DNA from: Halopseudomonas phragmitis
GTDB lineage: Bacteria > Pseudomonadota > Gammaproteobacteria > Pseudomonadales > Pseudomonadaceae
Assembly: GCF_002056295.1 (NCBI RefSeq)
Contig: NZ_CP020100.1
Span: 2,751,501-2,815,500, forward strand
Length of the DNA stretch: 64,000 bases
Direction: 5' to 3'
The position numbers and the translations under genes were made by a program. The notes beneath the pieces are model-generated. The model saw nothing but the letters and a program-made list of their open reading frames with translations. It had not been told where the DNA came from and searched no databases. Positions 1-64,000 of the stretch are shown here, piece after piece. Each line of letters starts with the position of its first letter. The stretch's first letter is position 1.

Positions 1-359
1 GTTATTTCATGCCATGGGGCTTTGGAGCCAGTGAAGATATGCAATTGCGGTCTGACGCCAGGGTCACCCTCAATACTGCCCAGTGTGACCGAGGTGATTC
101 TGCCTTGATCGCTTGCAGCTAAGGTGGAACCGCACTCGAGACAAAAACACCAGCCTGCGCCGGAAGCAGTCTCATACACCTTGACCAAATCTCGGCCAGA
201 GACCCAGCTAAAATCCTCGGGATTGCATTTTGCATAGGTAGAAAAGGCTGCGCCGTGTTGGCGTCGACACATGGAACAATGACAGTGGCTGGCCTCGGAG
301 AGTGGGCCATTGATGACGTAGCGGACCTTGCCACACAGACAACTACCGGTGAGACGCAT
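1..359 (-). CDS. GFA-family (glutathione-dependent formaldehyde-activating-like) protein, partial
   Basis: Reading leftwards from the ATG at 357-359 there is an open frame of 119 codons with no stop before the window edge, so the C-terminus is missing. It begins MRLTGSCLCGKVRYVI and carries the cysteine pattern of the GFA/CENP-V fold: CLCG near residue 8, HCHCSMCRR near residue 27, and CFCLECGS near residue 71. These cysteines bind structural and catalytic zinc in the family. Despite the family name, most members have no proven formaldehyde or glutathione activity, so the substrate is unknown. It is separated from the next gene by about 140 bp with a strong hairpin. Confidence 0.85.
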   Translation of the reverse strand, partial: MRLTGSCLCGKVRYVINGPLSEASHCHCSMCRRQHGAAFSTYAKCNPEDFSWVSGRDLVKVYETASGAGWCFCLECGSTLAASDQGRITSVTLGSIEGDPGVRPQLHIFTGSKAPWHEI

Positions 360-470
360 GCTGGGTTCTCCCTCACGAGTCGTTATGTGGCGTAAGTATA
401 CGCCCTGATGGCTGTCGTTGCCGACACGGTATCCTGGCTGGAAAGATCATTGCAGGTAGGCTGGGAGAGC

Positions 471-496
471 GCCGGGGCGTAAGCCCCGGCTTTTTT
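471..496. terminator. GC-rich hairpin with T-run after the cysI-DUF934 unit
   Basis: GCCGGGG (471-477) pairs with CCCCGGC (484-490) across a short loop, followed by six T on the plus strand (491-496). The T-run is oriented for plus-strand transcription, yet the flanking genes are both minus. On the minus strand the hairpin is preceded by A residues and not followed by T, so termination there would be weaker. It closely resembles the fadA terminator at 18761-18788. Confidence 0.6.
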
Positions 497-499
497 GAC

Positions 500-997
500 T
501 CAGGCGCGACGGCGGAATAGCGGCAGCGGCTGATCGGTGGCGGCCTGGTAGACTTCGGAGAAGTCCTGCAGGCTGGCCAAAGCTTCATCGGCGTCGCGGT
601 CTTCACGCAGGGCATAGGCATCGAAGCCACAGCGTTTCATGAAAAACAGCTGATCGCGTAGCACGTCGCCGATGGCGCGTACTTCACCTTTGTAGCCGTA
701 GCGGTCACGCAGGATGCGGGCGGTGGAGTAGTGGCGACCGTCACTGAACACCGGGAAATTCAGGGCAATGACCTGAAAGTGTTCAAGATCTCCTTCGATT
801 TCCTCGATCTGCTCGTCGCTGTCCAGCCATACGCCAAGCCCGCCATCACGGGCCTTGAGGGCGTGGGCATGTTCGCGCCACAGGGCCAGCGGGACGATCA
901 GGTCGTCACTGTTGGGCAGCCCGTCGAGGCTGGCGTCCTTGTCCAGCAGGTGCCAGTTTTCCACGACAACCTGGTTGCCTTTAATTATTCGTTGCAT
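500..997 (-). CDS. DUF934 protein, sulfite reductase partner
   Basis: A 165-residue protein of the DUF934 family (oxidoreductase-like, often annotated beside assimilatory sulfite or nitrite reductases). Its ATG lies 17 bp inside the 3' end of cysI, so the two are translationally coupled and probably form one unit. The conserved core FSDGRHYSTARILRDRYGY is visible near residue 85, followed by GEVRAIGDVLRDQLFFMKRCG. No cofactor motif is evident. The context argues for an accessory role in sulfite reduction, perhaps electron delivery or assembly. That is inference; no mechanism is known to me. Confidence 0.85.
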   Translation of the reverse strand: MQRIIKGNQVVVENWHLLDKDASLDGLPNSDDLIVPLALWREHAHALKARDGGLGVWLDSDEQIEEIEGDLEHFQVIALNFPVFSDGRHYSTARILRDRYGYKGEVRAIGDVLRDQLFFMKRCGFDAYALREDRDADEALASLQDFSEVYQAATDQPLPLFRRRA

Positions 998-2639
998 ACA
1001 CGCGCTCCTTGAAGGGGGCCATGCCGATACGCTGGAAGGTATCGAGGAACTGTTCTTCGTCGGTCCGGCTTTCGAGGTAAACGCCGATGACTTTCTGGAT
1101 TACTTCCGGCATTTGATCGGCGGCAAAGGACGGGCCAAGGATCTGGCCGATGCTGGCCTTGCGGCCGCTATTGCCGCCCAGCGAGACCTGGTAGAACTCT
1201 TCACCTTTCTTGTCGACCCCAAGAATGCCGATATGGCCGACGTGGTGGTGACCGCAAGCGTTCATGCAGCCGGAGATGTTCAGGTCCAGGTCGCCAATGT
1301 CGTGCAGGTAGTCGAGGTCATCAAAAGTACGCTGGATAGCTTCGGCAATCGGGATCGACTTGGCATTGGCCAGCGAGCAGAAATCACCGCCGGGGCAGCA
1401 GATGATGTCGGTCAGCAGGCCGATATTCGGAGTGGCGAAGCCTTGCTCGCGGCACTCCTGCCACAGAGCGTAGAGGTCGCTTTGCTTGACGTCGGCCAGG
1501 ACCAGATTCTGGTTGTGGGTGACGCGCAATTCGCCAAAGCTGTAGCGTTCGGCCAGATCGGCAGCCGCTTCGAGCTGCTTGTCGGTGGCGTCGCCCGGAG
1601 CCACGGCGGTCGGCTTGAGCGACAGGGTTACTGCGGCGTAGCCCGGTACCTTGTGTGCAGTGACGTTGCGCAGCGCCCAGTTGTTGAAGCCTTTGTCGCT
1701 GCCGCGTTTGGCCAGGTAGCCGGCATCATCGGTGCTGAAACTCTCATAGGCCGGCGCAGTGAAGTGTTTGGCTACCCGCTCGAGCTCCTGCTCGGTCAGG
1801 GTGGCCGGGCCGTCCTTGATGTGCACCCATTCGGCTTCGACCTTCTCGGCAAAGGCCTCCGGGGTCAGGGCCTTGACCAGGATCTTGATCCGCGCCTTGT
1901 ACTTGTTGTCACGGCGGCCGTAACGGTTGTACACGCGCAGGATAGCGTCCAGATAGGTCAGCAGGTGCTGCCAGGGCAGGAACGCGCGGATTTCGCTACC
2001 GACCATCGGGGTACGGCCGAGACCGCCGCCAACCAGAACCCGGAAGCCGATTTCACCGGCGTCGTTTCTGACCACGTTCAGACCGATGTCATGCACGCCA
2101 ATCGCGGCACGGTCTTCGGCCGCACCGTTGACGGCAATCTTGAACTTGCGCGGCAGGAAGGCGAATTCCGGGTGGAAGGTCGACCACTGGCGGATGATTT
2201 CACACCAGGGACGCGGATCGACGATTTCGTCGGCGGCAACGCCGGCGAACTGGTCGGTGGTGGTGTTGCGGATGCAGTTGCCGCTGGTCTGGATGGCATG
2301 CATCTGGACTTCCGCCAGATGGGCGAGAATGTCCGGCACATCTTCCAGTTCCGGCCAGTTGAACTGGACGTTCTGGCGGGTACTGAAGTGCGCATAGCCC
2401 TTGTCATACTGACGGGCGATGAACGCCAGCTTACGCATCTGCCGCGAAGAGATCAGGCCATAGGGAATGGCTACACGCAGCATGGGAGCGTAACGCTGAA
2501 TGTAGAGGCCATTCTGCAGACGCAGCGGAAGGAATTCGGGATCGCTCAACTCGCCGGCAAGGTAGCGGCGGGTCTGATCGCGGAACTGCTTGACGCGGTC
2601 CTCGACGATCTTTTGATCATATTCGTCGTAGATATACAT
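981..2639 (-). CDS. cysI: Assimilatory sulfite reductase, hemoprotein subunit
   Basis: A 552-residue siroheme/[4Fe-4S] sulfite reductase that makes sulfide for cysteine synthesis in the cytoplasm. The two-repeat nitrite/sulfite reductase fold is recognisable. The C-terminal half carries the cluster ligands CCPGGDFCSLANAK near residue 425 and NISGCMNACGHHHVGHIGI near residue 470, where the last cysteine also bridges to siroheme. The N-terminal ferredoxin-like half contains the substrate-side arginines (YAHFSTRQNVQFNW). There is no neighbouring cysJ flavoprotein, which fits the pseudomonad ferredoxin-dependent type. It overlaps the downstream DUF934 gene. The upstream 260 bp is AT-rich between about 2735 and 2800, where a promoter and CysB-type control would be expected. 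Confidence 0.93.
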   Translation of the reverse strand: MYIYDEYDQKIVEDRVKQFRDQTRRYLAGELSDPEFLPLRLQNGLYIQRYAPMLRVAIPYGLISSRQMRKLAFIARQYDKGYAHFSTRQNVQFNWPELEDVPDILAHLAEVQMHAIQTSGNCIRNTTTDQFAGVAADEIVDPRPWCEIIRQWSTFHPEFAFLPRKFKIAVNGAAEDRAAIGVHDIGLNVVRNDAGEIGFRVLVGGGLGRTPMVGSEIRAFLPWQHLLTYLDAILRVYNRYGRRDNKYKARIKILVKALTPEAFAEKVEAEWVHIKDGPATLTEQELERVAKHFTAPAYESFSTDDAGYLAKRGSDKGFNNWALRNVTAHKVPGYAAVTLSLKPTAVAPGDATDKQLEAAADLAERYSFGELRVTHNQNLVLADVKQSDLYALWQECREQGFATPNIGLLTDIICCPGGDFCSLANAKSIPIAEAIQRTFDDLDYLHDIGDLDLNISGCMNACGHHHVGHIGILGVDKKGEEFYQVSLGGNSGRKASIGQILGPSFAADQMPEVIQKVIGVYLESRTDEEQFLDTFQRIGMAPFKERVYATNN

Positions 2640-2902
2640 GCAGGCAACCTGTCAGCGGGGTTTCTTTGTACCCCTTTTTTCGTGGAGTTGGCCCTGGTCA
2701 GGCTCAGGCTAAGGCTAAGGCGGCAGACAATAGCAGTTTTTCGATATGCGCAAAAGTAATGTTTATCTATATGTTTATGCGGAAATTCCGATATAGGCGC
2801 GTATCAATCAAAGGCTTGCCGTGTCTGGATTGCTAGTCTTTACTGGTATTGTCTGTGCCCGCCGGGCATCGGCTTGTGATAACAAAAAGAGGATAGCATC
2901 CC

Positions 2903-3022
2903 ATGAGTGAACACGACCTACAGGAAGCCACAACAACCGACAGCCGGATCGATGCCTGGGCCGCGGTGGCGCTGATTCTGATTGCCGTGCTGACAGCAGT
3001 GTTTTGGGTCAGTCAGCGCTAG
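2903..3022 (+). CDS. Small single-span membrane protein, 39 aa
   Basis: A short frame beginning MSEHDLQEATT and ending WVSQR. Residues 1-17 are polar and acidic. Residues about 18-36 form one hydrophobic helix (WAAVALILIAVLTAVFWV), giving a likely C-terminal single-span inner-membrane peptide. An AGAGGA-like ribosome site sits about 8 nt upstream of the ATG. It is divergent from cysI across 263 bp, and its 3' side runs into the palindromic repeat at 3062. Function unknown. The size, start signal and clear helix make it more credible than a random frame. Confidence 0.6.
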   Translation: MSEHDLQEATTTDSRIDAWAAVALILIAVLTAVFWVSQR

Positions 3023-3049
3023 GACAACACTGACTAATCGCGCACAAGC

Positions 3050-3186
3050 CCTGGAGCCCTGTTGGCGCTGACCTGTTCTGGACTGTCGATGCCCCGGATG
3101 GGCATCGTCAAGCCCCCAGGGACGGGGTTACGGCGTGTCCAGAACAGGTCAGCGCCAATTGGGCTAACACCGAAACTGAAATCAGT
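3050..3186 (-). repeat. Dispersed nested-palindrome element, copy 1
   Basis: Outer arms of 22 bp at 3062-3083 and 3137-3158 are perfect inverted repeats. Inside, GATGCCC (3088-3094) pairs with GGGCATC (3100-3106). The total palindrome is 97 bp. The minus strand of this copy aligns with the plus strand at 60355-60495, including the flank CAGTTTCGGTG. It fills the gap between the convergent 39-aa gene and the DUF2970 gene, starting about 14 nt after the latter's stop. It contains no gene. It may act as a terminator or be a mobile palindromic repeat. Confidence 0.85.
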
Positions 3187-3199
3187 ATTTCCATAGGGG

Positions 3200-3442
3200 T
3201 TATACACCAGCCAGGTGCAGGATCAGCTTGACCAGGCCGAAGATGGTCAGCACGAACAGGGCGGTGAAGGCGATACCCAGGATGATGAAGTGACTCGGCT
3301 TGCCTTGGGTGAAGTCGCGCTCTCGGGCCTTGTTGCTGTGTACCCCGAGCGCGGCCCATAGCACGCTGGACAGGGTGTCGCGAAAGCGCATGGGGGGCTG
3401 CGGTTGTTCTGGCTGTTGCTGCTTGTGCTGATCGTTGCTCAT
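3200..3442 (-). CDS. DUF2970 family membrane protein
   Basis: About 80 residues from the ATG at 3442. An upstream in-frame TTG at 3481 would add 13 residues, and neither start has a strong ribosome site. The N-terminus is glutamine/proline-rich. The family core follows: a short amphipathic stretch (FRDTLSSVLWAALGV), a basic/acidic linker, then one transmembrane helix (FIILGIAFTALFVLTIFGLV). This matches the DUF2970 pattern of small inner-membrane proteins of unknown function. It ends next to the palindromic repeat. Confidence 0.75.
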   Translation of the reverse strand: MSNDQHKQQQPEQPQPPMRFRDTLSSVLWAALGVHSNKARERDFTQGKPSHFIILGIAFTALFVLTIFGLVKLILHLAGV

Positions 3443-3501
3443 GGCTGGCTCGCTGTCATTGCTCTGGCTCTGGGGCGTCAACAGACCCTAGCATAGCCCG
3501 C

Positions 3502-4834
3502 TCAGATGTGAATGTCCGCCCAGTGCCTGCGTCGCCACATGATGGCGAAGATGATCGAGTTGAGCGCTCGGTAGCCGCTTTGCAGCAGCCAGATCAATAA
3601 CAGCCCGCCCCCGAGTACCGGTCCGGCCAGGTAGGCGCAGGGCAGGAATATCAGCCACTGGCTACCCAAATTCACCGACATCACCGTACGGCTGGCACCG
3701 GCGCCGAGCAGGGCCTGGGTCAGAACCAGCGCAGTGGCATCCAGGGTCATGCCCAGGCCGGTAATACGCAGCGGCCATTCCCCCAGAGCGATGAGCGCCG
3801 GGTCCTGGGTGAACAGACTGAGCACGAAGTGCGGCGCCAGCCAGAATGGCATGCCCATGATAAATAGTGCCACAGCTGCCACACGTACCACATCCCAACC
3901 CCAGCGATAGGCATCTTCCGGTTTGTTGGCTCCCAGGCTGTGACTGACCAGCGTGGTGGCGGCCATGCCCAGACCAACCCCGGGCAGGATCAGAAATAGC
4001 GCCAGGTTGACCAGTACGTGGGCGATGGCCAGTTCGGCGGTGCCGACCTGGGCGATGATCCAGAACAGGGTGGTGATGCCGGTGGCGAAGAAGAGCTGTT
4101 GCAGCGAGTTGGGCATCGACAGCCGCAGCATCGACACGATGCCACTGAACTGCGGGCGGGCCTGAAGAAAACCGTGCGCGCGGCCACGTCGCAGGGTAAT
4201 ACTCAGATAGAGCGCCGAGCCGAGGAACATGGCGATGCAGGTGCCTAGTCCCGAGCCTTCGGCGCCCATTTCCGGCAGGCCGAACTTGCCGAAGATCAGG
4301 CCGTAACTGATTGCCACGTTGGCCAGATGCATGACCACCAGAATACGCAGGTACAACCCTGACTCGCGAATACCGTTCCAGTAGCCGCGAAAGGCAAAAT
4401 TGGCACCTACAGCGATGATCGCCAGGCTGCGCCAGTGGAAGTAGTCGACACCGATCTCGACCACGCCCTGATCCGAGGAAAGAAAGCCAATGATGCGCTC
4501 GGCATTGAGCCAGCACAGCAGAGTCAGCGGCACGGCCAGCAGGGCGGCGATCAACAGCCCTTCGTTGAGTGGGGCGGCGACTTCAGTTTCGCGACCCTGG
4601 CCTCGGCGCCGCGCTACCATAGCCTGAACACCAGCACCCAGTCCCATGACCAGGGCTATGGCCATGAAATTGGCGTAACTGCCCAGGCCAACCCCGGCCA
4701 GTGCTTCCTTGCCCAGGCTGCCGACCATGGCCGCATCGACCAGGTTCAGCAGACTTTGGCTGAGCATGCCGCCCATAATCGGCAGGCCCAGCAGCGTAAT
4801 GGTGCGCAGGCGGCTGCGGGCAGGTAGCAGGCTC
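3502..4834 (-). CDS. MATE family multidrug/Na+ efflux transporter
   Basis: About 444 residues with roughly twelve hydrophobic segments in two similar halves, the MATE (MatE) architecture. It begins at a GTG (4834-4836) only 7 bp after the metH stop, so it is probably co-transcribed with and coupled to metH. Typical features are LGLPIMGGMLSQSLLNLVDA in TM1 and the GLGAGVQAMVARRRGQ loop. Family members export cationic drugs or metabolites in exchange for Na+ or H+, and a subset resembles DinF. The substrate cannot be read from sequence. Pairing with metH may simply reflect operon packing. Confidence 0.85.
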
Positions 4835-4843
4835 ACGCCGACC

Positions 4844-8554
<3,711 letters not shown>

Positions 8555-8745
8555 GGATGCTCCGGGGGGTTAGCGCTGAGAAAAGCCCGCTAGCTTAGCA
8601 GAACATCGGCCAACACTGAACGCGCGATGGCGATGGGCTGCATTTCGGCATGCCTGGCAAATAACCTAGTATAAAGGTAGGACTTTATTCGCGGGCAGCT
8701 ATCCCGTACACTATGGGCCATCAGTCACTGCTCAAGAGGCATTTC

Positions 8746-9330
8746 ATGGCAGGCATTCATTTTAGTGACACGGCCCAGTCGTACCTGGCCGAGTTGCTGT
8801 CCAAGCAGGACGCCGAAGGTGTTGGTATCCGTGTATTCATTACCCAGCCGGGTACTCCCTACGCGGAAACCTGTATCGCCTACTGCAAACCTGGCGAGGA
8901 AAAGCCCGAGGATGAACTGCTGGTGCTGGATGCCTTCAATGTCTGGATCGATGCGATCAGTATTCCTTTCCTGGATGACGCCGTGGTCGATTACGCCACT
9001 GACCGCATGGGCGGGCAACTGACGATCAAAGCACCAAACGCCAAGGTGCCGATGGTCAATGAAGACAGCCCGCTCAATGAGCGCATCAACTACCTGCTGC
9101 AAACCGAAATCAACCCCGGGCTGGCCAGCCATGGCGGTGAGGTCAAGCTGATCGATGTGGTTGAGGGTGGTGTGGCGATTCTGCAGTTCGGTGGCGGTTG
9201 TCAGGGCTGCGGTATGGTCGATGTCACCCTTAAGGAAGGCATCGAAAAGACTCTGGTAGCGCGAATCCCGGAAATTACTGCCGTGCGTGACGTAACCGAT
9301 CACACAGTCAAGGAAAATGCCTACTATTAA
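8746..9330 (+). CDS. nfuA: Fe-S biogenesis protein NfuA
   Basis: A 194-residue carrier of [4Fe-4S] clusters that delivers them to apoproteins under stress or iron limitation. It has a degenerate A-type N-terminal domain (about 1-95) and a C-terminal Nfu domain with the cluster-binding CxxC in [14 protein letters not shown] (about residue 150). The ATG at 8746 is preceded by AAGAGG at 8734, spaced 6 nt, and gives the standard length; an earlier ATG at 8713 in frame lacks such a site. A TATAAA at about 8671 may be the -10 element. Confidence 0.93.
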
Positions 9331-9415
9331 GCGCGGGCTGCGAAAGTAGGCATAACTGGGTACACTGCGTCATGGCAGGTGGCTACTTCACCTGAATCTG
9401 ACAGCGAGGGGCCCC

Positions 9416-10354
9416 ATGGCTGGTGTACTGGATAGCGTTAATCAGCGTACTCGACTGGTCGGTGAGAACCGTCTGGAAATTCTGCTGTTCAGGCTCTCTG
9501 GGCAGCAGTTGTTTGCTCTCAACGTGTTCAAGATCCGTGAGGTACTGCAACTGCCGCGGCTGACCCAGATGCCGCAGCGCCATCCGCATGTGGTGGGTGT
9601 GGTGCATCTGCGCGGTCAGACCATTCCGGTAATCGATTTGGCCGCTGCCATTGGTATGCGCGCGCAGCAGGTCAACGAAAACAGCACGGTGATTGTTACC
9701 GAGTACAACAACTCGGTGCAGGCCTTTGTGGTTGGTGGGGTCGAGCGCATCATCAATCTCAATTGGGATACTGTGCAGCCGCCGCCCAGAGGCGCCGGTC
9801 GGGCCCATTACCTGACTGCCATTACCCGCCTTGAAGACCAGCGCCTGGTCGAGATTATCGACGTCGAGAAAGTGCTGGCCGAAATCGTGCCGTTCAATAC
9901 CCGTATTTCCGAGGAACTGCTCGATGAGCAATTGCTGGATAATGCGCGTGGCCGTGAAGTGCTGCTGGTGGATGATTCACAAACCGGTATCAATCAGCTC
10001 AAGGAAACCTTGTCTCAGCTCGATCTGACCCTGCATGTGGCCACCGATGGGCTGCGTGCGCTGCGTCAGCTGCAGGCTTGGGCCGATGCCGAGGGTAAGT
10101 TGTCTGAGCGGCTGCTGATGGTGATTACCGATGCTGAAATGCCGGAAATGGACGGCTACCGGCTGACTGCCGAAATTCGCAAGGACCCGCGTCTGAGTGA
10201 TCTGTACGTGGTCCTGCATACCTCGTTGTCGGGCAACTTCAACAAGGCGCTGGTAGAGAAGGTGGGTTGCGATGGCTTTCTGTCCAAGTTCCAGCCCGAT
10301 CAACTGGTGGAAGTGGTCCGCGAGCGGCTGAGTAATCTCCAGGCCAGGGGCTGA
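9416..10354 (+). CDS. cheV: Chemotaxis coupling protein CheV
   Basis: 312 residues with an N-terminal CheW-like coupling domain (about 15-165; ALNVFKIREVLQ, VVHLRGQTIPVIDLA) and a C-terminal response-regulator receiver domain (about 180-305). The receiver has the acidic pocket VLLVDDSQ, the phosphoacceptor Asp239 in VITDAEMPEMDGY and a late SKFQPD. CheV links receptors to CheA, and phosphorylation tunes adaptation. The ribosome site GAGGGG precedes the ATG. No other chemotaxis gene is adjacent. It converges on slt with a 32-bp gap. Confidence 0.93.
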   Translation: MAGVLDSVNQRTRLVGENRLEILLFRLSGQQLFALNVFKIREVLQLPRLTQMPQRHPHVVGVVHLRGQTIPVIDLAAAIGMRAQQVNENSTVIVTEYNNSVQAFVVGGVERIINLNWDTVQPPPRGAGRAHYLTAITRLEDQRLVEIIDVEKVLAEIVPFNTRISEELLDEQLLDNARGREVLLVDDSQTGINQLKETLSQLDLTLHVATDGLRALRQLQAWADAEGKLSERLLMVITDAEMPEMDGYRLTAEIRKDPRLSDLYVVLHTSLSGNFNKALVEKVGCDGFLSKFQPDQLVEVVRERLSNLQARG

Positions 10355-10386
10355 AGTCCGCCTTCAGCCCGTTCTGGTGCTCAGTC

Positions 10387-12333
10387 CTAGCGCCCGCGCA
10401 GATAGCGCTCATGTTGTTCCATCACCGGCTGGCGAATGCCCAGTTTGTCGCCGTAGATCACCGAATAGCTCAATACGCTCTGCACATACTGGCGGGTCTC
10501 GTCGAAGGGGATAGTTTCGATCCAGACGTCCGAGGGCAGGTTGTCGATATTCTGAGTCCACTGCCGTACTCGACCGGGGCCGGCGTTGTAGGCTGCTGAA
10601 GCCAGTACCCGGTTACCCTGGAACTGATTGTTTAGCTGCGCCAGATAGGCTGTGCCCAGGGCAATGTTGCGCTCGGGAATCAGTACCTCATTAAGGTTGC
10701 CCAGCGGGATGTTGTTGCGCCTGGCGGTTTCCCGGGCGGTGGCAGGCATCAACTGCATCAGACCCATGGCGCCGGCATGAGAGCGGGCGTCGGCCATGAA
10801 GGCGCTTTCCTGGCGGGTGATGGCGTATACCCAGGTGGAGTTAAGCTGGCGGGCACGGGCCTGATTAAGAATCGGTTCGCGATAGGCCATCGGGAAGCGG
10901 ATGTCGAGGTCATCCCAGTACTGGGCCTGGCTGATATTGCGGATCGCCGGGAAGTACCAGTCCATGTCGCGGGCCAGTTTTGCCTGGGCTATCAGTTCCT
11001 CACGGCTGAACAGACGGCTGACGTGATACCACTCGCGGCGGGCGTCTACTATCTGGCCGCGTGCGTAAAACTCCTTGGCTCGACGAATACCGGCAGTCTG
11101 GCTGACCCTGGCTATGGTTTGTGGGTCGATATTGGCTGGTTGGTGGTTCAGTGCATAGGGCTGCTGGGTGCGTTCGGCGGCCATGAAGCCGTAGAAATCC
11201 CGTTCGCGAGCCAGTTGTCGATAGTCGTCTTGCAGTTCACCAACATTCGGGGTGGCAAGCTGAGCGCTGCGCAATTGCCAGTAGCGCCAGCGGCTTTGCT
11301 GGGCCAGGCTTTCGGGCAGGGTTTGGGTCAGGTCGTGAGCCATGCGCCACTGGTTGGTGCGCAGTGCCAGGCGGATCCGCCACTCGCTGACCTGATCGTC
11401 GCGCATTTGTGGGTCGTTGGCGGCCATGAAAGGTAATGCATCAGGGTTGAAGCGCTTGGCCAGTCGCACGCCAATATCGCGGGTGATGGCCAGCCGGTCC
11501 TCTTCGGCGAAGGGAAGTTCACGATAGTGGTGCCAGAGCCCGAGGGCGGCCTGCGGGTCGTCGCGGCCCATGCGTCGCAGGGATACGGTGACGATATCGG
11601 CCAGTTTGTTGGCCGGCTGGTTGGCGCTGGGGCGATAGTTGCCAGGCTGGTTCAGCAGGCTGGGCTGGGTTGCGGTGCTCACGAACTTGTCAGCCAGCGG
11701 CTTGTTGCTGGCGACGTAGCGGGTCAGGTAGCGGGCCAAGGCGTCCTGGCGATGCAGCAGGGCCAGGCGAATACGCTGCCAGGCGACGTCTTCAGTCAGG
11801 CCGCCTGCGGCACGCCAGCGTTCAAACAGCGGGTCGCAATCCTTTGGCTGGGAGCGGCCAACGGTCCATAGCTCCTGAGCCTGGCGCATGGCTCCGGCCT
11901 GGTCGCCCTCGCGCCAGCGGCGCAGCGCCAGGTGACAATCCAGCGAGGTGCTCTGGCTATCGCTGTCATAGTGCGCACGCAGCCGTTCCCATTCACCTTC
12001 ACGAGCCAGGCGGTGCAACCAGCGGGATTTCAGGCGCTGAGCGGCAGGCAGGTCGCCGTGGGTCAGTAAAAAGCTTTCGACTTCCCGGTGGCTGGCGCTG
12101 TCCAGACGTTTATCCAGGGCGTTCAGCAGCAGGTAAGGGTAAAGCGGGTAGTCGCTCAGGCCGCGGGCCAGGCTTTCGTAGCGGGCCTGTTGCCCGCTGT
12201 TAAGGGCGCTCATGGCCTGGTCGTACTGGCGGCGTTGTTCCTGCAGGCGGTCAGCTTGAGCGGGCAGGGCGGTGAACAGTAGGGAGGCCAGAGCGGCCGG
12301 GGCAAAACAGAAACGCAATAGGGTGCGGCGCAT
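10387..12333 (-). CDS. slt: Soluble lytic murein transglycosylase (Slt70-like)
   Basis: A 648-residue periplasmic enzyme that cleaves the MurNAc-GlcNAc bond to give 1,6-anhydro muropeptides. The signal peptide is clear (MRRTLLRF, hydrophobic stretch, PAQA at about 24-27). A long alpha-helical superhelix occupies about 30-480, and the lysozyme-like SLT domain follows. The catalytic Glu is residue 509 in TRQESAFMADARSHAGAMG, followed by GLMQLMPATA and YNAGPGRV. The products are NagZ substrates after recycling, and nagZ lies 13 kb away. It is divergent from uup. Confidence 0.93.
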   Translation of the reverse strand: MRRTLLRFCFAPAALASLLFTALPAQADRLQEQRRQYDQAMSALNSGQQARYESLARGLSDYPLYPYLLLNALDKRLDSASHREVESFLLTHGDLPAAQRLKSRWLHRLAREGEWERLRAHYDSDSQSTSLDCHLALRRWREGDQAGAMRQAQELWTVGRSQPKDCDPLFERWRAAGGLTEDVAWQRIRLALLHRQDALARYLTRYVASNKPLADKFVSTATQPSLLNQPGNYRPSANQPANKLADIVTVSLRRMGRDDPQAALGLWHHYRELPFAEEDRLAITRDIGVRLAKRFNPDALPFMAANDPQMRDDQVSEWRIRLALRTNQWRMAHDLTQTLPESLAQQSRWRYWQLRSAQLATPNVGELQDDYRQLARERDFYGFMAAERTQQPYALNHQPANIDPQTIARVSQTAGIRRAKEFYARGQIVDARREWYHVSRLFSREELIAQAKLARDMDWYFPAIRNISQAQYWDDLDIRFPMAYREPILNQARARQLNSTWVYAITRQESAFMADARSHAGAMGLMQLMPATARETARRNNIPLGNLNEVLIPERNIALGTAYLAQLNNQFQGNRVLASAAYNAGPGRVRQWTQNIDNLPSDVWIETIPFDETRQYVQSVLSYSVIYGDKLGIRQPVMEQHERYLRGR

Positions 12334-12502
12334 GATGATGCCTGCTCTCTCGAAATCGTTGGCCGGTTTGGCCGGTATTATCGCTACAGCTTAGCGAGTT
12401 GCCCTGGCAGCGAGAAGAGGCCGGCAGAGGAAATCATCGCAGTTTGTTACAGCTGGCTGCGAAAGCGCTAGAATGCCGGTCTTATAGTTTGAAAGGTGGT
12501 TT

Positions 12503-14419
12503 ATGGCTCTGCTTTCGTTTACCGATGTTTCCCTGGCCTACGGGCTCAATCCGCTGCTGTCCAAGGTCAGTTTCCAGCTCGACAGAGGGGAGCGGGTATG
12601 CCTGATCGGGCGTAACGGCACTGGCAAGTCCAGCCTGTTCCGAGTCCTTACCGGGGAGCAGCCGGCGGATGAGGGCGAGTTGTGGTTTGCGCCTGGACTC
12701 AAGGTTGGCCAATTGCCCCAGGAACTGCCCGAGGCTGGTGATGCGTTGGTCTATGACGTGGTGGCCGCTGGGTTGGCTGGGGTTGGTGACCTGCTGGCCG
12801 AGTACCACCATCTGATCAGTGGCGAGATGGATGATGCCGCTATGCTGCGGCTGGAAAAGGTTCAGGCGCAACTGGAGGCCAAAGATGGCTGGCGTCTTGA
12901 TCAATTGGTTGAAACCACGTTGACTCGGCTGGGGCTGCCTGCAGACAAGACCATGGCCGAGCTGTCCGGTGGCTGGCGTCGCCGGGTACTGCTGGCCCAG
13001 GCACTGGTGGCCGAGCCGGATGTGCTGTTGCTGGATGAGCCGACCAACCACCTGGATATTCATACCATTGCCTGGCTGGAGCAGGTGCTGCTGGATTTTC
13101 GCGGGGCGGTGCTGTTCATTACCCACGACCGTCAGTTTCTGCAGGCACTGGCTACCCGGATTATGGAGCTTGATCGTGGTCAGTTGATCGACTGGCAGGG
13201 CGACTATGTCAGCTTTCTGGCGCATAAAGAGCAGCAGTTGGCGGCTGAAGCCACAGCCAATGCGTTGTTCGACAAGAAACTGGCCCAGGAGGAGGTGTGG
13301 ATTCGCCAGGGAATCAAGGCCCGGCGCACCCGCAACGAAGGCCGGGTTCGTGCGCTCAAGGCCATGCGTGAGGAGCGCGCGCAGCGGATTGAACGTCAAG
13401 GCAAGGCCAGTTTCCAGATGGAAACCGCCCAGTCCTCTGGCAAACAGGTCATCGAGGTCAAAGACATTAGTTTCGCCTGGCCTGATCAGGTCCCGCTGAT
13501 CCGTGATTTCAGTACGGTGGTGATGCGCGGTGACCGCATTGGCCTGATCGGCAACAACGGTTCGGGCAAGAGTACCCTGCTCAAGCTGTTGCTTGGTCAA
13601 CTGGAACCGACCAGTGGCAGCGTCAAGCATGGTACCAAGCTGGAGGTAGCCTATTTCGATCAGCTTCGCGGCCAACTGGAGCCGGAAAAGAGCGTGATCG
13701 ACAATATTTCCGAGGGCCGTGACTTTATCGAGATCAACGGCGAACGTCGGCATGTGATCAGTTATCTGGGAGACTTCCTGTTCTCGCCCGAGCGTACCCG
13801 CACCCCGGTCAAGGCACTTTCGGGTGGTGAACGGGCGCGCCTGCTGCTGGCACGCCTGTTCAGCAAACCGGCCAACCTGCTGGTGCTGGATGAGCCGACT
13901 AACGATCTGGACGTGGAAACCCTGGAATTGCTGGAAGAGGTGCTGGCCGGCTTTGATGGCACTGTGCTGCTGGTCAGTCACGACCGGGCGTTTCTCGACA
14001 ACGTGGTCACCAGCACTCTGGTGTTCGAAGGTCATGGCCGGGTGCGTGAATATGTCGGCGGCTTTGCCGACTGGCTGCGCCAGGGCGGTAATATCGAGTT
14101 GCTGGCTGAGCGCATGACTCTCGATAAAACCACCGAGCCCGCTGCCGAGCCGGCACCTGCTGTGGTCGCGTCCAGTGCGCCAGTCCCGGCGGCGCCCAAG
14201 GCCAAACTCAGCTATAAGCTGCAGCGCGAGCTGGACGCTCTGCCGGCGTTGTTGGAGAAGCTCGAAGGTGAGCTGGAGGCGCTGCAGGCCCAGCTCAACG
14301 ATCCGAATTTCTATAGTCGCCCGCATGAAGAGACTGCGCTGGTGCTGGAGCAGGTTGCTGCCAAGCAGGGCGAGCTGGATCAAGCCATGGAGCGTTGGGC
14401 TGAGCTGGAGGATATGTAG
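12503..14419 (+). CDS. uup: ABC-F ATPase Uup
   Basis: 638 residues with two ABC domains and no membrane segments, as in ABC-F translation factors. Domain 1: Walker A GRNGTGKSS (about 35), signature LSGGW, Walker B VLLLDEPTNHLD. Domain 2: GNNGSGKST (about 350), LSGGERAR, LLVLDEPTNDLD. The linker between domains is arginine-rich (KARRTRNEGRVRALKAM). A charged C-terminal coiled coil (about 570-638) after an Ala/Pro linker distinguishes Uup from EttA and YheS. Uup acts on ribosomes and affects transposon precise excision in E. coli. The ribosome site is GAAAGGTGG. Confidence 0.9.
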   Translation: MALLSFTDVSLAYGLNPLLSKVSFQLDRGERVCLIGRNGTGKSSLFRVLTGEQPADEGELWFAPGLKVGQLPQELPEAGDALVYDVVAAGLAGVGDLLAEYHHLISGEMDDAAMLRLEKVQAQLEAKDGWRLDQLVETTLTRLGLPADKTMAELSGGWRRRVLLAQALVAEPDVLLLDEPTNHLDIHTIAWLEQVLLDFRGAVLFITHDRQFLQALATRIMELDRGQLIDWQGDYVSFLAHKEQQLAAEATANALFDKKLAQEEVWIRQGIKARRTRNEGRVRALKAMREERAQRIERQGKASFQMETAQSSGKQVIEVKDISFAWPDQVPLIRDFSTVVMRGDRIGLIGNNGSGKSTLLKLLLGQLEPTSGSVKHGTKLEVAYFDQLRGQLEPEKSVIDNISEGRDFIEINGERRHVISYLGDFLFSPERTRTPVKALSGGERARLLLARLFSKPANLLVLDEPTNDLDVETLELLEEVLAGFDGTVLLVSHDRAFLDNVVTSTLVFEGHGRVREYVGGFADWLRQGGNIELLAERMTLDKTTEPAAEPAPAVVASSAPVPAAPKAKLSYKLQRELDALPALLEKLEGELEALQAQLNDPNFYSRPHEETALVLEQVAAKQGELDQAMERWAELEDM

Positions 14420-14440
14420 GGGGCTCGTTTCTTCGCGTTT

Positions 14441-14465
14441 GCGGAGCGCTCGCTGAACGCTCCGC
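14441..14465. terminator. Hairpin between convergent uup and usp
   Basis: GCGGAGCG (14441-14448) pairs with CGCTCCGC (14458-14465) over a 9-nt loop in the 59-bp gap between the two stops. No T-run follows on either strand, so if it terminates it is not a canonical intrinsic site. Confidence 0.4.
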
Positions 14466-14478
14466 GACGGGGAGGAGA

Positions 14479-14916
14479 TTATTTCTTCTTGCCCAGTCTT
14501 ACGGCAATCACGTCGCAGGGCGCTCCGTGGAGCACATCGTTGGCGGTCGAACCCAGCAACAGGGCCAGGCCGTGGCGGCCGTGACTGCCTACCACAATCA
14601 GATCGCAATCCTGCTCGCTGGCGACCCGGTGGATTTCCTGCCTGGGGTGACCAAAGGCTATCTGTAGCTGGTCTTCGGACAGGCCGTAATCACCGGCGAA
14701 CAACTGCATGCGCTCACGGGCCTGCTCAAACTGCTGTTGTTGCAGCATCGACAGGTCCATAGGAACGTCTCCGCCGTAGGCCATCGCAAGCGGCTCGACC
14801 ACGTGTAGCAAGGTCAGGCGGGCATTCAACGCCTTGGCCAGCGCCATGGCATGATCTGCTACCCAGCGGCACTCGTCGATCAGGTCGACGGCTACCAGTA
14901 CATGTTTATAGAGCAT
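14479..14916 (-). CDS. Universal stress protein, UspA family
   Basis: 145 residues forming one Usp domain, cytoplasmic. It starts MLYKHVLVAVDLIDE and ends with the ATP-binding signature GSHGRHGLALLLGST followed by NDVLHGAPCDVIAVRL. The glycine spacing (G-2x-G-9x-G-S/T) indicates the nucleotide-binding subgroup like UspA. Such proteins are induced by starvation and stress; the exact role is undefined. It is followed upstream by an AT-rich gap where its promoter must lie. Confidence 0.9.
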   Translation of the reverse strand: MLYKHVLVAVDLIDECRWVADHAMALAKALNARLTLLHVVEPLAMAYGGDVPMDLSMLQQQQFEQARERMQLFAGDYGLSEDQLQIAFGHPRQEIHRVASEQDCDLIVVGSHGRHGLALLLGSTANDVLHGAPCDVIAVRLGKKK

Positions 14917-15149
14917 GCAGGTTCTCCCCTTTTTTCGCTGATAGTAGCAGTCTTTGCCGGTAATACGTGAAGAACCATTTTAAAACCCTGTTTGGCTGAC
15001 TGGAATATCGTTGGCAGGGCGTACCTATGGTTATAGGGTCATTGTTGGAAGCTGGGGTCAGGGTTTGAATGCTTAGGTTCAAAGCGTCGTTGGTACATGG
15101 ATACGGTATTGGGTATGTTCTGTAACCTATTGTTATTAAAGGCATTTGA

Positions 15150-15311
15150 ATGTTTCATATAAGACTTTTTCGAGCTGAAGTATGGCTTTATGCCGTAGCG
15201 TGCATTGACAATTGCAGCGATTTCCCCGAAGGTGTGCGCACCCGAATCAAACAAGCGTATGAATTGTTGTGGTCAAACCCACGGCATTCTCTGTCTCGGG
15301 AACGTTCATGA
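15150..15311 (+). CDS. Putative 53-aa protein of unknown function
   Basis: Begins MFHIRLFRAEVWLYAVACID and ends SLSRERS with a TGA stop. AAAGG about 8 nt upstream of the ATG is a plausible ribosome site. The C-terminal half (EGVRTRIKQAYELLWSNP) would form an amphipathic helix. It overlaps a minus-strand frame at 15039-15254, so only one, or neither, is likely translated. No family recognised. The base composition is lower in GC than the surrounding genes. Confidence 0.3.
   Translation: MFHIRLFRAEVWLYAVACIDNCSDFPEGVRTRIKQAYELLWSNPRHSLSRERS
15248..15261. promoter_or_regulatory. PsrA-like operator upstream of fadBA
   Basis: CAAAC-N4-GTATG differs at one base from the known PsrA pattern (G/C)AAAC-N2-4-GTTT(G/C). 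It lies about 130 bp before the fadB start. PsrA is known to repress fadBA in P. aeruginosa, and psrA itself lies at 24 kb in this window, so the site is plausible but unproven. Confidence 0.4.
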
Positions 15312-15392
15312 TATCGGCACCGCGGCACCTACTAGGGGTGGGGCGGCATGGCTGGTGTCTCTCAAGTGCTTTCACAGCGTGGAGATCAGTTG

Positions 15393-17540
15393 ATGATTTA
15401 CGAAGGTAAAGCCATCACGATTCAGGCCCTCGAAGACGGCATCGTCGAGCTGAAGTTCGACCTGCAGGGCGAGTCTGTCAACAAATTCAATCGTGCCACC
15501 CTGGCTGAACTGCAAGCCGCCGTAGAGGTTTTGCAGGGCGACAGCAGCATCAAGGGTGTCATCGTGACCAGCGGCAAGGACGTGTTCATCGTCGGCGCCG
15601 ACATCACTGAGTTCGTCAACACCTTCCAATTGCCGGAAGAAGACCTGGTGGCTGGTAACCTGGAAGCCAACAAGATCTTCAATGCCTTTGAAGACCTGAA
15701 CGTCCCGACCGTGGCCGCCATCAATGGCCTGGCCCTGGGTGGCGGTTTCGAAATGTGTCTGGCCTGTGATTTCCGGGTCATGGCCGCCAGCGCCAAGATT
15801 GGCCTGCCGGAAGTCAAGCTGGGCATCTACCCGGGCTTTGGTGGCACCGTACGTACCCCGCGTCTGATCGGTGTCGACAACGCTATCGAATGGATCTGCG
15901 CCGGTGCCGAGCAGCGCGCCGACAAGGCCCTGAAAGTTGGCGCAGTTGACGCTGTAGTCGAAGACGCCAAACTTAAGGACGCCGCACTGGATCTGGTCAA
16001 GCGTGCCGCTGCCGGCGAGATTGACTTCAAGGCCAAGCGTCAGCCCAAACTGGAAAAAGTCAAGCTCAACACCATCGAGCAGATGATGGCTTTCGAAACC
16101 TCCAAGGGTTTCATCGCTGGTCAGGCCGGTCCGAACTATCCGGCCCCGCTGGAAGCCGTCAAGACCATCCAGAAAGCTGCCAACTTCACTCGTGAAAAGG
16201 CTCTGGAAGTCGAAGCTGCCGGTTTTGCCAAACTGGCCAAGACCACCGTTGCTCAGTCGCTGGTGGGTCTGTTCCTGAACGACACCGAGCTCAAGCGTAA
16301 AGCCAAGCAGTACGACAAGGCTGCTGCAGACGTGAATCTGGCTGCGGTACTGGGCGCTGGCATCATGGGCGGCGGTATCGCTTACCAGTCGGCGGTCAAG
16401 GGCACTCCGATCCTGATGAAGGATATCCGTGAAGAGGGTATTCAACTGGGTCTGGATGAGGCCTCCAAGCTGCTCGGCAAGCGTGTCGAGAAGGGCCGTA
16501 TGAAGCCGGCCGACATGGCCAAAGCGCTGAACGCCATTCGCCCGACCATGTCCTATGGCGATTTCGGCAATGTTGATATCGTGGTCGAAGCCGTCGTCGA
16601 GAACCCCAAGGTCAAGCACGCTGTGCTGGCTGAGGTGGAGTCGCAGGTGCGTGAGGATGCAATCATCACCTCCAACACCTCGACCATCTCGATCACTTAC
16701 CTGGCCCAGGCGCTCAAGCGTCCGGAAAACTTCTGCGGCATGCACTTCTTCAACCCGGTACACATGATGCCGCTGGTTGAGGTGATCCGTGGCGAGAAGT
16801 CCAGTGATCGCGCTGTTGCCACTACCGTGGCCTATGCCAAGAAGATGGGCAAGACCCCTGTTGTGGTCAACGATTGCCCCGGCTTCCTGGTCAACCGCGT
16901 ACTGTTCCCATATTTTGGCGGCTTTGCTCGCCTGTTGGGCATGGGCGCCGATTTCCAGCGCGTCGACAAGCTGATGGAAAAATTCGGCTGGCCGATGGGG
17001 CCGGCTTATCTGATGGACGTGGTTGGCATGGATACCGGTCACCATGGCCGTGACGTGATGGCCGAAGGTTATCCGGACCGTATGGCTGACAAGACCAAGA
17101 CTGCTGTTGACGTCATGTACGAAGCCAATCGCCTGGGTCAGAAGACCGGCAAGGGCTTCTATGCCTATGAGATGGACAAGAAGGGCAAGCCGAAGAAGGT
17201 TGTTGATCCCGAGACCTATGAGCTGCTGAAGCCGATCGTGCTGGAGCAGCGCGAGCTGACTGATGAGGAAATCGTCGAGATCATGATGGTTCCGCTGTGT
17301 CTGGAGACCGTACGCTGCCTGGAAGACGGTATCGTCGAAAGCGCTGCGGACGCTGACATGGGCCTGATCTATGGTATCGGCTTCCCTCCCTTCCGCGGTG
17401 GCGCACTGCGCTACATCGACACCTTGGGTGTGGCCGAGTTCGTTGCCATGGCCGATAAGTACGCGGAGTTCGGTCCTATGTATCACCCGACCGAGAAGCT
17501 GCGTGAAATGGCCAAGAACGGTCAGAAATTCTTCGGTTAA
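15393..17540 (+). CDS. fadB: Fatty acid oxidation complex alpha subunit
   Basis: 715 residues from the ATG at 15393 (GGAG at 15381, spaced 8 nt), which is the standard FadB length. It has an N-terminal enoyl-CoA hydratase/isomerase domain (about 1-190; [35 protein letters not shown]), a linker, a NAD-binding 3-hydroxyacyl-CoA dehydrogenase domain (about 313-500; [13 protein letters not shown]) and helical C-terminal domains ([22 protein letters not shown]). It performs hydration and NAD-dependent dehydrogenation in beta-oxidation, as an alpha2beta2 complex with FadA, which follows 27 bp later. Confidence 0.95.
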
Positions 17541-18743
<1,203 letters not shown>

Positions 18744-18760
18744 CGCAATCGGTACGGAGA

Positions 18761-18788
18761 AAGCCGGGGCCTGTGCCCCGGCTTTTTT
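18761..18788 (+). terminator. Rho-independent terminator of fadBA
   Basis: AAGCCGGGGC (18761-18770), loop CTGT, GCCCCGGCTT (18775-18784), then a T-run to 18788. The 10-bp GC-rich stem lies 18 bp after the fadA stop. Confidence 0.93.
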
Positions 18789-18875
18789 ATTTGCGAGCGT
18801 TACCGGTTTATGCCTGAGTGCCTGAGCGTGGCATCCTCGGCTACACTCGCGACTTTTCCACTGTCAGGAGGCCCT

Positions 18876-19088
18876 ATGAAGCCCGGTCGCTATCGTCACT
18901 ATAAAGGAAAGGATTACCAGGTCATTGGCGTTGCCCGTCACTCCGAGACCGAGGAAGAGCTAGTGGTGTATCGCACCCTGTACGGTGATTACAGTCTTTG
19001 GGTCCGGCCGCTGGCCATGTTCAGTGAACAGGTTGAAGTTGACGGCGCGCTGCATCCACGCTTTACCTTTATCAGCGAAGACGTGTAG
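18876..19088 (+). CDS. DUF1653 protein
   Basis: 70 residues starting MKPGRYRHYKGKDYQVIGVA, with CAGGAGG just upstream of the ATG. It matches the small DUF1653 family: the N-terminal G-x-Y-xH-YKG motif, ELVVYRTLYGDYSLWVRP in the middle and a late RFTF. A soluble cytoplasmic protein whose function is unknown in the family. It sits alone between fadBA and topA. Confidence 0.85.
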   Translation: MKPGRYRHYKGKDYQVIGVARHSETEEELVVYRTLYGDYSLWVRPLAMFSEQVEVDGALHPRFTFISEDV

Positions 19089-19172
19089 GCTCTGGCCCTC
19101 CGGTCTGCACCGGTAGTGGGCCGGCCCGAGCGCCGCCAACCAGAATCGATTGAGTCAGGAATACAGTTACCC

Positions 19173-21791
19173 ATGGGAAAAGCACTGGTCATTGTGGAAT
19201 CGCCCGCCAAAGCCAAGACGATCAACAAGTATCTTGGTAATGATTTCGTGGTGAAGTCGAGTATCGGCCATATCCGCGATCTGCCCACCAGCGGGGGCAA
19301 GACCGAGAGCAAGCCCAAAAATGGGCGCAAGGCGGCGTCGGCCCAGGAGCTCGACAAGGCCACCAAGGCACGTATCCAACTGGTCAATCGCATGGGGGTT
19401 GACCCTGAGAATGGCTGGGCGGCGCGCTACGAGATTCTGCCGGGCAAGGAAAAGGTCATCGACGAGCTGCGTCGTCTGGCCAAGGATGCCGATACCGTCT
19501 ACCTCGCAACGGACTTGGACCGTGAGGGGGAGGCGATTGCCTGGCACCTGCGCGAAAGCATCGGCGGCGATGAGAGCCGCTACAAACGCGTGGTGTTCAA
19601 TGAAATTACCAAGAAGGCCATCCAGGAGGCCTTTTCCCAGCCCGGTGAGCTGGATCTGAATCGGGTTAATGCCCAGCAGGCCCGACGTTTCCTCGACCGG
19701 GTAGTGGGCTATATGGTCTCGCCGCTGCTGTGGCAGAAAATTGCCCGTGGTCTGTCGGCTGGTCGGGTGCAGTCGGTAGCGGTCAAGCTGATCGTTGATC
19801 GTGAGCGGGAGATCCGCGCTTTTGTCCCGGAAGAGTTCTGGGAAGTGCATGCACTGCTGGATACGCCCAAGGCCGAGTCAGTACGGTTCGAGGTGGTGCG
19901 CCAGAATGGCGAGACCTTCCGTCCGCTTAACAAAGCGCAGACCGATGCGGCGCTGGAAAAGCTCAAAGCGGCTAGCTATCAGGTAATCAAGCGCGAAGAC
20001 AAGCCAACCAGTACGCGTCCTGGTGCGCCCTTTATTACCTCGACGCTGCAACAGGCTGCCAGTACTCGCCTGGGCTTCAGTGTCAAGAAAACCATGATGA
20101 TGGCCCAGCGTCTCTACGAAGCGGGCTATATCACTTATATGCGAACCGACTCGACCAATTTGTCGGCCGACGCCATCGGCATGGCCCGCGGTTACATCGA
20201 ATCGGCTTTCGGTAAGCAGTACCTGCCGGAAAAACCCAACGTCTACAGCAGCAAGGAAGGCGCTCAGGAGGCGCATGAGGCGATTCGTCCTTCTGATGTT
20301 AAGCTCAAGGCTACTGACCTCAAGGGCATGGAGCGTGACGCTGAGCGCCTTTACGAGCTGATCTGGCGTCAGTTCGTGGCCTGTCAGATGCCGCCAGCCC
20401 GTTACCTGTCGACCAGCATCACCGCGCAGGCTGGTGAGTTCGAACTGCGCGCCAAGGGCCGTATCCTGCAGTTTGATGGTTACACCAAGGTCATGCCGCC
20501 GCAAGGCAAGGGCGGCGAGGACGAGGTGTTGCCGGATCTGCAGGTCCAGGACGCACTCAAGCTCAACAAGCTTGACCCCAAGCAGCACTTTACCAAGCCG
20601 CCGGCTCGCTACTCCGAGGCCAGTCTGGTCAAGGAGCTGGAAAAGCGCGGTATCGGCCGGCCGTCGACCTATGCAGCGATCATCTCGACCATTCAGGAGC
20701 GCGGCTACGTGACCCTGAATAATCGGCGCTTCTATGCTGAAAAGATGGGCGATATCGTCACCGACCGGCTCAGCGAAAGCTTCCCCAACCTGATGGACTA
20801 CGGCTTTACTGCCAATATGGAAGAGTCGCTGGATGAAGTGGCTCAGGGCGGGGTGCCTTGGAAGCAGGTGCTGGATGAGTTCTATGCCGACTTTCGGCGC
20901 AAGCTCAGCGCAGCCGAAGCAAGTACCGAAGGGCAGGGAATGCGGGCTAATCAGCCAACCCTGACCGATATCGCCTGCCACGAATGTGGCCGGCCTATGA
21001 TGATCCGTACCGCCTCGACTGGGGTGTTTCTCGGCTGCTCTGGCTATGCACTGCCGCCCAAAGAGCGCTGCAAGGCGACCATCAACCTGGTGCCGGGCAA
21101 CGAAGTGGCTGAGGATGATGACGAAGGTGAGTCACGGGTACTGCGTACCCGTCATCGTTGCGCGCTGTGCGGTACGGCGATGGACAGTTATCTGGTCGAC
21201 GAGAAGCGCAAGCTGCACGTTTGCGGTAATAACCCGGATTGCAGCGGCTTTGAGATCGAAGAAGGGCAGTTCAAGATCAAGGGTTATGATGGCCCGACCC
21301 TTGAGTGCGACAAATGTGGCAGTGAAATGCAGCTCAAGACCGGTCGTTTCGGCAAGTACTTCGGCTGCACCAACAGCGTCTGCAAGAACACTCGCAAGCT
21401 ACTGAAAAATGGTGAGGCCGCGCCGCCGAAGATGGATCCGGTGAAGATGCCTGAGCTGCGCTGTGAAAAGGTTGATGATATCTACGTGCTGCGTGATGGC
21501 GCTTCTGGGCTGTTCCTGGCTGCCAGTCAGTTCCCGAAGAACCGCGAGACCCGGGCGCCGCTGGTGGCCGAGCTGCTGCCGCATCAGGCTGAAATCGATC
21601 CAAAATACCACTTCCTGTTCGATGCTCCGGTAAAAGACCCGGATGGTCATCCGACGGTTGTGCGTTACAGCCGCAAGACAAAAGAGCAATATGTACAGAG
21701 TGAGGTGGAAGGCAAGCCGACGGGTTGGCGGGCCTTCTATGACGGCAAGCAGTGGTCGGTGGACGATGGCCGCAGCAAAGCCAAGCGTTGA
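19173..21791 (+). CDS. topA: DNA topoisomerase I
   Basis: 872 residues from the ATG at 19173 ([17 protein letters not shown]). An upstream in-frame start at 19116 would add a non-family tail. A type IA enzyme that relaxes negative supercoils. It has the Toprim domain (about 1-145; [13 protein letters not shown] with the metal-binding acidic residues) and the catalytic Tyr322 in [12 protein letters not shown]. Three C-terminal zinc ribbons have Cys pairs at CHECG, CALCG and CDKCG, and a basic tail follows. Length and the three ribbons match pseudomonad TopA. Confidence 0.95.
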
Positions 21792-21801
21792 GAGGTGAAT
21801 T

Positions 21802-22314
21802 ATGGCCAATGAAGTTTATACCCGCACCAATCAGGCCTTGCACTTTGCCCGTTGGTCGTTGGCCAGTTGGCACCAGGCAGCTGAGTCGGGTGCACTTGAT
21901 GCCGTGACCCAGGCTCGTTATCACCGTGAACATGTGGTCTTTCACCTGTACCGGGCGGTGCTGGCGGTCATTCACGAAGTGGCTGATCGTTACCGCTGGC
22001 CGTTGCTGGATGTGCGCACGGTAGAGCAGGTGCTCGATGGCCGGGTCGCTGAGCGCTATCCGGGCCCCGAGCTGGCCGAGCTGAATGAATTGGCGCTGCA
22101 CAAGGAAACCTGGCTGGCCGGTCTGCTGGCCGCCTGGCAACAATTGCAGGCGCCGCCCAAGCCGCAGGAAAGCAAACCACGAGCTGATGAGCAGATCATC
22201 GCCAGCAGCGCATTGGAGCCTGCGAAGGAGTGGGGCATGGCGCAGGCTGAGGAAGCACTGGCGGCGCTCAATGAGCGGGTGAGTTGCTATAGAGATGGGA
22301 TGCAGGAGTGGTAA
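21802..22314 (+). CDS. Conserved protein, DUF6586-like
   Basis: 170 residues starting 10 bp after topA. Mostly helical and soluble, without signal peptide or membrane segment. Notable are the Trp/His-rich N-terminal part (RTNQALHFARWSLASWHQA) and VVFHLYRAVLAVIHEVADRY. It is found next to topA in pseudomonads as I recall, where it carries a domain-of-unknown-function label. The C-terminal third is low in conservation-like features. Function unknown; the operon position suggests co-expression with topA. Confidence 0.7.
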   Translation: MANEVYTRTNQALHFARWSLASWHQAAESGALDAVTQARYHREHVVFHLYRAVLAVIHEVADRYRWPLLDVRTVEQVLDGRVAERYPGPELAELNELALHKETWLAGLLAAWQQLQAPPKPQESKPRADEQIIASSALEPAKEWGMAQAEEALAALNERVSCYRDGMQEW

Positions 22315-22371
22315 GTCTGCGAGGGCTGTGGTGATTGTGGTACACTGCCCCCGTTACAGGAGAATACAGTC

Positions 22372-22611
22372 ATGCCTTCACCCTTTCTCGAAATCGTAGA
22401 GCTGGCCGATGGTAAAGTGGCCCTTCGTCGTTCGGACGAGGAGGGCGAGCCGCTCTTGACCATCGAGTTTTCTGCCGATGCTCAGGAATATCTGCAAGGA
22501 CACTACATTGAGGTGGCCAAGGCTATGATCAGTGCTGGGATGCAGGTCGCCGGGCAGGTCATGGATGAGGAAGAAGATGACTACATTCCGGAGCACCGCG
22601 TACTGCACTGA
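22372..22611 (+). CDS. Conserved acidic hypothetical protein, 79 aa
   Basis: Starts MPSPFLEIVELADGKVALRR with an AGGAG-type site upstream. It is strongly acidic, with DEEEDD near the C-terminus and a core of alternating strands then helix (LTIEFSADAQEYLQGHYIEV). No signal or membrane segment. I recognise it as a small conserved protein located between topA and sulA in pseudomonads; no function is known. It ends before a strong terminator shared with convergent sulA. Confidence 0.7.
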   Translation: MPSPFLEIVELADGKVALRRSDEEGEPLLTIEFSADAQEYLQGHYIEVAKAMISAGMQVAGQVMDEEEDDYIPEHRVLH

Positions 22612-22649
22612 TGCTGCGCTCAGGGTTTGGCGACCCGGCATTCAAGGGT

Positions 22650-22681
22650 AAATGCCCGCAACAAACGTTGCGGGCATTTTT
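22650..22681. terminator. Strong terminator between convergent genes
   Basis: A 13-bp perfect stem, AAATGCCCGCAAC (22650-22662) with GTTGCGGGCATTT (22667-22679) and loop AAAC, is followed by T residues on plus. A residues flanking the left arm also give a short U-run on the minus strand, so it may serve the 79-aa gene and sulA. Confidence 0.9.
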
Positions 22682-22684
22682 GTT

Positions 22685-23191
22685 TCAGGCGGCGGCTTGA
22701 GTGCTTTCCATGCGCACGTTGAGGCTACGACAACTACCGGAGCGAGCAGCATTCTCCAATAGGGCGGCCTGCTGCTGACTGGTTTGGTGCCAGCTTACTA
22801 CGGTATGGCTGTAACCCAGGCGCAGCAGTTCGCAAGTCAGCTTGAAACTATCCATGCCGGTTTTGGAGCGCACGATCAGAATGCGCCAGGGGTCGAGCCC
22901 TGCTTGGCGCAACCAGCCGTGACTGACAGCTTCAGGAGGGTCGACCAGGGTCAGCCAGCCCGGGGTCCGAGCCTGGCTCAGCTCTCTCAGGACCGGAGCC
23001 AGCCACTGCAGGCAATGGCGAGGTGCGCCGTTGAGACTGATTTCGCTGAAACCGCCAGCGTCCTCGTTGTTGGTGAGAGCCTCTTCACTGACCGGGGTGG
23101 TCAGAGACTCAAGACGGCTGCGTGATGCCATCAGGGCGTTGTGGAAGAGCTCGGCCTGTTCAATACGGGGGTGGCTTTGGCGGTACTGCAT
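22685..23191 (-). CDS. sulA: SOS cell-division inhibitor SulA
   Basis: 168 residues from the ATG at 23191, which has GAAGGAG spaced 6 nt upstream. A TTG two codons earlier is too close to that site. The SulA/RecA-like core is visible: LQWLAPVLRELSQARTPGWLTLVDPP and the RILIVRSKTG segment. SulA blocks FtsZ polymerisation after DNA damage. It lies 11 bp after lexA in the same direction, so it is expressed from the lexA promoter, the arrangement typical of pseudomonads. Confidence 0.82.
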   Translation of the reverse strand: MQYRQSHPRIEQAELFHNALMASRSRLESLTTPVSEEALTNNEDAGGFSEISLNGAPRHCLQWLAPVLRELSQARTPGWLTLVDPPEAVSHGWLRQAGLDPWRILIVRSKTGMDSFKLTCELLRLGYSHTVVSWHQTSQQQAALLENAARSGSCRSLNVRMESTQAAA

Positions 23192-23202
23192 GCTCAACTC
23201 CT

Positions 23203-23811
23203 TCAGCGGCGGATGACGCCGACACTCAAACCTTCGATGGTCAGTTCCTGTTCGCCCAGATCTACTTCAATGGGGGCGAACTCCGGGTTCTCGGCTATCA
23301 GCGAAACCTTGCGTCCCTGTTTCTGGAAACGCTTGACTGTTACTTCGTCGCCGACGCGGGCGACTACCACTTGGCCGTTGCGGGCTTCGCTGGTGCGGTG
23401 TACTGCCAGCAGGTCGCCGTCGAGGATGCCAATATCCTTCATACTCATGCCTCGCACCCTGAGCAGGTAGTCGGCTTTGGGGCGGAAAAAGGAGGGGTCG
23501 ATCCGGCAGTGGTCTTCAATGTTTTCCAAGGCAAGGATCGGCTGGCCGGCGGCGACCTGGCCGATAACGGGTAGGCGGTCTTCATCAACCTCAGTTCCCT
23601 GATCCGGCAGGCGGATGCCGCGTGAGGCGCCGGGAATCATTTCGATCGCGCCCTTGCGGGCCAGCGCCTTGAGGTGGTCTTCTGCTGCATTGGGCGATTT
23701 GAATCCCAAAACCCGGGCGATATCGACCCGAGTCGGCGGATAGCCATTGGCGTCCATGTACTCCTTGATGAAGGCCAGGATTTGTTGTTGCCGTGCCGTC
23801 AGTTTTTGCAT
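23203..23811 (-). CDS. lexA: SOS repressor LexA
   Basis: 202 residues. The N-terminal winged helix (about 1-65; [23 protein letters not shown]) binds SOS boxes. The C-terminal peptidase domain has the autocleavage bond Ala88-Gly89 (GQVAAGQPI), nucleophile Ser123 ([10 protein letters not shown]) and general base Lys160 (EVTVKRFQ). RecA filaments trigger self-cleavage. Two LexA boxes sit directly before its start codon, so it is autoregulated. All catalytic residues are intact. Confidence 0.96.
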
Positions 23812-23821
23812 GGAGACTAAC

Positions 23822-23856
23822 CTGTGTTTTTATCCAGTAACTGTGATTATATACAG
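23822..23856. promoter_or_regulatory. Two tandem LexA boxes
   Basis: CTGTGATTATATACAG at 23841-23856 fits CTGT-N8-ACAG exactly. A second, CTGTGTTTTTATCCAG at 23822-23837, keeps CTG-N10-CAG with one deviation from CTGT-N8-ACAG. Centres are 19 bp apart, about two helical turns, which would suit side-by-side dimers. The first covers the lexA -10 element. Confidence 0.9.
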
Positions 23857-23873
23857 TTATCACCGTGAGGCAA
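23846..23873 (-). promoter_or_regulatory. lexA promoter
   Basis: On the minus strand, TTGCCT (23868-23873) and TATAAT (23846-23851) are separated by 16 bp. This is a near-consensus sigma-70 promoter, with the -10 buried in the LexA box at 23841-23856. Confidence 0.8.
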
Positions 23874-23947
23874 GAGTCTTGTCAGACACGGTTCTACTGG
23901 TTAAAAGGTAACTACCGGATAAAAACAGTACTGGTTCCTGAATTGAC

Positions 23948-23977
23948 TTGACAGTCAGGATGTTTGAAACGTATGTT
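23948..23977 (+). promoter_or_regulatory. psrA promoter
   Basis: TTGACA at 23948-23953 and TATGTT at 23972-23977, with an 18-bp spacer. The PsrA palindrome lies over the spacer and -10, consistent with autorepression. Confidence 0.65.
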
Positions 23978-23984
23978 TCAAACA
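23961..23984. promoter_or_regulatory. PsrA operator (perfect palindrome)
   Basis: TGTTTGAAAC (23961-23970), GTAT, GTTTCAAACA (23975-23984): 10-bp perfect arms with the PsrA core GAAAC-N4-GTTTC. It is 27 bp upstream of the psrA start. Confidence 0.88.
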
Positions 23985-24011
23985 TCTGTTTGTATTTTGG
24001 GAGCTGCCTTA

Positions 24012-24698
24012 ATGGCCCAGTCGGAAACTGTTGAACGTATCCTGGACGCCGCCGAGCAATTGTTCGCGGAAAAAGGCTTTGCTGAGACCTCCCTGCGTTT
24101 GATTACCAGCAAGGCCGGGGTCAACCTGGCGGCGGTCAATTACCACTTCGGTTCAAAGAAGGCGCTGATTCAAGCGGTCTTCGTGCGTTTTCTCAACCCC
24201 TTCGTTGCAAGCCTTGAGCAGGAGCTTGATCGTCATCAGCGTGAAGGCGGCAGTTCGTTGTCTCTGGAGGAGCTGCTGGAGATGCTGGTGCGCCAGGCCT
24301 TGGCAGTTAAGCCTCGCAGCGGCAATGACCTGTCGATCTTCATGCGTCTGCTCGGGCTGGCTTTCAGTCAGAGTCAGGGCCACTTGCGCAAATACCTGGG
24401 AGAGGTCTACGGCAAGGTATTCCACCGCTATATGCACTTTCTGATGCAGGCGGCGCCGCAACTGCCACCCCAGGAGCTGTTCTGGCGAGTGCATTTCATG
24501 CTTGGCAGTGCCGCGTTCACCATGTCCAGCATGAAGGCTTTGCGTGCCATTGCCGAGTCTGAGTTCGGCAGCCAGGCCGGGGTCGATGATGTGCTGCATC
24601 TGATGGTACCTTTCCTTGCCGCTGGAATGCGTGCTGAAGGCTCCGGGCTGCCCGGTGGCAGTGACCCGCGCCGCGGTGAATTGCTCGAAAGGGTCTGA
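24012..24698 (+). CDS. psrA: TetR-family regulator PsrA
   Basis: 228 residues from the ATG at 24012, with GGGAG at 23999 spaced 8 nt. An upstream in-frame TTG at 23964 would put the operator inside the gene and is rejected. The N-terminal TetR helix-turn-helix (about 10-55; LITSKAGVNLAAVNYHFGSK) is followed by a helical ligand domain. In P. aeruginosa PsrA senses long-chain fatty acids, represses fadBA and itself, and activates rpoS. The perfect palindrome over its promoter supports the identification. Confidence 0.9.
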   Translation: MAQSETVERILDAAEQLFAEKGFAETSLRLITSKAGVNLAAVNYHFGSKKALIQAVFVRFLNPFVASLEQELDRHQREGGSSLSLEELLEMLVRQALAVKPRSGNDLSIFMRLLGLAFSQSQGHLRKYLGEVYGKVFHRYMHFLMQAAPQLPPQELFWRVHFMLGSAAFTMSSMKALRAIAESEFGSQAGVDDVLHLMVPFLAAGMRAEGSGLPGGSDPRRGELLERV

Positions 24699-24755
24699 CG
24701 GCCCTTATCAGTTTCCCGTCTATCCGTTATGGTGTGCACTTTCCCGGAGGTGCGC

Positions 24756-25274
24756 ATGCAACTGGATCTGATCCGCATATCCTTGTCAGAACAGACCCTG
24801 ACCGGCTATCAGGCCGGTCAGGCGGTTTGCCATTTCCCGGTCTCGACCGCAGTCAATGGCGCCGGAGAGCGTGAGGGTTCGGGCTGTACGCCTCGGGGGC
24901 GACACCGCATCCGGGCGCGGATTGGTGATGGTCAGCCGTTGCGGGCGGTGTTTGTCGGGCGACGTCCAACCGGTGAGCTGTGGTCGCCGGAACTGGCTGC
25001 GCAGTACCCCCGGCGCGACTGGATTCTGACCAGAATTCTCTGGCTGTGTGGCGAGCAACCCGGCTTCAACCGTGGCGGCGATTGTGATTCCCAGCGTCGC
25101 TATATCTATCTGCATGGCACCGCCGACGACCAGCCAATGGGTGTTGCGCGTTCCCATGGCTGCATTCGCCTGCGTAACCAGGACATGCTGGAACTCTTCG
25201 AGCTGACGCCGGTCGGTTGCCAGGTAATTATTGATGACGGGGCGACAGGCCCCCTGACTGGAGATTCTGCTTGA
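24756..25274 (+). CDS. L,D-transpeptidase (YkuD domain)
   Basis: 172 residues; the ATG at 24756 follows GGAGG by 5 nt. It has a single YkuD catalytic domain with the signature HGCIRL (about residue 136) preceded by IYLHGTADD, carrying the active-site Cys and His. The family forms 3-3 peptidoglycan cross-links or attaches lipoproteins. No signal peptide is obvious, so export or a cytosolic hydrolase role (as for some recycling-type L,D-carboxypeptidase relatives) is unsettled. It overlaps nagZ by 4 bp, linking it to peptidoglycan recycling. Confidence 0.85.
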   Translation: MQLDLIRISLSEQTLTGYQAGQAVCHFPVSTAVNGAGEREGSGCTPRGRHRIRARIGDGQPLRAVFVGRRPTGELWSPELAAQYPRRDWILTRILWLCGEQPGFNRGGDCDSQRRYIYLHGTADDQPMGVARSHGCIRLRNQDMLELFELTPVGCQVIIDDGATGPLTGDSA

Positions 25275-26275
25275 CTCATGCTTCCTTGATGCTGGATGTG
25301 GCTGGAACCTGGCTGACCCCGGACGACCGTCAGTTGTTGCGCCAGCCTGAAGTTGGCGGTCTGATTCTGTTTGCTCGCAATACCGAGTCGCCGACCCAGG
25401 TCCGTGAGCTGGTTCGCTCCATTCGTGCATTGCGCCCGGATATGCTGATCGCCATCGATCAGGAGGGCGGTCGGGTGCAGCGTCTGCGCCGCGATGTATT
25501 GCGCCTGCCGCCACTGCGCGAAATCGGCTTGCGAGCCGGGGAGCAGGCGTCACAGGTGGCGCGTCAGGCGGCCTGGCTGATGGCGACCGAGATGTTGGCC
25601 TGCGGTATTGATATCAGCTTCGCGCCGGTGCTGGATCTGGACTATGGTCGCAGCCAGGTCATTGGTGATAGGGCTCTGGGCCGTGATCCTGATCAGGTCA
25701 GCCAGTTGGGTCGGGCCTACATCGAGGGCTTGCAGGCCGCGGGTATGGCTGCTACTGGCAAGCATTTTCCCGGTCACGGCTGGGCTGAGGCCGACTCGCA
25801 TTTTGCCTTGCCGGTTGATGAGCGTAGCGAAGCCGAGATCCGCGCCACGGATCTCAAGCCGTTCGCGGCACTGGCGCCGTTGCTCGACGGCATTATGCCC
25901 GCGCATGTGGTGTATCCGGCCGTCGATGAGTTGCCGGCGGGGTTTTCCAGACGCTGGTTGCAGCAGATCCTGCGTGCCGAGCTGGGCTTTGATGGGGTGA
26001 TCTTCAGCGACGATCTGACCATGGCCGGTGCTCACGCCGTGGGTGGCATGCCGGAGCGGGTCGATGCCGCTCTGCATTCGGGCTGCGACATGCTGCTGGT
26101 ATGCAATGACCGGGCGGCGGCTGAGCAGGCGCTGGTGCACTGTCAGCAGCGCGGGATCAGCGAGCCGCTACGCCTGGCCAGGATGTTGGCCCGCTCGCGC
26201 CCGGGGCTGGATTACAAGGCATTGCCGAACTGGTCGCAGGCAGTGCATGACTTGAAGCAATGGGAGTTGGTGTAA
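25271..26275 (+). CDS. nagZ: beta-N-acetylhexosaminidase NagZ
   Basis: 334 residues, glycoside hydrolase family 3, cytoplasmic. It removes GlcNAc from anhydro-muropeptides in cell-wall recycling, generating AmpR-activating products. The signature KHFPGHGWAEADSH holds the catalytic His loop, and the later VIFSDDLTMAGA contains the nucleophile Asp. The start is a TTG (25271) overlapping the preceding stop as TTGA; the resulting N-terminus THASLMLDVAGTWLT lines up in length with known NagZ, which supports it over the ATG 18 bp later. Confidence 0.93.
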   Translation: MTHASLMLDVAGTWLTPDDRQLLRQPEVGGLILFARNTESPTQVRELVRSIRALRPDMLIAIDQEGGRVQRLRRDVLRLPPLREIGLRAGEQASQVARQAAWLMATEMLACGIDISFAPVLDLDYGRSQVIGDRALGRDPDQVSQLGRAYIEGLQAAGMAATGKHFPGHGWAEADSHFALPVDERSEAEIRATDLKPFAALAPLLDGIMPAHVVYPAVDELPAGFSRRWLQQILRAELGFDGVIFSDDLTMAGAHAVGGMPERVDAALHSGCDMLLVCNDRAAAEQALVHCQQRGISEPLRLARMLARSRPGLDYKALPNWSQAVHDLKQWELV

Positions 26276-26277
26276 CT

Positions 26278-28166
<1,889 letters not shown>

Positions 28167-28233
28167 GGTACCTGAACGGGGAGAGCCGCTGCGACACCCT
28201 CTGACTCGGGCGTCGAGCGGCCGATTGGCTGGC

Positions 28234-28791
28234 TTACAGGCGTGACACCCGTATCAGCATGCCCATGCCCTGGTGGTCCAGGTAGTGGACTTCGTCCACG
28301 CGCAGGCGACGATTCTGGCGCAGGTGCTCACTGACGGCCTGACCCTGCACATTGTGATTGAGCCAGAAGCTTACATCGGCCTCCAGGGCCCGTTCCTGAC
28401 TCAGGCGGACCAGGCCCTGCACTGGATAAATCCCCAGGGCGTTTTCCGTGCCGCTGGTCACGGCCACACGCAAGCTATCGTCGGCAGGCTGTTCCCAGGC
28501 CTTGTGCAGTCTGACCCGGTAACCCTGATCGTTCAGCCGGCGTGCCTCTGTGCCAAGCCGGTAGCGGGTCTGGTCGATATTGCGTACATCGCTGCGGGCG
28601 GTGCTGTCGAGCAGCACTGCGCGCTCAGCCCAGTCCGATCCGGGGCCCTGACCCGCTGCCAGTTGGCCGGAGGCCTGGCTGAATACCACCACTTCAACCT
28701 GATAGATCTGCTCGCTTTGGGCCTGGGCCAGGCCGGCCCAGCCGAGGGCCAGGATCAGCAGCAGGGTGAAGATGCGCAGGGGGTGATTCAT
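28234..28791 (-). CDS. CsiV-family secreted protein
   Basis: 185 residues. A signal peptide (MNHPLRIFTLLLILALG..AQAQ) is followed by YQVEVVVFSQ, typical of the CsiV family (named from a Shewanella SOS-associated division factor). It carries a conserved tail VDEVHYLDHQGMGMLIRVSRL. A periplasmic, probably peptidoglycan-associated protein of poorly known role. It overlaps the mfd stop by ATGA and so is expressed with mfd. Confidence 0.8.
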   Translation of the reverse strand: MNHPLRIFTLLLILALGWAGLAQAQSEQIYQVEVVVFSQASGQLAAGQGPGSDWAERAVLLDSTARSDVRNIDQTRYRLGTEARRLNDQGYRVRLHKAWEQPADDSLRVAVTSGTENALGIYPVQGLVRLSQERALEADVSFWLNHNVQGQAVSEHLRQNRRLRVDEVHYLDHQGMGMLIRVSRL

Positions 28792-31700
28792 GGGCGTTTT
28801 CCTTTGCCGGTTGTTTCTGTGGGTTGTTGCAGGCGATCAATCAGGGCTTCAAGCGTGTTCAGACGCAGCTCGGCATTGCCCATGGGGGCATTGAAGCGGA
28901 ATATGGTAGCGCCTTCAAGCCGGTAGCGTTGTGGGCTGTCCTGAATCAGTCGTACCAGCGTCAGTGGGTCGACTGCGGTGTTGGTGCCGAATTCCAGGCG
29001 ACCATGTTCGGGGCCAACATCGACCTTGACCACGCCCAGTGGTTCGCAGCGCAGTTTCAGCGAGGTTACCCGGAACAGAGTCTTGACTGGTTCGGGCAGC
29101 AGGCCGAAGCGGTCGATCATTTCCACCTGCAGGTCTTTGAGTTGCTCATCGTCGCCGGCGTTGGCGATGCGCTTGTAGAGAATTAGTCGCGCATGTACGT
29201 CGGGCAGGTAGTCGTCAGGAATCAACGCAGGTAGACGCAGGTTGATGTCAGGTCCGCCGGACAACGGCTGTTCCAGCTCTGGCTGCTTGCCCTGCTGGAT
29301 GGCTTTGACCGCGCGCTCGAGCATTTCCATGTACAAGGTGAAGCCAACGGCTTGAATCTGGCCGCTCTGGCCATCGCCCAGCAGTTCGCCAGCGCCGCGG
29401 ATTTCCAGATCGTGGGTGGCCAGGGTGAAACCCGCGCCCAAGTCCTGGGCAGCGGCAATGGCCTCCAGGCGTTTTTCCGCATCGCTGGTGACTTTTTTGC
29501 CATGTGGGGTCAGCAGGTAGGCGTAGGCCTGGTGGTGACTGCGCCCGACCCGGCCGCGTAGCTGATGCAACTGGGCCAGGCCGAATTTGTCGGCGCGTTC
29601 GATAATGATGGTGTTGGCGCTGGGTACGTCGATCCCTGTTTCAATGATGGTCGAGGTCACCAGAACGTTGAAGCGGCGATGATAGAAGTCGCGCATGACC
29701 TGTTCCAGCGCGCGTTCGGGCATCTGGCCATGACTGATGCCGATCCTGGCTTCGGGTACCAGTTCGGCCAGATCGGCAGCACACTTCTCGATGGTTTCCA
29801 CCTCGTTGTGCAGGAAGTACACCTGGCCGCCGCGCAGCAGTTCGCGCAGAATCGCCTCCTTGACCACTGCCGGCTGTTGCTGCATGACGAAGGTCTTTAC
29901 CGACAGCCGGCGGGCCGGCGGGGTGGCGATGATCGACAGGTCGCGCATGCCGGACATTGCCATGTTCAGGGTTCGCGGAATTGGCGTGGCGGTCAGGGTA
30001 AGTACGTCGACCTCGCTTCGCAGCGCCTTGAGGCGTTCCTTCTGGCGCACGCCAAAGCGGTGTTCTTCATCGATGATTACCAGGCCAAGATCCTTGAACT
30101 GAATGTCGTCCTGCAGCAGCTTGTGGGTGCCGATGATGATGTCGACTTTGCCTTCGCCCAGCTCGCTGATGGCGCTCTTGACCTCTTTGCCCGATTTGAA
30201 CCGGGACATGACTTCGACCTTGACCGGCCAGTCGGCAAAGCGGTCACGGAAGCTGTTGTAGTGCTGCTGAGCCAGCAGGGTAGTGGGTACCAGTACCGCT
30301 ACCTGCTTGCCGCTGTGGACGGCGATGAACGCGGCGCGCATGGCGACTTCGGTCTTGCCGAAGCCGACATCGCCGCAGACCAGGCGATCCATGGGTTTGT
30401 TGCTAAGCATGTCGTTGATGACCGCCTCGATCGCAGCCTGCTGGTCGGCGGTCTCCTCGAACGGAAAGGCTTCGGCGAAGGCCTGATAATCACGCTCGGG
30501 ATGGGCGAAGCTGAAGCCCTTGCGTGCGGCACGGCGGGCGTAGACGTCGAGCAGTTCGGCGGCTACGTCGCGGACCTGCTCGGCAGCCTTGCGCTTGGCT
30601 TTCTGCCACTGTTCGGAGCCAAGCCGGTGCAGTGGCGCGCTGTCGTCCTCGGCACCGCTGTAGCGGGCGATCAGGTGCAGGTTGGAGACCGGAACGTAGA
30701 GCTTGGCCTCGTCGGCGTATTCGAGCATCAGGAACTCGGCCTGCTGATCGTCGATTTCCAGATTGGTCAGTCCGCGATAGCGTCCAACGCCATGGTCGAT
30801 ATGCACCACCGGGGCGCCTTCGCGCAGTTCGGTGAGGTTGCGGATGACTGCATCGCCCAAGTCGGTCGCCTTGCCGCGCCGACGGCGCTGCATGACCCGC
30901 TGGCCAAACAGCTGGCTTTCGGCGATCAGCGCTACTGGCGGGTGTTCGCAGATCAGGCCCTGGTCAATCGGCGCGATCAGCAGGCCAAGGCGGCTGTCAC
31001 TGGCAAGAAAGGCTGGCCAGTCTTCGAACGCCTCCGGGCTCAGTTCGGCCGGCTTGAACAGGTCGAGCAACGCCTCCCGGCGCCCAGCAGTTTCGGCGAT
31101 GAAGGCGATCCGTCCGGGAAACCGGTCGATGAAACCGAGCAGCGCCTCGAGCGGCTGTTCACGCTTGTTATCGACCGTCAGCTCGGGGGGCTGGGGGCAG
31201 GCAAAGATACTGTGACCGACGGCGGCCGGTTGCTGGTTCTGATGGCAGATGACCCGAGGGTACTGCTTGATCTTGGCGAAGCACTCTTCAACGGCGAGAA
31301 ATAGTGCACTGGGCGGCAACAGGGGCCGGGTCGGGTCGATGCGCTGGTCTTCATAGCGGCTGCGTACGTCCTGCCAGAAATGCTCTGCGGCTGCTTCGAT
31401 CTCCGGCAGGCTGAAAAGCTGGGTGTTGGCCGGAAGGTAGTCGAACAGGGTGCCCAACTCGTCAAAGAACAGCGGCAGGTAATACTCAATGCCTGGTGGT
31501 ACCAGACCTTCGCTCAGGTCCTGATAAATCGGACAGCGCCGGTAGTCGACATCGAAGCGCTCGCGGAAACGGGCGCGAAAGCCGGTCAGGGCTGACTTGT
31601 CGAGCGGGAATTCCTTGGCCGGCAACAGGTGAATACGTTCGACCTTGTCGATCGAGCGTTGGGTTTCCGGGTCGAAGGTGCGCAGGGTTTCGATATCGTC

Positions 31701-32279
31701 ATCGAACAGGTCGATCCGGTAGGGTAGTCGACTACCCATCGGGTAGAGATCGAGCAGGGCGCCGCGGACGGCGTAGTCGCCATGTTCATAAACAGTGTCG
31801 ACGCAGCGGTAGCCGGCGGCGTCCAGATCCAGGCGCATGGCTTCCATGTCCAGCCGCTGACCAACTTCGAGCATCAGTACCGAGCCGGCCAGAAAGCCGC
31901 GCGGGGCAATGCGCTGTAGCAGAGTGGTCATGGGGACGACCAGAATGCCCTGTTTGACCTGGGGTAACTGGTGCAAGGCCCTCAGGCGCTGGGAGATGAT
32001 GTCCTGGTGTGGTGAGAAACGGTCGTAGGCCAGGGTTTCCCAGTCCGGAAAACTGAGTACTGGCAGTGCCGGGGCAAAGAATCTCAGTTCTCGCTCCAGC
32101 CGGTCAGCTTCGGCGCTGTCCTTGGTGATGACCAGGCTCAGGCCCGAGTGGGTGCTGGCGGCTTCGGCGATAGCCAACGCCTGGGCGGCGCCCTGGAGCC
32201 CGCTCCAAAGGCTGCGGGTCTGGCTGAGCTCGGGAAGAGTGAGGATCGTCGGTGTGGACGGCATGCCGGTCAGGTCCAT
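28788..32279 (-). CDS. mfd: Transcription-repair coupling factor Mfd
   Basis: 1163 residues, full length. It removes stalled RNA polymerase at lesions and recruits UvrA. Domains: UvrB-homology region (1-350; FFAPALPVLSFPDWETLAYD), the RNA-polymerase interaction domain (about 480-560; LREGAPVVHIDHGVGRY), a RecG-like translocase with Walker A GDVGFGKTEVAMR and Walker B DEEHRFG, TATPIPRTL, the helicase VI motif QLRGRVGRS, and the C-terminal TRCF domain. The start may be this ATG or another five codons later (32264); neither has a strong ribosome site. Confidence 0.96.
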   Translation of the reverse strand: MDLTGMPSTPTILTLPELSQTRSLWSGLQGAAQALAIAEAASTHSGLSLVITKDSAEADRLERELRFFAPALPVLSFPDWETLAYDRFSPHQDIISQRLRALHQLPQVKQGILVVPMTTLLQRIAPRGFLAGSVLMLEVGQRLDMEAMRLDLDAAGYRCVDTVYEHGDYAVRGALLDLYPMGSRLPYRIDLFDDDIETLRTFDPETQRSIDKVERIHLLPAKEFPLDKSALTGFRARFRERFDVDYRRCPIYQDLSEGLVPPGIEYYLPLFFDELGTLFDYLPANTQLFSLPEIEAAAEHFWQDVRSRYEDQRIDPTRPLLPPSALFLAVEECFAKIKQYPRVICHQNQQPAAVGHSIFACPQPPELTVDNKREQPLEALLGFIDRFPGRIAFIAETAGRREALLDLFKPAELSPEAFEDWPAFLASDSRLGLLIAPIDQGLICEHPPVALIAESQLFGQRVMQRRRRGKATDLGDAVIRNLTELREGAPVVHIDHGVGRYRGLTNLEIDDQQAEFLMLEYADEAKLYVPVSNLHLIARYSGAEDDSAPLHRLGSEQWQKAKRKAAEQVRDVAAELLDVYARRAARKGFSFAHPERDYQAFAEAFPFEETADQQAAIEAVINDMLSNKPMDRLVCGDVGFGKTEVAMRAAFIAVHSGKQVAVLVPTTLLAQQHYNSFRDRFADWPVKVEVMSRFKSGKEVKSAISELGEGKVDIIIGTHKLLQDDIQFKDLGLVIIDEEHRFGVRQKERLKALRSEVDVLTLTATPIPRTLNMAMSGMRDLSIIATPPARRLSVKTFVMQQQPAVVKEAILRELLRGGQVYFLHNEVETIEKCAADLAELVPEARIGISHGQMPERALEQVMRDFYHRRFNVLVTSTIIETGIDVPSANTIIIERADKFGLAQLHQLRGRVGRSHHQAYAYLLTPHGKKVTSDAEKRLEAIAAAQDLGAGFTLATHDLEIRGAGELLGDGQSGQIQAVGFTLYMEMLERAVKAIQQGKQPELEQPLSGGPDINLRLPALIPDDYLPDVHARLILYKRIANAGDDEQLKDLQVEMIDRFGLLPEPVKTLFRVTSLKLRCEPLGVVKVDVGPEHGRLEFGTNTAVDPLTLVRLIQDSPQRYRLEGATIFRFNAPMGNAELRLNTLEALIDRLQQPTETTGKGKRP

Positions 32280-32424
32280 TGCGAAAAGCCGCTAGTTTAA
32301 CTCCGTGTGCCGCTGTTGTGTTCAATCGCGTTTACGCACTTGCCGGGCTTGGTGATTGCCTCCTTGGGCGGTAAAACGCATAATATCGCCCCCTCAGTTT
32401 CTTAACGACTTGGAAGGTACAGCC

Positions 32425-33864
32425 GTGACTCAAGCCCAATTCGAGCAGTGTCTGGACAAATGGACAGAGCGTGAAGCCACCGCCGAGGCGATGATTCCCC
32501 TGATCGGGCGTCTCTACCGTGAACACAATGTGGTCACTTCCATCTACGGTCGCGGCCTGGTTAACCGTTCGGTGATCAGTATCCTCAAGTCGCACCGTTT
32601 CGCCCGTCAGATCGACGATGCCGAGCTGTCGGTGCGGGACAGCTACAAGATCATCCAGAAGTTGCTGGAACTGGATCTGGGCCCAGCCTCCATCGATCTG
32701 GCCCGCCTGATCGACAAGTTCAACAAGTCCGGTAGCGGTGATCTGGATGCCTTCCTGCGTCAGGAACTGGCCAGCGTCATTGGCCACAAGGGCGAGAAGC
32801 GTCAAGGCCGTGACGTGGTGCTGTATGGCTTCGGTCGCATCGGCCGCTTGCTGGCCCGGATTCTGGTCGAAAAGACCGGTGCTGGTGATGGCCTGCGCCT
32901 GCGCGCCATCGTCGTGCGCAAGGGTGCCGAGAACGATCTGGCCAAGCGCGCCAGCCTGCTGCGTCGTGATTCGGTGCATGGTTCGTTCCAGGGCACTATC
33001 ACCATCGATGAAGAAAACAACACCATTACTGCCAACGGTGTGCAGATCCAGGTGATTTACGCCAAGGATCCGTCGGCAGTCGACTACAGCCAGTACGGCA
33101 TTGAAGACGCTATCGTCGTCGATAATACCGGTGTCTGGCGCGACGAGGCCGGTCTGTCCCAGCACCTGGAGTGTAAGGGTGCCAGTCAGGTGGTGCTGAC
33201 TGCGCCGGGCAAGGGCAACATCAAGAACATCGTGCACGGCATCAACCATGCTGCGGTAACCCCGGATGACAAGATCATTTCTGCCGCTTCCTGTACAACC
33301 AACGCCATTGTGCCGGTGCTTAAGGCCATCAATGACAAGTTCGGTATCGTCAATGGCCACGTTGAGACTGTTCACTCGTACACCAACGACCAAAACCTGA
33401 TCGACAACTTCCACAAGGGCAATCGCCGTGGTCGTAGTGCTGCGTTGAACATGGTGATCACCGAGACCGGTGCCGCCAAGGCCGTGGCCAAGGCGCTGCC
33501 GGAGTTGACTGGAAAGCTGTCTGGTAACGCCATTCGGGTACCAACCCCGAACGTGTCGATGGCGATCCTGAATCTGAATCTGGAAAAGTCGACCAATCGC
33601 GACGAAGTCAACGAGTACCTGCGCCACATGGCTCTGCACTCGGACCTGCACAAGCAGATTGACTTCACCAACTCGCAGGAAGTGGTCTCGACTGACTTTG
33701 TAGGTTCGCGTCACGCGGGTGTGGTGGACGCCGAAGCGACCATCTGCAACGACAACCGGGTAATTCTCTACGTCTGGTACGACAACGAGTTTGGTTACAG
33801 CTGTCAGGTGGTGCGTATCCTGGAAGATATGGCCCATGTCAACCCGCCGGCTTTTCCGGCCTGA
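32425..33864 (+). CDS. gap: Glyceraldehyde-3-phosphate dehydrogenase, long GapB-like form
   Basis: 479 residues from a GTG at 32425, with GGAAGG at 32412-32417 as ribosome site. The catalytic domain starts around residue 130 (VVLYGFGRIGRLLARIL, the NAD(P) fold), with the active Cys in SAASCTTNAIVP and later GRSAALNM, WYDNEFGYS. The extra N-terminal about 130 residues are helical and not part of classical GAPDH, but are known in the pseudomonad homologue. It is divergent from mfd and closed by a UUCG-loop terminator. Cofactor preference and direction (gluconeogenic) are inferred. Confidence 0.9.
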   Translation: MTQAQFEQCLDKWTEREATAEAMIPLIGRLYREHNVVTSIYGRGLVNRSVISILKSHRFARQIDDAELSVRDSYKIIQKLLELDLGPASIDLARLIDKFNKSGSGDLDAFLRQELASVIGHKGEKRQGRDVVLYGFGRIGRLLARILVEKTGAGDGLRLRAIVVRKGAENDLAKRASLLRRDSVHGSFQGTITIDEENNTITANGVQIQVIYAKDPSAVDYSQYGIEDAIVVDNTGVWRDEAGLSQHLECKGASQVVLTAPGKGNIKNIVHGINHAAVTPDDKIISAASCTTNAIVPVLKAINDKFGIVNGHVETVHSYTNDQNLIDNFHKGNRRGRSAALNMVITETGAAKAVAKALPELTGKLSGNAIRVPTPNVSMAILNLNLEKSTNRDEVNEYLRHMALHSDLHKQIDFTNSQEVVSTDFVGSRHAGVVDAEATICNDNRVILYVWYDNEFGYSCQVVRILEDMAHVNPPAFPA

Positions 33865-33883
33865 GGTTGATGTGTAATGCAAG

Positions 33884-33906
33884 AAAGGCGCTTCGGCGCC
33901 TTTTTT
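33884..33906 (+). terminator. gap terminator
   Basis: GGCGC (33887-33891), loop TTCG, GCGCC (33896-33900), flanked by AAA and followed by six T. A compact UUCG-tetraloop intrinsic terminator 20 bp after the gap stop. Confidence 0.92.
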
Positions 33907-34000
33907 GTTGCTCGTCAGGGCGTATGCGGGCGTAGGGCGGTGTCGAGGACCTGCGGCTATTTGTCAAATTGATTTCGTAAACTAAAAAACCTGAAAAAAC

Positions 34001-34021
34001 CAATGGCTTGAGTAGCCATTG
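34001..34021. promoter_or_regulatory. Palindrome upstream of nqrA
   Basis: CAATGGCT (34001-34008), TGAGT, AGCCATTG (34014-34021), perfect 8-bp arms, 163 bp before the nqrA ATG. A TATACT hexamer follows at 34036-34041, where a -10 could lie. The size fits a dimeric regulator; the protein is unknown. Confidence 0.45.
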
Positions 34022-34174
34022 AGGGGCATGGTCTTTATACTTAGCGGGATTTTTTCCGGGGGTTTGTGGTCGCCTAGCCCTGATTCCGCCTCTGATGCCC
34101 TGTTCCGCATGTCGGAGGCCTGAGGATTTGTCTGGCTGGCTGCCCGCCCCTTAAAGATTCCAACCAGTGATTAG

Positions 34175-35521
<1,347 letters not shown>

Positions 35522-35524
35522 ACC

Positions 35525-36739
35525 ATGGGTCTGCGTTCATTTCTGGACAAGATCGAACACAACTTCGAAAAGGGCGGCAAGCACGAGAAGTGGTATGCCC
35601 TGTACGAAGCCATTGATACCTTCTTTTACCGCCCCGGCAGTGTGACCAAAACCACCGCCCACGTGCGTGATGGTATCGACCTCAAGCGGATGATGATCAC
35701 CGTTTGGCTATGCACTTTCCCGGTGATGTTCTACGGCATGTACAACATCGGTTATCAGGCCAACAGCATTCTTGCTGCCAGCCCGGAACTGATGGCTGCC
35801 CAGGACAACTGGCGGATCGCCCTGATCTCGCTGTTTGCCGGTTTCAATCCAGCCAGCCTCTGGGACAACTTCGTTCACGGCGCTGCCTACTTCCTGCCCA
35901 TTTACCTGGTGACCTTCCTGGTCGGTGGTTTCTGGGAAGTGCTGTTCGCCTCGATCCGCAAGCATGAAGTCAATGAAGGTTTCTTCGTGACCTCAGTGCT
36001 GTTCGCCCTGATCATGCCGCCAGATATCCCGCTGTGGCAGGTTGCGCTGGGCATCAGCTTCGGTGTGGTGATCGGCAAGGAAGTGTTCGGTGGTACTGGC
36101 AAGAACTTCCTTAACCCGGCACTGACCGGCCGTGCCTTCCTGTTCTTCGCCTATCCGGCGGAAATCTCCGGTGACGCGGTTTGGACCACGGTTGACGGCT
36201 ACTCCGGCGCTACCGCGCTGAGCCTGGGCGCCGAAGGTGGCGTACAGGGCATCCTGGCCCAGGGCATCACCTGGTGGGACGCCTTCTTTGGCAATATGCA
36301 GGGTTCGATCGGTGAAGTGTCGACGCTGGCTATCTTCCTCGGCGGCGCGATTCTGCTGCTGACCAAGATCGCCAGCTGGCGCATCGTAGCTGGTGTGATG
36401 ATCGGCATGATCGGTATGAGCTTGCTGTTCAACACCATTGGTTCAACCAGCAACCCGATGTTCGCCATGCCCTGGTACTGGCACCTGGTGATCGGTGGCT
36501 TCGCTTTCGGCATGATCTTCATGGCGACCGACCCGGTGTCCGCCTCAATGACCAATACCGGCAAGTGGATCTTCGGTGCCTTGATTGGTGTCATGGTTAT
36601 CCTGATCCGGGTGGTGAACCCGGCGTTCCCTGAGGGCATGATGCTGGCGATTCTGTTTGCCAACCTGTTCGCGCCCCTGATCGACCACTTCGTGGTTCAG
36701 GCCAATATCAAGCGGAGGCTCGCACGTCATGTCAGCTAA
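35525..36739 (+). CDS. nqrB: Na+-NQR subunit B
   Basis: 404 residues with about ten membrane helices. Covalent FMN attaches to a Thr in the motif SGAT, seen here in [13 protein letters not shown] (about residue 225). Riboflavin and quinone sites also map to this subunit in the family. It begins 3 bp after nqrA and overlaps nqrC by 11 bp. Confidence 0.95.
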
Positions 36740-37505
36740 GAAAGAAACCGTAGGGCGGACGATTACTGTCGCTCTGTTGGTCTGTCTGGTGTGTTCGGTG
36801 GTGGTGTCCACCGCAGCGGTATCGCTGAAACCGATCCAGATCACCAACCAGTTGCTCGACAAGCAACGTAACATCCTGTCGATCGCTGGTCTGCTGGAGC
36901 CGGGTGTGCCGGTTCAGGAGCAGTTCCAGAAGATCACCCCGCGTCTGGTCGACCTGCGTACCGGCAAGTTCAGCGATGAGCTGGACCCGTTGAGCTACGA
37001 TCAGGCTCGTGCTGCCAAGGAGCCGGCATTGTCCAGCCGTCTGGACAGTTCGGACGATATTGCAGCTATCCGTCGCCGTGAGCACTTCGCTACCGTTTAT
37101 ATGGTGGAGAACGAAGACGGGATCGAAACTCTGATCCTGCCGATTCACGGCGCTGGTCTGTGGTCGACCCTGTATGGCTTCGTGGCCCTGGAAGGCGACC
37201 TCAACACTGTTGTGGGTCTGGGTTTTTATCAACACGCCGAGACCCCTGGTCTGGGTGGTGAGGTTGATAACCCGAACTGGAAGCAGCAGTGGACCGGTAA
37301 GCTGATCTACAACGATGACGGTAGCGTGGCTGTACAGGTGCTTAAAGGCAGCGTCGACAGCAACAGTCCGCGTATCCAGCACCAGGTCGATGGTCTGGCC
37401 GGTGCGACTCTGACCAGTCGTGGTGTGGAAAACCTGGTCCGTTTCTGGATGGGCGAAAATGGTTTCCGTCCGTTCCTGGATAACCTGCGCGCAGGGGAGG
37501 CTTAA
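36729..37505 (+). CDS. nqrC: Na+-NQR subunit C
   Basis: 258 residues: one N-terminal membrane anchor ([20 protein letters not shown]) and a periplasmic FMN-binding domain. The flavinylation site is the Thr in [13 protein letters not shown] (about residue 224), the target of the ApbE transferase encoded downstream. It overlaps nqrB at its start. Confidence 0.95.
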
Positions 37506-37507
37506 TC

Positions 37508-38179
37508 ATGGCTAAGGCAAGCGCCAAGCAGGTGCTCTTCGAGCCCATTTTTAGTAACAACCCGATCGCTCTGCAGGTACTGGGGATTTGTTCGGCCCTG
37601 GCAGTGACCACCAGCCTGAGTGTAACTCTGGTCATGTGTGTGGCGCTGACTTCGGTCTGTGCACTGTCCAACCTGTTCATTTCGGTAATTCGTAACCAGA
37701 TTCCCAGTGCGATTCGTATGATCGTGCAGATGGTGATCATCGCCTCTCTGGTAATTCTGGTTGACCAGACCCTCAAGGCTTTCGCCTATGACGCCAGCAA
37801 GCAGTTGTCGGTGTTCGTCGGTCTGATTATCACCAACTGTATCGTGATGGGGCGTGCTGAGGCCTTCGCCATGCAGAACCCGCCGGCCATGAGTTTCCTT
37901 GATGGTATCGGTAACGGTCTGGGCTACAGCTTCATCCTGATCGTGGTTGCGGTCATCCGTGAACTGTTCGGTGCCGGCTCGCTGCTGGGCTTCGAGATCC
38001 TGCCGCTGGTCAATGCCGGTGGTTGGTATCAGCCCAACGGTATGCTGCTGTTGCCGCCGTCGGCGTTCTTCATCATCGGCCTGATCATCTGGGCCCTGCG
38101 TACCTGGGACAAAGGCCAGGTCGAGGCTGTCGAGTTCAAGATGGCCCCTCAGACCCGTGCCGCCAAGGAGGCCATGTAA
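37508..38179 (+). CDS. nqrD: Na+-NQR subunit D
   Basis: 223 residues, six predicted membrane helices, Rnf/Nqr D-E family. Conserved cysteines (VLGICSAL near 29; IITNCIVMG near 112) match those that coordinate an iron centre between D and E. Begins 2 bp after nqrC. Confidence 0.95.
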
Positions 38180-38182
38180 ATC

Positions 38183-38794
38183 ATGATCGAGCATTACATT
38201 AGCCTGCTGGTCAGAGCCATTTTCGTTGAGAACATGGCGCTGGCATTCTTCCTCGGGATGTGTACCTTCCTGGCCATTTCCAAGAAGGTGCAAACCGCCC
38301 TGGGTCTGGGTATTGCGGTGGTTGTGGTATTGACCATCACCGTACCTGCCAACAACCTGATCTACACCTATCTGCTGCGTGATGGCGCACTGGCCTGGGC
38401 TGGTATGCCGAATGTCGACCTGAGTTTCCTCGGTCTGCTGAGCTATATCGGCGTTATCGCCGCCATGGTTCAGATCCTCGAGATGCTGCTCGACAAATAT
38501 GTTCCGGCGCTCTACAACGCGCTGGGCGTGTTCCTGCCGCTGATTACCGTGAACTGTGCGATTTTGGGTGCTTCGCTGTTCATGGTTGAGCGTGATTACG
38601 CACTGGGTGAAAGTGTCGTGTACGGCTTTGGGGCTGGTACTGGCTGGGCGCTGGCAATTGTCGCGCTGGCTGGTATCCGTGAAAAACTCAAGTACAGCGA
38701 CGTTCCGGACGGTCTGCGCGGACTGGGCATCACCTTCATCATTGTCGGTCTGATGTCTCTGGGCTTCATGTCCTTCTCCGGCGTACAACTGTAA
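38183..38794 (+). CDS. nqrE: Na+-NQR subunit E
   Basis: 203 residues, six membrane helices with inverted topology relative to NqrD. It contains the paired cysteines in LGMCTFLAI (about 27) and TVNCAILGA (about 120) for the shared iron centre. Begins 3 bp after nqrD. Confidence 0.95.
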
Positions 38795-38812
38795 TAAGGA
38801 GCTGAACCCGTC

Positions 38813-40036
38813 ATGAACATCGAAATCATCCTCGGCGTCGGGATGTTCACCGCGGTCGTTTTGACGCTGGTGGCCGTGATCCTGATCGCCCGTTCGAAAC
38901 TGGTCAGCAGCGGTGACATCTCTATCGAGATCAACGGCGAGCGGACCATTACCGTGCCGGCTGGCGGCAAGCTGCTCAACACGCTGTCCGACAACGGCAT
39001 TTTCCTGTCGTCGGCCTGTGGTGGCGGCGGTACCTGCGCCCAGTGCAAGTGCATCGTTGAAGCGGGCGGTGGCGAAATGCTGCCGACCGAAGAGACTCAC
39101 TTCACCAAGCGTGAAGCGAAGGAAGGCTGGCGCCTGTCCTGTCAGACCCCGGTCAAGCAGGACATGAAGATCGAAGTGCCGGAAGAAGTGTTCGGCGTGA
39201 AGAAGTGGGAGTGTACTGTCGAGTCCAACCCCAACGTCGCGACCTTCATCAAGGAACTGACCCTGAAACTGCCGGAAGGCGAGAACGTTGACTTCCGTGC
39301 CGGTGGTTACGTACAGCTTGAATGCCCGCCGCACACCGTGCATTACAAGGACTTCGACATTCAGCCTGAATACCGTGGCGACTGGGACAAATTCGATCAA
39401 TGGAAGTATGTTTCCAAGGTCGACGAAACGGTCATCCGCGCCTATTCGATGGCTAACTACCCGGAAGAGAAGGGCGTGGTCAAGTTCAACATCCGTGTGG
39501 CCTCGCCGCCGCCCGGTCGTGATGACTTGCCGCCCGGCAAGATGTCTTCCTGGGTATTTTCTCTCAAGCCCGGTGACAAGGTAACCGTGTATGGCCCGTT
39601 TGGTGAGTTCTTCGCCAAGGAAACCGATGCCGAGATGGTCTTTGTCGGTGGTGGTGCCGGTATGGCGCCAATGCGCTCGCACATCTTCGACCAGCTCAAG
39701 CGTCTGCACTCCACGCGCAAGATCAGCTTCTGGTACGGCGCGCGTTCGCTGCGCGAGGCTTTCTACGTCGAAGAGTTCGATCAACTGGCTGCTGAGAACG
39801 AGAACTTCGAGTGGCATCTGGCACTGTCGGATCCGCTGCCCGAAGATAACTGGGAAGGCCCCACCGGCTTTATCCACAACGTTCTGTTCGAGAACTACCT
39901 GAAGGAGCATCCGGCGCCTGAGGACTGCGAGTTCTACATGTGCGGGCCGCCGATGATGAACGCTTCGGTGATCAAGATGCTGCAAGACCTGGGTGTGGAG
40001 CCCGAGAATATCCTGCTCGACGACTTCGGCGGATAA
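38813..40036 (+). CDS. nqrF: Na+-NQR subunit F (NADH oxidising)
   Basis: 407 residues. N-terminal helix (about 4-27), a [2Fe-2S] ferredoxin domain with [13 protein letters not shown] (about 68-80) and a later LSCQ cysteine, then a ferredoxin-reductase module with the FAD motif RAYSMANYP and NADH site ([19 protein letters not shown]). It accepts electrons from NADH and starts the chain. A clear GGAG precedes the ATG. Confidence 0.95.
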
Positions 40037-40038
40037 AC

Positions 40039-41061
40039 ATGCTGCATCGTGTTACCCAGCCCGTTATAGCTGTCGCCCTGGCGGCAGCCGTAACGGGCTG
40101 TTTCAATTCTGTAGAGCCGGTTTCTGAAGTTCAGGGCGCTACTATGGGGAGCAGCTACTCGATCAAGTGGGTGGCGCAAGAGGACTCCCTGGGGGCAGTG
40201 GCCCTGCATGCCGAGATCGAGGCCATGCTGGCCGAGTTCGACGCTGAGGTGTCGACCTGGCGTCCCGATTCTGATTTGGCGCTTTTCAACGCTGCGGCTG
40301 TCGGCAGTTGCCGGGATATGCCTGATTCGGTACTGGATCTAGTGCGGCTGGCTCAGGAGCTCAATCGTGAGAGCGGCGGTGCCTTTGATCTGACTGTTGG
40401 TCCCTTGCTGCGGCTGTGGGGGTTCCACGGTGGCGATGGGCGCCAAGTGATTCCTGCCGAGCAGGAAGTTGAACGTACACTACAGCGGGTAGGTCAGCGG
40501 CACCTGCGGATTGAGGGTCGTCAGCTGTGCAAGGATGCTGACGTTGAGGTGGATGTCAGCAGCATCGCAGCCGGTTACATGGTTGATCGTGTGGTGGAAT
40601 ACCTGCACAGTCTGGGAATCACCAGCTACATGGTTGAAATCACCGGTGAGCTCAAGGCGGCCGGTCTGAAGCCAGGCAACCGGCCTTGGCGGATCGCGGT
40701 CGAGGAGCCGCGTGACGACAACCGGGTAACCCACAAGGTGATCGCTCTGGATGGTCACGGCGTATCCACCTCAGGAGATTATCGCAATTATTTCGAGTAC
40801 GAGGGGCAGCGCTACTCGCATACCTTCGATCCGGTCAGTGGCCGCCCGGTCATGCATGCCCTGGCCTCGGTCACGGTGCTGGACCCGTCCACGGCACGGG
40901 CTGACGGGCTGTCGACCATTCTGTTGGTCAAGGGGCCGGAGGCCGGATGGGTGTATGCTGTAGAGCATGACATAGCAGCTTTGTTCGTAATTCGTTCCGG
41001 GAAGGGCTTCGTATCCCGCAGCACTCCCCGATTCAAGGTCCTCAAAAGGGGCAAGGAGTAA
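40039..41061 (+). CDS. apbE: FAD:protein FMN transferase
   Basis: 340 residues from the ATG at 40039, 2 bp after nqrF. A lipoprotein signal ends at Cys21 (AAAVTGC). It matches ApbE: GATMGSSYSIKW, the metal/FAD region DVDVSSIAAGYMVDRV-like, VEITGELKAAG, and HTFDPVSGRPV near the C-terminus. It flavinylates the Thr residues of NqrB and NqrC on the periplasmic side, explaining its place in the operon. Confidence 0.93.
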   Translation: MLHRVTQPVIAVALAAAVTGCFNSVEPVSEVQGATMGSSYSIKWVAQEDSLGAVALHAEIEAMLAEFDAEVSTWRPDSDLALFNAAAVGSCRDMPDSVLDLVRLAQELNRESGGAFDLTVGPLLRLWGFHGGDGRQVIPAEQEVERTLQRVGQRHLRIEGRQLCKDADVEVDVSSIAAGYMVDRVVEYLHSLGITSYMVEITGELKAAGLKPGNRPWRIAVEEPRDDNRVTHKVIALDGHGVSTSGDYRNYFEYEGQRYSHTFDPVSGRPVMHALASVTVLDPSTARADGLSTILLVKGPEAGWVYAVEHDIAALFVIRSGKGFVSRSTPRFKVLKRGKE

Positions 41062-41064
41062 CTC

Positions 41065-41310
41065 ATGGTTTGGGTTTTGGCTTTTCTGTTGATGTCGCTG
41101 ATCGTCGCCGGCATGGCTGTCGGGGTGATGATGGGGCGCAAGCCAATTGCCGGTTCCTGTGGTGGTATCGGTGCGACTGGCGTGGATAAGGTCTGTGGCA
41201 TCTGTGGTGGTGACACGACCAAGTGTGAAGAGGCTAGTGCCAGAGCCGGTGTGCCCCAGGTGCCCAGCAAGGGTGCAGATCTTGCGCGTGACGCGACCAA
41301 GGTCGACTAG
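41065..41310 (+). CDS. nqrM: Na+-NQR maturation protein NqrM
   Basis: 81 residues: one N-terminal membrane helix (about 3-24) followed by a cysteine-rich segment (GSCGGIG ... VCGICGGDTTKCEE). The four cysteines are the family hallmark, thought to deliver the iron centre to NqrD/E. Begins 3 bp after apbE, completing the operon. Confidence 0.9.
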   Translation: MVWVLAFLLMSLIVAGMAVGVMMGRKPIAGSCGGIGATGVDKVCGICGGDTTKCEEASARAGVPQVPSKGADLARDATKVD

Positions 41311-41365
41311 TCAGGCAATCGGTGAGCTGTCAGCATTTTCCCGTTAGCACAAGGAACACATTTGA

Positions 41366-42763
41366 ATGGCCGTATACAACTATGACGTAGTGGTGTTGGG
41401 CTCTGGCCCAGCGGGTGAGGGGGCTGCGATGAATGCAGCCAAACATGGCCGCAAGGTGGCGGTGGTTGAAGAGCGCAATGTGGTGGGCGGCAACTGCACT
41501 CACCTCGGCACTATCCCCTCCAAGGCGCTGCGTTATTCGGTCAAGCAGATTATTCAGTTCAACACCAACCCGATGTTCCGCCAGATTGGTGACCCGCGTT
41601 GGTTCTCGTTCCCTGACGTATTGCGCAGCGCCGAAAAAGTGATGAGCAAGCAGGTGGCTTCACGTACCAGCTACTATGCGCGCAATCGGGTCGATGTGTT
41701 TTTCGGCAAGGGCAGTTTCGCCGATGAGCACACCATCGAGCTGGTCAATAGCTCCGGGGTAGTGGACAAGCTGGTGGCCAAGGAAGTAATCATCGCTACC
41801 GGTTCGCGGCCGTACCGTCCGGCGGATGTCAACTTCAGCCACCCGCGCATCTACGACAGTGACACCATTCTCAAGCTCAATCACACGCCGCGCACCCTGA
41901 TTATCTATGGCGCCGGGGTGATCGGCTGCGAGTATGCATCGATTTTTTGCGGTCTTGGGGTGAAGGTCGATCTGATCGACAATCGCGACCGTTTGCTCAG
42001 CTTCCTCGATGATGAAATCTCCGATGCGCTCAGTTATCACCTGCGCAACAACAGTGTGCTGATCCGCCACAACGAGGAGTATGACAAGATCGAGGGGCTG
42101 GAAAATCGTGGGGTGATTCTGCATCTCAAGTCCGGCAAGAAGCTCAAAGCTGACGCCTTGCTCTGGTGCAATGGCCGTACCGGCAACACCGATGGTCTGG
42201 GGCTGGAGAACGTCGGGCTGCATCCCAACGGCCGGGGTCAGCTTGAGGTCGATCAGAACTACCGGACCTCGGTGCCGAACATCTACGCGGTGGGTGATGT
42301 GATCGGTTGGCCGAGTCTGGCCAGTGCGGCTTTCGATCAGGGCCGTTCGGCGGCTGGCAATATCGTCAGCAACGATGCCTGGCGGTTTGTCGATGATGTG
42401 CCGACCGGTATCTATACCATTCCCGAGATCAGTTCGGTCGGCAAGACCGAGCGTGAACTGACTGAGGCCAAAGTGCCCTATGAGGTCGGTCAGGCGTTCT
42501 TCAAGAGTATTGCCAGGGCGCAGATCAGTGGTGAGCCGGTAGGGCTGCTGAAGATCCTGTTTCACCGTGAAACCCTGGAAGTGCTGGGTATTCATTGCTT
42601 TGGCGACCAGGCCGCCGAGATCGTACATATCGGTCAGGCGATTATGAACCAGAAGGGTGAGGCCAATACCATTCAGTATTTCGTCAACACCACCTTCAAC
42701 TACCCGACCATGGCCGAGGCCTACCGGGTTGCTGCGCTGGATGGCCTGAACCGGCTGTTCTGA
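41366..42763 (+). CDS. sthA: Soluble pyridine nucleotide transhydrogenase
   Basis: 465 residues, flavoprotein disulfide reductase fold: FAD motif [20 protein letters not shown] fold [18 protein letters not shown]-binding [10 protein letters not shown], and C-terminal dimer domain. At the usual redox pair CxxxxC only Cys44 remains; position 49 is Thr ([13 protein letters not shown]), which is the expected state for transhydrogenases and separates them from lipoamide dehydrogenase. It balances NADPH and NADH. Separated from nqrM by 55 bp. Confidence 0.93.
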
Positions 42764-42774
42764 ACCAGCAGGTT

Positions 42775-42796
42775 GCCCCGGCCGCTTGGCCGGGGC
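42775..42796. terminator. GC hairpin between convergent sthA and GDPD gene
   Basis: GCCCCGGCC (42775-42783), loop GCTT, GGCCGGGGC (42788-42796), a perfect 9-bp stem abutting the GDPD stop. No T-run on either strand. Confidence 0.55.
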
Positions 42797-43525
42797 TCAG
42801 CCGCTGTTGCCGAGTAGCCGGACAGCCTGGCTGGGTACATCGGTAATGATGCTATCCACCCCCATCTGCGCCAGGCGCTGCATTAAATCCAGATCATTGA
42901 CTGTCCATACTGAGACGTGCAGGCCGCTGGCCTGAGCTCGAGCCAGCAACGCCGGGCTGCATAGCGTCCAGTTCAATACCAGCATCTGGCAGCCGTAACG
43001 TAAAGCACTCTTGACCGGGTCCAGCAGGCCATACTCCTCAACCAGTCCGGTTGGCAATGGGCAGCCGCTGTCATGGGCGTAACGCAGCAGGATGCGGCTG
43101 CTGGAGGTGATGGTGACCTTGTTGTGCAGCTCAAAGCGTTCGACCAGCCGCAGGATTGCATCAATCACCAGCCGTGACTGGCTTTGCGAGCCGCTCTTGA
43201 CCTCAAGCTGATAGTGCTCGAACTCCGGGCAGCTCTCGAACAGTTGTTCCAGACTGGGGATCAGGCAGGGCTCCGGCCAGTCGGGCAGGGCATGACGGGC
43301 GTCGAGGCGGGTCAGGTGTGTAGCCGGGTGTTGAGCAACCTTACCACCCAGGCCAGTGGTGCGCCTGAGCGTGGGGTCATGAATGACGATCAGTTGCTGG
43401 TCGGCCGACAGGTGCAGGTCTAGTTCAACCCGGGTGACTCCGGCCTCAAGAGCCTTGCGAAAACTTGGCAGGGTGTTCTCTGGAGCCTCGGCACGGGCGC
43501 CCCGGTGGCCATAGATGAGCGGCAT
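42797..43525 (-). CDS. Glycerophosphodiester phosphodiesterase (UgpQ-like)
   Basis: 242 residues, TIM-barrel GDPD domain without signal peptide, so cytoplasmic like UgpQ. The catalytic motif YGHRGARAEAPENT lies at the N-terminus, followed by VELDLHLSADQQLIVIHDP with the metal and acid residues. It hydrolyses glycerophosphodiesters to glycerol-3-phosphate. It is the last gene of a minus-strand run following the small secreted protein (5-bp gap). Confidence 0.9.
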   Translation of the reverse strand: MPLIYGHRGARAEAPENTLPSFRKALEAGVTRVELDLHLSADQQLIVIHDPTLRRTTGLGGKVAQHPATHLTRLDARHALPDWPEPCLIPSLEQLFESCPEFEHYQLEVKSGSQSQSRLVIDAILRLVERFELHNKVTITSSSRILLRYAHDSGCPLPTGLVEEYGLLDPVKSALRYGCQMLVLNWTLCSPALLARAQASGLHVSVWTVNDLDLMQRLAQMGVDSIITDVPSQAVRLLGNSG

Positions 43526-43530
43526 TGACG

Positions 43531-43827
43531 TTACTGTATCCGAGGTTGGTGCTGACGCACGCTATGAATGACCTTGTCGTGTTCGAAGTAGACGCTGAAA
43601 CCGGGATAGTCCCAACGGCTGATCGGTGGCTGGCCGACGGCCGGGTGACGGGTGGTGGGCTGTCCATGGCGCTGAACTACCTGGGCGCTGCTGGTGCCGT
43701 TGTTCGGTAGTTGGTTGGCGCTGGTGCCTGCCTGCTGGCCGACCGGTACGGTTAGCGTGTCGGCCAGGCTCCAGGCGGCACCGCACAGCAGGGTGACGGC
43801 CAGGCTCAGGCTGGTGAGTTTTTTCAT
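43531..43827 (-). CDS. Small secreted protein of unknown function
   Basis: 98 residues from the ATG at 43827, with AAAGGA upstream. A signal peptide (MKKLTSLSLAVTLLCGAAWSLA) precedes a short region with VVQRHGQPTTRHPAVGQPPI and SRWDYPGFSVYFEHDKVIHS. The pattern G-x-P ... WDY-xF-V-YFE...VIHSV recalls the BamE/SmpA-OmlA type fold in other small envelope proteins, though I cannot assign it. The ATG overlaps the PilZ gene stop (ATGA). Confidence 0.7.
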   Translation of the reverse strand: MKKLTSLSLAVTLLCGAAWSLADTLTVPVGQQAGTSANQLPNNGTSSAQVVQRHGQPTTRHPAVGQPPISRWDYPGFSVYFEHDKVIHSVRQHQPRIQ

Positions 43828-44411
43828 GTTGGCGTCCTTTCTTCGGTTTTTGCAGCTCGTATGTCCTGGGCCTGCTTTTGCAGAATATGCCGGGCCAGTA
43901 GCTGGCGCTGAGCATCGGACAATTGCTCGAAGCTTACCCCGATTGTCCATTTGCCGGTAGCAAATGGGTCACAATGCACAACTTTGGCTGGCACGATAAG
44001 GCCGAGCGGAGTAGGGAGCAGTACCATACGGATGGCGAGCCAACTGCCGGGTGTAAGGGGCTCGGAGGCGGGGAAGGACATCCCGCCTTCGCTGATAGTG
44101 ACGTCGACACAGGCGCCCAGATCTTCAGACAATTGGGTAGCAAGGGCTTTGCCGACCAGATCGATGCGCTTGTTGATTATCTTCAGGTAGTTGGCCAGGG
44201 CCCGGTCGCGCTCGGCGATCTGACGCAACAGATGCTGGGACTCGTAGTCGAGCATGTGCAGGTCTCCCAGCAGTCCGAACAGGGGGGATTGTCGGGTGAA
44301 ATCGGACAGGTCCCCCTCGGGGCCATCGATCAGCCGATAGTCCAGCGCCAGATTGTCCTGGATACGGAAATATTCGCGCATGTCGTTGTCAACGTCGTTA
44401 TGGGTTTGCAT
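43824..44411 (-). CDS. PilZ-domain protein, atypical
   Basis: 195 residues. PilZ proteins bind cyclic-di-GMP through RxxxR and (D/N)xSxxG. Here an REYFR segment sits near the N-terminus and VTISEGGMSF in the barrel, where the expected D/N is Thr, so ligand binding is uncertain. The middle (LRQIAERDRALANYLKIINKRID) is a long helix. Soluble, cytoplasmic. It is divergent from lolC across 92 bp and coupled to a secreted protein. Confidence 0.75.
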   Translation of the reverse strand: MQTHNDVDNDMREYFRIQDNLALDYRLIDGPEGDLSDFTRQSPLFGLLGDLHMLDYESQHLLRQIAERDRALANYLKIINKRIDLVGKALATQLSEDLGACVDVTISEGGMSFPASEPLTPGSWLAIRMVLLPTPLGLIVPAKVVHCDPFATGKWTIGVSFEQLSDAQRQLLARHILQKQAQDIRAAKTEERTPT

Positions 44412-44503
44412 GGCTGTTCCCGTTTACCGCAACGCAATTCAGTGTAACATGGCAGCCCAAACCGACACTCAACTGGGTCCATCCTTCAGGTAACTGGTAT
44501 TCC

Positions 44504-45748
44504 ATGTTCAGACCCCTGCCGTTTTTTATCGGATTGCGCTACACCCGCGCCAAACGTCGTAACCACTTCATTTCGTTCATCTCGCTGATTTCCATGCTCG
44601 GCCTGACCCTGGGGGTCATGGTCATGATTCTGGTGTTGTCGGTCATGAACGGTTTTGATCGTGAGCTGCGTACCAGAATTCTCGGCATGGTGCCGCACGC
44701 CACCATCAATGGTTACCAGCCGATCGACGATTGGCAAAGTCTGGCTGGAGTGCTGACCGCCCATCCCAGGGTGGAGGCGGCGGCGCCGTTCATTCAACTC
44801 CAGGGGATGTTGACCCATAACGGAAGTGTAGCTCCGGTTCTGGTTAATGGCATTGTGCCCGAGGCCGAGGCTGGCGTCTCGATCATCGATCAGCACCTCG
44901 AGGCTGGCAGCCTGGATGCTCTGGTTGATGGCCAGTTCGGTATCATCATCGGTGAACTCACGGCCAAGCGCTTCGGGGTTGAACCGGGTGACAAGCTGAC
45001 CTTCGTCTTGCCGGAGGCCTCGATGACGCCCGCCGGGGTGTTTCCGCGGCTCAAGCGTTTCGAGGTTGTGGGGATATTCAAGGTCGGGGCCGAGCTGGAT
45101 GGCTCGCTGGCGTTGATTCACGCCGCAGATGCTGCGCGTCTGTCGCGTTGGCAGCCAGGGCAGGTTCAGGGGCTGCGGATCAAGCTGGATGATCTGTTCC
45201 AGGCGCCGCAGGTAGCCTGGGAGCTGGTGACCCGGTTGCCGGGTCAGTACTACGCCCAGGACTGGACCCGCAGCCACGGCAACCTGTTCGCGGCTATCCG
45301 CATGGAGAAGACCATGGTCGGCTTGCTGCTGTTGCTGATCGTGGCGGTGGCAGCCTTCAACATCATTTCCACCCTGGTAATGGTCGTCACCGATAAAAAG
45401 GCCGATATCGCGATCTTGCGCACGCTGGGCAGTTCGCCGCGCACGATCATGGGCATCTTCATGGTTCAGGGCTCGGTTATCGGTGTGGTCGGTACTCTGG
45501 CCGGCTGTGTGCTCGGCGTGCTGGCGGCGCTCAATGTCTCCGATCTGGTGGCCGGGCTGGAACGTTTGCTGGGGATTCAATTTCTCAGTTCCGATGTGTA
45601 TTTCATCAACTACCTGCCATCCGAGCTGCTTTGGGGCGATGTGCTGCTGATCTGCTCGGCGGGTCTGGGTCTGAGCTTCCTGGCCACCCTGTATCCGGCC
45701 TGGCGGGCATCACGCACCGAACCGGCGGAGGCTTTGCGTTATGACTGA
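44504..45748 (+). CDS. Lipoprotein-releasing ABC permease, LolC/LolF type
   Basis: 414 residues with four membrane helices and a large periplasmic domain after TM1 (about 45-270), the MacB/LolC/E arrangement. The N-terminal [21 protein letters not shown] is typical. It mixes LolC features ([23 protein letters not shown], a MTPAG hook-like segment near 165) and LolE-like ones ([19 protein letters not shown] near 345). Extracts outer-membrane lipoproteins and passes them to LolA. Its stop overlaps lolD by 8 bp. No second permease gene follows. Confidence 0.9.
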
Positions 45749-46427
45749 AGTGGTTCTCGAATGCCGGCGGATCTGCAAGGAGTATGCGGTGGGGCCGCAG
45801 AGCCTGCAGGTGCTGAAAAACGTCAACCTGCGACTGCAAGCCGGCGAGCGGGTGGCAATCGTGGGCAGTTCCGGCTCGGGCAAGACCACCTTGCTCAACC
45901 TGCTTGGCGGGCTGGATACCCCGAGCAAGGGTGAAGTCTGGCTGGCAGGCAAGCAGATTTCTGCGCTGCGCGAGTCGGAGCGCGGGCGTCTGCGCAACAG
46001 TGACCTGGGCTTCGTTTACCAGTTTCACCACCTGTTGCCGGAGTTCACTGCGCTGGAGAATGTCTGCATGCCGCTGTTGATTGGTCGCACGCCGATTGCT
46101 GAGGCGAGAGAGCGGGCGATGAACATGCTGGAGCGGGTGGGCTTGAAGCCGCGGGCTGGCCACAAGCCCGCGGAATTATCCGGCGGCGAACGTCAGCGGG
46201 TGGCGATTGCCCGGGCGCTGATCAATCAGCCGGCTTGTGTGCTGCTCGATGAGCCGACCGGCAATCTCGATCAGCATACTGCCCGAAGTGTTCAGCAACT
46301 TATGCTGGAGTTGAGCCAGAGCCTGAAAACCACCTTCCTGGTGGTGACCCACGATTTGCACCTGGCAGCCCAGATGGATCGGGTGCTGACTCTGACCGAA
46401 GGTCATCTCGAACAGCATCAGTTCTGA
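45741..46427 (+). CDS. lolD: Lipoprotein-releasing ABC ATPase LolD
   Basis: 228 residues. ABC motifs: Walker [14 protein letters not shown] (about 40), LolD-type [19 protein letters not shown], signature LSGGERQR, Walker [13 protein letters not shown]. Peripheral on the inner membrane, energising the Lol permease. Overlaps the upstream permease gene and converges on the DUF2062 gene. Confidence 0.93.
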
Positions 46428-46459
46428 AGCAGATCTGATTCTCACCTATCGCCGTCGGT

Positions 46460-46984
46460 TCAGGATTGCCGACGGCGTCGCAGTTTGCGCTGCTCCCAGT
46501 TGCGCGAGACCCAAAAGCGCCAATACAACATGGTGGCGCTGTAGCCAATCAATGCCAGCACCGCACCCATCAGGACCGAGCCGACCAGTAGCGGTTGCCA
46601 GATGTGCTGGATTTCCGCGCTGATCCAGGTCAGTGACAGCTCCATTGGGATAGTGCGCTCCGGGGTGCCGAGCAGCAGGGTGCCAATCTTGTACTGAATG
46701 AAGAATAGCGGCGGCATGGTCACCGGGTTGGACAACCAGACCAGACCGACGGAGATTGGCAGGTTGGCGCGGCAGGGAATAGCGATGATTGCCGATACCA
46801 GCATCTGCATCGGGATCGGCAGCATGCAAACGAACAGACCAATGGCCATGGCGCGAGCCACACTGTGACGGTTGAGGTGCCACAGGTTTGGATCGTGCAG
46901 AATGGTGCCGAGAAAACGCAGGGATTTACTGCGCTTGATCCGCTCCGGACTGGGCATGTAGCGTTTGAGAATCTGGCGCGGCAT
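46460..46984 (-). CDS. DUF2062 membrane protein
   Basis: 174 residues from the ATG at 46984; an earlier in-frame TTG at 47017 is less likely. It has hydrophobic helices at about 55-80, 90-110 and 140-165, and the family pattern SVARAMAIGLFVCMLPIPMQM and WLSNPVTMPPLFFIQYKIG. The C-terminus is very basic (RKLRRRRQS). An inner-membrane protein of unknown function, encoded between lol genes and comEC as in other pseudomonads. Confidence 0.85.
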   Translation of the reverse strand: MPRQILKRYMPSPERIKRSKSLRFLGTILHDPNLWHLNRHSVARAMAIGLFVCMLPIPMQMLVSAIIAIPCRANLPISVGLVWLSNPVTMPPLFFIQYKIGTLLLGTPERTIPMELSLTWISAEIQHIWQPLLVGSVLMGAVLALIGYSATMLYWRFWVSRNWEQRKLRRRRQS

Positions 46985-47080
46985 CAGCGAATGGTCGGCG
47001 GGTTGAACGTGGACCAATTATGCATGGAATGCCAGGCATGGACTACTGCCTGGCAGCGACGGTAATGAACAGGATGTTAC

Positions 47081-49330
47081 ATGAAACTGGCTTTTCTGCT
47101 GCCGGCTTGGTTGACAGGTCTGTTGCTGCCACTATTGCTACCAGGGTTGCCGGAGCTCTTTTGGCTTGTTGTGCTGCTGATCGTGGCTGGGTTGCTGACC
47201 TTGAGTGCCAAGGCCCGGCCGCTGGCGGTGCTGTTGCTGGCCATGTGCTGGGCACTTTGGATTCATCATCAGCAATTAGGCGAGCGTCTGGCACCCGACC
47301 TGGAAGGGCAAAGGCTATTGGTCGAAGGTCGAGTCCATGGCTTGCCGGAGCCCACGACCAATGGTTGGCGTTTTCAACTGCGTGACGCCCGGCTGGTTGA
47401 TAGCGGGCAGGGATTGCCCCTGCTGCGTGCCCACTGGTTTGCAGGTCCACCCTTGGCCCATGGTGAGCTTTGGCGTTTTGAGATGACCTTACGGCGTCCT
47501 GCCGGCATGTCCAATCCGGGGACCTTCGATTACGAAGCCTGGCTCTATGCCCAGGGCATTGGCGGTCTGGCCAGCGTGCGTAGCGGGGAGTTGCTGGTAG
47601 CACCTGATTCGCTGGATCTGCATGGGCTGCGCACGCATTGGCGTGACCGACTGGCACAGCAGCTACAAGCCCGCGATGCCGACACCCGGCTGCTGGCATT
47701 GTTGGTTGGGGATCGTAGCGTGCTCAGCAACGCCGATTGGCAGGTGCTGCAGGCTACCGGGACCAGCCACTTGATGGTGATTTCCGGTTTGCATGTCGGC
47801 ATGCTGGCGGCCGCGGCCTTTGCTCTGATAGGTCTTGTTTTTCGTCCTGGCTGGCTACCTTGGCGCTGGCCCAGTCTATGGCTGGCGGCGCCGCTGGCTA
47901 TGCTAGTTGCGGCCTTGTACGCGGCCTTGGCTGGTTTTGCCGTGCCAACTCAGCGGGCAATGCTGATGGTTGTGCTAGTGCTGTTGATGCGCCTGGTCTA
48001 TCGTCAGCCAGGCCCCTGGCAGGTGTGGTGGCTGGCCCTGGCGGCGGTATTGACGTTGGATCCGGCGGCTCCGTTGCGGGCTGGCTTCTGGTTGTCGTTC
48101 ATGGCGGTGGGGTTGTTGCTGCTGGGGCTGGGTGGGCGTCTGCTGATCAAGGGCTGGTGGTGGCGTTGGGGGCGCTCGCAATGGGTGATCTTCATCGGCT
48201 TATGGCCCTGGTTGTTGTTGTGGAGCATGCCGGGGAGTCTGTCCGCACCGCTGGTCAACCTGTGGGCGATTCCCTGGGTCAGCATGCTGGTGGTGCCGCC
48301 GGGTATGCTCGGGGCTCTGTTGGTGCTGCTGGGTGGACCTGACTGGTTGCTGGTGCTGGCAGCCTGGAGTCTGGAGGCCCTGTTCTTCTGCCTGGGCTGG
48401 GTAGCCCAGTGGCAGAGTCCGGTTAATCTTGGGTTCCCCGGCTGGTTGAACTGGTCCATTGGGCTGCTGGCCTGTCTGTTGTTGGTCAGTCCGCTGGCGC
48501 CGTTGTTGCGAATTCCTGCGCTTGTTTGTTTGTCGGCACTGGTCTGGCCGGCGACTCCGAGACCTGCTGAAGGCCAGTTGTGGGTTACGGTGCTGGATGT
48601 AGGGCAGGGGTTGTCGGTGCTGCTGCAGACCCGCGAGCATGCGTTGCTCTATGATGCCGGAGCACGCTTGCCCAGTGGTTTTGATCTGGGCGAGGCAGTG
48701 GTACATCCAGCGTTGAGCCGGTTCGGGTTGCGCCGGCTGGATACCCTGTTGCTCAGCCATGCCGACAGCGATCATGCTGGTGGGGCGTTGGCTGTAACCC
48801 GCCGTATGCAGGTTGATCGGGTTCTGGCTGGCGAGCATGAACGGTTGCCGGCGGAACTGGATGCTTCAGCCTGTCAGCCGGGTGAGCGTTGGGAGTGGAA
48901 TGGCGTGCCGTTCGAGGTGCTCTATAGCGCGCCGCCGCCAGCACCGCCCAACGAGCGCTCCTGTGTGCTACGCGCCGGGCCGGTTGGTCGGGGCGTGGTG
49001 TTGCCGGGCGACCTGGGTATCCGTGGCGAGTACCAGATGCTGGGGCGGCCGTTGGCGGCCGAGTTGTTGTTGGCACCGCATCACGGCAGTCGCAGCTCGT
49101 CATCCTATGCACTGATTCGGGCTGTGGCACCGCGTTGGGTGGTGTTCAGTGCCGGGCGCAATAATCGCTACAATCATCCGCATCCTCAGGTTGTGGCACG
49201 TTACCAAGAATTGCAGGTCGAACCGGTTTATACTGCCGGCTCCGGCGCTGTACGCTTCGCCATGGACGAGCATGGTACCGAGTTGATCTGGCGTTGGCGT
49301 GAGCACGCCCGGCGTTTTTGGCATGAATGA
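47081..49330 (+). CDS. comEC: ComEC/Rec2 DNA-uptake channel protein
   Basis: 749 residues: an N-terminal membrane and DUF4131 region (1-190), the competence-domain helices (about 210-470), and a C-terminal metallo-beta-lactamase-like domain (about 495-745) with VLDVGQGLSVLL, LLSHADSDHAGG and LAPHHGSRSSSS. It forms the inner-membrane pore for transforming ssDNA. The MBL metal-ligand motifs look intact, so a nuclease function is possible. Confidence 0.92.
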   Translation: MKLAFLLPAWLTGLLLPLLLPGLPELFWLVVLLIVAGLLTLSAKARPLAVLLLAMCWALWIHHQQLGERLAPDLEGQRLLVEGRVHGLPEPTTNGWRFQLRDARLVDSGQGLPLLRAHWFAGPPLAHGELWRFEMTLRRPAGMSNPGTFDYEAWLYAQGIGGLASVRSGELLVAPDSLDLHGLRTHWRDRLAQQLQARDADTRLLALLVGDRSVLSNADWQVLQATGTSHLMVISGLHVGMLAAAAFALIGLVFRPGWLPWRWPSLWLAAPLAMLVAALYAALAGFAVPTQRAMLMVVLVLLMRLVYRQPGPWQVWWLALAAVLTLDPAAPLRAGFWLSFMAVGLLLLGLGGRLLIKGWWWRWGRSQWVIFIGLWPWLLLWSMPGSLSAPLVNLWAIPWVSMLVVPPGMLGALLVLLGGPDWLLVLAAWSLEALFFCLGWVAQWQSPVNLGFPGWLNWSIGLLACLLLVSPLAPLLRIPALVCLSALVWPATPRPAEGQLWVTVLDVGQGLSVLLQTREHALLYDAGARLPSGFDLGEAVVHPALSRFGLRRLDTLLLSHADSDHAGGALAVTRRMQVDRVLAGEHERLPAELDASACQPGERWEWNGVPFEVLYSAPPPAPPNERSCVLRAGPVGRGVVLPGDLGIRGEYQMLGRPLAAELLLAPHHGSRSSSSYALIRAVAPRWVVFSAGRNNRYNHPHPQVVARYQELQVEPVYTAGSGAVRFAMDEHGTELIWRWREHARRFWHE

Positions 49331-49387
49331 CTACAGTCGCCGATAGCGGCAGTTGAGTAATTAAATTGATTGGGGGAGGGAACGCGC

Positions 49388-50059
49388 GTGTGGGAATTGA
49401 TCAGTGCGGGTGGCTGGCTGATGCTGCCGATTCTGTTGTGTTCGGTCATCGCTGTGGCCATTGTCATCGAGCGCGCCTGGACTCTGCGTAGCACACGTAT
49501 CGCTCCTCCCAATCTGCTTGGCCAGGTCTGGCGCTGGATCAAGGACGGCCAACTCGATGCCATGAAGCTCAAGAGTCTGCGCGCCGATTCACCGCTGGGC
49601 GAAATTCTCGCCGCTGGTCTGGCGAACTCCCGGCATGGCCGGGAGATCATGAAGGAATGCATTCAGGAAGCGGCCGGCAAGGTCATCCATGAGCTTGAGC
49701 GTTATCTCAACACCCTGGGCACCATTGCGGCAATCACCCCGCTGCTGGGATTGCTGGGTACGGTGATCGGCATGATCGATGTATTCAGCGCGATCATGAT
49801 CCAGGGCACCGGCAATACCGGAGTGCTGGCTGGCGGTATTTCCAAGGCGCTGATCACTACGGCGGCTGGCTTGACCGTGGCGATTCCGGCGTTGTTCTTC
49901 CATCGTTTCTTTGTCCGCAAGGTCGACGAACTGGTGGTCGCTATGGAGCAAGAGGCGACCAAGCTGGTTGAGGTGGTGCAGGGTAATCGTGACGTCGAGC
50001 TCAATGGCGGTGCCCAGGAGGCAGCAGCGCCTCGGGCCAAAGCCCGCAAGGGAGCATGA
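49388..50059 (+). CDS. exbB: MotA/TolQ/ExbB proton channel family protein
   Basis: 223 residues from a GTG at 49388, preceded by GGGGGAGGG. Three membrane helices: about 10-28, 105-130, 150-172. Conserved TIAAITPLLGLLGTVIGMIDVF and GGISKALITTAAGLTVAIPALF place it in the ExbB/TolQ family. With ExbD it uses the proton gradient to drive a periplasmic partner. No TonB gene is adjacent, so the partner is unknown. Confidence 0.88.
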   Translation: MWELISAGGWLMLPILLCSVIAVAIVIERAWTLRSTRIAPPNLLGQVWRWIKDGQLDAMKLKSLRADSPLGEILAAGLANSRHGREIMKECIQEAAGKVIHELERYLNTLGTIAAITPLLGLLGTVIGMIDVFSAIMIQGTGNTGVLAGGISKALITTAAGLTVAIPALFFHRFFVRKVDELVVAMEQEATKLVEVVQGNRDVELNGGAQEAAAPRAKARKGA

Positions 50060-50062
50060 GCC

Positions 50063-50494
50063 GTGCAATTTCGTCGTCAACGCCCAGAAGAGGTTGGGGT
50101 CAACCTCACGCCGCTGATCGATGTGGTGTTTTTGCTGCTGATCTTTTTTATGGTTACGACCACCTTCACCCGGGAAACCCAGCTCAAGGTGGATCTGCCA
50201 CAGGCGGCTTCCGGTGAGCCGGTGGAGCAGGATCTGCAGGTGATTGAGCTGACCATCTCGGCTGCTGGTGAGGTGGCGGTCAATGAGCAGGTGCTGGCCA
50301 ACCCCAGTCTGGACAATCTCAAGCGGGCATTGCAGCGTGAGTCGGCCGGCAACACCGAGCTGCCGCTGGTAATCACCGCCGATGGTCAGGCGCCGCATCA
50401 GGCGGTGGTGACTGCGATGGATGCCGCCGGTCAGCTCGGATTCAGTCGGCTGCGCCTGACAACCAGTGAAATGCAGTCTGACGGCCAGCCGTGA
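50063..50494 (+). CDS. exbD: ExbD/TolR family protein
   Basis: 143 residues from a GTG at 50063. A short cytoplasmic N-terminus, one membrane helix containing the functional Asp ([19 protein letters not shown], Asp in LIDVV), and a periplasmic TolR-like domain. Pairs with ExbB upstream (3-bp gap) and overlaps lpxK by 4 bp. Confidence 0.9.
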
Positions 50495-51507
50495 AGCGTC
50501 GCTCGCTGGAAGCCGTGATGCTGGACGCCTGGTATGGCCGGGCGCCCTGGCTGCGACTGCTGCGCCCATTGTCCTGGCTTTACACGCAGGTTGCCCGGCG
50601 TCGCCGGCAGCGCTTTCTCGACGAAAGTGGCGCTAGCTGGCAGCCGCCGGTGCCGCTGTTGGTGGTCGGTAACATTACCCTGGGCGGCACCGGCAAAACG
50701 CCAATGACCCTATGGCTGATCGAATGGCTGGCCGCGCGTGGGATCCGCGCCGGAGTGGTCAGCCGTGGTTATGGGGCCAAACCGCCGAGTCTGCCCTGGC
50801 GAGTCCGCACCGATAGCGACGATGCTTCCATTGCCGGGGACGAGCCGCTGCTGCTGGCCCGACGCAGCGGAGTGCCGGTGGTGATCGATCCGGATCGGGT
50901 CAGGGCTGTTCAGCACCTGCTGGAGCACGAGCCGGTGGACCTGATCATCAGTGACGATGGGTTGCAGCATTACCGTCTGGGTCGTCATCTTGAACTGGTC
51001 ATGCTGGATCAGGCGCGGGGGGTGGGCAATGGCCGCTGCCTGCCGGAAGGTCCCTTGCGCGAGCCGCCAGAGCGGTTGGCCGCAGTGGATTTCATTGTGC
51101 GCAATGGCGCCACTGAAGACAGCCCTGACGGTTACGCCATGCAGCTGGTGCCGGGCGAACTGATCAATCTGCGCACCGGCCAGCGTTGTCCGGCGACTCA
51201 GTGGCAGGGGCCGCGTCAGGTTGTCGGGCTTGCCGGAATCGGCAATCCCGAACGTTTCTTCCGCACGTTGGAAAGCTTATCCTTTGAGGTTGAGCGGCAG
51301 CCGTTTGCCGATCACGCACAGTACACTGCCTCGGTGTTGAGCGCCTTGAGTGCCGGCCGGCCGTTGATCATGACCGAAAAGGACGCAGTCAAGTGCGCTG
51401 CCTTTGCCGAAGAGCAGTGGTGGTATCTGAGTGTCGATGCGCGTCCCAGCGAGGCCTTTCGTCAGGCGCTGGAAAGTCGGCTGGCGACCCTGCTGCCTGT
51501 GCGATAA
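50491..51507 (+). CDS. lpxK: Tetraacyldisaccharide 4'-kinase
   Basis: 338 residues, starting at a GTG overlapping the exbD stop. Phosphorylates lipid IVA precursor at the 4' position at the inner membrane. P-loop: [15 protein letters not shown] (about 65); then [10 protein letters not shown] and DDGLQHYRL, both family signatures. The N-terminal helix ([18 protein letters not shown]) anchors it at the membrane. Confidence 0.94.
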
Positions 51508-51536
51508 TTCACGTTTTCTCTCTCAGGAGTCTCATG

Positions 51537-51722
51537 ATGGACCCCAAGTTGCTGGATATTCTCGCCTGCCCGCTGTGCAAGGGCCCTCTGGTGCAGAACC
51601 GCGATAAAACCGAACTCTGGTGCCGGGCTGATGGCCTGGCCTTCCCGATCCGTGATGGGATCCCGGTCATGCTCGAAAGCGAAGCCCGGCCGCTGGATGC
51701 TGACGAACGTCTGGACGGTTGA
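51537..51722 (+). CDS. ycaR: Trm112-like protein YcaR
   Basis: 61 residues from the ATG at 51537; AGGAG at 51525 is spaced 7 nt from it. A Trm112/YcaR zinc-ribbon-like fold with [13 protein letters not shown] and a C-terminal [10 protein letters not shown]. Only one CxxC pair is retained. Conserved between lpxK and kdsB in many Gammaproteobacteria; role unknown, possibly a methyltransferase or KdsB partner. Confidence 0.85.
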
Positions 51723-51725
51723 AGC

Positions 51726-52484
51726 ATGTATCACGTCATTATTCCAGCCCGTTACGCCTCGACCCGCCTGCCAGGCAAGCCACTGCAACTGATCGCCGGC
51801 AAGCCGATGATCCAGCATGTCTGGGAGCAGGCCCGGCGCAGTGCTGCGGCAACCGTCACCGTAGCGACCGATGATCCGCGGATTGTCGAAGCCTGTAAGG
51901 GCTTTGGTGCCGACGTGGTACTGACCCGTGATGATCATCCCTCAGGTACCGATCGCCTCCAGGAAGTGGTCAGCCTGCTTGGTTTTGACGATGCTACCTG
52001 CGTGGTTAATGTGCAAGGTGACGAGCCGCTGATTCCACCGGCGTTGATCGACCAGGTAGCGGCCAATCTGCTGGCCAATCCGAGCGCCAGTATTGCCACG
52101 CTGTCCGAACCGCTGAATGATCCGGCTGCACTGTTCAATCCCAACGTGGTCAAACTGGTGACCGATCATCAGGGGTTCGCCCTGTATTTCAGCCGTGCGC
52201 CGATGCCCTGGTGTCGTGATGCTTTCGCCGAGTCGCGTGATGTGTTGCCGTCAGAGGTGCCGTTCCATCGGCATATCGGCATGTATGCCTACAAGGTCGG
52301 CTTTCTACATGACTACGTTGGCTGGCCGGCCAGTCCACTGGAGACTGCTGAGTCGCTCGAGCAGTTGCGGGCTTTATGGTTTGGCTGCCGGATTCACGTT
52401 GCCGAGGCCTGTGTGGCGCCGCCGGCAGGTGTGGATACTCCCGAGGATCTGGCCAGGGTGCGGGCCCTGTTGGAGAACCCATGA
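51726..52484 (+). CDS. kdsB: 3-deoxy-manno-octulosonate cytidylyltransferase
   Basis: 252 residues. Makes CMP-KDO for lipopolysaccharide inner core. The nucleotidyltransferase motif [16 protein letters not shown] is at the N-terminus, with [13 protein letters not shown] and [12 protein letters not shown]. Begins 3 bp after ycaR and overlaps the phosphatase gene by 4 bp. Confidence 0.95.
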
Positions 52485-52948
52485 CCAGAGTGTTGTTCGT
52501 CTGTCTGGGCAATATCTGCCGCTCGCCCAGCGCTCAGGGTGTGTTCGAGCGGCGTCTGCGTGATCGCGGCCTGGCTGAGCGTTTTGAGGTGGACTCGGCC
52601 GGGACTGGCGATTGGCACGTGGGCAATCCACCGGATCGACGCGCAATCGCCGCTGCCCGCAAGCGTGGCTACGAGATTGCTGGATTGCGGGCCCGCCAGG
52701 TATCGGTAGCCGACTTTCAGCGTTTTGATCTGATCCTGGCCATGGATCAGAGTAATTTGAGCAACCTCCGGCGCCTGGTGCCGGCTGGTGCCCGGGCGCG
52801 CACCGAGTTGTTCATGCATTTTGCTCCGGGGCTGCCGATCGAAGTGCCTGATCCCTATTACGGCGGTGATGACGGCTTCGAGCAGGTACTGGATATGCTT
52901 GAGCAGGCTGCCGACGGCTTGATCGAGCGCTGTCTGGAGCAGGCATGA
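52481..52948 (+). CDS. Low-molecular-weight protein tyrosine phosphatase
   Basis: 155 residues from the ATG overlapping the kdsB stop. The active-site loop CLGNICRS (Cys8, Arg14) and the acid in [15 protein letters not shown] are intact. Cytoplasmic. In bacteria such enzymes counter tyrosine kinases in capsule synthesis or act on small phospho-substrates; placement between kdsB and murB suggests envelope control but does not prove it. Confidence 0.92.
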
Positions 52949-53967
52949 TCCAGCTGCAAACTAACGTCGACCTGCAGCCGTATAACAGTTTCGCGATTGC
53001 CGAGTGTGCCGAACGCCTGGTCTGGGTCGAGCGTGATGCCGAGCTGATCGAGGCTCTGGACTTGGCGGCAGAGCATGGCTGGCCAGTTACCCTGCTGGGC
53101 GGTGGCAGTAATCTGGTGCTGGCAGGGCCCGTGCCTGGGTTGGTGATCGGTATGCGTAGCCGTGGCCGTCGGCTGTTGTCGCGGGCTGACGGTTTTGCCG
53201 TAATCGAGGCCGAAGCCGGTGAGAACTGGCATGCGTTGGTCAACTGGAGTCTGGATCTGGGGCTTAGCGGCCTGGAGAATCTGGCCCTGATCCCGGGGAC
53301 AGTCGGGGCCGCGCCGGTGCAGAACATTGGTGCCTATGGTGTCGAACTGTGTGAGCGGTTTGACAGTCTGGAAGCCTGGGACCGTCAGCAGCGACGTTAT
53401 TGCCGACTGGATGCCCGGCAGTGCCGGTTCGCTTACCGTGACAGCCTGTTCAAGCAAGAACCCGGACGTTATGTGATTTTGCGGGTCAGATTGCGACTGC
53501 CGACCCAGCCAGACTTGCGTATCGATTATGCCCCGTTGGCGGCAGCCTGGACTGCAACTGGGCTGAGCCGTCCGGACTCACGGGTGGTGGCTGAGCTGGT
53601 GTGTGCTATTCGGCGCAGCAAACTGCCAGACCCTGCGGTGTTGGGCAATGCCGGCAGCTTTTTCAAGAACCCTCTGGTCGAAGCAGAACAGGCCCAGGCG
53701 TTGTTGCTACGCTTTCCTGGCATGCCGCATTACCCGCAAGCCGATGGTCGCTGCAAGCTGGCTGCAGGCTGGCTGATTGATCGGGCCGGCTGGAAAGGGC
53801 GGCGCCAGGGCGCGGTGGGGGTGCATGCGGAGCAGGCGCTGGTACTGGTCAATCACGGTGGCGCCCGTGGGGCAGAGGTGCTGGCTCTGGCTGAGGCGAT
53901 TCAGGCGGATATCCAGCAGCAGTTTGGGGTTCGGCTGGAGATGGAGCCACAGCGTCTGGGTGATTGA
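52945..53967 (+). CDS. murB: UDP-N-acetylenolpyruvoylglucosamine reductase
   Basis: 340 residues, type I MurB flavoprotein reducing enolpyruvyl-UDP-GlcNAc with NADPH in peptidoglycan synthesis. FAD domain with LLGGGSNLVL; LALIPGTVGAAPVQNIGAYG; catalytic Ser in GNAGSFFKNP. ATG overlaps the upstream stop (ATGA). Ends at a bidirectional terminator. Confidence 0.95.
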   Translation: MIQLQTNVDLQPYNSFAIAECAERLVWVERDAELIEALDLAAEHGWPVTLLGGGSNLVLAGPVPGLVIGMRSRGRRLLSRADGFAVIEAEAGENWHALVNWSLDLGLSGLENLALIPGTVGAAPVQNIGAYGVELCERFDSLEAWDRQQRRYCRLDARQCRFAYRDSLFKQEPGRYVILRVRLRLPTQPDLRIDYAPLAAAWTATGLSRPDSRVVAELVCAIRRSKLPDPAVLGNAGSFFKNPLVEAEQAQALLLRFPGMPHYPQADGRCKLAAGWLIDRAGWKGRRQGAVGVHAEQALVLVNHGGARGAEVLALAEAIQADIQQQFGVRLEMEPQRLGD

Positions 53968-54014
53968 GGTCGGCCAGCCGAGGCTGGAGCCGATAGGCTT
54001 TAACCAGACTGCAT

Positions 54015-54046
54015 AAAAAAGGGGATGCCACTGGCATCCCCTTTTT
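54015..54046. terminator. Bidirectional terminator between murB and rne
   Basis: A-run 54015-54020, GGGGATGCC (54021-54029), loop ACT, GGCATCCCC (54033-54041), T-run from 54042. It can terminate both convergent genes. Confidence 0.95.
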
Positions 54047-54060
54047 ATTGCTCCAGACCA

Positions 54061-57000
54061 TTAGCGCTGGGTAGTGTCCTCGCGCTCGGTCACGGTTTCT
54101 TCGGTCTGCTCTTCAGCGGAGTCGTCAGCCTTTTTACGGGCCTCGGTATCCTGCTCCTCTTCGCTCGACTCAGCTTCATCGGCTTCGGCGTGCTCAATCG
54201 GCAGGGCCGCTTGCTCAGGTGTGGAGGCCTGAGGGCGTTGCTCAGTCTGAGCAGCTTCAGGCTCGACCTCAGGCTCGACTACCGGCTCTACCGCTGGCGC
54301 TTCTGCTACGGTCGGAGTGGCTGCCTGTGGCTCGGACTGAGCCTCGGCGGCGGTTTCAGTGGCCTGAGCCGGTTCGGCAGCCTGCTGCTCGGCCAGACGC
54401 TTGGCCTCTAGCTGGCGGCGGCGAATTTCGCGCGGGTCGTTGTAGGCCCGGCCGCTTTCGGTCAAAGCCGGAATCGGCTTGGCTTGCTCGGCTTCGGCAT
54501 CAGCCTGTTCCGCTACCGGCTCGCTGACAGCTTCCGCGGCAGCCTGGGGCTCGGCGGTTGCTTGTACGGCTTGCTCGGTTTTCTCGGTTTCGGCAACTTC
54601 AGCAATGGTCTGCGCCTGGGCCGCTGGCTCTTGCGCTTCGGGTTGCTGAACCTGCTCGGCCTGTGGCTCAGCGATGCTTTCTTCAGCAGCTTCCACAACT
54701 TCGGCGACTTCGTTCGGGCTGTCCGGCTGGGCCTGGGTAAAGGCTTCAACAGCTTGCTCGATCGATTGTTCCAGTTCGTCAGCGGCCTGCTTCAGGGTTT
54801 CCTCAACAGGTGCACTGACTTCGCTGGCCTCGGCAACGGCGGCCGTAGCGGCCACGGCTACAGCGGCGGCTGCGACCTGGTTTTGCTGCTGGTTGTCGCT
54901 GTTTGCGCTGCCATCGCCTGCGGTTTGGGTCTCAGTCTGAGTGGCGTCGCTCTGAGCGGTTTCGTCAGTACGGCGGCGGTTGTTGCGGCGACGCTGGCTG
55001 TTGCGTGAGCGGCGCTTGGGACGCTCGCTGTCGGCCTCTTCGCCAGCGGGCTGAGCACCGCTTTCCAGTACTTCGGTCAGTTCTTCGCTCTCAACCACCT
55101 CAGGCTTTTCTTCGCGGCGCGGTTGGCGACGCTCGGCCTGCGACTGCTGATTGAGGTTGCTGTCTTCTTCGCGGCTCGGACGGGCTTCGCTGTCCTGGTT
55201 GCGACGACGACGGCGACCGCCTTCAGAGCGAGTCTCGGTGCTGGCTGGCTGGCTTTCGGTCTGGCGTTGTTCGGGACGGCTGCTCGGCTTGTCGCTACGT
55301 TCAGTCCGTTCAGTCCGCTCGGTACGTTCACCGCGTTCTGCACGCTCACCGCGATCCCGTTCACCGCGACGACGGTTGCGACCGCCACGACGCTCGTCGT
55401 TACGGTTGCTGTCGCGTTGCGGACGGCGCTCGGCGGGCTTTTCGCTGACCGGCTGCTCTTCACGGGCCTGCTTCTCTTCAGTCGCGAACAGGCTGACCAG
55501 CGACTTGATCAGACCCTTGAACAGACTGGGCTGATTTTCGTGGATGACCTGGCTCGGCGTGGGAGTGACCGGCGCAGGGGCAGGGCGGGTCGGAGCGATG
55601 CTCTTGACGGCTGCTTCCTGGCGAACGACTGCACGGGTCTGGCTGACCGGCGCTGGCTCTTCATGTTCGACTTCGGCGCTGATGGTATAGCTGGTCTCGC
55701 CGCTGAGTACTGATTCGTGGTCGTCGCGCAGGCGCTGGACATCGAAATGCGGGGTTTCCATGTGCTCGTTGGGCAGAACCAAAATGCGCACGCGGGTGCG
55801 GATTTCGGTCTTGGCCAGTACGTCACGCTTCTCGTTGAGCAGGAAGGTGGCTACCGCGATCGGCACATGGGCGCGGACTTCGGCGGTGCGATCCTTGAGT
55901 GCTTCTTCCTCGATCAGACGCAGGACCGACAGCGACAGCGACTCAACATCGCGGATGGTGCCGCGACCGTTACAGCGTGGGCAGACGATGCCGCTGGTTT
56001 CGCCCAGTGACGGACGCAGGCGCTGACGCGACATTTCCAGCAGGCCGAACCGGGAGATGCGTCCAACCTGAACGCGGGCGCGGTCAGCTTCCAAGCTTTC
56101 ACGCATGCGTTCTTCAACGGCGCGCTGGTTCTTGGCTGGGGTCATGTCGATAAAATCGATCACGATCAGGCCGCCGATATCACGCAGACGCAGTTGGCGG
56201 GCGATTTCCTCGGCCGCTTCCAAGTTGGTCTGCAGTGCGGTTTCTTCGATGTCGCCGCCCTTGGTGGCTCGCGCCGAGTTGATGTCGATCGACACCAGAG
56301 CTTCGGTGTGGTCGATCACGATGGAGCCACCGGAAGGCAGTTTCACTTCGCGTTCGAAGGCGGTTTCGATCTGGCTTTCGATCTGGAACCGATTGAACAG
56401 CGGTACGCTGTCTTCGTACAGCTTGACCTTGCTGGCGTACTGCGGCATGACCTGGCTGATGAAGTTCAGGGCATCGTCCTTGACCTTCTCGTTGTCGATC
56501 AGCACTTCACCGATGTCCTGGCGCAGGTAATCGCGGATGGCGCGAATGATAACGTTGCTTTCCTGGTAGATCAGGAAGGGGGCAGTGCGCTCGGCTGAGG
56601 CGCCCTTGATGGCTTCCCACAGCTGCAGCAGGTAATCCAGATCCCATTGCAGTTCTTCGGCGCTGCGGCCCAGGCCGGCGGTGCGCACGATCATACCCAT
56701 GTCGGCCGGTACGTTGAGACTGTTCAGAGCTTCACGGAGTTCGTTGCGCTCTTCGCCTTCAATGCGGCGGGAAATGCCGCCGGCGCGGGGGTTGTTGGGC
56801 ATCAGAACCAGGTAGCGACCAGCCAGACTGATAAAGGTGGTCAGTGCCGCGCCCTTGTTGCCGCGCTCTTCCTTGTCGACCTGGACAATGACTTCCTGGC
56901 CTTCCTTGAGCACATCCTTGATATTGATGCGGCCCTCGGGCTGTTTGGAGAAATATTCGCGGGAGATTTCCTTGAGGGGGAGAAAGCCGTGACGCTCGGA

Positions 57001-57183
57001 GCCGAAGTCGACGAAGGCGGCTTCGAGGCTGGGTTCGACCCGGGTAATACGGCCTTTATAGATGTTGGCCTTTTTCTGCTCGCGGGCTCCGGACTCAATA
57101 TCCAGATCATACAGGCGCTGGCCGTCAACCAAGGCGACGCGCAACTCTTCGGGCTGAGTTGCGTTGATCAGCATTCTTTTCAT
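54061..57183 (-). CDS. rne: Ribonuclease E
   Basis: 1040 residues from the ATG at 57183 ([21 protein letters not shown]). An upstream in-frame start at 57276 would add non-family sequence. Catalytic half: S1 domain (about 38-120), DNase I-like site with the acidic pair in [13 protein letters not shown] and [10 protein letters not shown], and the Zn-link CPRCNGRGT (about 403). The C-terminal half (about 520-1040) is predicted disordered, with an arginine/glutamate repeat tract ([19 protein letters not shown]) then acidic, Gln/Ala-rich stretches and a basic segment [19 protein letters not shown]. It nucleates the degradosome and processes rRNA, tRNA and mRNA. Confidence 0.95.
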
Positions 57184-57709
57184 GAAGTACCGTTGTGTTC
57201 CAGTGCTACCCGGATTCACGAATACGGCACCTACGACTCTTCCGTTAGGTGTCAGGTGTGTTTCTGCTTGGGCCAACCTTGCCCTTGTTCAGAATTCTCA
57301 TCGCTGCCTTGCAGCCACGGATCAATCTGTTTCTGGCGAGTACAGAAAACGTCTTGATGGAGGAATCAGCCGGACTGGGGACGGGGACACTGTTCAAGGC
57401 GTGTCTACGCGCGTCACATGATCCTGAAGCTGTACATCTCCACCTGTGCACTTACCCATCTGAATCGGGTGCCGCTCATCGTAATGCGGGGAGCGGGTTA
57501 ATATTCTGTCGGCTGTGCCGACAGTCTGTCGATCGCAGGGCTCGGGGGCTATGTCTGTGGCCGGCGGAGCCTCTGCAACGGTGTTTCTGGGGATTCTTTC
57601 AAGACCTTGTGGGTGTCTGCTGTCCCCGGCCGCACATCGCGCAGCTCGCCGGAATATATCAGTATTTTTTAAGTGCTTCAATTGAATGAAAAAACGGTAT
57701 GATGCGCGG
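57184..57709. other. rne-rluC divergent region with long rne leader
   Basis: 526 bp without a supported gene. On the minus strand it is the leader of rne; RNase E genes are known to be autoregulated through their 5' UTR, and the Rfam rne-II motif is described upstream of rne in pseudomonads. Hairpin-forming stretches are visible, e.g. GTCGGCTGTGCCGAC at about 57509-57523. On the plus strand, TATGAT at about 57699 could be an rluC -10. Confidence 0.6.
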
Positions 57710-58669
57710 ATGAAAACCAGCACTCCTGAAACTCCCAATGCCGTCCAGTTCGACCTGATCAATGAGGACCTGGCTGGCCAGCGTATCGACAACTACCTGC
57801 GTACCCGTCTCAAGGGCGCACCTAAGACCCTGGTTTACCGTATCTTGCGCAAGGGCGAGGTGCGGGTGAACAAGGGGCGGGTCAAGCCTGACTACCGGCT
57901 CCAGGCTGGTGACAGCATCCGGATTCCGCCGGTGCGGCTGGCCGAGCCGGATGAGCCGGTACTGGTCGGGCAGGGCATCCTGCAGGCGTTGGAAAGCAAC
58001 ATTTTGTATGAAGATAAGGCGCTGATCGTGGTCAACAAGCCGGCCGGTCTGGCTGTGCACGGTGGCAGCGGACTGAGCTTCGGGGTGATTGAGGCGATGC
58101 GTCAGTTGCGCCCGGACTGCCCGCAGATTGAGTTGGTGCATCGGCTGGATCGCGATACCTCCGGCTGTCTGATGATTGCCAAGAAGCGCAGCATGCTGCG
58201 CCACCTGCATGCGGCGCTGCGTGGTGATGGTGTAGACAAGTGTTATCAGGCGCTGGTGCGCGGGCGCTGGCCAGCCTCAACCAAGCGTGTGCATGCACCG
58301 TTGCAGAAGAACAATCTGCGCTCCGGTGAGCGGATGGTTGAGGTCAATGTCGAGGGTAAGGAATCTCTGACCGAGTTCAAGGTGCTGCGGCGCTTTGGTG
58401 AACTGGCGACCCTGGTCGAGGCGCGTCCGATTACCGGGCGCACTCATCAGATTCGGGTGCATGCCAAGCATGCCGGTCACCCGATCGCAGGCGACCCCAA
58501 GTATGGTGATGATGAGTTCAGTCTGAAAATTCGCGAGCTGGGTGGCAAGCGGCTGTTCCTGCATGCCGCCTCGCTGAGCGTCGAATTGCCTGACGGGCAA
58601 CAGCTCAATGTGCGGGCTGAGCCTGGGGATATGTGGGAGCGTACCTTGGAGCGGTTGGCCAATGCGTGA
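57710..58669 (+). CDS. rluC: 23S rRNA pseudouridine synthase RluC
   Basis: 319 residues from the ATG at 57710; an in-frame ATG at 57686 would add eight residues (MKKRYDAR), and neither has a good ribosome site. An S4 domain (about 20-80; [30 protein letters not shown]) precedes the RluA-type catalytic domain with the nucleophile Asp in [13 protein letters not shown]. In E. coli RluC modifies U955, 2504 and 2580. It is divergent from rne and overlaps the HAD gene. Confidence 0.92.
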
Positions 58670-59348
58670 GCTGGATACCCTGATTTTTGACTGGGATGGC
58701 ACGCTGGCCAATTCTATTGAGCGTATTGTGACTGCCATGCAGGTCGCGGCGGCTGAGTTGAAACTGCCGGCCCTTGATGGCGAGCAGGTGCGCGGGATTA
58801 TCGGGCTGGGATTGCCTGAAGCGATAGCCGTGCTGTATCCGGGGCTGGTTGGTGAGCCGCAGGCGCAAGAGCTGGCGCGCGGCTACAGTGCCCATTATCG
58901 GCGCCTCGATAGTACGCCTTCTCCGCTGTTTGATGGGGTGCTGGATGTGCTGGAACGGTTTCGTCGCGAAGGCTTCCAGTTGGCAGTGGCTACCGGTAAG
59001 GGGCGGGCGGGGCTGGAACGAATCCTGGCTGCCCATGGTCTGAGCCATTACTTCGATGCAACCCGTTGTGCCGACGAGACGGCAAGCAAGCCGGATCCGC
59101 GCATGTTGCATGAAATTCTGCAGGCATGCGACTCCATGGCGGGGCGGGCGCTGATGGTCGGTGATAGCGAATTCGATATCCAAATGGCGCATAATGCAGG
59201 TATGACGGCCGTGGCGGTCAGTTACGGCGCGCAAAGCCGCGAGCAGTTGGCGCTGAGTCGGCCGACACACTGTATCGATAGATTTGACGAGCTATACGGT
59301 TGGGTTCTTGCTCAGCGTGAGACCCTGATATCCAACGAGGTAAACTGA
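58662..59348 (+). CDS. HAD-family hydrolase (Gph-like)
   Basis: 228 residues from the ATG at 58662, overlapping rluC by 8 bp. Motif I is [11 protein letters not shown] (nucleophile Asp10, acid Asp12), later [14 protein letters not shown] (motif II), then KPDPRML and [15 protein letters not shown] (motif IV). A cap domain is present after motif I. Resembles phosphoglycolate-type phosphatases; the substrate is unknown. Confidence 0.9.
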
Positions 59349-60349
59349 TGCAATCCGATCGCTGGACGGAAGGCCCGATGGTCACTCGGGATGAGGCGGA
59401 CAAGGCCAAGGAAGACAAGAAGGCCTGGGAGCTGTTGGAAAAGGCCGTGCTGGCCTCGGTGCAAGAGCAGCGCCGGGCTCGGCGTTGGGGTATTGTGTTC
59501 AAGACCTTGACCTTCGTTTATCTGTTTGGCGTGGCGTTGCTGTTCTCGCCAATGATCGGCGTTGAAGGGCGCAAGGCCTTGAATGTGCCGCATACGGCGG
59601 TGATTGAGGTGCGAGGCATGATTGCCGACCGTCAGGAGGCCAGTGCCGACAACCTGGTCACCAGTCTGCGTCGCGCCTTTGAAGACGAAAATACCCGCGG
59701 TATTGTTCTGCGTATCAACAGTCCGGGCGGTAGTCCGGTTCAGGCGGGCTATGTCTATGATGAGATCAAGCGCCTGCGTGCACTGAATCCGGCGGTGCCG
59801 GTTTATGCGGTGATTACCGATCTCGGAGCATCTGGTGCTTATTATATAGCTGCAGCGGCTGATGCCATTTATGCCGACAAGGCCAGTCTGGTTGGGTCTA
59901 TCGGGGTAACAGCGGCCGGTTTTGGTTTTGTCGAGGCGCTGGACAAGCTGGGGATTGAGCGGCGTAGCTATACCGCTGGTGAGCACAAGTCATTCCTGGA
60001 CCCGTTCCAGCCTGAGAAGCCGGAAGAGCGACAGTTCTGGCAGGGTGTTCTGCAGACCACGCATCAGCAGTTCATTGAGCAGGTCAAAGCGGGGCGCGGC
60101 GAGCGGCTCAAAGAGCATCCGGATCTGTTCAGTGGTCTGGTGTGGTCTGGTGAGCAGGCGCTGGAGCTGGGGCTTGTTGATGGTCTGGCCAGCACCTCAA
60201 GTGTGGCCCGTGATGTGGTAGGAGTCGAAAAGATTGAAGACTTCACTTACCGTGAATCACCATTCGAGCGCTTTACCAAGCGCCTGGGGACCAGTATCGG
60301 TAATGCGCTGGCCACTCAGCTAGGCTTGAGTGGTCCGGTGCTGCGCTAG
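59348..60349 (+). CDS. sppA: Signal peptide peptidase SppA
   Basis: 333 residues, the short 36K-type form. N-terminal anchor helix (IVFKTLTFVYLFGVALLF), then the ClpP/crotonase-like peptidase fold with GIVLRINSPGGSPVQAG and the nucleophile Ser in ITDLGASGAYYIAAAAD; the general-base Lys is in YTAGEHKSFLDPF. Cleaves remnant signal peptides at the inner membrane. One-base overlap with the HAD gene; ends just before repeat copy 2. Confidence 0.93.
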   Translation: MQSDRWTEGPMVTRDEADKAKEDKKAWELLEKAVLASVQEQRRARRWGIVFKTLTFVYLFGVALLFSPMIGVEGRKALNVPHTAVIEVRGMIADRQEASADNLVTSLRRAFEDENTRGIVLRINSPGGSPVQAGYVYDEIKRLRALNPAVPVYAVITDLGASGAYYIAAAADAIYADKASLVGSIGVTAAGFGFVEALDKLGIERRSYTAGEHKSFLDPFQPEKPEERQFWQGVLQTTHQQFIEQVKAGRGERLKEHPDLFSGLVWSGEQALELGLVDGLASTSSVARDVVGVEKIEDFTYRESPFERFTKRLGTSIGNALATQLGLSGPVLR

Positions 60350-60354
60350 GGAAG

Positions 60355-60495
60355 CACTGATTAAATCAGTTTCGGTGCTGGCCCAATTGTCGCTGACCTG
60401 TTCTGGACACGCTGTAAATACATCCCTGTACGCTCTTAGATGCCATCCCTGGCATCTAACGGTCCAGAACAGGTCAGCGCCAACCGGACTACTGA
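60355..60495 (+). repeat. Dispersed nested-palindrome element, copy 2
   Basis: Outer arms at 60387-60408 and 60462-60483 (22 bp, one mismatch) give a 97-bp palindrome, the same span as copy 1. The inner hairpin is TAGATGCCA (60437-60445) with TGGCATCTA (60450-60458). The flank CTGATTAAATCAG (60357-60369), itself palindromic, and CAGTTTCGGTG are shared with copy 1. Begins directly after the sppA stop and fills the sppA-maf convergent gap. Confidence 0.85.
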
Positions 60496-60530
60496 GCTTG
60501 CGTGCAATTAATCAGCGTGTCTCAAGGCGC

Positions 60531-61109
60531 TCAGGGAATCTGAATGCCGTGCTCGGCCAGTAGATCGCAGAGTCTGATCAGCGGCAGGCCGATCAGGCTG
60601 TTCGGGTCGTCGCCACGCAGAGCGCGAAACAGGCTGATGCCCAGTCCTTCGGATTTGAAGCTGCCGGCGCAGTCGTAGGGCTGCTCAGCCAGCAGGTAGC
60701 GCTCGATGGTGGCTTCGTCGAGCTGGCGGAATACCACCTCGAACGGCTCGACAATTGAGCGAGCAGTATCGCTGGCGCTGTCGAGCAGGCACAGCGATGT
60801 GAGAAAGCGAATGCTTTTGCCGCTACAGCGACGAAGTTGCTCCAGGGCATTGGCGTGATTACCGGGCTTGCTGACCGGTTGGCCGTCAAGCAATAACACC
60901 TGGTCGGAGCCGATAATCAGATGTGTTGGATAGTGCTCAATCAAGGCCCTGGCCTTGGCTTCGGCCAGACGCAGGGTCAGTTGCTCGGGGGCTTCGCCCG
61001 GGAGTGGGGTTTCGTCGATGTCCGGGGCGGCCCACTCGAAGGGTAGGTTCAGGCGCTCGAGCAGCTGGCGGCGGTAAGGTGAGCTGGAGGCTAGTACCAG
61101 TGACGGCAT
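60531..61109 (-). CDS. Maf-family nucleotide pyrophosphatase (YceF-like)
   Basis: 192 residues from the ATG at 61109, with AAGGAATC upstream; a longer start at 61178 lacks one. Maf signature LVLASSSPYRRQLLERL, then APDIDETPLPGE, IGSDQVLLLDGQPVSKPG (catalytic Asp region) and AGSFKSEGLGISLF. Position beside rluC, sppA and yceD points to the YceF subgroup (7-methyl-GTP pyrophosphatase). Divergent from yceD. Confidence 0.9.
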   Translation of the reverse strand: MPSLVLASSSPYRRQLLERLNLPFEWAAPDIDETPLPGEAPEQLTLRLAEAKARALIEHYPTHLIIGSDQVLLLDGQPVSKPGNHANALEQLRRCSGKSIRFLTSLCLLDSASDTARSIVEPFEVVFRQLDEATIERYLLAEQPYDCAGSFKSEGLGISLFRALRGDDPNSLIGLPLIRLCDLLAEHGIQIP

Positions 61110-61222
61110 GATGATTCCTTGGGGCGCAAAGGGCATCATTCTAACGCTGTTGACTGAAACTGGTAAAAATTGCGCCAAATAGTTTTGACAGCAGCCTGCA
61201 TGGTGCCTAGAATTGCGCGCTT

Positions 61223-61744
61223 ATGTCTGGACCCATACCCGCACACATCGAGCCTCGAAGGCTGGCAGATCGGGGCGTAGTGCTTAACGGCACGATTGCT
61301 GCCGCCAAGTTGCCGCGTCTGAGTGCTGAATTGAACGCTCCTGCCGGCGATGTTTTGGTTGAGCTGAAGTTCGCTCGGGACGAGCAGGGTGTTCGTACCC
61401 TGAACGGCCATTACCAGGTCGAGGTGGCGCTGATTTGTCAGCGCTGCCTGGAGCAGGTCGAGGTAATGCTTGATAGTCGGTGTGAGGTGGGGTTTGTCGA
61501 CAGTGATGAGGCAGCGCGTAATCTGCCGCGTCACTATGAACCGGTTATTGTGGATGACGAGACGCTCGATCTGTATGGGCTGATCGAAGATGAGTTGCTG
61601 CTGGCCTTGCCTGCGGTACCCATGCATCCACTGGATAGCTGTCAGCACCCGCCGGGCTATCAGCCCGAAGAAGCGGGGCTGGAGGAGCAGGTTGAAAAGC
61701 CCAACCCCTTCAGCGTGCTGGCCAAGTTGAAACGCGATACCTGA
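61223..61744 (+). CDS. yceD: 23S rRNA accumulation protein YceD (DUF177)
   Basis: 173 residues. The C-terminal half of the DUF177 domain carries a CxxC (LICQRCLEQVEV near 73) and the acidic tract DDETLDLYGLIEDELLLALP, then HPLDSC; the last region has the QPEEAGLEE tail. Conserved upstream of rpmF and implicated in 50S assembly. Begins 114 bp after the maf start in the opposite direction. Confidence 0.9.
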   Translation: MSGPIPAHIEPRRLADRGVVLNGTIAAAKLPRLSAELNAPAGDVLVELKFARDEQGVRTLNGHYQVEVALICQRCLEQVEVMLDSRCEVGFVDSDEAARNLPRHYEPVIVDDETLDLYGLIEDELLLALPAVPMHPLDSCQHPPGYQPEEAGLEEQVEKPNPFSVLAKLKRDT

Positions 61745-61764
61745 GCTTATAGGAGCTTATAGTC

Positions 61765-61947
61765 ATGGCTGTACAGCAGAACAAAAAGTCCCGTTCCGCA
61801 CGTGGCATGCGTCGTTCGCACGACGCTCTCGAAGCCGCTGCCCTGTCTGTGGACAGTACCACTGGTGAAACTCATCTGCGTCACCACGTTTCTCCGGATG
61901 GCTTCTACCGTGGCCGTCAGGTAGTGAACAAGGGCAACGACGAATAA
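61765..61947 (+). CDS. rpmF: 50S ribosomal protein L32
   Basis: 60 residues: [22 protein letters not shown], with the basic start typical of bL32; ends [14 protein letters not shown]. The zinc cysteines of other L32 forms are absent, i.e. the Cys-minus type. Lies 20 bp after yceD; AGGAG precedes the ATG. Confidence 0.95.
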
Positions 61948-61953
61948 GTCGTT

Positions 61954-62976
61954 TTGTCCACGTCAGTCCGTCTTGCGATTGATGTGATGGGCGGGGATCA
62001 CGGTCCCCGCTGCATTATCCCCGCCGTTGCCCGTAGTTTGGCCAAGTTGCCTGAACTACAGGTCATACTGGTCGGCTCGAAAGAGTCGCTGGTCGCCTTG
62101 TCTCATGAGTATCGGCTGCCTGCCGAACGCGTGAGTTTTCGCTATACCTCTGAACAGATCCTTGCCGATGATTCGCCGGCCAGCGTGTTGCGCCACAAGC
62201 GCGATGCATCCATGCGCGTGGCTATCGAACTGGTGCGCGACGGGCAGGCCGATGGTTGTCTGAGTGCCGGCAATACCGGCGCGCTGATGGTGTTGTCGCG
62301 GGCGCTGTTGGGGACGCTTGAAGGTATCGAGCGGCCGGCAATCATGGCCGCACTGCCGGTGGCGGGCAAACCTTGCTATCTGCTGGATCTGGGCGCCAAT
62401 GTCGATTGCTCGGCCAGGCAGTTGTTCGAGTTCGCGATCATGGGATCCGAGGCGGTGGCTGAGTTGTCCGGCAATCCGCGGCCGCGAGTCGGTCTGCTCA
62501 ATATCGGCCGTGAAGTCAACAAAGGCAGTGCGCGGGTGCGTGAGGTGTCCGAGCTTCTGCGTCAGTGTGAGCTGATCAACTATGTTGGCCATGTTGAGGG
62601 GGATGGGCTATTCCGTGATGAGGCAGACTTGGTCGTGTGCGACGGTTTCGTCGGCAATGTAGTGCTCAAGGCCAGTGAGGGTCTGGCGCACTACCTGCAG
62701 GCCCAGGTGCGCGATGTGTTGGCGGCTCATCCGCTTCTGGCCTGGCTGTCGCCGCTGCTTCGTCGGCTGCTCAGGCCGGTGCTGCGCCGGCACGATCCAG
62801 ATCTCTACAATGGCGCAAGTCTGTTGGGCTTGCGCGCAGTGGTGGTCAAGAGTCATGGGGGGGCTGGCGAGCGGGCTTTTGAAGCGGCGATTGTCCAGGC
62901 TGTGGCGGCGAGCAGGGCGCGACTGGCTGAGCGGATTGCCGAGCGGCTGGCGCAATCTGGCGTGCAGAGCCTGTGA
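61954..62976 (+). CDS. plsX: Phosphate acyltransferase PlsX
   Basis: 340 residues starting at a TTG (61954) just 6 bp after rpmF; the first ATG lies inside the conserved motif IDVMGGDHGPR so it cannot be the start. Makes acyl-phosphate from acyl-ACP for phospholipid synthesis. Other signatures are LSAGNTGALMV, LDLGANVDCSARQLFEFA and VVCDGFVGNVVLKASEG. Peripheral membrane enzyme. Confidence 0.94.
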   Translation: MSTSVRLAIDVMGGDHGPRCIIPAVARSLAKLPELQVILVGSKESLVALSHEYRLPAERVSFRYTSEQILADDSPASVLRHKRDASMRVAIELVRDGQADGCLSAGNTGALMVLSRALLGTLEGIERPAIMAALPVAGKPCYLLDLGANVDCSARQLFEFAIMGSEAVAELSGNPRPRVGLLNIGREVNKGSARVREVSELLRQCELINYVGHVEGDGLFRDEADLVVCDGFVGNVVLKASEGLAHYLQAQVRDVLAAHPLLAWLSPLLRRLLRPVLRRHDPDLYNGASLLGLRAVVVKSHGGAGERAFEAAIVQAVAASRARLAERIAERLAQSGVQSL

Positions 62977-63072
62977 CTCTGTTCAAAGCTTCGTCATCAA
63001 ACCAGCATATTGTTTGGCAGACCCTGTATAAGGCCGTTCAATAATGATTGATAACAACACGAGGAACCTTGC

Positions 63073-64000
63073 ATGACTCAAACCCTCGCTTTCGTCTTTC
63101 CCGGTCAGGGCTCTCAGACGGTAGGCATGCTCGCCGAGCTGGCGCAGCAGCACGATGTCGTCGCACAGACCTTTGCCGAAGCCTCCGAGGCTCTGGGTTA
63201 TGACCTGTGGCAACTTTGCCAGAATGGCCCGGAAGCTGACCTGAATCGTACTGATCGTACTCAGCCGGCGATCCTGACCGCTTCGGTTGCCCTCTGGCGG
63301 TTGTGGTGTGCGCAGACTGATGTGCGGCCGGCTTTCGTCGCTGGGCACAGTCTGGGTGAATACTCGGCACTGGTAGCTGCCGGCGTCATTGGCTTTGCTG
63401 AAGCGGTCAAGCTGGTCGAGCGCCGTGGTCAACTGATGCAGCAGGCTGTTCCCGAGGGACAGGGCGCCATGGCGGCGATTCTGGGCCTGACTGATGAGCA
63501 GATCATTGGTCTGTGTGCAGAAGCAGCGCAGGGCGAAGTGGTCAGTGCTGTCAATTTCAATGCGCCAGGCCAGGTGGTGATTGCCGGCCAGGCCAGCGCG
63601 GTGCAACGCGCCGTTGAAGCCTGCAAGGCTGCTGGCGCCAAGCGGGCCTTGCCGCTGCCGGTCAGCGTACCTTCGCACTGTGCCTTGATGAAGCCGGCTG
63701 CCGAGCAGTTGGCCAGCGATTTTGTTGCCTTGAACTGGCAGGCGCCGAACATGACGCTGGTCCAGAATGTCAGCGCCCGTCCGGCCGACGGGCTGGACAG
63801 TCTGCGCAGTCAGTTGGTCGAGCAGCTGTATAGCCCGGTACGCTGGGTCGAGTCGGTCGAATTCATGGCCGCCCAAGGGGTTACCGATCTGATCGAATGT
63901 GGTCCCGGCAAGGTGCTCAGCGGGTTGAACAAACGCTGCGTCAAAGGGGTCAATACCCACAATCTGGACAGCGCCGACGGTTTGGCCGCGGCGATCAGTC
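63073..64000 (+). CDS. fabD: Malonyl-CoA:ACP transacylase, truncated by window edge
   Basis: About 309 codons visible with no stop before 64000, close to full length (about 312 in relatives). Starts MTQTLAFVFPGQGSQ. The nucleophile Ser93 in GHSLGEYSAL, and His202 in VPSHCALM are intact. It loads malonate onto ACP to start fatty acid elongation. Preceded by GAGGAACC as ribosome site; 96 bp after plsX. Confidence 0.95.
   Translation, partial: MTQTLAFVFPGQGSQTVGMLAELAQQHDVVAQTFAEASEALGYDLWQLCQNGPEADLNRTDRTQPAILTASVALWRLWCAQTDVRPAFVAGHSLGEYSALVAAGVIGFAEAVKLVERRGQLMQQAVPEGQGAMAAILGLTDEQIIGLCAEAAQGEVVSAVNFNAPGQVVIAGQASAVQRAVEACKAAGAKRALPLPVSVPSHCALMKPAAEQLASDFVALNWQAPNMTLVQNVSARPADGLDSLRSQLVEQLYSPVRWVESVEFMAAQGVTDLIECGPGKVLSGLNKRCVKGVNTHNLDSADGLAAAIS

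What the first reader, a model, noticed from the sequence alone, without database searches (positions are those of the whole stretch)
3062..3158. Nested 97-bp palindrome copy 1, sharing structure with a second copy 57 kb away
Seen directly: 22-bp perfect outer arms, an inner GATGCCC/GGGCATC hairpin, and a minus strand that aligns with 60387-60483 in both arms, span (97 bp each) and 5' flank (CAGTTTCGGTG). In both copies the inner stem pairs, with A:T in one replaced by C:G in the other (GATGCCA/TGGCATC versus GATGCCC/GGGCATC), suggesting the structure is maintained. Both fill gaps between convergent genes and both sit in the same orientation after a gene stop. Inference: a non-autonomous mobile palindromic repeat (MITE- or REP-like), possibly also acting as a transcription stop.
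Basis: partly seen in the sequence, partly recalled or inferred. Interest (0 to 1): 0.65.

Follow-up and report, generated by a model that had tools for sequence, protein, structure and literature searches.

The report
Mobile palindromic repeats folding as RNA
The palindrome belongs to a folded two-hairpin element present at least 46 times in this genome and in many other gamma-proteobacteria, here spread by a small mobile DNA repeat, and its hairpin tips look like docking sites for the global RNA regulator CsrA/RsmA.

Summary
The two copies are 170- and 173-bp mobile elements (3023-3192; 60350-60522) with ~15-bp terminal inverted repeats, each beginning at a CTAG that holds a stop codon. At least 46 places in the genome carry the core. 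The core is an older, wider element: two hairpins closed by long complementary arms, locus-specific in many genomes, shared within others. It occurs in 72 of 370 sampled genomes of the class, often as alternating doublets. Pairing covaries strongly. In the arms G.T mismatches far outnumber A.C, so one strand, with GGA in the loops, is kept foldable. The loops fit the CsrA/RsmA site CANGGANG, the GGAs usually 20 nt apart. Closest known family: Rfam TwoAYGGAY (RF01731), proposed in 2014 to bind CsrA; 8 of 8 RF01731 loci fetched from the genus are this element (47 matches listed), but the window genome has no RF01731 match. RAYT linkage and terminator function were tested and not supported. Best reading: a transposon-borne, multi-copy TwoAYGGAY-like RNA element, probably bound by RsmA/CsrA. 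Transcription and binding are untested; orientation shows no clear sense bias, and copy 1's best predicted fold is not the two-hairpin form.

The parts
3019..3022 (.). CTAG left of copy 1; holds the TAG stop of the 39-aa ORF 2903-3022; fits a YTAR target (right flank 3193-3196 is ATAG, not identical)
3023..3192 (.). MITE copy 1, 170 bp, terminal inverted repeats 3023-3037 and 3178-3192 (3 mismatches each to GGAAACACTGATTAA)
3062..3083 (+). outer arm 1 of copy 1 (perfect 22 bp)
3137..3158 (+). outer arm 2 of copy 1
3067..3153 (+). covariance-model match (74.3 bits, E 4.1e-13), GGA strand is +
3088..3106 (+). inner hairpin 1 GATGCCC-CGGAT-GGGCATC
3114..3127 (+). inner hairpin 2 CCCC-AGGGAC-GGGG (not in the MFE fold of this copy)
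60346..60349 (.). CTAG left of copy 2, includes the TAG stop of the sppA-like gene (right flank CAAG, not identical)
60350..60522 (.). MITE copy 2, 173 bp, terminal repeats 60350-60364 (1 mismatch) and 60508-60522 (3 mismatches)
60387..60408 (-). arm of copy 2 (one mismatch to its partner)
60462..60483 (-). other arm of copy 2
60392..60478 (-). covariance-model match (97.9 bits, E 1.4e-18), GGA strand is -
60436..60459 (-). inner hairpin 1 of copy 2, loop AGGGAT on - strand
60419..60430 (-). inner hairpin 2 of copy 2, TAC-AGGGAT-GTA on - strand

Best explanation
Two layers. (1) Shown: a MITE family of this genome and its nearest relatives, mostly 170-174 bp (about 250 or 301 bp with extra modules), with ~15-bp terminal repeats like GGAAACACTGATTAA and a preference for YTAR targets. 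CTAG, TTAG, CTAA and TTAA contain TAG or TAA, which would explain why copies often sit on stop codons (inferred). (2) Shown: its cargo is an older element spread across Gammaproteobacteria, with a conserved core of about 59 nt (GACCGT - hairpin 1 - RAGC - hairpin 2 - YTYRYRGCGTGTC) inside complementary arms, 16-36 bp in most measured cases. Pairing is better kept on one strand, the GGA strand. Inferred: that strand is transcribed, and its two CANGGANG-type hairpins, GGAs 20 nt apart, bind a CsrA/RsmA dimer, so copies act as dispersed RsmA/CsrA-binding sites (local mark downstream of genes, or a collective sponge). It works like a TwoAYGGAY/Csr-type RNA spread by transposition.
For: Copy number: 37 model matches in G000 plus 9 long-form copies outside that list. 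Target duplication: 13 of 39 TIR pairs with identical 4-mers (12 of 36 without overlapping alternatives; 11 of the 13 are YTAR) against 2.9 when partners are shuffled and 1 of 39 for the next outer 4-mers; YTAR on the left of 22 and the right of 20. Insertion: the sppA-maf distance is -3 to 26 bp between fixed marks in 23 of 29 relatives seen. Structure: 16 diverse copies, 98.5% cells paired vs 71.9% shuffled, covariation 0.740 vs 0.214; 120 distinct copies, 95.2% vs 62.4%, 0.772 vs 0.190. One-strand selection: in 24 arm pairs, G.T 74, A.C 5, other mismatches 53 (56 of 80 elements) and G.T 146, A.C 33, other 134 (82 of 122); GGA strand the more stable in 68 of 75 and 101 of 116. Loops: hairpin 1, not part of the search pattern, has GGA in 85 of 87 and CANGGANG in 67 of 87, background 1.05% of 30-mers. 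GGA-GGA gap 20 nt in 61 and 21 nt in 9 of 75, within published CsrA bridging of 10-63 nt, optimum >18 (PMC7652899, passage); consensus (A/U)CANGGANG(U/A) (PMC6692469, PMC6849547, passages). CsrA in 37 of 37 genus genomes. 8 of 8 fetched RF01731 loci are R1 matches, one weakly. Divergent gaps: 10 of 111 gaps with an element vs 54 of 169 without, Fisher p 4.7e-6.
Against: Singles between tandem genes show no clear sense bias: 27 sense, 20 antisense. G.T wobble also forms in single-stranded DNA, so the asymmetry does not prove RNA; related elements are not independent. For window copy 1 the best RNA fold of the GGA strand (-69.5) is not the two-hairpin form (-62.7); two GGA hairpin loops are in the MFE fold of only 47 of 75 and 62 of 116 elements; 10 of 87 elements had no hairpin 1 of 5 bp by my finder. 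CsrA is also in the 9 genus genomes where one search found no element, so its presence does not discriminate. No exact-TIR pair at transposon length in 37 genomes: mobilising enzyme unknown. Neither window copy has an identical 4-bp duplication. The gene caller was crude. No expression or binding data.
Confidence: 0.5

Rival explanations
1. The core is a single-stranded DNA hairpin recognised by an unidentified transposase or HUH-type enzyme (REP/REPIN-like selfish DNA); the loops are enzyme contacts and there is no RNA function.
For: Doublets alternate: 35 of 42 in -+ order, 4 of 5 quadruplets -+-+; G.T wobble is tolerated in ssDNA; no clear sense bias; quick turnover between sister genomes.
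Against: Y1-transposase (PF01797) loci do not carry it: 1 weak hit (E 0.11) in 30 loci. PF01797 is present in 7 of the 9 genus genomes without a model match and absent from 3 that have one (G004, G006, G026). Loops match CANGGANG with 20-nt spacing; overlap with RNA family RF01731.
Confidence: 0.27
2. A MITE whose palindromic cargo has no function of its own; arms stay complementary by template-switch correction and copies share history.
For: Target duplications and many copies in this genome; three compensated pairs within 4 nt between sister genomes (L389/L087) look templated; palindromes are lost at orthologous places (L085, L026).
Against: Template-switch correction would not favour G.T over A.C on one strand (reasoning); loop and core kept across genera while stems vary; no such terminal repeats were noticed by eye around the printed gamma copies, only 26 nt of flank seen.
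Confidence: 0.15
3. A bidirectional transcription terminator or 3'-end stabiliser between genes.
For: Under-represented in divergent gaps; very stable stems.
Against: T-runs after 2 of 202 elements on the GGA strand and 8 of 202 on the other, background 2.1%; a plain stem would not need conserved loops.
Confidence: 0.08

Closest known systems
Rfam RF01731 TwoAYGGAY RNA (clan CL00106)
   Same: Two tandem GGA-loop hairpins, an AAG linker, CGG...CGUC 3' part, external stem (alignment; stem 'not well conserved' in PMC4333381, passage); 8 of 8 fetched RF01731 loci of the genus (of 47 matches) are R1 matches; CsrA binding proposed (PMC4333381, passages)
   Different: Window genome has no RF01731 match at E<=1; window loops are AGGGAY or CGGAT, not AYGGAY; repetition, doublets and MITE carriage are not mentioned in the passages read
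CsrB/RsmX/RsmY/RsmZ sponge RNAs
   Same: GGA in hairpin loops, sites in pairs
   Different: Dispersed repeats between genes, two sites each in the basic form, closed by long arms; not compared by any search here
IS5-type MITE (target rule YTAR recalled, from no call)
   Same: Terminal repeats, 4-bp YTAR duplication, no long ORF, many copies
   Different: Carries a covarying RNA-like cargo; partner transposase not found
REP/REPIN/BIME with RAYT
   Same: Extragenic palindromes in alternating doublets
   Different: No linkage to Y1 transposases in the 30 loci tested; larger two-hairpin core with long arms

Membership tests
RF01731 TwoAYGGAY | score at or above Rfam gathering threshold (43 bits) | tested here: not met
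   No match in the window or in G000 at E<=1. Relatives: 6 of 47 listed matches over threshold, in 3 of 37 genomes, so some members of the wider element qualify
RF01731 TwoAYGGAY | two hairpins with AYGGAY loops | tested here: not met
   Window loops are CGGAT, AGGGAC (copy 1) and AGGGAT, AGGGAT (copy 2); many gamma copies do have ATGGAT
CsrA/RsmA-binding RNA | paired CANGGANG hairpins at bridging distance | tested here: met
   for the wider element; copy 2 fits in both loops, copy 1 only in hairpin 2 and not in its best fold
CsrA/RsmA-binding RNA | binds CsrA/RsmA | not testable with these tools
   no binding data
IS5-type MITE | terminal inverted repeats with 4-bp target duplication YTAR | tested here: met
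   13 of 39 identical vs 2.9 shuffled, 11 of the 13 YTAR; the two window copies themselves do not have identical flanks
IS5-type MITE | autonomous partner with the same ends | tested here: inconclusive
   no exact-TIR pair at transposon length in 37 genomes; inexact ends were searched in the own genome only
REP/REPIN | linked or co-distributed RAYT transposase | tested here: not met
   30 loci of the PF01797 matches tested
Intrinsic terminator | stem followed by T-run | tested here: not met

The most novel reading that the evidence does not exclude
Gammaproteobacteria carry a transposable, genome-wide network of RsmA/CsrA-binding RNA elements: tens of dispersed copies downstream of genes, often in alternating doublets so that a transcript from either side carries one GGA-strand copy, tie ongoing transcription to titration of CsrA, and a MITE has captured and spread one lineage of them.
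Probability: 0.27. Interest if true: 0.87.

Novelty: new variant of a known kind. Interest (0 to 1): 0.62.

Why it matters
TwoAYGGAY was still called a family of unknown function in 2014, with CsrA binding offered as a hypothesis (PMC4333381, passages). Finding that it overlaps a multi-copy, doublet-forming and in one lineage MITE-borne repeat of many gamma genera, with strand-specific pairing, gives that hypothesis dozens of natural test sites per genome. It also raises the possibility that mobile repeats tune the load on a global RNA regulator.

Tried and rejected
RAYT/REP linkage: PF01797 in 32 of 37 genomes, but 30 of its loci gave one weak model hit. Intrinsic terminators: T-runs at background level. 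Arms copied from local flank on insertion: not supported at the one locus looked at; the sppA-maf distance is -3 to 26 bp in 23 of 29 relatives, too short to have supplied an arm, and longer in 6. Known Rfam family at threshold: none in the window; weak hits to unrelated families ignored. Plasmids, phages, E. coli: no match with two, one and one query copies, a weak test because cores and arms diverge. Literature: the searches showed no listed title or abstract start naming such a repeat; they cover open-access texts only, and long lists were cut (40 of 133 shown, 25 of 490). Papers seen: passages of PMC2864571, PMC4333381, PMC11701678, PMC4383904, PMC6692469, PMC6849547, PMC7652899; the other papers only as listings.

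Limits of the counts. Searches scored only 14 and 12 candidates per genome with stricter filters, one search scored 150 of 1274, so copy numbers are floors; 87 distinct elements; one search dropped 2 cut and 4 duplicate rows, and its spacing count covers 75 of the 77 with a hairpin. One search used 56 of 80 and 82 of 122 elements (distinct arms, GAC/GTC in place, enough flank); of 202 elements 161 were placed between genes, 35 were at an edge or too far, 6 inside predicted genes; 39 rows include three overlapping alternatives; 9 orthologous pairs chosen. One search recounted the arms: of 93 matches 78 measured, 64 of them 16-36 bp, 13 shorter, 1 longer, 15 unresolved.

Full report
WHAT IS THERE. 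The two palindromes exist as described. Searching the genome (4,035,153 bp, one contig; window = 2751501-2815500) with the 153-nt stretch gave 106 matching pieces. A covariance model built from 16 diverse copies (R1) found 37 places, and nine further copies with long inserts (L012, L014, L018, L020, L021, L024, L031, L032, L036) are not in that list, so at least 46 places carry the core; not all of them have the MITE ends. The genus is taken to be Halopseudomonas: contigs of same-genus genomes have the lengths of named records (G005:C18, 91,159 bp = L246 Halopseudomonas formosensis; G021, 3,338,867 bp = L252 'Pseudomonas saudimassiliensis'; G022:C17, 560,781 bp = L219 Pseudomonas sp. WN033).

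OUTER LAYER, A MITE. Many copies in this genome end in GGAAACACTGATTAA-like inverted repeats. Of 39 TIR pairs (36 without overlapping alternatives) 13 (12) have identical flanking 4-mers, against 2.9 when partners are shuffled and 1 of 39 for the next outer 4-mers; YTAR is on the left of 22 and the right of 20. YTAR as the IS5-group target is recalled, not looked up. At the sppA-maf gap 23 of 29 relatives have -3 to 26 bp between fixed marks; the sister genome G022 has a different MITE-like insert there, G036 an element with its own arms, and four others 55-77 bp of other sequence. At copy 1 G022 keeps only the right end of the element. The exact terminal repeat occurs in 9 of 37 genus genomes and shows no pair at transposon length, so the mobilising enzyme is not known.

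INNER LAYER, A WIDESPREAD STRUCTURED ELEMENT. In many relatives only the core is shared, while the arms differ from place to place and stay complementary; in this genome and in Xanthomonas sets of copies share arms. R1 matches 72 of 370 sampled genomes of the class, the window's own included, 62 of 273 genera, 28 of 37 genomes of the genus and 43 of 298 of the family. Of 93 pattern matches 78 had a measurable arm, 64 of them 16-36 bp. One or two query copies found nothing in plasmids, phages or E. coli, and the exact pattern only two stretches in viral contigs.

STRUCTURE. On 16 copies 98.5% of cells pair (shuffled 71.9%) with covariation 0.740 (0.214); on 120 distinct copies 95.2% (62.4%) and 0.772 (0.190), with 30 of 33 pairs showing changes on both sides. 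The second alignment was made with the model, which leans towards the structure; the arms were not part of the pattern that found most of these loci. Reading 24 arm pairs outwards without alignment, on the GGA strand: G.T 74, A.C 5, other mismatches 53 (56 elements, genus and family) and G.T 146, A.C 33, other 134 (82 elements, wider); elements related by descent are not independent. The GGA strand folds more stably in 68 of 75 and 101 of 116. Upkeep of a double-stranded palindrome predicts no such strand difference; RNA, or one strand of ssDNA, does.

LOOPS. Hairpin 1 was not in the search pattern. It has GGA in 85 of 87 distinct elements and CANGGANG in 67 of 87, background 1.05%. The GGA-to-GGA gap is 20 nt in 61 and 21 nt in 9 of 75. 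CANGGANG is the RsmA/CsrA site (PMC6849547, PMC6692469, passages), and CsrA bridges sites 10-63 nt apart with optimum above 18 (PMC7652899, passage). CsrA is in 37 of 37 genus genomes, including the 9 without an R1 match, so presence alone does not discriminate.

AGAINST. Window copy 1's best RNA fold on the GGA strand is a different one (-69.5 against -62.7 for the two-hairpin form); copy 2 folds as expected. Only 47 of 75 and 62 of 116 elements have two GGA loops in the single best fold, and 10 of 87 had no hairpin 1 of 5 bp by my finder. Singles between tandem genes are sense 27, antisense 20. RNA is therefore favoured, not shown.

CONTEXT. Of 161 placed elements 49 are convergent, 100 tandem, 12 divergent (crude gene caller). 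By gap of 80 bp or more, divergent gaps are 10 of 111 with an element and 54 of 169 without, p 4.7e-6. Of 143 clusters 95 are single, 42 double, 6 larger; 35 of 42 doubles run -+, so a transcript crossing such a doublet from either side meets one GGA-strand copy. T-runs after the element are at background level.

KNOWN RELATIVES. Rfam TwoAYGGAY (RF01731) is the closest. In the genus it has 47 listed matches in 13 of 37 genomes at E<=1, 6 of them over threshold in 3 genomes, and none in the window genome; the 8 RF01731 loci that were fetched are all R1 matches, L303 weakly (29.8 bits). The RMfam paper proposed CsrA binding for TwoAYGGAY, speaking of Clostridia (PMC4333381, passages); the 2010 table lists it as human gut, gamma-Proteobacteria, Clostridiales (PMC2864571, passage). 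I therefore do not file the window copies as members at Rfam's threshold, but say they work like that RNA. Repetition and mobility were not mentioned in the passages read.

NESTED MODULES. Between sister genomes, L031 (own) and L371 (G022) differ by two inserts of about 50 and 78 nt placed just before the GGA of each loop. Similar-looking inserts (judged by eye) stand in L239, L220 and L063. They carry further hairpins. Their meaning is open.

Noticed in passing
L031 positions 211-575 vs L371; also L032, L063, L220, L239: Extra hairpin modules (about 50 and 78 nt) sit immediately before GGA in the loops, present or absent between orthologous loci; similar-looking inserts occur in other gamma genera.
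   Followed up: partly
window 60350-60522 ortholog in G022 (L336): The sister genome has a different MITE-like insert with ends like GGAACCTCTGAA at the same sppA stop codon.
   Followed up: no
window 2903-3022: 39-aa ORF (MSEHDLQEATT...) without Pfam match; DNA over its region matches in G022, G032 and G005.
   Followed up: no
L296 10635-13115 (IMG/VR contig): Two copies near ORFs that look, by eye only, like a Mu-type transposase and a phage repressor; may be host flank.
   Followed up: partly
L389 vs L087; L386 vs L109: Orthologous copies with clustered paired changes, or a different core in the same flanks (27 differences), suggesting template-switch or gene conversion between copies.
   Followed up: partly
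L184 3117-3740: Four same-orientation copies in tandem at about 180-bp spacing in a Saccharophagus MAG, unlike the usual alternating order.
   Followed up: no
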